From Candidatus Goldiibacteriota bacterium (lineage in GTDB: Bacteria; Oederibacteriota; PGYV01): a DNA stretch of 34,453 bases. The stretch's first letter is position 1. Each line of letters begins with the position of its first letter. The position numbers and the translations under genes were made by a program. The DNA is taken from positions 1 through 34,453 of the forward strand of contig JAFGWA010000046.1 in assembly GCA_016937715.1 (NCBI GenBank). The letters run 5' to 3'. This document shows, in pieces, positions 1 to 34,453 of this stretch. Under the pieces are notes generated by a model. It did no database searches. It was not told the DNA's origin and saw nothing but the letters and a program-made list of their open reading frames with translations.

Positions 1-2815
1 CTTCCATTACGCATACTCCCGCTGGCGGTGTTGTAGGCGTGAATGTAGCCGTTGATCCCACAGGCGGTGTGTCTGTTTCTGTCCTTGTATGCGTTGCCGT
101 GTTTGTAAATGTTGATGTTGAACCGGCCGGTATTGTGTTTGTATATGTTGCCGTGTTAAGCGGTGTGGGTGACGGCGGCGGTGCCGGGCATGTTGTGCAG
201 CCGTAGATGATTAAATCATCTATCCAAAGATCCGCTGTTGTTGTGCCTTCAAGCGCTGTCGCGTTAAAACTTGTCTGGAACTGTAACTCTTTCGCGTTTG
301 CAAGCACTTCTGCTATAGGATACGCTGTTCCCCATCCCGTTGCCTGAGCAAAAAGAATAAATGGTACATCCACAAGCGTCCATCCTGCAGCCGCGGTAAA
401 ATCATATCTGTAATCGTTATATCCTGTCATACTTGTTCCGTCTGTTGCTGAATAAGGTATTTTTACATGGTACGCCTTGCCGTCGCCCTTTGCATAGAAC
501 TTTACGCCTGTGCACGCTGATAAATCTGTCACTTCGCCTGTTCCTTCAGGCGGCGCTCCCGCCATCGGGTTTAACTGCGAACCCATTCCTATTGAAGGAT
601 AGTCATTGTTTGCCGCTGTTACCGGGCCTACTGTTCCCGTAAAGTTTGCTGCCATAAGCGAGCCGTCATAACCGCCCGCTGTCATTGTAAAGTCTCCGCC
701 GCCTTCTGTTGCCGGTATCGGAACTATTGTTGCGCCTGTGCCGTCCTGATATGTGTACCAATATCCGCCGAACAGGTTGGTGTTGTCCCCGTCTTCACCA
801 TTTTCCATAAGGCATTCGCCCGGAGGAAGGTCAGATGTTGCTGTCGGTGTAAATGTCGCGGTTGACCCCGCAGGTACTGTATTTGTATTTGTGGCAGTGT
901 AAGTATTTGTGTATGTGCTTGTGAATGTGAATGTAGGGCCGCCCGGCGTTACAGTGGAAGTGGCTGCCGGTGTAGGGCATGAGTTACATCCATAAACAAC
1001 TATGTTATCAATCCAAAGGCTTGCTGTTGTAGTGCCTTCTGCTGCCGTAGCATTAAAACTAGTCTGCCACTGAAATTCTTTCGCATTAGCAAGAACTGTA
1101 GCTATAGGATACGCCGTTCCCCATCCTGTTGCCTGCGCGAAAAGCGAGAACGCCACATCAACAAGAGTCCATGTCGCGGACGCGGTAAAATCATAACGAT
1201 AATCATTATAACCGGTCATACTTGTGCCGTCCGAAGCCGTATAAGGAACTTTTACATGGTATGACTTGCCGTCTCCCTTTGCATAAAACCTTATACCGTC
1301 GCAGCTTGAAAGGTCTGTTACCTGTCCTGTGCCGTCAGGCGGGGCGCCGGCATTCGCGTTTAACTGCGAACCCATACCTATTGAAGGATAGTCATTATTT
1401 GCCGCAGTTACCGGCCCTACCGTGCCCGTGAACCTTGGCGCGTAAAGCGATGAAGAATATCCGCCCGAACCCATAAAATAATCGCCGCCTGCCGTAGGTG
1501 AAACTACCGCACCGGTACCGTCTTCATATGTATACCAGAATCCGCCGAAGAAATTTTCCGGGTCATTATCTTCGCCGTCTTCAAATGCGCAATCGCCAAC
1601 CACTATAGGAGTATTTGTAGCCGTTGAACCGGCAGGAACTGTATTGGTAGGCGTTGCAGTGGAACCCGACGAAAAATTCTTGGGATAATAACCTGACATT
1701 ACAAGCATTGAATAAAAACCTACAGCCGCATTGTAATATTCGCTTCCGTTAATGTGATTGCCGACCTGGGAAGATGTCCTTGCGTAATAAGCGTCAAGCT
1801 GAGTCTGATATGAAGTTCCGTACATAAAGGTACAACCAATGGGCCCTATAAATGTCGCGTTATTATTGTTGCTGGTGGGGCTGGTGCTGCTTACATTATA
1901 ACCGTCGCCTATTGACGACGCCGCAATTCCCTGGAACGCTGCCGCCTGCCTGCTGATAACAGTACCCGCGGTTGAATCTCCGTTCCATACATAATCTATC
2001 GCATATCTCATTCCTGTACGGCACGCGTTATAAAGGTATGTCTGATCCCTTCTTGTACCGTCCTGGTTTGCGGTTTCTGATGTTAAACCTGTTGAAGAAA
2101 CCTGATTCGCAAGGACGTGGGTGTTGCATTGAGTTACAAGCGTGGCCCATTTGGAACTTGCGTAAACAGTACTATATTCTCTGAAATAAGCTTCTGAATA
2201 ATACGAAGGGTATTCAAAATCATCCCAGCTGTCGCCGGGTTTCAAACTTCCATCGCCGGCAATACAATTATTTGCAATGGCGTTTAGCATACCCTGCGCG
2301 TACTGCGCGTAAGTAAGCGCACTGGTAATTCCGGAAGGGCTTCCGCCCCAGCGTTCGGCTGCTTTCATAAGCGCCCACGCCATATCTGTATCAGCGTCAG
2401 TAGCGGAACCGCCGTCAGTTATGGTATTTCCGTCAGTTGAAGTTGACCACGGCATAAGCTGGCTGTTTCCGTCAAGCGCGCAAATAGAAAGTTTATATTT
2501 TAAAAGCAAATCAAAGGTTGTCTTATCATCCATATAAACGGCAAAAATCATACCGTATGCCTGGCCTTCAGATACCGTTCTGCCGTTATGAGGGTATTCA
2601 GGAGCCATAACCCTGGAACCGCCCCTTGTCGCGTTTGCCACGACAAATTTACCCTTAAAATTTGTCCATTTTGTATTAAGGTCTGTGGCGTAGGCAGTAC
2701 CGTTTGTAAGCTGACTGCCGTAAGGATAATTTGTATAAACAGGCGCGGCATATGCCATACCCGCTGATACAAACAACACCATCATTACAGCCGTAAGTAA
2801 CCTTTTAATGTGCAT
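1..2815 (-). CDS. Secreted GH8 glycoside hydrolase with CIA30/CBM-like modules (3' end cut by window)
   Basis: This reading frame stays open from 2815 to the window edge, about 938 residues, so the C terminus is missing. The start is ATG with AGGAGG (2823-2828) seven bases upstream. Residues 1-23 are a signal peptide ending AYA. Residues about 27-380 are a GH8 (alpha/alpha)6 domain: VSEGQAYGM carries the presumed general acid Glu83, and ATDADTDMAWALMKA with a following W matches the GH8 signature. YNACR (262-266) has Asn where the GH8a catalytic base Asp is expected. After a Thr-rich PAGSTAT-type linker come two CIA30/CBM11-like beta-sandwich modules, and a third begins at the edge. GH8 enzymes cut beta-1,4-glucan, xylan, chitosan or lichenan; the substrate here is unknown. 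It has its own ECF-type promoter (2876-2904). Confidence 0.9.
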   Translation of the reverse strand, partial: MHIKRLLTAVMMVLFVSAGMAYAAPVYTNYPYGSQLTNGTAYATDLNTKWTNFKGKFVVANATRGGSRVMAPEYPHNGRTVSEGQAYGMIFAVYMDDKTTFDLLLKYKLSICALDGNSQLMPWSTSTDGNTITDGGSATDADTDMAWALMKAAERWGGSPSGITSALTYAQYAQGMLNAIANNCIAGDGSLKPGDSWDDFEYPSYYSEAYFREYSTVYASSKWATLVTQCNTHVLANQVSSTGLTSETANQDGTRRDQTYLYNACRTGMRYAIDYVWNGDSTAGTVISRQAAAFQGIAASSIGDGYNVSSTSPTSNNNNATFIGPIGCTFMYGTSYQTQLDAYYARTSSQVGNHINGSEYYNAAVGFYSMLVMSGYYPKNFSSGSTATPTNTVPAGSTATNTPIVVGDCAFEDGEDNDPENFFGGFWYTYEDGTGAVVSPTAGGDYFMGSGGYSSSLYAPRFTGTVGPVTAANNDYPSIGMGSQLNANAGAPPDGTGQVTDLSSCDGIRFYAKGDGKSYHVKVPYTASDGTSMTGYNDYRYDFTASATWTLVDVAFSLFAQATGWGTAYPIATVLANAKEFQWQTSFNATAAEGTTTASLWIDNIVVYGCNSCPTPAATSTVTPGGPTFTFTSTYTNTYTATNTNTVPAGSTATFTPTATSDLPPGECLMENGEDGDNTNLFGGYWYTYQDGTGATIVPIPATEGGGDFTMTAGGYDGSLMAANFTGTVGPVTAANNDYPSIGMGSQLNPMAGAPPEGTGEVTDLSACTGVKFYAKGDGKAYHVKIPYSATDGTSMTGYNDYRYDFTAAAGWTLVDVPFILFAQATGWGTAYPIAEVLANAKELQFQTSFNATALEGTTTADLWIDDLIIYGCTTCPAPPPSPTPLNTATYTNTIPAGSTSTFTNTATHTRTETDTPPVGSTATFTPTTPPAGVCVME
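190..815 (-). repeat. Module-coding repeat, copy in first GH8 gene
   Basis: This DNA encodes the second CBM-like module of the first GH8 gene. It aligns to 4161-4786 of the second GH8 gene at a constant offset of 3971 at both ends. The encoded proteins are nearly identical (for example both have NNDYPSIGMGSQLNPMAGAP, except that TAANN replaces DGANN just before it). A more divergent copy is at about 970-1600. Confidence 0.85.
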
Positions 2816-2822
2816 ATTATTA

Positions 2823-2828
2823 CCTCCT
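2823..2828 (-). promoter_or_regulatory. Strong Shine-Dalgarno of first GH8 gene
   Basis: A perfect AGGAGG (minus strand) lies seven bases before the ATG at 2815. It fixes the start of a gene whose other end is outside the window. Confidence 0.8.
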
Positions 2829-2875
2829 GGATTATTACATTTTATATTTTTATATCTAAAATCATACCTTGAATA

Positions 2876-2904
2876 TTATGACAAAACATACCCAAAAAAG
2901 TTCC
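2876..2904 (-). promoter_or_regulatory. ECF-sigma-type promoter upstream of first GH8 gene
   Basis: On the minus strand GGAACTT (2898-2904), a 15-bp spacer and GTCATAA (2876-2882) match the RpoE-like ECF layout (GGAACTT, N15-16, GTCTAA). Predicted transcription starts near 2869, leaving a leader of about 54 nt before the ATG at 2815. The same layout, with a similar spacer, occurs upstream of the anti-sigma gene (9525-9553). An ECF sigma gene lies at 9689-10273. Assignment to that sigma factor is inference. Confidence 0.62.
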
Positions 2905-3068
2905 GCTCTTTTTTCGTTACAATATAATATATTTATTATTAAAGTATCTGCCATTTTATTCAAAAGAACCCTTTATGTCAATGTTTTTTTAAGACAAATA
3001 AACAGCCAAAACAATGTGTTTTTTTGTACATTTTTTTAAAACTACCAAAAAACCTGCATTTACAAGCT

Positions 3069-3100
3069 AAAAAAATGACCCGGTTTTACCCGGGCCATTT
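3069..3100 (-). terminator. Rho-independent terminator of second GH8 gene
   Basis: On the minus strand a 10-bp stem (arms 3090-3099 and 3074-3083, one G-T wobble) with a 6-nt loop is followed by seven T (3069-3075). It starts about 20 bases after the stop of the second GH8 gene, so the first GH8 gene must have its own promoter. Confidence 0.85.
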
Positions 3101-3117
3101 TGAAACCTTTAAAAGTT

Positions 3118-6100
3118 TTACTTTGATTTGGACTTAAGTATTATTATCTTATCCACTTTTGACCTTACTTCTTTGCCGTCCCTGGTTACCATTATCACGT
3201 AATAATACGTTCCATTGGACAGATTTTTTAACGTTTCTGACTGGTAATATACGCAGTCGCCGCTTAATATCTGTGTAAGCGCCGCGCCTTCAAATACTTT
3301 TTCGTCAATTAACCTCTGGGCCGAAGAGTATATCCTTACACTTAAGCTTTCAACATCCTTCTGGGTTACTTTTACCTTTATTCTTAATATAGGCTGTACA
3401 GCCGGGTCAAAAGGGTTAGGATATGGAAGAAGTTCGGTTACTTCAAGCACCTTGCTTGTGGCAGTAGGCGTCGGTGTGTATGTGAATGTTGATGTATGCG
3501 TCGGTGTATTTGTATACGTATGCGTATTGGTTGCCGTAAAAGTATTTGTATTGGTTGCCGTGAAAGTCGCGGCTGACGCCATATCAAACACCCTTACAGT
3601 GCTGGAAGCTTCTTTCATCTGCCCCAGTATTGTATTCATTACGGTTACCTTTATTGTGTAATTACCGTCCGGCATACCCGTTAAACCGGAAGTTGGAACG
3701 TTAATGGTATGGCTTCCCGGCGTCCTTAAGGTATTGTCTGTTACAAAAGTGTAAACAGAAAGGGACGAAGCGTCAATAAGTTCTATCCTTGTTGATGTCG
3801 CATTCTGCCCTGTCAGATTAAAGCTTACCGCTATCGTGGCAACAGCAGGCATTACAATAGTACCCGTTGAAGGCATTAAAGTAACCGCGCTTACGCCAAG
3901 CGTGGGTGTAGGAGTCTGTGTCTGCGTGTATGTGTTTGTAGCAGTATTTGTTGAAGTGTTTGTAAAGGTGTTTGTATATGTATTTGTAAAAGTCTGCGTG
4001 GGCGTATTTGTAACTGTATGTGTATGAGTGTCAGTAGACAACGGATCCGGAGTATTAGTCTCCGTGAATGTATATGTCTGCGTGAACGTGTTGGTATTAG
4101 TGTGTGTCTCTGTGGGAGTACTTGTGTATGTAGGCGTATTAATAACCGGCGGTGTCGGGCATGTTGTGCAGCCATAGATTATTATATCATCTATCCACAG
4201 TTCCGCGGTTGTCGTTCCTTCAAGCGCTGTGGCGTTAAAACTTGTCTGGAACTGTATTTCTTTCGCGTTTGCAAGCACTTCAGCTATGGGATAAGCCGTC
4301 CCCCATCCTGTTGCCTGAGCCAATAATGTAAACGGAACATCCACAAGCGTCCAGGCTGCGTCCGCGGTAAAGTCATAGCGGTAATCATTGTATCCTGTCA
4401 GGCTTGTTCCATCAGCGGCAGAGTAAGGAACCTTAATATGGTACGCCTTTCCGTCGCCTTTAGCGTAAAATTTAACACCTGTGCATCCTGAAATATCTGT
4501 TACTTCACCAGAACCTTCAGGAGGCGCTCCCGCCATAGGATTTAACTGCGAACCCATTCCTATTGAAGGATAATCATTGTTAGCCCCGTCAACCGGGCCT
4601 ACTGTCCCGTTAAAACTTGCCGCCATTAGCGAACCGTTGTATCCGCCCGCTGTCATTGTAAAGTCCGTGCCTCCTGCCGTGGCAGGTACAGGTACTATTG
4701 TTGCGCCGGTACCGTCCTGGTATGTGTACCAGTATCCGCCAAACAGGTTTGCGTTATCCCCGTCTTCGCCGTTTTCCATTAAACATCCGCCGCCGTCAAC
4801 TGTTGGCGTAGGTGTTGACGTGTTTTCGGCCGTATGCGTTTGTGTGGCTGTATTTGTGTATGTGTAAGTGTTTGTATTTGTACTTGTATTTGAAGCGGTA
4901 TAAGTATATGTATGCGTTGCCTGCGTGGTATCAGTTTCTGTAGGCGTATTTTCCTGTGTTTCAGTGTCTGTAAATGTCGCTGTGGGAGTATCAGTTGCAG
5001 TATCTGTTTGTGTTGCGGTATCGGTATTTGTTTCTGTCGGAGTATTTGTAAATGTATCCGTAGATGTACTTGTACACGTAGGAACTTCCGTGGGTACAGG
5101 CAGAATGCCTGTAAACGTATTGTTTGTTTCATCAAGTTCCGCGATAACATCATCTGAATCTATCATAATAGACACGGACGCAGATGGAACATACTGTATC
5201 CAGACTGAACCGCTTGAACTTGCCGTAATTCCCGAAACAGGTATTTCATTTCCATCAATATCAATTGTAAACGCGCCCGCGTCCTGGTCTCCCTGGTTTG
5301 CGTAATTAATACGTACACCAAGCGGGTATATTCCTGTCCCTATAATACATTCCGGTACAGTCTCGCTTGTGATTGAAGCGGATAATATTACAAGGTCCGA
5401 GCCTCCTGCGATAGGCGTATTTGTCTCTGTAGCGGTGTTTGTCGCGGTATGAGTGTTTGTTGATGTATTTGTTTCCGTAGGTGTATTTGTAAATGTCTGT
5501 GTTGCTGTATCAGTGGCTGTGTCTGTATTCGTCGCCGTGTATGTGTTTGTTGCAGTGTCCGTGCTTGTCGCGGTTTCTGTAGGCGTATTTGTCGCCGTAT
5601 CGGTGGCCGTGTAAGTAAAAGTATGCGTATCTGTACCGGTATTTGTGGCTGTCTGCGTGTAAGTTTCTGTTGCTGTATCCGTATGGGTATGCGTCGAGGT
5701 ATTGGTTGCGGTATCAGTTGAAGTATTTGTCTCAGTTGGTGTATTTGTAAATGTATTTGTAACCGTATCAGTCGGCGTATTGCTTGACGTGTATGTCTGT
5801 GTGTGTGTAAATGTACTTGAAGCTGTCGACGTATTTGTGCGCGTAGGCGTGTAATTCTGGCTTGGGAACATTTCCAGCTGGTCAACGGCTAAATCTATAC
5901 TTGACCACGGCTGCCCAACCGTCTGGAAATGTATTGCCATAAGGTTTGTTTTTATTGTCGTAAGCGGCACAACCGTACCCCAGTATTGTTCCTGCGTAAA
6001 TTCAGTAAACGCTATCTGATACTGTTTCCACGAACCGTCTGAAGGCGGCGTGAAATTAAACTTCCAGTCATTGCTGCCTGTATCTATTGAATCAATCGGA

Positions 6101-8352
6101 ACAAGCTTTATGGTGTACGGAAGCCCGTCGCCTTTTGCCCAGAACCTTATTCCGATAAACGGCGTACAGTTACGCGCGCCGCCTGTTGACATAAGGTTTG
6201 TCCCCATACCCACAAAACCATTGGCATAAACATCTGTTACCGTTCCGGTCATACGCGCGCTGTAAGCAGTTGACGCGGCGCCGGCGTTATCCATTGCCCA
6301 GATTCCGCCGGGTTCCGGAACCACAACGCTTGTACCCGCGTTTGGCGAATCGTCATAAGTAAACCAGTCGCCGCCCCAGTTATTTACACCGTCAGCGTCT
6401 TCACAGTCATCAAGAAGTTCTGACGCCCCAAAGGTGGCTGTAATTGTGGGTGTAAAAGTAAAAGTGGCCGTAGGTACAGGAGTGGGTTCCCATAGATAAG
6501 GGAATAATTCCACTTTATCAAGCGAGAAATCAATTGCCGCCACGGCGCTATTAGTGCCTACCTGCCATTTTATTTCCTGCATCACGGGAAGAATTTCTGT
6601 TTCAAGGTCATATAAATTTGATGTCCATGCAGGCTGAGTAAACTGTCCAAAAGGTATTGAAATCTGTGTCCATGTGGTGGGCGGAATAAATTCATATTCA
6701 TGTGAAGCCCAGTCAATATAAACAGTGGTACCCGACCCTTTAGGCCCAAGCATAATTTTCCACGGGGTTACTCCGTCGCCTTTACACCAGAACCTTATAC
6801 CGCCGCCATCACCCGCAGTTGTATTTGTTATCCAGAAATCAGTTAAATCAACGATATCCTGGCCCGCGGGCTGAGTCTTAATTTCTTCTTTTAGCTCCGT
6901 GCCTATTCCTACCGAAGGATAGTTAGGATCTACAGCAGCAGCTTTAGAACCGGTAATACGCAGATAGAAATCGCTTTCCGCGTCTGCGCCGCCGGCTGTC
7001 ATTGTTAAATGCTCGCCTTCTGCCGGCGATACAGTAGCTCCCAGCCCTTTGGCATCCGCCCATGTATACCAGTAACCGCCCCAGTCATTGGCGGTATTAT
7101 AATCGGGCAGATAATCATCAAAATAATCAATAACCTGTCCGTCAGGCACAGGAGTCGGTGTTTTAGGAGGTTCCGGGCTCATTATTCTATAGTTAGGCAT
7201 ATTGCCCGACATAAACAACATTGTAAGAACCTGAAGCGCGCCGTTATAATAAGACTCTGTCGCGCTGAAACTTGAAGTCCTGCTGTAAAAATTATTAAGA
7301 TTTGTCTGGTCTGTTGTCACCATAAAAGCGCAGCCCGCAGGCCCTACAAAAGCGGCGTTATTATTATAACCGTAAGACGTGCCGTTCTGATAGTAGTATC
7401 CGTCAACAACGCCGGTAGGCCCTTTGCCCGCAAAGAAATTGGCCAGTTTGGTTGTATATGTATCAGCCGCAGCTGTCCCATACCACGCGTAATCCATAGC
7501 CGTTCTAAACGGCACACGGCAGGAGTTATAATCATACTTTCTTCCGTCAACTCCGTTTTTATCATAATCAATCGAAGATCCTGTTGTAGTTATAATTTCG
7601 CCTATAAGTCCGGTTGTGGAATTTGCCGCTGAATTTATCATTGTAAAACATTTATTTGCAATGGTTGTCCACTTGGTATCGCCGTCAACAGTCTGGAATT
7701 CCCTGATAAAAGCGGTAATAAAATACGAAGGGAAAGTATGGTCATCCCACTGGTCACCAGGTTTTAAATGGTTATCAAGCGCCACATCATAACTTTTTAT
7801 GTTTGCAATTTCAGTCTGTGCCTGCGAAATATATGTCCTGCCTATGCTTCCGCTTCCTCCCCACTGTTTGTCCGCCATTAAAAACGCGAATGCTATATCA
7901 ATGTCAGCGTCTGTGGCTGAACCCTGATCAATAATATTTCCGCTGCCGTCTATAATCCACGGAAGAAGCGAACCCGGCTTTCCCGTTGCCGCTTCACCCC
8001 TGTTTATCTTAAACTTTGCAATACCGTCAAATGTTGCCTGGTCATCCATATATACAGATGCAAGCATTCCATATGCTATACCTTCAGATACCGTATATCC
8101 GCCGCCATAACCGGGAACAGGTTCCGGACTGACAACTTTCAAACACCCGCTGCAGACAGAAGAGTTCTGCACATACGTGGCTTTCCATGTGTCATATTTG
8201 CCCTGGATAGTGGACGAACTGGAATTGGTGGCCCTTATGCCGTATGGATAATTTGCTTCCTGAGGAAAAGGATAGTTACCCGCAAATGAATAAGCCGCAA
8301 ATAACAGCAGAATAAATAAAGATAGGTAAATCGTTTTACCGTTTTTGTGCAT
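3118..8352 (-). CDS. Secreted multidomain GH8 glycoside hydrolase with C-terminal FlgD/T9SS-like domain
   Basis: The product has 1744 residues. I prefer ATG 8352 over the in-frame ATG 8367: it has a GGGGTG ribosome site, and the hydrophobic signal peptide (1-24, ending YSFA) follows at once. The order is: GH8 domain about 30-390 (VSEGIAYGM with acid Glu90; ATDADIDIAFAFLMA signature with one substitution; YNSCR with Asn276 at the GH8a base position); CIA30/CBM-like modules about 408-620 and 645-824; Thr/Asn linker 832-982; CARDB-like domain 985-1080; linker; third CBM-like module 1189-1397; linker; Ig-like domain about 1486-1588; linker; C-terminal domain from about 1640 with YPNPFDP and an IRIKVKV-like strand pattern, as in T9SS/FlgD-type domains. 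The protein is probably exported and surface-attached or released, acting on a beta-1,4-linked polysaccharide. It has its own promoter and terminator. Confidence 0.92.
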   Translation of the reverse strand: MHKNGKTIYLSLFILLLFAAYSFAGNYPFPQEANYPYGIRATNSSSSTIQGKYDTWKATYVQNSSVCSGCLKVVSPEPVPGYGGGYTVSEGIAYGMLASVYMDDQATFDGIAKFKINRGEAATGKPGSLLPWIIDGSGNIIDQGSATDADIDIAFAFLMADKQWGGSGSIGRTYISQAQTEIANIKSYDVALDNHLKPGDQWDDHTFPSYFITAFIREFQTVDGDTKWTTIANKCFTMINSAANSTTGLIGEIITTTGSSIDYDKNGVDGRKYDYNSCRVPFRTAMDYAWYGTAAADTYTTKLANFFAGKGPTGVVDGYYYQNGTSYGYNNNAAFVGPAGCAFMVTTDQTNLNNFYSRTSSFSATESYYNGALQVLTMLFMSGNMPNYRIMSPEPPKTPTPVPDGQVIDYFDDYLPDYNTANDWGGYWYTWADAKGLGATVSPAEGEHLTMTAGGADAESDFYLRITGSKAAAVDPNYPSVGIGTELKEEIKTQPAGQDIVDLTDFWITNTTAGDGGGIRFWCKGDGVTPWKIMLGPKGSGTTVYIDWASHEYEFIPPTTWTQISIPFGQFTQPAWTSNLYDLETEILPVMQEIKWQVGTNSAVAAIDFSLDKVELFPYLWEPTPVPTATFTFTPTITATFGASELLDDCEDADGVNNWGGDWFTYDDSPNAGTSVVVPEPGGIWAMDNAGAASTAYSARMTGTVTDVYANGFVGMGTNLMSTGGARNCTPFIGIRFWAKGDGLPYTIKLVPIDSIDTGSNDWKFNFTPPSDGSWKQYQIAFTEFTQEQYWGTVVPLTTIKTNLMAIHFQTVGQPWSSIDLAVDQLEMFPSQNYTPTRTNTSTASSTFTHTQTYTSSNTPTDTVTNTFTNTPTETNTSTDTATNTSTHTHTDTATETYTQTATNTGTDTHTFTYTATDTATNTPTETATSTDTATNTYTATNTDTATDTATQTFTNTPTETNTSTNTHTATNTATETNTPIAGGSDLVILSASITSETVPECIIGTGIYPLGVRINYANQGDQDAGAFTIDIDGNEIPVSGITASSSGSVWIQYVPSASVSIMIDSDDVIAELDETNNTFTGILPVPTEVPTCTSTSTDTFTNTPTETNTDTATQTDTATDTPTATFTDTETQENTPTETDTTQATHTYTYTASNTSTNTNTYTYTNTATQTHTAENTSTPTPTVDGGGCLMENGEDGDNANLFGGYWYTYQDGTGATIVPVPATAGGTDFTMTAGGYNGSLMAASFNGTVGPVDGANNDYPSIGMGSQLNPMAGAPPEGSGEVTDISGCTGVKFYAKGDGKAYHIKVPYSAADGTSLTGYNDYRYDFTADAAWTLVDVPFTLLAQATGWGTAYPIAEVLANAKEIQFQTSFNATALEGTTTAELWIDDIIIYGCTTCPTPPVINTPTYTSTPTETHTNTNTFTQTYTFTETNTPDPLSTDTHTHTVTNTPTQTFTNTYTNTFTNTSTNTATNTYTQTQTPTPTLGVSAVTLMPSTGTIVMPAVATIAVSFNLTGQNATSTRIELIDASSLSVYTFVTDNTLRTPGSHTINVPTSGLTGMPDGNYTIKVTVMNTILGQMKEASSTVRVFDMASAATFTATNTNTFTATNTHTYTNTPTHTSTFTYTPTPTATSKVLEVTELLPYPNPFDPAVQPILRIKVKVTQKDVESLSVRIYSSAQRLIDEKVFEGAALTQILSGDCVYYQSETLKNLSNGTYYYVIMVTRDGKEVRSKVDKIIILKSKSK
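4161..4786 (-). repeat. Module-coding repeat, copy in second GH8 gene
   Basis: This is the partner of 190-815. The reading frame keeps the two cysteines of the terminal CTTC motif and the CLMENGEDGDN start, so it is a duplicated or gene-converted domain inside otherwise divergent proteins. Confidence 0.85.
5410..5855 (-). repeat. Low-complexity DNA encoding (Thr-x)n linker
   Basis: About 150 residues are built almost only from Thr alternating with Asn, Ala, Asp, Glu, Pro, Ser, Tyr, Phe or His. Similar stretches are at 4800-5085, 3900-4140 and 3450-3570. They separate folded domains and explain the many spurious Val-rich frames on the plus strand. Confidence 0.9.
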
Positions 8353-8413
8353 AAATACACCCCGCATCTTATATTAGGCAATAATAAAAATATATGCCCT
8401 ATGATAATAAATT

Positions 8414-8442
8414 ATTTTACCCGTAATTCCCCGTTCTGTCAA
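8414..8442 (-). promoter_or_regulatory. Sigma-70-type promoter of second GH8 gene
   Basis: On the minus strand TTGACA (8437-8442), exactly 17 bp, then TAAAAT (8414-8419). It lies between the anti-sigma terminator and the ATG at 8352, giving a leader of about 55 nt. No ECF-type site is visible here, unlike the first GH8 gene. Confidence 0.75.
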
Positions 8443-8487
8443 TTAGAACATTGAACCGTATTGCGAATATGCTGTTTTTATTTCAAA

Positions 8488-8532
8488 TTAAAAAACCCTA
8501 TTCAAACCGGTTTTAGCGGTTTAAAAAGGGTT
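8488..8532 (-). terminator. Rho-independent terminator after anti-sigma gene
   Basis: On the minus strand a 16-bp stem (8517-8532 with 8494-8509; one mismatch, one wobble) with a 7-nt loop is followed by a T-run (8490-8495). It lies about 20 bases after the anti-sigma stop codon and separates the regulator block from the second GH8 gene. Confidence 0.87.
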
Positions 8533-8552
8533 GGCGTCGCAAAATGCGTCGT

Positions 8553-9503
8553 TTAATTCTTGGAAATTATGATATTCTTTTTAATAACCCGTCTGCCAAT
8601 CTGTATATAAACAAAGTATATACCTTCACGCACAATTTCACTGTTATCGTTTTTGCCATACCACAGTATCTGATAAGCGCCCGGCGCTTTGTCTTCATCC
8701 ACAAGTTTTGCCACTTCCCTGACAGCTTTATCATATATAACAATCTTTACCCTTGAGGTTTCATCCACTTTTATCTTTATCGCGGCTGCCTGTCCAAGGT
8801 TGGGGTTAATAAGGTTATTTGCTATAATTGCTTTTTCATCATCAAGTAATGGCGTAGAGGGCGTGGGTTCAACTACCGGATCTTTAGCCGCCTGAACCCC
8901 TGTTGAAAGCGAAGGTTTTGATATATTGTTCACCAAAGGAGCAGCCTGATTTACGGCTTCTTTTTTAGGAGCCGGCCTGTATTCATATACAAGGACTTTC
9001 TTTTCATATTTTTCGGCTGTTTTTTCAATTACAGCTTCTTTTACAGTCTCTTTTACCGCTGCTGTCTGAACGGTTTCTTTCTTTATGTCTGTTTTTACCA
9101 CAGTTGTGTTTGCCGCTTTATTAGCATCTATAATAGAAGGGTTGAATGAGGCCATTTCAACCTTGTGCTGTTTGTCACTGATGTTATTATATATAAGGAA
9201 GGTAGCCGCAAAAACCACTGCCGCAAAAGACGCGCCAACCCTTAGAAAATGGGCAAAAACAGGTTTTTTATCCATGTTTTGTGATTCAATTGCAGCCATT
9301 ACTCTTGTTTCAATGAAATCAGGCGCATCAATCTTAATACTTTTGGAGGCATTTATGATAACTTTCATGGTTTCCATATATTTGCGGCAATCGCCGCATT
9401 CAGATAAATGTGAAGACATAACAGCCATATTCTGCGCGTTTAAGCCGCCATCCAGGCTTTCTGTTATAAGTTCTTTCATTTTATTACATTTGGTATCTTT
9501 CAT
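8553..9503 (-). CDS. Transmembrane zf-HC2 anti-sigma factor with FlgD/T9SS-like C-terminal domain
   Basis: The product has 316 residues from ATG 9503. A TTG-start reading from 9533 is unlikely because 9533 lies inside the predicted promoter. Residues 1-50 hold an anti-sigma zinc finger (H32-LSE-C36-GD-C39). One membrane segment follows at about 86-106. A Lys/Pro/Ala-rich region without clear fold comes next, then a final domain of about 85 residues containing INPN, IKIKV, VKIVIYDK and GIYFVYIQIG strands. This last part resembles the C-terminal domain of the second GH8 enzyme and FlgD-type Ig-like domains. By family it holds the ECF sigma factor at the inner membrane and releases it on a periplasmic signal. 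The gene lies downstream of the sigma gene, separated by 185 bp carrying two repeats and an ECF-type promoter. Confidence 0.85.
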   Translation of the reverse strand: MKDTKCNKMKELITESLDGGLNAQNMAVMSSHLSECGDCRKYMETMKVIINASKSIKIDAPDFIETRVMAAIESQNMDKKPVFAHFLRVGASFAAVVFAATFLIYNNISDKQHKVEMASFNPSIIDANKAANTTVVKTDIKKETVQTAAVKETVKEAVIEKTAEKYEKKVLVYEYRPAPKKEAVNQAAPLVNNISKPSLSTGVQAAKDPVVEPTPSTPLLDDEKAIIANNLINPNLGQAAAIKIKVDETSRVKIVIYDKAVREVAKLVDEDKAPGAYQILWYGKNDNSEIVREGIYFVYIQIGRRVIKKNIIISKN

Positions 9504-9524
9504 CTTCTTCACCGTCCTTGTATA

Positions 9525-9553
9525 TATTGACAACCCATACTAAAAAAAGTTTC
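9525..9553 (-). promoter_or_regulatory. ECF-sigma-type promoter of anti-sigma gene
   Basis: On the minus strand GAAACTT (9547-9553), a 15-bp spacer and GTCAATA (9525-9531). The distance from AAC to GTC is 17 bp, exactly as in the promoter of the first GH8 gene, and both spacers begin T-rich and contain GTATG. The start of transcription would be near 9518, consistent with translation from ATG 9503. Confidence 0.6.
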
Positions 9554-9561
9554 GTACTATT

Positions 9562-9609
9562 TTATACTTTGACGCGAATTTGTTCTATGCGGCAACGTAT
9601 AAAATAGTA
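9562..9609. repeat. 48-bp intergenic repeat, copy 1 (with 13-bp inverted arms)
   Basis: It is identical over 48 bp to 9634-9681. Around this copy the arms TACTATTTTATAC (9555-9567) and GTATAAAATAGTA (9597-9609) are perfect reverse complements flanking 29 bases, so the DNA or RNA can form a stem-loop. It ends right next to the anti-sigma ECF-type promoter. Confidence 0.95.
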
Positions 9610-9633
9610 TGCAAATGCATATTCCTTAAAACC

Positions 9634-9681
9634 TTATACTTTGACGCGAATTTGTTCTATGCGGCAACGTATAAAATAGTA
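9634..9681. repeat. 48-bp intergenic repeat, copy 2
   Basis: This is an exact copy of 9562-9609, 72 bp away in the same orientation. Its left arm is incomplete (only TTATAC is retained). It begins a few bases after the ECF sigma stop codon. Confidence 0.95.
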
Positions 9682-9688
9682 CATTCCC

Positions 9689-10273
9689 TTAAAGTATTTT
9701 ATCCTTCTCAAGTTTTTCTCTTAAATTTTCCCTTGCCCGAAAAAGTTTGCTTTTTACCGCGGATACAGACAGTTTAAGCAGTTTTCCCACTTCTTCATAT
9801 GACAGCCCGTCAACATCCCTTAATATAATTACCTGCCTTTGTTCTTCTGTCAGTTCACCTATTCTGTTGAAGACAGCAGTCCTTACTTCATTGGACGCAT
9901 ACTGATTATCCGGTTCGTTCTCTTCTTTCTCTTTAATATTATTTACAAGGGTGTTTGTTTCCTCTTCATCATTGCCTGTGTAAGACTCTTCTGCCATGCG
10001 CGATTTTAGCCGCTGCATCTGTTTTAACCTGTTCTTGCAGGAATTGATTGTTATCCTGTAAATCCATGTGCCAAGTTTTGAATCACCGCGGAATTTTTTC
10101 AGGTTTTTATAAACATTAACAAAAATTTCCTGACAGACATCTTCGGCGTCCTGCCTGTTTCTTAAAAAACTGAAACAATGTCCAAAGACCACGCCTTTGT
10201 ACTGTTTTATTATCTCTGAAAAAAGGGCTGTTTCCCCCTTTTTTATCCTTTTTATTATCTCCGATTCTTCCAT
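9689..10273 (-). CDS. ECF (RpoE-like) RNA polymerase sigma factor
   Basis: The product has 194 residues. Region 2 spans about 10-85, with DAEDVCQEIFVNVYK (42-56) and the promoter-melting GTWIYRITINSCKNRLK stretch. A charged Glu/Asn-rich linker (95-128) follows, then region 4 at about 135-190 (LTEEQRQVIILRDVDGLSYE, then an HTH ending KSKLFRAREN). The ATG is 21 bp after the second PorV-like gene; GGGAG is present but about 14 bases away, so translation may be weak or coupled. By family it directs polymerase to GGAAC/GTC promoters. Two such sites are visible in the window, before the first GH8 gene and before the adjacent anti-sigma gene. Its control by that anti-sigma factor is inferred from adjacency. 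Confidence 0.95.
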   Translation of the reverse strand: MEESEIIKRIKKGETALFSEIIKQYKGVVFGHCFSFLRNRQDAEDVCQEIFVNVYKNLKKFRGDSKLGTWIYRITINSCKNRLKQMQRLKSRMAEESYTGNDEEETNTLVNNIKEKEENEPDNQYASNEVRTAVFNRIGELTEEQRQVIILRDVDGLSYEEVGKLLKLSVSAVKSKLFRARENLREKLEKDKIL

Positions 10274-10294
10274 TTTATATTTATTGCTCCCTTG

Positions 10295-11203
10295 TTAAAA
10301 CTTAAACGTTATGGTAAACCTGTGCGCGTTGTCCGCCACAAAGTAAGGCTGATACGCGTAATCAATTGATGCCTGCCCGTAAACCACGCCCGCGCCTATC
10401 GCCACTCTTCCTTCCTGCCTTCCAAATACATAGCCTATCCTGCCGGTAAAAAAATCCCGATAAGTGACTTCCAGCCCAAGCGAAGTTTCAGCGCCTTCAT
10501 TTTCCACCAGAAAAATCCTTTCTTCAGCAAGTATTTGTATCACATCGCCTTCGTTTCTATAAACGTATATGCCGTATCCGCCCCTGAAAAGCATCGGAAA
10601 CATGGCTTTCTCTTTGGTATACGAAGAATTAATCCCGATATTTTCAAGAGAAGCGCCAATCAGGTACTTTTGTTCAAAATTTTTATGCAGCACTCCCGCG
10701 TTTAAAACCGCTCCAAAATTACCGCTTCTGTGTATCTTTGAAAATGCAAATTTCACGTTAATACCCGCGTTTAAATCTTTCATCATTTCCCTCGCGTATG
10801 AACACGCGCCGGTGATGTCATAATTTTCTATCCTTTCAACTTCATAGCCTTCTTCATTGGTTCGGTAAAGTTCCGGATTGGTGTCATACATAAGAGAAAC
10901 AGAAATGCTGTCTTTTATTCCAATCGGCTGAGCGTATATAAACTGCTCGTAATTCGTCCCAAAAACAGAGGTAAAATGGGAAAACACCGCGGATTTTTCC
11001 TGTATGCCCTGAAGTACCGCGGGATTGGCGTTAGAAGCCGAAGGCCTTGCAAAACTTGGGGCATATATGCCTCCCAGGCCGGCTTCCCTTGCGCTTATAT
11101 CAACAAGCAGAAAATCGCCTGCGGTTGTGCCTGAAGAAAAAACAGGCGCCGTGCAGATAAAAAACATTAAAAAAAGCGCGGCGCATTTATTTATTTGTCT
11201 CAT
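10295..11203 (-). CDS. PorV/PorQ (UPF0164)-like outer-membrane protein
   Basis: The product has 302 residues. A signal peptide ends around residue 24 (APVFSSG). The mature part starts with the family pattern GDFLLVDISAREAGLGG and the ANPAVL motif, then alternating amphipathic strands, and ends in Phe (TITFKF) as beta-barrel proteins do. The length fits the PorV/PorQ family. PorV is the outer-membrane shuttle that receives cargo carrying a type-9 C-terminal domain; whether this protein does so is inference, supported by the FlgD/T9SS-like C-terminal domain of the GH8 enzyme nearby. It follows the LacI gene by 12 bp and precedes the sigma gene by 21 bp, so all three are probably cotranscribed. 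Confidence 0.85.
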   Translation of the reverse strand: MRQINKCAALFLMFFICTAPVFSSGTTAGDFLLVDISAREAGLGGIYAPSFARPSASNANPAVLQGIQEKSAVFSHFTSVFGTNYEQFIYAQPIGIKDSISVSLMYDTNPELYRTNEEGYEVERIENYDITGACSYAREMMKDLNAGINVKFAFSKIHRSGNFGAVLNAGVLHKNFEQKYLIGASLENIGINSSYTKEKAMFPMLFRGGYGIYVYRNEGDVIQILAEERIFLVENEGAETSLGLEVTYRDFFTGRIGYVFGRQEGRVAIGAGVVYGQASIDYAYQPYFVADNAHRFTITFKF

Positions 11204-11215
11204 TTTGGATGGTTT

Positions 11216-12211
11216 TCAGACAGAATCTCTGATAATTAATTCCGGTTCAAAACTTATTATTTTACTTTCCATAGGCGCGCTGCCTTCTATCATATCGGTC
11301 AGCAGGTCAAACGCCTGCATCCCCATCTGCGCTATGGGCTGCCTTACCGTGGTTAATCCCGGGCTGGTAAGGTTTGAAAGATATACATCATCATACCCAA
11401 TTATTGAAAGGTCCTGCGGTATTTTTATACCGGCTTTTTTAGCCGCGTCCATCACACCGATTGCCGTTATGTCCCCCGCGCTGCAGAAAACCGCGTCCAC
11501 TCCGCCGCTTTTTTTCATAAGGTTTTTCAGCAGGGTTTCGCCTTCTTCAAAAGTGTAATCAACAACATCTATAACTTTTTTTTCATCAAAAGGAATCCCG
11601 TAATATTCAAGCGCGTCCTTGTATCCCTTAAACCTTTCTTCGGCATTTAATACCTTGGATCCTTTTATAATAGCTATCTTTTTTCTTTTTTTCTTTATCA
11701 GGTATTCCGTTGCCATAAACGCGCCCTTGATATTATTAAATTTTACCGTCGGCGCGCCTTTTACTATTTCTTCAATAAACACAACAGGCAGCCCCTCTTT
11801 TTCAAATTCCGCCACAAGTTCGTCATCAGGCTTTAAACTGATGATTATGAATCCGTCAGCCCTTCTTTCATAAAAAACCCGCCTTAAAACATCCCTTTCG
11901 TTTTCTTCCACACCCCTTGTTGAATATAAAATAAGATTGTACGCCGTTTTTCTTAAATTATTCTCAATTCCCCTTACGGATTCCAGCGCGAAAAGCGACG
12001 CAAAGAAAGAAGCCACAACCGCAATATTGTTTGTCTTTCCTTTTACAAGGCTTCTTCCTATATAATTGGGGTGGTAATTCATCTCTTTAATAGACTGCAT
12101 TACAAGGTCTTTTGTTTTCTGGCTTATCTTGGGGCTGTTATTAATTACCATGGATACCGTTGCCGGCGTTACTCCGACTTTCTTTGCTATATCTTTTATC
12201 GTTACCCTCAT
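11216..12211 (-). CDS. LacI-family transcriptional regulator
   Basis: The product has 331 residues. The N-terminal HTH is TIKDIAKKVGVTPATVSMVI (4-23), followed by the hinge region around RSLVKGKT and a periplasmic-binding-protein-like sugar-sensing domain (about 60-331) with typical GYDDVYLSNLTSPGLTTVRQ (near 278). The length and pattern are normal for the family. It usually represses sugar-use genes and is released by a sugar ligand. It sits between two PorV-like genes (13-bp and 12-bp gaps) and upstream of the ECF sigma gene, so sugar sensing and the sigma switch are probably linked. The effector is unknown. Confidence 0.95.
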   Translation of the reverse strand: MRVTIKDIAKKVGVTPATVSMVINNSPKISQKTKDLVMQSIKEMNYHPNYIGRSLVKGKTNNIAVVASFFASLFALESVRGIENNLRKTAYNLILYSTRGVEENERDVLRRVFYERRADGFIIISLKPDDELVAEFEKEGLPVVFIEEIVKGAPTVKFNNIKGAFMATEYLIKKKRKKIAIIKGSKVLNAEERFKGYKDALEYYGIPFDEKKVIDVVDYTFEEGETLLKNLMKKSGGVDAVFCSAGDITAIGVMDAAKKAGIKIPQDLSIIGYDDVYLSNLTSPGLTTVRQPIAQMGMQAFDLLTDMIEGSAPMESKIISFEPELIIRDSV

Positions 12212-12224
12212 TTGTCCCCGCCTT

Positions 12225-13559
12225 TTATCTGGAATTCTGCGTGCTTCCCTGTCCGTTTAATATTTTCTCCGTCTTATACCTGTTTATAAACTCCCGCAGT
12301 TTGTCATTTTCAGGGTTTAACTGCAGCGCTTTCTCATACGCTTTCATCGCGGTATCCGTTTTTCCCGTATTTAAAAAACACGACCCCACTCCTATGTAAG
12401 CGGAAGTATATGTATCGTCCCGTTTTAAACACGCCGTGAATTCAGCCAGCGCTTCCTGATATTTTTTCGCGTATAAGAGGTCATAGCCGCTTCTGTAATA
12501 CTCCGCAGCAGTCTTTTTATCCTGCATTTTTCTTGTTTCCGGTTCGCCCAGGAATTTTCCGGTTAATGATATCCTGTGGGTTATACCAAGGTCTCCGTAT
12601 GGATTCAGCGAATAGTCAATTTCTATGCTGCTTTTTTCTCCGGCAGTCAGTTTATATCCAAGCCCCGCAGTGATTCCGGCGGAAAAACCAAGGTCATTTA
12701 AAAATTTATACCCCGCCCTTACGCCCACGCTGTGATACTTGTTAAGCACCCACATTTTTTCAACGCCCGCGTTAAAACGCACTATCTGTTCCGTGGGATA
12801 AATGACCACGTCAAGGCCCGCGGCCGCCGAATTATCCGGAAAGATAAACGCGCCTTCATCAGTAAACGGAAGTATCATGTTTTCAAAGGCAAAACGGTAG
12901 CCAAACCCAAGCCTTACCGCAAGCGGCAATGACGGCCTGTTATTGGAAAAGCCGACATTTTCAACTGCCATCCCAAAAGAATAATTTTCATACTTGGGAT
13001 TAAACAACGTGCTTAAATTTAAGCCGTAACCGCCGCCGGCGTCGCCGGCCACGTCTTCACTTGAAATATTAACGCTTAAACCCGCGGAAAAATCAGAGAA
13101 AACAGAATCTTTGCCAAAAAAAGCCGAAAGTTTTCTTCCGTAAGCAAGCGTAATATTAAAATTGGTGGCACCCACTTTTTCTTCTGTTAAAATATAATTC
13201 CCGCCGGCATCTTCTTCTGTTTTTAAAATTTCACCGGCATTCAGGTAAACACCGTATATCCCTATCGTGCCAAGTTCGCCAAGCGGAAAAGCATAAGCGG
13301 CGTATTCAAAGTTTACGTCAAGCATCCATACCGCGTGCATAAGGCACGCCTGATGCCGCGTAAGCTGAGACAGCCCCGCGGGATTCCAGAAAACAGCGTT
13401 TACGTCATCGGCAATGCCGGTAAAAGCCTCGCCCATCCCCGCCTGACGCGCTCCCTGTGATATTTTTATAAAGTTCAGGCCCGTGCTTCCAGCGCCTACC
13501 GCAAAAATAGAACCGGTGCAGAATAAAAGTAAAAATGACAAAATTATACTTTTTTTCAC
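12225..13559 (-). CDS. PorV-family outer-membrane protein with C-terminal TPRs
   Basis: The product has 444 residues from GTG 13559, preceded by GAGGGTG. A signal peptide occupies residues 1-20. The barrel portion (about 22-340) has the PorV/UPF0164 hallmarks ISQGARQAGMGEAFTGIADD and NAVFWNPAGLSQ and many glycine-rich amphipathic strands. Residues about 350-430 are two or three TPR units (AAEYYRSGYDLLYAKKYQEA; NPENDKLREF). The TPR tail would face the periplasm and could bind partner proteins. It is the first gene of the regulator block, with a good sigma-70-type promoter 28-56 bp upstream. Confidence 0.87.
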   Translation of the reverse strand: MKKSIILSFLLLFCTGSIFAVGAGSTGLNFIKISQGARQAGMGEAFTGIADDVNAVFWNPAGLSQLTRHQACLMHAVWMLDVNFEYAAYAFPLGELGTIGIYGVYLNAGEILKTEEDAGGNYILTEEKVGATNFNITLAYGRKLSAFFGKDSVFSDFSAGLSVNISSEDVAGDAGGGYGLNLSTLFNPKYENYSFGMAVENVGFSNNRPSLPLAVRLGFGYRFAFENMILPFTDEGAFIFPDNSAAAGLDVVIYPTEQIVRFNAGVEKMWVLNKYHSVGVRAGYKFLNDLGFSAGITAGLGYKLTAGEKSSIEIDYSLNPYGDLGITHRISLTGKFLGEPETRKMQDKKTAAEYYRSGYDLLYAKKYQEALAEFTACLKRDDTYTSAYIGVGSCFLNTGKTDTAMKAYEKALQLNPENDKLREFINRYKTEKILNGQGSTQNSR

Positions 13560-13586
13560 GTTTCACCCTCTTGACAGATTTTTTAA

Positions 13587-13615
13587 ATAATACCATTAAA
13601 TAACGTTTAAATCAA
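13587..13615 (-). promoter_or_regulatory. Sigma-70-type promoter of the PorV-LacI-PorV-sigma block
   Basis: On the minus strand TTGATT (13610-13615), exactly 17 bp, then TATTAT (13587-13592). The spacer contains the palindromic core AACGTT (13602-13607), which resembles the centre of LacI-family operators; this operator reading is weak. Confidence 0.7.
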
Positions 13616-13654
13616 CATCATCTGAATGGCAGGCTGTATTCTTTATTTTCAGGA

Positions 13655-15211
13655 TTAATGCCTGAAGTGTCTGACTCCGGTAAACACCATAGCCATGCCG
13701 TATTCGTCGCACGCTTTTATGGATTCTTCATCACGTACAGAACCGCCGGGCTGAATAATAGCGGATATTCCGGCTTTAGCCGCCTGGTCAACATTATCCT
13801 TAAACGGGAAAAACGCGTCCGACGCAAGTACGGCGCCTTTTGCTTTTTCGCCCGCGTTATTAACCGCAATTGTAAGCGCGCCCACCCGGTTAGTCTGCCC
13901 GGGCCCTATTCCAAGCGTGGTTCCGTTTTTAGCAACCACTATCGCGTTGGACTTAACCATTTTTACTATTTTCCACGCGAATAACATATCTTTTATTTCC
14001 TGCTGTGTGGGTGTTTTTTTGGTGACTGCTTTTAATTCCGCCTCTGTGACATTTTTAAAGTCAGGTTCCTGTATTAAAAGCCCTCCCGTCACCTTCTTAA
14101 TATCCATATACCTTATGGCATTTTCAAAAACCGCCTTCTGCACGGCGGCTTTCATTATGCGTATATTTTTCTTTTTCTTTAATATTTCCAGCGCTTCAGG
14201 TTCATAATCCGGAGCTATTATCACTTCCATGAACATCTTGTCCACGCGTTCAGCAATTGCCGTGGTGCAGGCCCTGTTCATCGCGCAGATACCGCCAAAA
14301 GCCGACAGCGGGTCTGCTTCAAACGCCTGCACGTAAGCCGTTGTGATATCCGCGGCTTCACAGACACCGCACGGATTGGCGTGTTTTATTATAACCGCGG
14401 CAGGATTTTCAAACATTTTCACGATGTTCATTGCCGCGTCCATATCATTTATGTTATTAAAGGAAAGCTCTTTGCCGTGAAGCTGTTCGCACGCGGCAGG
14501 GCCCGAGTCTTTCACTCCCGGAAAAACATAATAAGCCGCTTTCTGGTGCGGGTTTTCGCCGTAGCGCATTACCTGTTTTTTATCCGCGCTTATCAGCACT
14601 TTATCGGGTAATTCCTGCGGGTCTAAAAGGGCTTTTTCAAGGTAGTTGGAGATATAAACATCATAATCCGCTGTTGTCTTATACGCTTTCACGCGCAGAT
14701 AATTTAAGGTTTCCGGTTTTATACCGCCGCTGTTCATCTCTTCAAGAATTTTCGGATAGTCTTTGCTGTCGGTTAACACAGCCACTGACTGCGCGTTTTT
14801 AGCGGCAGAGCGCACCATTGAAGGCCCGCCGATATCTATATTTTCTATAACCTCTTCTATTTTAATATCAGATTTCTTAATCACCTCTTTAAAAGGGTAC
14901 AGATTTACCACAACCATATCTATGGTTTTAATTCCGTGTTTTTCTATTGTTGCCATGTGCTCCGCGTTTTCACGCAGCGCCAGAAGCCCGCCGTGCACCA
15001 TTGGGTGAAGAGTTTTAACCCTTCCGTCAAGCATTTCAGGAAAGCCCGTCACATCAGAAATGTCTATCGCTTTTACGCCCGCGTCCAGCAGCGCTTTTTT
15101 TGTTCCGCCCGTGGAAATAATTTCCACACCTTTCTTTTCAAGTTCCTTTGCGAATTCAACAATTCCCGTCTTGTCAGATACGCTTATCAAAGCGCGTTTT
15201 ACATTAAGCAT
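13655..15211 (-). CDS. purH: Bifunctional AICAR formyltransferase / IMP cyclohydrolase
   Basis: The product has 518 residues and catalyses the last two steps of purine synthesis: AICAR plus 10-formyl-THF to FAICAR, then ring closure to IMP. The N-terminal MGS-like cyclohydrolase domain (1 to about 145) shows [13 protein letters not shown] and [14 protein letters not shown]. The transformylase domain carries RYGENPHQ (216-223), KHANPCG (276-282, catalytic Lys-His pair) and the terminal [10 protein letters not shown]. It is complete, with GGAGG just before the ATG. It is the last gene of the long operon, 26 bp after the DUF2007-like gene. No terminator is obvious after it. Confidence 0.98.
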
Positions 15212-15237
15212 TTTATTACCTCCGTATTATTATATTA

Positions 15238-15858
15238 TTACAGTTCTTTTATTATTTTCCCTGCTTTTTCCAAATCTTCTTTATTTACTATAACAGTCAC
15301 TTTACCTTTCCTGTTAAAAAAAGACATTATCACGTTTGTAAAAGGAAGGGTATTATTTCTGGCAAAACTGTAAATACCTTCCTGCATCAGTATATCGCGT
15401 ATCACGGAAGCTTCCAGGTCTGTTTCCACCTGGCATAACTCCGCGGTTTCTATGTCCGGATCAGGTTCCGTTTCCTGCCAGCGCATGTCAGAAATGTCCA
15501 CCTGCGCCTCCCTGATATCATCAATCAGTTTTTTAGCATCCGCAGCCCTTTTTTCTTCAACAAAAAGTTCATATGACACGGGAAACCTTGCAAGATGCGC
15601 GTGCCCCCGCATGGATTCTTTTGACGGCGTGTGATCCACCGCGTGGTAAAATATTTTTTCTTCTTCTAAATACTTTTTTAACACTTCAAATTCCGCAAGG
15701 TCATCAAAAAGCCCCGCTGATACAAGGTCATTTTTATCCATTGCGCTTACGGGTTTGCTTTCCGGCTTTATCTCTTCTGCATGTTCAAGCAAGGCGCCGC
15801 AGTCAGGGCATACCTTAATACCCTCTTTATACTCATACCCGCATGAAGGGCATATCAT
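15238..15858 (-). CDS. Zinc-ribbon protein with DUF2007-like domain
   Basis: The product has 206 residues. An N-terminal zinc ribbon (C3, C6, C17, C20) precedes two regions resembling the DUF2007 ferredoxin-like fold (about 48-110, and 138-206 with ELCQVETDLEASVIRDILM). DUF2007 proteins have been called putative signal-transducing proteins, but their function is not established. No signal peptide is seen, so it is cytoplasmic. It lies between purN and purH with gaps of 2 and 26 bp, which ties its expression to purine synthesis but does not show its role. Confidence 0.75.
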   Translation of the reverse strand: MICPSCGYEYKEGIKVCPDCGALLEHAEEIKPESKPVSAMDKNDLVSAGLFDDLAEFEVLKKYLEEEKIFYHAVDHTPSKESMRGHAHLARFPVSYELFVEEKRAADAKKLIDDIREAQVDISDMRWQETEPDPDIETAELCQVETDLEASVIRDILMQEGIYSFARNNTLPFTNVIMSFFNRKGKVTVIVNKEDLEKAGKIIKEL

Positions 15859-15860
15859 TA

Positions 15861-16490
15861 TTAATTTTCACCCGATATTTTTACAATACGGCCTTCAAGT
15901 TTAATTTTGCCTTCGCAGAATAATTTCACGGCTTCTTTGTAAAGTTTATGTTCATACACAAGTACCTTTTTCTGAAGGGTTTCGGGAGTATCATCCGCAG
16001 ATACGCTTACAGCTTCCTGCATTATTATAGGCCCTGTATCAGCGCCATAATCCACAAAGTGCACCGTGCACCCTGTTACTTTCGCACCGTATTCAAGCAC
16101 CTTTTCGTGTACGTGCAGGCCATAACACCCTTTGCCTCCAAAAGACGGCAGCAGCGCCGGGTGAATATTCATTATGGGATTGTTAAATCCGTCTATAAAT
16201 TCTTTTGTCAGTATCTTCATGTAGCCCGCAAGGCACACCAGATTAATCCCGGAGGCATTAAGCGTCTTTGCAAGGTGCGCGTCATATTCCTGCGGGGATT
16301 TGAACTCTTTAGGATTTACAAACAGGCTCTTAATACCGTGTTTTTCCGCGCGCTTTAACCCAAAGGCATCAGCTTTATTGGAAATAACCAGTTCAATTTT
16401 ACCGTTCTTTATATATCCGCTTTCAACCGCGTCTATAAGCGACTGCAAATTGCTTCCGCCGCCGGATACTAATACCGCTATTTTCACCAT
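15861..16490 (-). CDS. purN: Phosphoribosylglycinamide formyltransferase (GART)
   Basis: The product has 209 residues and transfers a formyl group from 10-formyl-THF to GAR in purine synthesis. It has LVSGGGSNLQSLID at the N terminus and catalytic Asn108 and His110 in MNIHPALLPSF. VDYGADTGPI supplies Asp151. The length is normal and the protein complete. Its ribosome site AGGAAGG overlaps the last codons and stop of the upstream ligase gene, so the two are probably translationally coupled. Confidence 0.97.
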   Translation of the reverse strand: MVKIAVLVSGGGSNLQSLIDAVESGYIKNGKIELVISNKADAFGLKRAEKHGIKSLFVNPKEFKSPQEYDAHLAKTLNASGINLVCLAGYMKILTKEFIDGFNNPIMNIHPALLPSFGGKGCYGLHVHEKVLEYGAKVTGCTVHFVDYGADTGPIIMQEAVSVSADDTPETLQKKVLVYEHKLYKEAVKLFCEGKIKLEGRIVKISGEN

Positions 16491-16491
16491 A

Positions 16492-18483
16492 TTACCTTCC
16501 TTTCTTTTTCATTAACTGTGTCTGCGCAATATTAAGCATTACCTGAATTTTCTGATTTGATTTATTTACGTCAAGTTCAGATGCTTTCATAAGGTTTTCA
16601 GCCGCTTTTTCAGGCATTTCCTGCGCCAGATACGCGCACCCTATATTATAATAGTAATCTGCCGCCGGTTTTATTTCCAGGGCTTTATTGTAATATAAAA
16701 CCGCGTCTTCATACTTTTTCATTCCAAAATAAATATTGCCAAGGTTATTATAAAAGGAAGGGTCCCGGGGCTCTTTCTTAATCACGTCAAGCAGCAGCGC
16801 TTCGGCGCCGGCGGTGTCTTTATTGTCAAAATAATAAAGGTAAGCCAGTTCGCTTATCGCGGGCATAAAATACGGGTCAAGCGCCAGCATCTTTTTATAC
16901 TCCATCTCCGCGTTCTGTACGCTGCCTGTCCTGTAATACGCTTTTGCCATTCGGTAGTGCAGCAGGACATAATTAGGCGCCAGCTCATTTAATCGTTTGT
17001 AATCTTCCAGCGCTTCATATCCCGATGATGACAGCGCCCTGTCCATTTTAGCGTTGCCGGAAAAATACATCGCGGTTAAGTTATACGGGTTTAACTTGAC
17101 CGCCTGTTCATAAGCGCTGATAGCCGCGTTAAAGTTTTTATCCCGCGACATATAAACCGCGGAATTCAGTTTAACGTCTGACATTTCGTTTTTCACGTGA
17201 TAAATTACAGATGCTGTCAGGACCGCAAATGCCAATACCGCCGCAGCATACCGCGCCGCGCCGTTTAACTTAAGTTCCCGGCCTTTATAATCATTCATAA
17301 ATATTCCGGCATAAAATGCAGCCATCATGTATGACGCGGTGTAGTTTAAATCAACCCCGAACATATTAATAAATAAAAGCCCCACAAAACCTATTTTAAA
17401 ATCCGTCTCTTCTTTTTCTTCCCTGGAGAAGTGAAACAGTATAAAAACAAGCATAACCAGCAGGATGATAAGCCCCGGAAATCCTGTTTCAACAGCGCTT
17501 TGAAGAAAAACATTTTCAGGATAAGTCACTTCATAATCGTGCTGGTCCATCCACTTTAAAAGCCTGTCTGTCCTGTAAGGCGGATATGAAAGCGTAAACG
17601 CGCCCGGACCGTGCCCCAGAACAGGCCTGTCCATTACCATTTTTAAAGTTCCGGACCATACCTGTTCCCTGAAAAAAACAGATTCATTTTTTTCCCACTG
17701 ATTACCCTTTAAAATATCCCGGGGGCTTATGCCCAGCGCCTTAGCCGCCATGAAAACCGTAAGCACAGCCATAACCGCGATTATAAAATATCTTATTGAT
17801 GTTTTAATATGCCTTTGTTTTATAATCGCCCAGATAAGTATAAAGAATTCAACCGCAACGGTTAAAAGCCCCGCTTTGGAACCCGTCTTATAAAGGCAGT
17901 AAACAGACGCCGCGGTTAAAAGCAGATTAAAAAACTTTCCGCTTCCAAGGCCGTACATTGTCCGCCACAGGGTTATTGGAATCACCGCTGCAAGGTAGGC
18001 GGCAAAAAAATTAGGGTTGCCGAACAAAGACGGAATTCTGTCCCCAAACACCATAAAACCCTTAAATAAACCCGGCAGAAAAATCTGCGCTATGCCAATA
18101 ATCACCGGAAGCGCGGAAGTGATTATAACGGCGTTTCTTATGTTTGAAAGGTTAAGTTCCCTGCAGTTGGAAACTGCCGCGAAAAAAACAAATATAGCGG
18201 AGTATACAGTAAACGCCTTTACAGAGGCAAAAGCGTAATCCCCCGAAAGCGCGCATACCGCCGCCCATGCAAAATATATAAGCGGAAAAAGGGTGACAAT
18301 TTTAACCTTTGAACTGCCGGAAAAAAGCCAGACAAAAAACGCCCCAAAAGCACAAACAATAAAAATAATATCTTTAACACGGACAATATTGTAGGAAGCT
18401 GTATTTACAGCCGGCGGTACAAGCGCAAGCGCGGATATCACAAAAAAAATGAAAAGATTCCCCGCGGTTATGCCGTTTTTCAT
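16492..18483 (-). CDS. O-antigen-ligase/Wzy-family membrane protein with TPR tail
   Basis: The product has 663 residues. About ten or more hydrophobic segments fill residues 1-430. The large periplasmic loop contains the Wzy_C-type signature around MDRPVLGHGPGAF and the downstream YPENVFLQSAVETGFPGLI. Residues about 440-655 are TPR repeats (such as FNAAISAYEQAVKLNPYN and YEDAVLYYNKALEIKP). The family includes O-antigen ligases, polymerases and PglL-type O-oligosaccharyltransferases that glycosylate proteins; sequence alone does not separate these. It starts one base after the preceding stop codon and ends inside the purN ribosome site. Confidence 0.87.
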   Translation of the reverse strand: MKNGITAGNLFIFFVISALALVPPAVNTASYNIVRVKDIIFIVCAFGAFFVWLFSGSSKVKIVTLFPLIYFAWAAVCALSGDYAFASVKAFTVYSAIFVFFAAVSNCRELNLSNIRNAVIITSALPVIIGIAQIFLPGLFKGFMVFGDRIPSLFGNPNFFAAYLAAVIPITLWRTMYGLGSGKFFNLLLTAASVYCLYKTGSKAGLLTVAVEFFILIWAIIKQRHIKTSIRYFIIAVMAVLTVFMAAKALGISPRDILKGNQWEKNESVFFREQVWSGTLKMVMDRPVLGHGPGAFTLSYPPYRTDRLLKWMDQHDYEVTYPENVFLQSAVETGFPGLIILLVMLVFILFHFSREEKEETDFKIGFVGLLFINMFGVDLNYTASYMMAAFYAGIFMNDYKGRELKLNGAARYAAAVLAFAVLTASVIYHVKNEMSDVKLNSAVYMSRDKNFNAAISAYEQAVKLNPYNLTAMYFSGNAKMDRALSSSGYEALEDYKRLNELAPNYVLLHYRMAKAYYRTGSVQNAEMEYKKMLALDPYFMPAISELAYLYYFDNKDTAGAEALLLDVIKKEPRDPSFYNNLGNIYFGMKKYEDAVLYYNKALEIKPAADYYYNIGCAYLAQEMPEKAAENLMKASELDVNKSNQKIQVMLNIAQTQLMKKKGR

Positions 18484-19311
18484 TTAATGTTTGCCCACTA
18501 TGTCCCATACAGGCATATATAAAAAGCGCACTGTAAGGTGTGCCTTTTCCCCGCTTCCAAACATTACAAGTTCCGCCTTTGTATTTCCAAGGTCCCATGT
18601 AATATAAATGTTGCTTGAATTACCCTGATTATCCTTTCCCTTTTTAAGGTACTTAAGCCTTTCTTTTAACGGGTATTTTTTTATGTCTTCCTTCACAAAA
18701 GAAGGCCTTCCGAAAAGTTTTTCAAAAACTTTTCTTAAACCAAGATACCTGCCGTACAGCACAGCTTCACCGTCAGGTACTTTTACAACCTGCCTTAAGT
18801 ACTCTTCCGTCTCGCCGAATTCATACTTAACGGCATAAAGTTTATTGTCATAAATCCCCAGGCTTAAGAAATTGGCATGGGGTAATTTTTCCTTAAAATC
18901 AGGCTGGCTTACCATCATTGAAAACATAAAGTCCGGGTCGTCTGAATCCTTGGCGTACTGATAGACCTGTTTAATTACATTTACCGTTGCCTGCCACTTT
19001 AATACCTGATGCGTAAAATCTTTCGCGGTTATCCCCGAAAACACCGCGGTATCCTGCGCTTCAAACTGCGCTTTTGTGATTTCCACAGTTTTTAACTGCG
19101 CGGCATCTTTAACTTTTGACATAATAATAAATATTACCGCCGCGGCAAGAAACAGCGACACGCCCAGAATTACGCGGAATTTTATTGCAGCAGGCGATAC
19201 CGGCTTTTTTACGGGCTTATTTTTAATCACAGACAAAGGCGCGCCGCATGACGCGCAGAACTTTGCTTCGTCCCTGTTATCCATTCCGCAGGATTTACAT
19301 TTTTTTGCCAT
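18484..19311 (-). CDS. Zinc-ribbon single-pass membrane protein, unknown function
   Basis: The product has 275 residues. The N-terminal zinc ribbon (C5, C8, C19, C22) is followed by one membrane helix at about 43-64 and a soluble domain of about 210 residues that I do not recognise. The ribbon would be cytoplasmic and the large domain outside the inner membrane. The start has AGAGAGG five bases upstream. The stop abuts the start of the O-antigen-ligase-like gene, suggesting a partner role for that membrane protein. Confidence 0.75.
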   Translation of the reverse strand: MAKKCKSCGMDNRDEAKFCASCGAPLSVIKNKPVKKPVSPAAIKFRVILGVSLFLAAAVIFIIMSKVKDAAQLKTVEITKAQFEAQDTAVFSGITAKDFTHQVLKWQATVNVIKQVYQYAKDSDDPDFMFSMMVSQPDFKEKLPHANFLSLGIYDNKLYAVKYEFGETEEYLRQVVKVPDGEAVLYGRYLGLRKVFEKLFGRPSFVKEDIKKYPLKERLKYLKKGKDNQGNSSNIYITWDLGNTKAELVMFGSGEKAHLTVRFLYMPVWDIVGKH

Positions 19312-19341
19312 AAGCGCCTCTCTTTTATGCGTTAATAAACT

Positions 19342-22300
19342 TTATCTGCCTTTTTTTATTTTCCTTATTCCGTACCTTGTTATCTTTCCGCTTTCACTGC
19401 CTTTTGACGATATCTGATAAAGATAGATGCCGTCTTCATTGCCGGCCGTATCCCACACTGTTGAATTATATATCTTGCCTTTTTTATTCTCTTCAAGGGT
19501 GGATAAAATTTTGCCCGTTTCATTATATACCTTTATGGTGACAGCCCCGTCTTCGGGGATATAATAGCTGAAAGTCATTTTTCCCGTGGTCTCTTCGTAG
19601 TAAGCGAAGATTTCAGTGGATATGTTTATCACTTTTTCCGGCTCGTCCTGATTCAATTCAACATCGTATATCATCTGAGGCGGAAGGTTCTTTGTAAGCA
19701 CCTTCACCTTTGCTTTACCCACGCTTAGATTATCCACTTCAAAATTACCCTCTTTGTCGGAAATTCCTATTCCCATTGTGGCGCCGTCTTCTTTCATAAC
19801 TTCCACGGTCGCGCCGGGAAGCGGCATAATACCGTTTGAATGCGTGACCACGCCTTTTAATTTTACCTTTGTTTTAATCTTTATTTTAAAATGGCACGCG
19901 GTCTTTCCTGTCACGCTTTCCCTGTCAATTGACAGAATGTGAAAATACCATATACCGTCAGACAGCTCCGGATAGGCTATATGCGTGTCCATGGTTTTAT
20001 TATTCTTTGGCGTGGGTATCGTGTTTTCTGAATTATCAAGAACGTAATAATAGCCCACTATGTCATTTACATACTGAGCGGCTTTCCACTGCAGTTTCAC
20101 CGATTTGTCCCTGTACCACTTATCCTGTTCGGGATGGGTGGAAGAAAAAACAGAAGGCGGCGGCGGCGTCATTGCCACGTTCACCTGAAAATGCGAAGCT
20201 TCTTCCGAAATATTGCCTGCTGTGTCTTTGGCCGTCACATGCAGGTACCAAATACCGTCCGGCACGTCAACAAACGAAGCCATTGTGCCTTTTGTCCACG
20301 ATGAAGTGGACGGCTGCGGCATGGTATTTTTAATCTGATTAAAAACGTAGTAATAGCCGTCAATACCCGCCTGGTCAGGCGGAACTGTCCAGCTGAACGA
20401 AGGCGAATTGCCGTTGTACCAGCCGTTAAAATCCGGATGCGTAATTGAAGATACAACCGGAGGTTTTGGCTTTGTGGTATCCACGTTTATGGTGTAATGC
20501 GAAGCCTCTTCGGAAATATTGCCCGCTTCATCTTTGGACACAATGTGAAAATACCATGTACCGTCAGAAACATTGTTAAAATCAATTTCGTTATCGGTAA
20601 ACCACGTGCCGTTCTTTTCACCCGGCAACGTGGTTCCGGTCTGGTCAAATATATAATAGTATCCTGTTATTCTTGTGGCATCCTGCGGCGTGTCCCATGT
20701 AAGTTTTACGTTTTTAACATTGTACCAGTCGCCCTGCATCGGGTGCGTAAGCGAACGCACCACCGGAGGCATTGCGGCGCGGTCACAGATGGCAAGCACC
20801 TGCTTGTTTCCGCTTTCACGTTCATTTCCTATTTTATCCACAGGCCTTACGGTATAATAATAAATTATTCCGTCTTCTATGTCTTTGGACGCGTCAATAA
20901 ATTTTGTGTCCGTATTTTCGCCGTCATCATTTATCTGCATGCCCGCGTGGCCGGAAACAGAAGACCTGTAAATTCTGTAATACGCAAGGCCGCTGACAGA
21001 ATCCGAACACTTGTTCCATTCAAGGTGTATCTCGCCGCCTTTTTGAGGCTTGGCAACCAGCTGGGTAACAGGCGTGGGCGGAGTTATGTCAACAGTTACG
21101 CTGGCTTTTTCCGGTTCCATAAACTGCGACCAGTTGCCGGCATTGTCCTTTGCCCTTACCCTGAAAAAATACCTTATTCCGTCACTTCCGGAAAATTTTG
21201 CCTGTTTGTCTTTTGTATCATTAAGCCAAGGCTTCCACTTTCCTTTTTCGCCTTCCCTGAATTCCGCGTCATAACACGCCACGCCCGATTCTTTATCCTG
21301 CGCGTCCCATGATACGTCAAATTTTTCCGTATTAATAAATTCCGGCAGTTCCGTTATCATTACTTCCGGAGGCGTTATTTCTATCATAAATTTTAAATGC
21401 GTGGCCTCTGTGCCTATATTGCCGGACGCGTCTTTTGTAAGGATATGAAAATACCATTCGCCGTCTTCCAGCCTGTCCGGAACTTTAATGGTGCCGTCCT
21501 GTACAAACCTGGAATTCTTGCGGTCAGGAACAGTATCAGGATTTCTGTCTATAATATAGTAGTAGCCGTCAACACCCGACATGTCGTTTATTTTTTCAAC
21601 AGCAAACACCGGGCTTATGTTGGAATAATATTTTTCCGGGTTCACGTGCGTTGTGGAAATTATTTTTGGCGGTTCCGCCACAAGGTCAATTTTCACGGTA
21701 AAGACCGCCGGATCTTCGCCTATATTGCCGGCATTGTCCTCGCCCACTATGTGAAAATAATACGTGCCTTCATCTTCCACGTTTAATTCCGCTTCACGCA
21801 TGTCTGTTTTCACGGCGTGCTCCGGCGATATTTTAAGGTGCCTTTCTTTGGAGAACAGATAATAAAACGCCTTTATCTTTGAAAGGTCCTGCGGGACTGT
21901 CCAGCTTATTTTTACCTTTCCCGAATTGTACCACTTGCTTTCATCGGGGTGTGTGGAAGAACTTATCCTTGGCTGTTCCACCTTTGTATCTATCTTCAGC
22001 TTATAATGAAACGCTTCCCAGCCCGTGTTGCCGGCATTGTCCTTTGAAATAATATGAAAATACCAGATACCGTCTTCCGGGGGCTGAATGGTAACCTGAT
22101 TAGCCGTAGTCCATTCGCAGTTTTCCTTTACCGGCACTGTGTTATGTTTTTTATCAACCGTATAAAAATACCCTTCTATGCCGGACAGGTCTTCCGGCGT
22201 ATCCCAGTGAAGTTCCGGTATGGAATTGTTATACCACTGCTCCTGGTCCGGGTGCGTCCGCGAATAAACAGCCGGCGGCTTTGCCGCGGTGTCAATATTT

Positions 22301-24882
22301 ACGCGGTAGTGCGACGCCATCTGCCCGGAATTGCCCGCCTTGTCGCGCGCTGTTACGTGCAGGTACCATTCGCCGTCTTTTAAGTCGGACGAGAAAATAG
22401 TATCCTTGTCCGTCCACGCGGCCGTCGCGTCCGGCGTATTTTTTTCTTTTGTATCAATCAGGTAATAATACCCTTCTATGCCGGACAAATCTTCCGGCGG
22501 CATTATTTTAAACTGCGCTTTTTTAAGGTTGTACCACTTGTGCGAGTCAGGGTGTGTTACCGATGAAATGTTCGGAGGCAGCGCCTGCGTGTCTATCTTG
22601 AATTTAAAGTGCGCGGTCTCCGCGGAAATATTTCCCGCAAAGTCTTTTGACCGCAAATGAACATACCACGTACCGTCAGTTTTTGCGGGCAGTTCTATGT
22701 CGCTGGCTTTTGTGTAAACCCAGTCGGTGTCTGAAGGTTTTGTGTCCGGTTTCTGGTCCACAGTGTAATAAAAACCTTCAATGCCCGATAAATCCTGCGG
22801 CCTTGCTATATGAAGTTCAACCTTTGATTTGTTGTACCACGACTCTTCGTCGGGATGCGTGCGTGATGATACGGCCGGTATTAATGCCGTGGTATCAACG
22901 CAGAATTTATAATGCGCCGCCTTTGTGCCCACATTGCCCGCGGCGTCTTTGGAAACCACGTGTATGTATTTTACGCCGTCTTCTATGGGCTGTGACTTAA
23001 CCGTTGCAGCCATTGTAAAGGTGCCGTTCTTATCGCCGGGCACGGTTCCGGGAAGGTCGTCAATTATGTAGTAATACCCTTCAATACCCGACAGGTCCTG
23101 CGGTTTCTCCCATGTAAAAACCGGAGTATTATTGGAGTACCAGACATCGCTTTTTTTGTGCGTCGGCGAGGATATAACCGGCGGCAGCGCCTGCGTGTCT
23201 ATCTTTACGCAGAAGTGCGACGCCGTACTGCTTATGTTTCCGGCTTTATCTTCTATCCTTAAATGCAGATACCACACGCCGTCATCAAGATTTTTTATGT
23301 TTACGGATTCGTTAACCGTGACCGAACACCGCGAAGGCTCCGGAATTGTATCCGGTTCCTGGTCTATCATATAAAGGTAATGTTTTATGTCAAGGTGCTG
23401 GCCCCATTTGAATTCAGCTTCGCTTTTTTTGTACCAGTTTTCCTGCAAGGGATGAGAGCCGGATTCAATTACAGGGGTCACAGCCGCTGCCGTGGTAAGC
23501 GTGTAATCATCAATGATTCCGGAAAAACTTCCCATGTCAGAATATGTAAGAATCCTGAAATGGTATTTTGTCATGGCGCGCAGGTTATTTAAAGTTATCC
23601 GGTGTTCCGCCGTCATAGTTTCATTAATTATATTATTGCCGTAGTTTTCATCTATGCCGTATTCTATTATCGTCTGCGCTTCCCTGTCCGTACGCCAGTT
23701 AATAGCCGCGCTGTGGGAAGTTATTTCAGATACATTAATATCAAGCGCGCGCGGCGGCGGGGTATTGCTGACCGTCGTCTTAAAAATCCTGCCCTTGGGC
23801 GAAGAACCAAAATACAGATACCCGTTAAACATTGTAAGCGAACGCACATCTTCTTCGTCCGTCTGAAAAGCCAGTTCCCATCTTTTACCGTCAAGCGATT
23901 TATATATTCTTCCGTTGTCGCCGCTTCCCACGTATAAGTTATTTGAAAAAGAGGCAAAGCCGTAAAAGTTAACGTCTTTTTCAGAAAAGAAATTTTCCAC
24001 CCAGTTGGTGCCGTCTTCCGTCATGAAAATAAGCCCGCCGGTGGCCTTTGATGTGGAAGCATAAAGCCTGTTTTTGAAGACATAAAAACCATTTACAAAA
24101 GACTGGTTTGTGTCGTAAATTTTCTGCCAGTTAATGCCGTCCGCGGTCCTGTATATTACACCGTTTGGATATGTTCCCGCGTATAAATAATCCCTGTATA
24201 TCCCGAAAGCCGTAACGGCAAGTTCAGTGGTGTTTATGGAAATCACCCAGTGGGTGCCGTTGTAGCTGTATATTTTGCCTTCCGTGGAAGTGCCGGCAAA
24301 AAGTTTGCCCTTGAAAACTTCCATGCAGTGTATCCTTGCTTCCTGGCTGTTAAAAGACAGGCTCCACGTCTTTCCGTCAAGGCTTTCATAAATGCCGCCG
24401 CTGGCGTTGGTGCCGCAGAAAAGTTTTGGCGTACCAAGGTCATTATAAGTTTTTAAACAGTAAACCTGCGGCGTGTAATCCCCAAGGTCTTCTTTTTCAA
24501 AACTTTTTGTCTGCCCGACAGGGCCGTTAAAATAAGGCGAATAAATATTGGCAACAGTTATACTTTCCCATGAACCGGTGTCGCCTGTGGAAGTCCTTAT
24601 TACCGTATCTTTGTTGGTGGCGGCGTAAAGATGCCCGTTAAATTCCTCAAAATCATATATTATCGGAATGATCTCGTTTTCATAAACGGGAATAAACGAT
24701 TCCTTGGGAACATAACGAAGATAAAGCGGAATAGCCGCTTTTAAGTTCTTTATGACTTCGCCGGAATTGGCGCCGCCGGCCACAAGGCCCGGCAGTTCCC
24801 GGCACTCGCCTATGAACCTGCCTTCTTCTTCTCTGATAACTATTTCAAAATTTACCGACAGTTCCTTTTTTTTGTCTTTCAA
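19342..24882 (-). CDS. Giant repeat protein: HicB-like domain, beta-propeller, Fn3, ten Ig-like modules, FlgD-like C terminus
   Basis: The product has 1846 residues from TTG 24882, overlapping the acetyltransferase stop by 4 bp. Residues about 8-60 match the HicB/UPF0150 antitoxin-like fold (EGRFIGECRELPGLVAGG). Residues 65-372 are six or seven propeller blades (LYAATN, LFAGTS, LYAGTY, LYVGSG, YLYFGSS with a DG-W motif). An Fn3 domain is at about 378-470. Seven modules of about 100 residues run from 475 to 1170, two Fn3-like units follow, then three more modules to 1671. Each module has a THP-W-Y opening, SGIEGYYY in the middle and WYFHI-KDNAGN near its end. A carboxypeptidase-regulatory-like domain (1674-1750) and an FlgD-like domain (1761-1846) close it. 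The C-terminal half looks extracellular, yet there is no signal peptide. Adhesion or display is a guess. Confidence 0.85.
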   Translation of the reverse strand: MKDKKKELSVNFEIVIREEEGRFIGECRELPGLVAGGANSGEVIKNLKAAIPLYLRYVPKESFIPVYENEIIPIIYDFEEFNGHLYAATNKDTVIRTSTGDTGSWESITVANIYSPYFNGPVGQTKSFEKEDLGDYTPQVYCLKTYNDLGTPKLFCGTNASGGIYESLDGKTWSLSFNSQEARIHCMEVFKGKLFAGTSTEGKIYSYNGTHWVISINTTELAVTAFGIYRDYLYAGTYPNGVIYRTADGINWQKIYDTNQSFVNGFYVFKNRLYASTSKATGGLIFMTEDGTNWVENFFSEKDVNFYGFASFSNNLYVGSGDNGRIYKSLDGKRWELAFQTDEEDVRSLTMFNGYLYFGSSPKGRIFKTTVSNTPPPRALDINVSEITSHSAAINWRTDREAQTIIEYGIDENYGNNIINETMTAEHRITLNNLRAMTKYHFRILTYSDMGSFSGIIDDYTLTTAAAVTPVIESGSHPLQENWYKKSEAEFKWGQHLDIKHYLYMIDQEPDTIPEPSRCSVTVNESVNIKNLDDGVWYLHLRIEDKAGNISSTASHFCVKIDTQALPPVISSPTHKKSDVWYSNNTPVFTWEKPQDLSGIEGYYYIIDDLPGTVPGDKNGTFTMAATVKSQPIEDGVKYIHVVSKDAAGNVGTKAAHYKFCVDTTALIPAVSSRTHPDEESWYNKSKVELHIARPQDLSGIEGFYYTVDQKPDTKPSDTDWVYTKASDIELPAKTDGTWYVHLRSKDFAGNISAETAHFKFKIDTQALPPNISSVTHPDSHKWYNLKKAQFKIMPPEDLSGIEGYYYLIDTKEKNTPDATAAWTDKDTIFSSDLKDGEWYLHVTARDKAGNSGQMASHYRVNIDTAAKPPAVYSRTHPDQEQWYNNSIPELHWDTPEDLSGIEGYFYTVDKKHNTVPVKENCEWTTANQVTIQPPEDGIWYFHIISKDNAGNTGWEAFHYKLKIDTKVEQPRISSSTHPDESKWYNSGKVKISWTVPQDLSKIKAFYYLFSKERHLKISPEHAVKTDMREAELNVEDEGTYYFHIVGEDNAGNIGEDPAVFTVKIDLVAEPPKIISTTHVNPEKYYSNISPVFAVEKINDMSGVDGYYYIIDRNPDTVPDRKNSRFVQDGTIKVPDRLEDGEWYFHILTKDASGNIGTEATHLKFMIEITPPEVMITELPEFINTEKFDVSWDAQDKESGVACYDAEFREGEKGKWKPWLNDTKDKQAKFSGSDGIRYFFRVRAKDNAGNWSQFMEPEKASVTVDITPPTPVTQLVAKPQKGGEIHLEWNKCSDSVSGLAYYRIYRSSVSGHAGMQINDDGENTDTKFIDASKDIEDGIIYYYTVRPVDKIGNERESGNKQVLAICDRAAMPPVVRSLTHPMQGDWYNVKNVKLTWDTPQDATRITGYYYIFDQTGTTLPGEKNGTWFTDNEIDFNNVSDGTWYFHIVSKDEAGNISEEASHYTINVDTTKPKPPVVSSITHPDFNGWYNGNSPSFSWTVPPDQAGIDGYYYVFNQIKNTMPQPSTSSWTKGTMASFVDVPDGIWYLHVTAKDTAGNISEEASHFQVNVAMTPPPPSVFSSTHPEQDKWYRDKSVKLQWKAAQYVNDIVGYYYVLDNSENTIPTPKNNKTMDTHIAYPELSDGIWYFHILSIDRESVTGKTACHFKIKIKTKVKLKGVVTHSNGIMPLPGATVEVMKEDGATMGIGISDKEGNFEVDNLSVGKAKVKVLTKNLPPQMIYDVELNQDEPEKVINISTEIFAYYEETTGKMTFSYYIPEDGAVTIKVYNETGKILSTLEENKKGKIYNSTVWDTAGNEDGIYLYQISSKGSESGKITRYGIRKIKKGR

Positions 24883-25397
24883 CCTTTTTCCCCGTTAAAA
24901 TCATATAATACAGCGGATTCATCGCAGTTTGGAAACTTAGGGCAGTTTAAACAGTCTTTCCATATTTTCTGCGGAAGCGCGGCTTTTTCTTCGTCCTTAA
25001 ATCCGTGTTTCCTGAAATAATCCGGTATTTTTGTAAGCGCGAACACTTTTGTAATTCCCATCTTTTTCGCCTCGGCCATCGCGGCCTTTAAAAGCATTCC
25101 TCCGGCGCCCGCCATACGGTTTTCTTTTTCCACCACAAACGACCTTATTTCCGCCATATCCGACCAGTATACGTGCAGGGCTATAAGCCCCGCGGGTTTG
25201 CCGTTTATCTCACAGATGAAGTATTCCCTTATCTGCGAATATATGTCTCCAAGAGGCTTAATTAAAAGGTCAGCCGCGGCGGCGTACTTTTGAATAGCCA
25301 TGTGAATGAATACCGCATCTTCAAGCATGGCCTTTCTTACAGTAAGCTTTTTCTTGCCCGCTATTTTTGTTAAAACTTTCTTAATTTTTTTCTGCAA
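24879..25397 (-). CDS. GNAT N-acetyltransferase, ArgA-like
   Basis: The product has 172 residues from TTG 25397, overlapping the end of the gamma-subunit gene by 17 bp. The GNAT core has AEIRSFVVEKENRMAGAGGM (acetyl-CoA loop) and ITKVFALTKIPDYFRKHGF. The tail KIWKDCLNCPKFPNCDE, with three cysteines, is typical of the short ArgA-like N-acetylglutamate synthases of anaerobic bacteria, which catalyse the first step of arginine synthesis. The true start is uncertain because the family usually begins near LTVRKAMLEDA (residue 18). Its substrate here is inferred from the tail motif. Confidence 0.8.
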   Translation of the reverse strand: MQKKIKKVLTKIAGKKKLTVRKAMLEDAVFIHMAIQKYAAAADLLIKPLGDIYSQIREYFICEINGKPAGLIALHVYWSDMAEIRSFVVEKENRMAGAGGMLLKAAMAEAKKMGITKVFALTKIPDYFRKHGFKDEEKAALPQKIWKDCLNCPKFPNCDESAVLYDFNGEKG

Positions 25398-25920
25398 ATT
25401 CCATCCCCGCCTTAAAGGCCTGTATGTTTTTTTCCATTATCTCCGCTTCTTTTTTTCCAAGTGAAGCTTTTATTGTCTGCATGGCATTGTCTGCCCCAAG
25501 CATTTTCTTGCCTGCCACGTAAGCGCCCGCCACAATAACATTCATTACCTTTGCCTGATCAAGCTTATTTGCCATTTCCAACGCGGGTACTTTTATCTTT
25601 TTCCCGGGCGAAGAATTATCATCTGTAACTAAAGTGGAATTTTCAATCACCATCGTATCAGCCTTTGCCCTTGACTTGTATGTGTCATACGCCCTCTGGT
25701 CAAAAACAATAAGCGTGTCGGGATTTTCCACCATAGGGGAAAAAATCTCTTCATCGCTTATTACCACACTGCAGTGCGAGAACCCGCCGCGTTTTTCAGC
25801 GCCGTAAGCCGGCAGCCAGGTCGCGTTCTTTTTTTCCATTGCCGCTATCCTTGCAAGAAAAAGCCCTAAAGTTAAAACTCCCTGCCCGCCGCTTCCCGCT
25901 ATCATTATTTTTTCTGTCAT
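25381..25920 (-). CDS. 2-oxoacid:ferredoxin oxidoreductase, gamma subunit
   Basis: The product has 179 residues. It has the gamma-subunit hallmark MIAGSGGQGVLTLGLFLARI (6-25), GAEKRGGFSHCSVVISD and a C-terminal Rossmann-like fold. It completes the four-subunit complex encoded just upstream, which oxidatively decarboxylates a 2-oxoacid to acyl-CoA and reduces ferredoxin. AAGGAG sits seven bases before the ATG, and the gap to the beta-subunit gene is 31 bp. Confidence 0.95.
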   Translation of the reverse strand: MTEKIMIAGSGGQGVLTLGLFLARIAAMEKKNATWLPAYGAEKRGGFSHCSVVISDEEIFSPMVENPDTLIVFDQRAYDTYKSRAKADTMVIENSTLVTDDNSSPGKKIKVPALEMANKLDQAKVMNVIVAGAYVAGKKMLGADNAMQTIKASLGKKEAEIMEKNIQAFKAGMEFAEKN

Positions 25921-25951
25921 TGTTGTTCTCCTTATGATTTGTGCTTTTTAA

Positions 25952-26692
25952 TTACCTGACGTCTTTCACGACGCCAAGCGGATAATACTCCGCCATTTTT
26001 TCATCGACCCAGCAGTTCGCTTCCACAGGATCCATCTTCCAATTGGCGGGGCAGCATCCAAGCACTTCTATCATGGAAAACCCCACGTTATTAATCTGGT
26101 TTTCAAAAGCTTTTTTTATCGCCTTTTTTGCCTTTATTACAGACACCGCGTTTGTTACCTTTACACGCTCTAAATATTTTACGCCTTCCAGCGGGGCTAA
26201 AAGTTCCAGCATCTTAATAGGATAACCGTAATACCCGGCATCCCTTCCTTTAGGCGAAGTGGTCGTTACCTGCCCAAGCAGGGATGTCGGCGCCATCTGG
26301 CCGCCTGTCATTCCGTAATTCGTGTTATTAATGAATATTACCGTTATATTCTCGCCGCGGTTGGCGGTATGTATTGTTTCCGCCATTCCTATTGATGCCA
26401 GGTCGCCGTCTCCCTGATAAGAAAAGACAACGCTGTCCGGCTGCACCCTTTTTATCGCGGCAGATACCGCCTGATTTCTGCCATGCGGCGCTTCTGTCAC
26501 ATCAAAATTAAAAAAGTCATATGCAAAAACCGCGCAGCCAACCGGCGCCACGCCTATTGTCTTTTCCCTTACATTCAGTTCATCTATTACTTCCGCTATC
26601 AATTTATGTACCGTGCTGTGCGAACATCCCGGGCAGTATGAAGTGGATACATCTTTAAGCGATTCCGGAAAACCATATATTTTTTTCTCCAT
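25952..26692 (-). CDS. 2-oxoacid:ferredoxin oxidoreductase, beta (TPP-binding) subunit
   Basis: The product has 246 residues. It shows the cluster motif CPGC (20-23) plus Cys53. The thiamine-diphosphate motif begins GDGDLASIG (94-102) and ends with the paired Asn of IFINNTNYG (119-127). It binds TPP and passes electrons to iron-sulfur clusters. The start is one base after the alpha-subunit stop, with GGAAGGTGA as ribosome site inside the alpha gene. Sequence type (KOR/VOR) rather than direct evidence sets the substrate. Confidence 0.96.
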   Translation of the reverse strand: MEKKIYGFPESLKDVSTSYCPGCSHSTVHKLIAEVIDELNVREKTIGVAPVGCAVFAYDFFNFDVTEAPHGRNQAVSAAIKRVQPDSVVFSYQGDGDLASIGMAETIHTANRGENITVIFINNTNYGMTGGQMAPTSLLGQVTTTSPKGRDAGYYGYPIKMLELLAPLEGVKYLERVKVTNAVSVIKAKKAIKKAFENQINNVGFSMIEVLGCCPANWKMDPVEANCWVDEKMAEYYPLGVVKDVR

Positions 26693-26693
26693 A

Positions 26694-27746
26694 TCACTTC
26701 ACCTTCCCTTTCATAAAAGCCAGCAGCTCTTCCTGGCTGGGAAGCCCGCCTCCCGGCCGTCCGAAAAATTCCACTTTGGAATCATCCTGCACCGCAAGCC
26801 TTACGTCTTCCACCATCTGTCCCATATTCATTTCAAAGACAAAAACTTTTTTTGCTTTCTTTGCGGCTTCCTTTAATTCAGCGTATGGAAAAGGCCAGAG
26901 CGATATTGGCCGAAACAGCGCCGCTTTTAAATTACCGCTTTCTTTAATTACGCCCTTTGAAGTCCTTGCCACGCTTCCAAAAGCCACTATCAGATTGTCA
27001 TAACCGTTTTCCGCGCCCGTTAATTCGTACCTTACTTCTGCCTTTTTCATGGCGTCATATTTTTTCCATAATTCGTAGTTGTGCGCTTCAAGTTCGCCGG
27101 GCTTCATTAAAAGCGAAAGAATTTTTCTTGGCTCCCTGCCCTTGGCTCCTGTCAGCGCCCATTCAGAAGCAGGCCTGGGATTCAAAGGCTTCCTGCCGCT
27201 TTTAAGTTCTATGGTTTCCATCATCTGGCCTAAAAGCCCGTCCGTTAAAATCATGACCGGATTTCTGTATTTATCCGCCAGGTCAAACGCTTCAAAAGTA
27301 AAGTCGTACATTTCCTGTATGTTTGAAGGCGCCAGCGTTATCATTCTGAAATCGCCGTGCCCCGGTTTTACCGCCTGAAAATAATCACTCTGCGACGGCG
27401 CTATATTGCCAAGCCCGGGTCCGCCGCGCATTACATTTACCAGCACTCCGGGAAGTTCGCATCCCGCCATGTAAGAAATACCTTCCTGCATCAGCGACAT
27501 CCCCGGCGAAGACGAAGTTGTCATCGCGCGGGCGCCGGCTGCTGACGCGCCAAACACAAGATTGATTGAAATTAATTCGCTTTCCGCCTGCATAAAAACA
27601 CCGCCGGCTTCCGGCATGCGTTTTGACATGTATTCGGGAATCTCGTTCTGCGGAGTTATCGGATAGCCCGCGTAAAACTTACATCCCGCGTCCATAGCGC
27701 CTTCCGCTATTGCAATATTGCCTTTCATTAAAATTTTTCCGCTCAT
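26694..27746 (-). CDS. vorB: 2-oxoacid:ferredoxin oxidoreductase, alpha subunit (VorB-like)
   Basis: The product has 350 residues. The pyrimidine-binding domain begins with GAMDAGCKFYAGYPITPQNE and has QAESELISINLVFGASAAGA and the MTTSSSPGMSLMQEGISYM loop. A transketolase C-terminal-like domain follows (about 230-350). The pattern is that of the VorB group acting on branched-chain 2-oxoacids such as 3-methyl-2-oxobutanoate. 2-Oxoglutarate use cannot be excluded by eye. The ATG overlaps the ferredoxin stop codon (ATGA), with TGGAGG upstream. Confidence 0.93.
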   Translation of the reverse strand: MSGKILMKGNIAIAEGAMDAGCKFYAGYPITPQNEIPEYMSKRMPEAGGVFMQAESELISINLVFGASAAGARAMTTSSSPGMSLMQEGISYMAGCELPGVLVNVMRGGPGLGNIAPSQSDYFQAVKPGHGDFRMITLAPSNIQEMYDFTFEAFDLADKYRNPVMILTDGLLGQMMETIELKSGRKPLNPRPASEWALTGAKGREPRKILSLLMKPGELEAHNYELWKKYDAMKKAEVRYELTGAENGYDNLIVAFGSVARTSKGVIKESGNLKAALFRPISLWPFPYAELKEAAKKAKKVFVFEMNMGQMVEDVRLAVQDDSKVEFFGRPGGGLPSQEELLAFMKGKVK

Positions 27747-27964
27747 TTTTCATCCTCCAGAAACACTTCAATGGCGGCGTCCGGACATACTATGGCGCAC
27801 AGCATGCACCCCGTACACTTGCCGCAGTCATCAAATTCCACTACGGTATAACCAAGCTTATTAATTATTTTACCCGGTTTTAAAACACCTTTCTTGCACT
27901 CCGCGATACAAAGATTGCATCCTTTGCACCGCTGTGTACTGACTTTTACCTTCCCCTTTTTCAT
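27743..27964 (-). CDS. 2x[4Fe-4S] ferredoxin, delta subunit of the oxidoreductase
   Basis: The product has 73 residues. Two CxxCxxCxxxC motifs are visible: CKGCNLCIAEC and CTGCMLCAIVCP, each able to hold a [4Fe-4S] cluster. It is the first gene of the alpha/beta/gamma/delta set and of the long operon. AGGAGG is 13 bases before the ATG and AAGG is 9 bases before, so ribosome binding may be modulated by the hairpin that abuts it (27983-28000). Confidence 0.95.
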   Translation of the reverse strand: MKKGKVKVSTQRCKGCNLCIAECKKGVLKPGKIINKLGYTVVEFDDCGKCTGCMLCAIVCPDAAIEVFLEDEK

Positions 27965-27982
27965 AGACTTACGCCTTCCTCC

Positions 27983-28125
27983 TGAACCTATAGCGGTTCA
28001 AAAACGGGCCTCCCGCGGTATATCCCGCGCAGATTTATCCCGGCGCCCTAAAAGGGCGATTGCCGGAAATGGCTCCAACCCCTATCCTGGTGCGCGCGTT
28101 AACGCGTGATTACCATTAAGGGGCA
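27983..28125 (-). promoter_or_regulatory. Structured 5' leader of the oxidoreductase operon (possible attenuator)
   Basis: On the minus strand, in order: nested stems CCCC/GGGG, TGGT/ACCA and CGCGTTAACGCG (28079-28123); a strong CGCCCT/AGGGCG hairpin with outer CCGG pairing (28040-28066); CGCGG/CCGCG (28014-28029); and TGAACC/GGTTCA (27983-28000) touching AGGAGG. A short CGGG-AGG-CCCG stem followed by five T (28000-28015) shares bases 28014-28015 with the CGCGG/CCGCG hairpin, so the two exclude each other. I cannot match it to a named riboswitch class. A TATAAT-like -10 lies near 28135-28145 without a clear -35. Confidence 0.5.
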
Positions 28126-28206
28126 ATGACAGAATTATATTATAAAAATACCAATTTTTAAAGGGAAATCTGTAACGGCGGAGGCTTGGAGGCTTGGATT
28201 TGGTTG

Positions 28207-28260
28207 GAGCGAGCATACGCAGCGGAAATCCCGGCGATGAAGCGAATATATGAGCGTAAG
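28207..28260. repeat. GAGCGAGCATACGC-type intergenic repeat, copy 1
   Basis: It resembles 31262-31315: both start GAGCGAGCATACGCA, share TCCCGG in the middle and have TGAAGCGA and GAGCG-AAG in the second half. Identity is partial. The internal half-units GAGCATACGC and GAGCATGCGAG repeat each other. Confidence 0.7.
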
Positions 28261-28490
28261 AAGCAGGGATAGGCGCGTCCTTTTAGGGTACGGCAGTTGA
28301 TTTTATCTTTACCGAACTTCTGTTTTCCCTCCGTCCCTCTGTCCCTCATGCCTTTGAATTGCCTTAGTAGGCGCGGTTCTTCAGCCCGCGGTATAACCAC
28401 ATTATGTGACCAACTTATTTCTGCAACCAGCGGTTGCAGATTTGTGTCCTTATAACAGAATCTGACACCATTTTCTTGTTACTCAAGGCT

Positions 28491-28588
28491 ATTTCTTGCA
28501 CCATTGGCGCAAGTTCTTCCCCCGACATGCCCAGGGCGGGCAGCCGTACCTGCAACAACATATTATATCAAGCCCGTATTGCGTTATC
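28491..28588. repeat. 98-bp intergenic repeat, copy 1
   Basis: It aligns over equal length with 32433-32530. The first 28 bases, ending GCGCAAGTTCTTC, are identical, and the rest is similar (GGCAGC-TACCTGC, ATTATATCAAG, CGTTATC). The conserved start can form a TTGCGCC-AAT-GGTGCAA hairpin. It lies downstream of the propeller gene that ends at 28646. Confidence 0.88.
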
Positions 28589-28645
28589 TCTTAATTTTAT
28601 AAAAATCAAAGCTGAGGCAATACCTGACAACGAAACTATATCAAA

Positions 28646-29848
28646 TTACCAAATTCTTTTACCATTGGAAGATACTTTAGTAATACCATGTTTAGTGTAA
28701 ATGATATATGCGTCTGTTTTGACCTGAAATATTTTTATCGGTTCGGTATTAGACAGATAATCAAAAACATACATCTTTTTCGGAATAAAATTTGAATCCA
28801 AAAAAATCATCGAGACACTTGGCATTGAATAATGATATTTATTCGCTATTCCGATATACCCGTCAGCAGCACCATCAATTATTGATACAAATTTATAAAT
28901 CGGGACAGAAAATATTTGTTTTATATTCATCATGTCATCAGCGTATGTTATAAGTTTTACACCACTTTCATCAAGGCGACTCAACGATTCACATTCCAGA
29001 GGGGAAACAATCATATTTTTACACTTGAATAACGAAACAGGCACGGAATTACATCGCATAGTATCAAAACCTACTTCTATATTTAAATCAACGAACCGGC
29101 CTTCATAATCAAAAGCCGTACCTGCCGTCCATCTTCCGTCAGGCTCTTTAACACGTAATAATATTGAATCGTAATCAACCTTTGATACAACCAGGTACGT
29201 ATCATTATCAATTACTACTCCTTTTGGAAAATAAACTCTATCAATTTTACTGCCGCTTTCATAAACAGTTTCCCACACTGTATCACCGGAACTGCTTAAT
29301 TTAACCGAATATGGATTTGCATAGCTGCTATAAACCTTTTCAGATATTGCTATAATTCCATCATCAATACTTTCCGTAAGACTAATCGCGTTATCATTAG
29401 AAAATATTTCAGCGAATTTTTTATGCCAAACAATACTGCCACTTTGTTCAATTCGCATTATAAAAAGCTTATTGTTAGAAGTACCGGCAATATAGATTTT
29501 CCCGGATTTTGACTGATAAACAATTTTCGCAATAGAATTGGTATCATCACCATAAATTTTCTCCGAAAGCTTTTGTCCCTCGCCGCTGACGAACAATATG
29601 TAAATATTTTCATTTTTTTCATCGGTTGAAAAAGTTGAACCTACAAAAAGTAATTTACCATCCTGTAGCAATGTCATATCTTTGATAAAATGCTTGTTAT
29701 CATTGAAATTAACAACCGCAGCATTACTTTTAATAATAATTGTCGGAATTGCCGTCGGAGTCGGAGATGCCGCAGATTTTTCTTCAAAAGCTTTACAATT
29801 AACCGAAATTGCAAATAACATAATAATTAAAACAATTCTTGTTTTCAA
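28646..29848 (-). CDS. Exported beta-propeller-like protein, unknown function
   Basis: The product has 400 residues from TTG 29848, with GAAGGAG seven bases upstream. The N-terminal hydrophobic segment ends at Cys18 (AISVNC), a weak lipobox, so it may be a lipoprotein. A short SPTPTAIPT linker follows. The rest shows repeated short strand units typical of propellers (GKLLFVGSTFS, GKIYIAGTSNNKLFIMRIEQ, GSIVWHKKF). I do not recognise a catalytic motif. It is related to the protein at 32883-34190, sharing the same WHK-F blade. It starts 50 bp after the lipoprotein gene at 29899-31074, so the two are probably cotranscribed. Confidence 0.8.
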   Translation of the reverse strand: MKTRIVLIIMLFAISVNCKAFEEKSAASPTPTAIPTIIIKSNAAVVNFNDNKHFIKDMTLLQDGKLLFVGSTFSTDEKNENIYILFVSGEGQKLSEKIYGDDTNSIAKIVYQSKSGKIYIAGTSNNKLFIMRIEQSGSIVWHKKFAEIFSNDNAISLTESIDDGIIAISEKVYSSYANPYSVKLSSSGDTVWETVYESGSKIDRVYFPKGVVIDNDTYLVVSKVDYDSILLRVKEPDGRWTAGTAFDYEGRFVDLNIEVGFDTMRCNSVPVSLFKCKNMIVSPLECESLSRLDESGVKLITYADDMMNIKQIFSVPIYKFVSIIDGAADGYIGIANKYHYSMPSVSMIFLDSNFIPKKMYVFDYLSNTEPIKIFQVKTDAYIIYTKHGITKVSSNGKRIW

Positions 29849-29898
29849 TTTCTTACTCCTTCAAGCAGCATTTTGGGACAAGCGATATAAATTCTATT

Positions 29899-31074
29899 TC
29901 ATTCAAACTTAAATATCCTTATTTCATCACATCCTGATACCTCGGTATTATTGGTAAACGTTAAAAACAGATAACCATCGCTACTTTCCATACTTACGTT
30001 GCTGCCTTCATAGTTCAGTGACGTTTCACCTACGGATTCCCACCCGGTTATTTCTGCTCCTTTATACTTTTTAACCAGTACTTTATAATTTTCAGATTCA
30101 TCTGTATAAGCCACAAAAATATCGTTGTTACTTGCGGTAATATTAACAAATTGAACTTCACCATTAGAGAACCCGCTACTCCCCAAAAATGACCACAATC
30201 CATTTTGACACTTTAATACACTGATCTTATTTAAGTTGTCATAATCTTTATATGCCACATAAAAAATACCATTATCTATAGCTATATCCTTCATACATCC
30301 ATTATGCTCCGGCATACCATCGCTGATATAGGTCCAACCCGTAGAGCCTATCCATGAATGCTGCATAACTTTTATTTTATTGTTAACATCTGTATAAGCG
30401 ACGTATTCAATTCCGTTTTGAACCCAAATCTTGTTTGTGGAACTTAATCCCACCTCTGAAGAGAATCCCGGCGAGCCAACGCTTTCCCACCCTGTAGTTC
30501 CAGCTGCAACATATTTTTTTACGGTTAGCTTATTTCCGTTGTTAAAATCTTTATACGTCATATATGGAATATTATTATATACAAACATATCAATATCCTG
30601 GTCATAATTATCATATGCCCGGCTTCCTAAAAACTCCCATCCCGATGCACCTATTCCGGTATATACTCTGAAACTTGCCCCATAATCAAGACTCTCTTCT
30701 TCTTCCGTATACGCTATACAAGGCGAATAGTTTAAAAAGTTTAACGTCGCTCCTGAATGAGTCGATGTTACAAACTTGGGAGAACCAAGATATTCGAGAG
30801 AGTTACCTACTGTTTTTAACACGGAAATATGTGATGTAATAACACCGACATCCGTTGATTCTGTAATAGCTACATATGGCAAACCCGATAATAATTTCAA
30901 ATCCGTATGAAAGATTCTTCCCGTTATAGTTTTGCTGGCAATTTGCTTCCACTCCGCGGTTAAAGTTGCCGTGGGAGAAGCAGACGGAGCAGATGGTGCG
31001 GTTCCACCGTCGTTTTTTGAACAACTAAACATAAACAACATAATAATTACGAGTGAAAATAATTTTCGGAACAT
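29899..31074 (-). CDS. Lipoprotein with beta-propeller-like repeats, unknown function
   Basis: The product has 391 residues, with GGGAGGG just before the ATG. The signal sequence ends MFSC18 SKNDGG, consistent with a lipoprotein. A Ser/Pro/Ala/Thr linker (24-38) follows. The body has at least five repeats containing phrases such as YVAYTD, YMTYKD, FYVAYKD and IFVAYTDE alternating with GWE-(F/S)(L/V)G, suggesting a propeller. Such folds serve in binding or scaffolding, but no ligand can be inferred. A sigma-70-type promoter lies at 31112-31140. Confidence 0.82.
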   Translation of the reverse strand: MFRKLFSLVIIMLFMFSCSKNDGGTAPSAPSASPTATLTAEWKQIASKTITGRIFHTDLKLLSGLPYVAITESTDVGVITSHISVLKTVGNSLEYLGSPKFVTSTHSGATLNFLNYSPCIAYTEEEESLDYGASFRVYTGIGASGWEFLGSRAYDNYDQDIDMFVYNNIPYMTYKDFNNGNKLTVKKYVAAGTTGWESVGSPGFSSEVGLSSTNKIWVQNGIEYVAYTDVNNKIKVMQHSWIGSTGWTYISDGMPEHNGCMKDIAIDNGIFYVAYKDYDNLNKISVLKCQNGLWSFLGSSGFSNGEVQFVNITASNNDIFVAYTDESENYKVLVKKYKGAEITGWESVGETSLNYEGSNVSMESSDGYLFLTFTNNTEVSGCDEIRIFKFE

Positions 31075-31111
31075 AAACCCTCCCGTGCTTTATATATTTT
31101 TTTGATTATTA

Positions 31112-31140
31112 TTTATAAACTATTTTTTTTAATTAATCAA
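31112..31140 (-). promoter_or_regulatory. Sigma-70-type promoter of the lipoprotein gene
   Basis: On the minus strand TTGATT (31135-31140), exactly 17 bp (A/T-rich), then TATAAA (31112-31117), about 38 bp before the ATG at 31074. The surrounding AT-richness raises the chance of a false match. Confidence 0.6.
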
Positions 31141-31261
31141 CCTTTAAAAAAAGAAAGTCTTAATAATTAAATCCCCACACCCTTACTTTGGCTTAAACTG
31201 CGTTTAAAACTATATTTTTAGAAATACTTTGTTTGGATTATTGTCAGTTTGAATTTGTTTA

Positions 31262-31315
31262 GAGCGAGCATACGCATCGTAAACTCCCGGGCTGAAGCGA
31301 GCATGCGAGCGGAAG
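31262..31315. repeat. GAGCGAGCATACGC-type intergenic repeat, copy 2
   Basis: This is the partner of 28207-28260, in the same orientation, between the lipoprotein gene and the NmrA-like gene. Confidence 0.7.
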
Positions 31316-31382
31316 TGTTAGGGGGCAGTTTATTTTCGCCTTATCAGTCGTGCGTAAAACCGCATTGTTGTGAATGATATAA

Positions 31383-31412
31383 ATATCAAGTCATGAATCA
31401 GGCTCCGACACC
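31383..31412. repeat. 30-bp repeat ending CTCCGACACC, copy 1
   Basis: It is identical over 30 bp to 32831-32860. Here the palindrome partner is degenerate (TCGTGCCGG follows the T-run). It lies downstream of the NmrA-like gene stop. Confidence 0.92.
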
Positions 31413-31441
31413 GATTTTTTTCGTGCCGGCAGCATTTCACC

Positions 31442-32269
31442 TTACCATACACCCCTGAAATCATTTATGAACTCCGCCATTGTAACGGGTTTTTTGCCGG
31501 ACAGCCGCTCAAAATCACCGGAGGTTCCGCCGGCAAGCCCCAAAGCTGAAACGGAATAAAGCGCTGTTGTAACTAAGGCGTAGGTTAAAGGCTGCTTTTC
31601 AGAAATTTTTCTGATAAAAAAACTTAAAGGCCCGGGTTTTTTGTATGTAATTTTGCGCCCAAGCGCCGAAGTTAAAAGCCCGGCAATTTCATAATATGTC
31701 AACGCTTCGCTTCCGGTTATTTCATAAGCCTTGCCTTCATGCCCCGGTTCAGCCAGCGCTATATAAGAAGCCAGCGCCACGTCGCGCACATCAACAAAAT
31801 TTGTCCTGCCATTGCCCGCCGGCACATAAATCTCACTTTTATCCCTTATTTCCGCAAGATGCGCAGTTGTAAGATTCTGCATAAAAAACGACGGCCTGAT
31901 AAATGTCCACGAAATTTTTTTTAATTTAAGATAAGCCTCTATTTTGTTATGCGGGACAAACGTGTTCTTTTCAGCGCCCTGCAGCGATAAAAAAACAAAA
32001 TGGCGCACACCCGCGTCAACAGCCGCGTCTATCGCGGGAAATATGTATTTTTTTACGTTTGAAATCGCGGGCGGCCTCATCAGGAATACTTTGTCTATCC
32101 CGGCAAATGCCCCGGTATAAGTGGAAGGGTCCATAAAGTCAAAACGCCTTGCCCGCGGCGCGCCGGTATTTCTGGCAGCGACAAAAAATTCCGATCCTGA
32201 TTTTTCCAGCAATTTTACAAGTTCGGCCCCGGTATTACCCGAAGCGCCCGTTACAAGTATCGCACCCAT
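31442..32269 (-). CDS. NmrA-like / atypical SDR NAD(P)-binding protein
   Basis: The product has 275 residues. The N-terminal Rossmann motif is GASGNTG (8-14). It is followed by FLMRPP, GVRHFVFLSLQGAEKN and FIRPSFFMQNL, the usual landmarks of the NmrA/NAD(P)H-binding group (atypical short-chain dehydrogenases). The Tyr-x3-Lys pair of classical SDRs is not seen. Members include quinone/azo-type reductases and redox-sensing regulators; the substrate is not predictable. The start has GGAGAAG upstream. Long intergenic repeat regions on both sides suggest it is its own transcription unit. Confidence 0.88.
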   Translation of the reverse strand: MGAILVTGASGNTGAELVKLLEKSGSEFFVAARNTGAPRARRFDFMDPSTYTGAFAGIDKVFLMRPPAISNVKKYIFPAIDAAVDAGVRHFVFLSLQGAEKNTFVPHNKIEAYLKLKKISWTFIRPSFFMQNLTTAHLAEIRDKSEIYVPAGNGRTNFVDVRDVALASYIALAEPGHEGKAYEITGSEALTYYEIAGLLTSALGRKITYKKPGPLSFFIRKISEKQPLTYALVTTALYSVSALGLAGGTSGDFERLSGKKPVTMAEFINDFRGVW

Positions 32270-32432
32270 TATTTTATCTTCTCCAAAAAGTTTTTCAAAT
32301 CAGACACCGCTGTCCTGTCACCCGCTTACTTCTGTTTATTGCCTATTCATGCGCGCCGGGTATATAATCGTACTTACCACAACGCCTTTTATCAAGACGG
32401 TGTTGCTTTATGCCGGCTTGTGACTAAAGGAA

Positions 32433-32530
32433 ATTTCTTGCACCATTGGCGCAAGTTCTTCGCCCGCCGGACTCCGGGTTGGCAGCTATACCTGCCACAA
32501 CGTATTATATCAAGTTCATTTTTCGTTATC
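32433..32530. repeat. 98-bp intergenic repeat, copy 2
   Basis: This is a direct-orientation copy of 28491-28588, about 3.94 kb away. It lies upstream of the NmrA-like gene. Confidence 0.88.
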
Positions 32531-32830
32531 TTCATCATTTTCTAAATTATAAAAGCTGTAAGTAACACCTGACCCCCGGACTTGTTTGTCTATCAACATC
32601 TTTTTAAAATATAAAAGCTATAAATCAGGTCTGAGCCTCGACCTACTAAAGTTACCATCAATATTTTCTGACGAAGTTTAAACTTATACTTTCTACTTTC
32701 AAGGTCCGGCACCATTTTTTATTCTTTTTCTATAAAGACCCGGATGAATTTAAAATTGGCGGTTACTTAAACAAGTGATCCGAATATTTAAAAAAAATAA
32801 AAACTATAAGTGAGTTCTAACCCCCGGCCT

Positions 32831-32860
32831 ATATCAAGTCATGAATCAGGCTCCGACACC
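32831..32860. repeat. 30-bp repeat ending CTCCGACACC, copy 2
   Basis: It is identical to 31383-31412 and runs into the perfect palindrome at 32852-32882. Both copies lie directly downstream of a minus-strand gene. Confidence 0.92.
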
Positions 32861-32882
32861 ATTTTTTCTTTTTGGTGTCGGA
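32852..32882. repeat. REP-like palindrome TCCGACACCA / TGGTGTCGGA
   Basis: Perfect 10-bp arms (32852-32861 and 32873-32882) flank an 11-bp T-rich loop. It touches the stop codon of the gene ending at 32883. There is no T-run after the stem on the gene's strand, so it is not a classical terminator. The TGGTGTCGGA arm resembles REP units mobilised by RAYT transposases, but no such transposase is in the window. Confidence 0.85.
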
Positions 32883-34190
32883 TTACTTTAAAATAGAAAA
32901 ATCATTGTCCGTCTGTAAAATATAATATTTCTTTATCCTGTCGTCATTTGAAGTGTATTTGTTTTTTTCGCGGTATTCTTTTTCATAAAATTCTCCAAAA
33001 ATTATCTGCTTGCCATCGCTGCAGGTTTTCATGTCAATAACTCTTGTATAATCACCTACCTTCAGGGAATATGCGCAATTTATATTTAAATCGCTGTCAA
33101 CATTAAGAATAATATTGTTACAGGATGAAAACAAACCCGGGGTTTCACAGGTATCACCGCTTACAAAAATGTCCCTGTTGGCCGTCTTACAAATTGATTG
33201 CATGTCAAAATCCCTGCATAAAGTGGAATATAAATACCCCTTTTTTGGCGTAAAGTTCTCAAACATCATAAGGTATTTCTGCATTGGGCTGAAATTATCA
33301 TCATCTAATAATGCTATTGCATAAATGTTATCGTTTACAGCCACAAAATCATACAGCTCCGCGCATCTGACCACCCCCCAATCTCTGATGGTATCAACCG
33401 GATCACCACTGTATACCGTTTCAAGACGACGGCCTTCGTCAACCCCTTTATGATTCATTGTAACTATATTAATAGGATTAAGATTTTCATTCATAGTAAA
33501 CAACAAACCATTTTTCCATAAATTACCGGATACCAAATACTTATTCTCAGATATAAAATTAATTTTATTTCCTCTTGCATTTTTTGTATATGTCCCGATA
33601 AAACCTTCTCTTTTTATTTCTTTTCCCGCGGAATTCATTTTAACAATAAAAACTTTCTTGTTATTATCATTGTCATCATGGATCTGACCTGTGGCAACAA
33701 TATCCCCCGCAGGGTTCACTGTAATTGATGTAAAATACCCCTCCCGAATTTTTTCATTAAAGGTTTTATGCCATAAAAGTTTGCCCATTTCGTCTATTTT
33801 AGCCATAAATGGTTTTTCACCTGAACTTCCGATAAAAATGTATCCGTCTGCGGCAGCAATTATATCTATGCCCCAGTCATCTTCCGCTTCCCCAAAATAC
33901 TTTTTCCATATTATCTTGCCGCCGGCATCAGTTTTAAGAATAAGAACATCAAAATTACCATTTTTTAGTTTATCTGATTTGCCTATAAAAACATAATTAT
34001 TTTCCCTATTGGCAAAAGTTTCCAGCTCTTCGCCTTTTTGTATTTCAAAATTCATTGTTTTTTTAACACTTATTTGTTTCAGCGGAATACATGTTGGTGT
34101 CGCAGTTGCCTCCGCCTGCTCAGAAAACGCATTCAAATTACCGGTAAACAGAAAAACGGACAAACATACAAAAATCAGCCTGACATTCAT
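32883..34190 (-). CDS. Exported beta-propeller-like protein, unknown function (relative of 28646-29848)
   Basis: The product has 435 residues. A signal peptide probably ends after LNA (21). A short Thr/Pro segment (ATATPTCIP) follows. The body has propeller-like units that read as logging or comparing values (YVFIGKSDKL, YIFIGSSGEKPFMAKIDEMG, GDIVATGQIHDD) with the same KLLWHKTF blade as its relative at 28646-29848. The ribosome site is AAAGGGGTGAAG. No catalytic motif is recognised. The relationship suggests a local duplication, now separated by the lipoprotein and NmrA-like genes. Confidence 0.82.
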   Translation of the reverse strand: MNVRLIFVCLSVFLFTGNLNAFSEQAEATATPTCIPLKQISVKKTMNFEIQKGEELETFANRENNYVFIGKSDKLKNGNFDVLILKTDAGGKIIWKKYFGEAEDDWGIDIIAAADGYIFIGSSGEKPFMAKIDEMGKLLWHKTFNEKIREGYFTSITVNPAGDIVATGQIHDDNDNNKKVFIVKMNSAGKEIKREGFIGTYTKNARGNKINFISENKYLVSGNLWKNGLLFTMNENLNPINIVTMNHKGVDEGRRLETVYSGDPVDTIRDWGVVRCAELYDFVAVNDNIYAIALLDDDNFSPMQKYLMMFENFTPKKGYLYSTLCRDFDMQSICKTANRDIFVSGDTCETPGLFSSCNNIILNVDSDLNINCAYSLKVGDYTRVIDMKTCSDGKQIIFGEFYEKEYREKNKYTSNDDRIKKYYILQTDNDFSILK

Positions 34191-34453
34191 TACTCTTCAC
34201 CCCTTTAAGTTTATCTTTTTATAAATCAATCGGCTTGGTGTCTCCCACTTAACCAATTGACAATACCAAAAAAATCCGCATCCCGCTATATTTTATTAGT
34301 TTTTATTCCATTACAGTCATAAGTCAAGGCACGATGTTGTTCATTCATTTCGTATCAGGTATCAGGTCAAGACCTGATAATATGTTAAGTGTTCAATAAA
34401 TGCACGTGGGTTCCAAACATTTGTTAAAATAGTTATATCGAGTAACTAAAACA
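34191..34453. other. Upstream region at window end
   Basis: It contains the presumed promoter zone of the gene starting at 34190, without a clear -35/-10 pair. It also has a perfect 9-bp inverted repeat TATCAGGTC/GACCTGATA (34360-34379) preceded by a tandem TATCAGG. No gene is seen. Confidence 0.6.

Follow-up and report, generated by a model that had tools for sequence, protein, structure and literature searches.

Gene content of the locus

The window, meaning the whole analysed stretch of 34,453 nucleotides, was the entire contig C46 of a 2.59-Mb genome (G000) assembled in 124 contigs and 96% complete. All evidence was drawn from sequence, and the genomes compared were metagenome-assembled. 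Two GH8 genes, an anti-sigma gene, an ECF sigma gene and a PorV/PorQ-family gene lie next to each other on the minus strand (Table 1). The first GH8 gene is cut by the contig end, as the window is the whole contig. The identities given to the sigma, anti-sigma and two GH8 genes in an earlier, sequence-only reading of this DNA matched the gene calls. A GH8 gene also follows the sigma gene, within ~2.5 kb, in G001, G003, G004, G007, G009, G010, G012, and G013. The 48-bp repeat was restricted to this one spot, in G000 and G002, and its interpretation as a dispersed mobile element was rejected on that ground.

Table 1. Features of the window, and target genes elsewhere in its genome
Feature	Position	Strand	Basis
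Secreted GH8 enzyme, ECF target, cut at contig end	2..2815	-	Pfam PF01270, 120 bits
ECF-type promoter of truncated GH8 gene	2876..2904	-	-35 GGAAC 2904-2900, 17-bp spacer, -10 GTC 2882-2880; exact ECF sites before GH8 genes in G001, G003, G005, G010, G012, G013
Sigma-70-like promoter TTGACA-17-TAAAAT upstream of that ECF site	2953..2981	-	7/7 ECF-driven GH8 genes
Secreted GH8 enzyme, 1744 aa, adjoining anti-sigma gene	3118..8352	-	Pfam PF01270, 142 bits
Sigma-70-like promoter TTGACA-17-TAAAAT of 1744-aa GH8 (ATG 8352)	8414..8442	-	sequence motif
Terminator-like hairpin and T run between anti-sigma and 1744-aa GH8 genes	8494..8532	-	fold -18 kcal/mol, z -3.5
Anti-sigma factor: zf-HC2, one transmembrane segment, linker, FlgD-Ig-like C-terminal domain	8553..9503	-	Pfam, motif, family models
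ECF-type promoter of anti-sigma gene	9525..9553	-	-35 GAAAC 9553-9549, 17-bp spacer, -10 GTC 9531-9529; site also in 12/12 sigma-bearing relatives
Two identical 48-bp copies of palindromic element, between sigma and anti-sigma promoter	9555..9682	-	sequence repeat
ECF sigma factor, 194 aa, regions 2 and 4	9689..10273	-	Pfam PF04542 and PF08281; orthologs 59-97% identity within order
PorV/PorQ-family outer-membrane protein directly upstream of sigma	10295..11203	-	NF033709 118 bits, cut-off 90
GH9 targets	C116; C81:20173 (with malectin and CelD_N)		R1 profile, window's genome
GH5 plus malectin target	C81:24348		R1 profile, window's genome
GH8-like/DUF11 protein target	C86		R1 profile, window's genome
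1171-aa protein target	C14		R1 profile, window's genome

The sigma protein contained Sigma70_r2 (residues 22-88) and Sigma70_r4_2 (residues 136-184), and this restriction to regions 2 and 4 placed it among the ECF (group IV) factors; its TIGR02937 score was 112.6 bits against a cut-off of 42.9. The AAC-type -35 and GTC-like -10 expected at an ECF factor's own locus were found as GAAAC-17-GTC in every orthologous locus. In the anti-sigma protein the Hx3Cx2C residues H32, C36, and C39 were invariant in 12 sequences, and the Pfam zf-HC2 score was 23.9 bits (cut-off 22.2). A hydrophobic segment at about residues 86-108 was read from the sequence as a transmembrane helix. With Hx3Cx2C followed by this helix, the protein has the predicted layout of a class I zinc-finger membrane anti-sigma factor.

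Two ECF-type promoters and their co-distribution with the sigma gene

The minus-strand letters 2904-2876 read GGAAC-TTTTTTGGGTATGTTTT-GTC-ATAA, and the minus-strand letters 9553-9525 read GAAAC-TTTTTTTAGTATGGGTT-GTC-AATA. Both spacers were exactly 17 bp and T-rich after the -35 element. When the window was searched for GRAACTTTTTN11TGTC with up to one mismatch allowed, these two sites were the only matches, against 0.06 expected from shuffles, and none of the shuffles reached 2. The paired sites were thus as the sequence-only reading had described them, except that the GTATG shared by their spacers was rejected as an element of the motif, because those spacer columns were little conserved across 64 sites.

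Close orthologs of the sigma gene (59-97% identity) were present in 12 of the 13 other members of the order. In each of the 13 genomes that bear the gene, the window's own and those of the 12 relatives, the anti-sigma site lies after the sigma stop and ahead of the anti-sigma start. Across 11 order-level genomes, the exact pattern GRAACTTTTT-N11-TGTC occurred 48 times, compared to 2 matches for the reversed control. G006, the order member lacking a sigma ortholog, had a single exact match, inside a reading frame, and 26 genomes of the same phylum without a close ortholog had 8 matches versus 5 for controls, which is near background. The motif therefore travels with the sigma gene. Raw counts with up to one mismatch showed no excess in the window's genome (17 versus 19 for the reversed control), so only exact, profile or conservation-filtered matches were interpreted. 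The genome-wide scan that the sequence-only reading had proposed as its own test thus came out in its favour at the level of the order, and the sites preceded secreted proteins. The assignment of the two sites, as predicted ECF-type promoters, to one sigma regulon that holds both the anti-sigma gene and a gene for a secreted GH8 enzyme is supported.

Predicted members of the regulon

Of 33 genes behind exact sites, 29 encoded secretion signals, versus 39 of 135 neighbouring genes taken as background (p=5e-10, with a crude signal-peptide predictor). GH8, GH9, GH5, and GH18 enzymes dominated these targets, which also included polysaccharide deacetylase, DUF11 surface proteins, and surface proteins with T9SS tails. 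ECF sites preceded GH8, GH9, GH5, GH18 or polysaccharide-deacetylase genes in other genera too. A profile (R1) was built from 49 sites and used to search the window's genome with a threshold of E <= 0.1. Nine sites were obtained. One precedes the anti-sigma gene, and the genes behind the other eight all begin with a signal-like or lipoprotein-like sequence: a GH8, two GH9, a GH5, a GH8-like protein, the 1171-aa protein, and two lipoprotein-like genes. The training set included members from the window, whose ranking is thus not independent, and C81:20173, C86, C5, C109, and C14 lay outside it.

The sequence-only reading had proposed a local sigma regulon. That the anti-sigma gene and one secreted GH8 gene share a regulon was borne out, but this regulon is genome-wide, with at least nine sites in the window's genome, and not local. 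Taken with the mechanism set out below, the window very probably carries the locus that controls an ECF sigma regulon of extracellular enzymes for polysaccharide degradation, shared across the order. With a promoter code (CGRAACTTTTT-N11-TGTC), a sigma factor and an inhibitor named, the regulon of cellulose-degrading enzymes proposed for this uncultured lineage is concrete enough to be tested.

Assignment of the GH8 site to a sigma factor

A paralogous sigma factor (G000:C5:48837) was 36% identical to that of the window, and its gene carried its own GGAAC-18-TGTC site right before the ATG, which makes a second, overlapping regulon under this paralog probable; its relative in G008 had GGAAC-17-TGTC. 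We considered whether the GH8 site is read by this paralog, so that the two sites of the window would belong to different regulons. The -35 elements do differ, being GGAAC at the GH8 site, as before the paralog gene and its G008 relative, and GAAAC at the anti-sigma site. However, GAAAC sites stand before the GH8 genes of G003, G005, G012, and G013, and the GH8 locus lies 7 kb from the sigma gene here and ~6 kb from it in G003 and G010. Moreover, the base before GRAAC was C at 27 of 29 anti-sigma or enzyme sites but at 0 of 11 lipoprotein, serpin, HtpX-like or paralog-sigma sites (p=3e-8, with the site classes assigned after the sites were seen), and the GH8 site of the window carries this C. 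Reading by the paralog is accordingly improbable. On the preceding C and the GAAAC sites of the four relatives, the GH8 site most likely belongs to the sigma factor of the window. Partial cross-recognition is possible, since in this genus the GH8 site has the GGAAC -35 that is also found before the paralog sigma gene.

The enzymes might also be just one part of a general response to envelope stress, as with RpoE or SigW. The sigma factor matched RpoE- and SigW-like models with scores that fell short of the cut-offs, and an HtpX-like membrane protein and serpins occurred with motif sites. Yet the HtpX-like, serpin, and lipoprotein sites were of the class lacking the preceding C, whereas the C class consisted mostly of polysaccharide-degrading enzymes and surface proteins, and no chaperone, Bam, Lpt or phage-shock genes were identified among the targets. 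We judge such a general response unlikely. That both sites are T-rich sequences matching by chance and not promoters, a view favoured by one-mismatch counts no higher than the reversed control in the window's genome, can be dismissed with near certainty given the 48 versus 2 exact matches, the position conserved in 13/13 genomes, and the enrichment before secreted proteins.

Proposed mechanism and feedback

The sigma factor of the window would be made from the PorV-like/sigma operon and held at the inner membrane by the zinc-finger anti-sigma factor encoded downstream. An extracytoplasmic cue acting on the conserved FlgD-Ig-like outer domain of the anti-sigma factor may release it. Free sigma is predicted, from the site and its computed co-distribution with the sigma gene, to recognise CGRAACTTTTT-N11-TGTC and to switch on the secreted GH8, GH9, and GH5 enzymes, other surface proteins, and the anti-sigma gene, but not its own gene.

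A review describes ECF sigma factors as, in most cases, positively autoregulated (PMC8103513). An ECF-like site before the PorV-sigma unit was not found in 11 of the 12 relatives examined. G002 alone had a weak ECF-type site before this operon, which overlaps the last part of the preceding reading frame. The positive autoregulation of the sigma-anti-sigma operon that is typical, though not obligatory, of ECF systems thus does not appear to operate here. With its position after the sigma gene in 13/13 genomes, the ECF promoter would raise only the anti-sigma gene and anything further along the transcript, and this architecture predicts pure negative feedback onto the anti-sigma factor, whose induction would damp the response. 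The feedback anticipated by the sequence-only reading from an ECF site driving the anti-sigma gene is still predicted, with the site present in 13/13 genomes, but it would reach the anti-sigma factor only and should be purely negative.

Outer domain of the anti-sigma factor and the PorV-like neighbour

The PorV/PorQ-family gene directly before the sigma gene occupied the same position in 12/12 relatives, and the family was confirmed in the 10 tested, with NF033709 scores of 118.3 bits in the window and 99-123 bits in these relatives. With NF033710, the model for the true T9SS PorV equivalog, the window's protein scored 45.7 bits against a cut-off of 250. The last 100 residues of the anti-sigma protein were its best conserved part (columns averaged 70% identity there and 46% over the whole protein). 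They correspond to the FlgD-Ig-like C-terminal domain (residues 216-316), which by topology is periplasmic. The window's anti-sigma protein scored below the cut-offs of TIGR04183, the model for the T9SS type A sorting domain (13.5 versus 23), and FlgD_ig (24.9 versus 27), and its G007 ortholog scored above the cut-offs (TIGR04183 25.5, FlgD_ig 30.3, CHU_C 27.2). Compared with the PDB, the domain matched FlgD chains (3osv, E=1.7e-4). Profile comparison with the GH8 tail and another tail of the window gave no significant match, so the homology of the domain rests on the family models and the FlgD chains. AlphaFold models were too poor for use (pLDDT 35 for the whole protein, 44 for the C-terminal domain alone). 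As to other parts of a type IX secretion system, the window's genome encodes a SprA-like 2092-aa protein, with a multi-stretch match below the cut-off for this translocon component, and many T9SS-tail-like C-termini; the model for the PorU sortase was matched by C-terminal tails only, and the tail match C116:4180-4470 falls within the reading frame of a GH9 target.

The fixed trio of PorV-like protein, sigma factor, and anti-sigma factor with a sorting-tail-like sensor suggests a link of enzyme synthesis to surface export. The anti-sigma factor might be an export sensor, whose outer FlgD-Ig/T9SS-tail-like domain mimics the sorting tail of the enzymes and is bound by the PorV-like neighbour, so that export traffic or its blockage would set sigma activity. 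This proposal is reasonable, but we hold it only tentatively, as more doubtful than probable. If true, the synthesis of secreted enzymes would be coupled to secretion capacity via cargo mimicry. A literature search, in which few subscription papers were covered, found no description of such an anti-sigma factor or of such a link between synthesis and export.

Comparison with known systems

In Porphyromonas gingivalis, PorV is bound by the tail (CTD) of PorA, and this tail provides input to the ECF factor SigP (PMC7712824). The PorXY-SigP system resembles that of the window in tying an ECF sigma factor to PorV/T9SS and to a T9SS-CTD protein, PorA (PMC7712824, PMC4800418). SigP, however, works via a two-component system and controls genes for T9SS components (PMC7712824, PMC4800418), whereas a classical anti-sigma factor with a CTD-like domain is present here, and the targets found were mainly surface enzymes.

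The SigI/RsgI systems that regulate the cellulosome of Clostridium thermocellum are alike in combining an alternative sigma factor with a membrane anti-sigma factor, in autoregulation, in promoters located before sigma genes and secreted plant-cell-wall-degrading enzymes, and in paralogous sigmas with overlapping regulons (PMC4711584). SigI promoters have an A-rich -35 (CNNAAA) and a CGWA -10 with 13-14 bp spacing (PMC4711584). The window instead has GRAAC-17-GTC, a two-domain ECF sigma, and a zf-HC2 anti-sigma factor with a FlgD-Ig-like domain in place of a carbohydrate-binding module; Pfam showed only zf-HC2 and FlgD_ig in the anti-sigma protein, rather than the RsgI-type N-terminus and carbohydrate-binding C-terminus, and the -10 was TGTC. 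Since promoter and anti-sigma factor differ, the system, which is predicted to work like SigI/RsgI of cellulolytic clostridia, is by its sequence features not a member.

Likeness to the RpoE/SigW-type ECF factors with class I zinc-finger anti-sigma factors extends to domain architecture, AAC at -35, the GTC-type -10, and the Hx3Cx2C anti-sigma factor (PMC7406223, PMC8103513). The -35 elements are GGAACTT for E. coli RpoE and TGAAAC for B. subtilis SigW (PMC7406223, PMC8103513). Unlike the typical ECF factors of the review, described as positively autoregulated and co-transcribed with the anti-sigma gene (PMC8103513), the window has its ECF promoter between the two genes, where it would drive the anti-sigma gene only. 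By its domains and motifs, the window's pair falls in the class of ECF factors with class I anti-sigma factors; its putative sensor domain and its neighbouring gene are unusual.

Predicted basal and inducible promoters of the GH8 genes

The sequence-only reading was right in giving the second GH8 gene a sigma-70-type promoter, and had suggested that one enzyme is constitutive and the other induced. This split is too simple, as the tandem sigma-70-like promoter at 2981-2953 had been overlooked. Upstream of the ECF site, a box with at most one mismatch from TTGACA-17-TATAAT was present at all seven ECF-driven GH8 genes, in seven genomes. The GH8 gene adjoining the anti-sigma gene follows it directly in G004 and G009 and has an ECF site in G007. 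Given the conserved tandem promoter and this ECF linkage of the neighbouring GH8 gene, the contrast should read 'basal plus inducible' versus 'basal here', with wiring that appears to shift between lineages. The ECF-controlled GH8 gene would keep its basal sigma-70-like promoter upstream, with the ECF promoter acting as a booster.

A paralogous ECF sigma factor and its probable regulon

The genome of the window (G000) encodes a paralogous ECF sigma factor (L114), under whose control lipoproteins, serpins, and an HtpX-like protein probably form a second regulon. At the sites of this likely regulon, the ECF-type motif was preceded by A or T. The Serpin match in the lipoprotein serpins located behind the motif covered their full length, at 368 bits. 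In most of six genomes, a third type of GH8 gene carried upstream GRAAC-17-GTC sites without the full T tract that follows GRAAC.

Features and their locations
Feature	Location	Description
Paralogous ECF sigma gene	L114, G000:C5:48837-49385	GGAAC-18-TGTC directly 5' of start
Lipoprotein serpins	L038, L140 (genomes G001 and G010)	Motif upstream
Third GH8 type	L170-L174, L178	Start ...DTCNxPFPQ...YPYGxxPNNYTQ
Palindromic repeat	Window 9555-9682	Two identical copies, 48 bp each, lying between sigma stop and anti-sigma promoter
LacI-family regulator	Window 11216-12211
Second PorV/PorQ-family protein	Window 12225-13559	Fused to TPR repeats
1846-aa protein	Window 19342-24882	T9SS type A sorting tail at end; OmpL47-like repeats

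Repeat elements and neighboring genes

The palindromic copies between the sigma gene and the anti-sigma promoter were spaced 72 bp apart and formed a strong predicted hairpin; the pair may serve as an mRNA processing or attenuation element. No further copy was found elsewhere in G000 and no match in G001, and one related palindrome occupied the equivalent position in G002. At three other loci (L064, L043, and L066), inverted repeats such as CCGCTAAAACTT/AAGTTTTAGCGG and CTCCTTTGGTTT/AAACCAAAGGAG linked the promoter region with the Shine-Dalgarno region, the first pair showing covariation between G000 and G001, and these repeats possibly control the ribosome-binding site. The LacI-family regulator shared a gene row with the PorV/PorQ-TPR protein.
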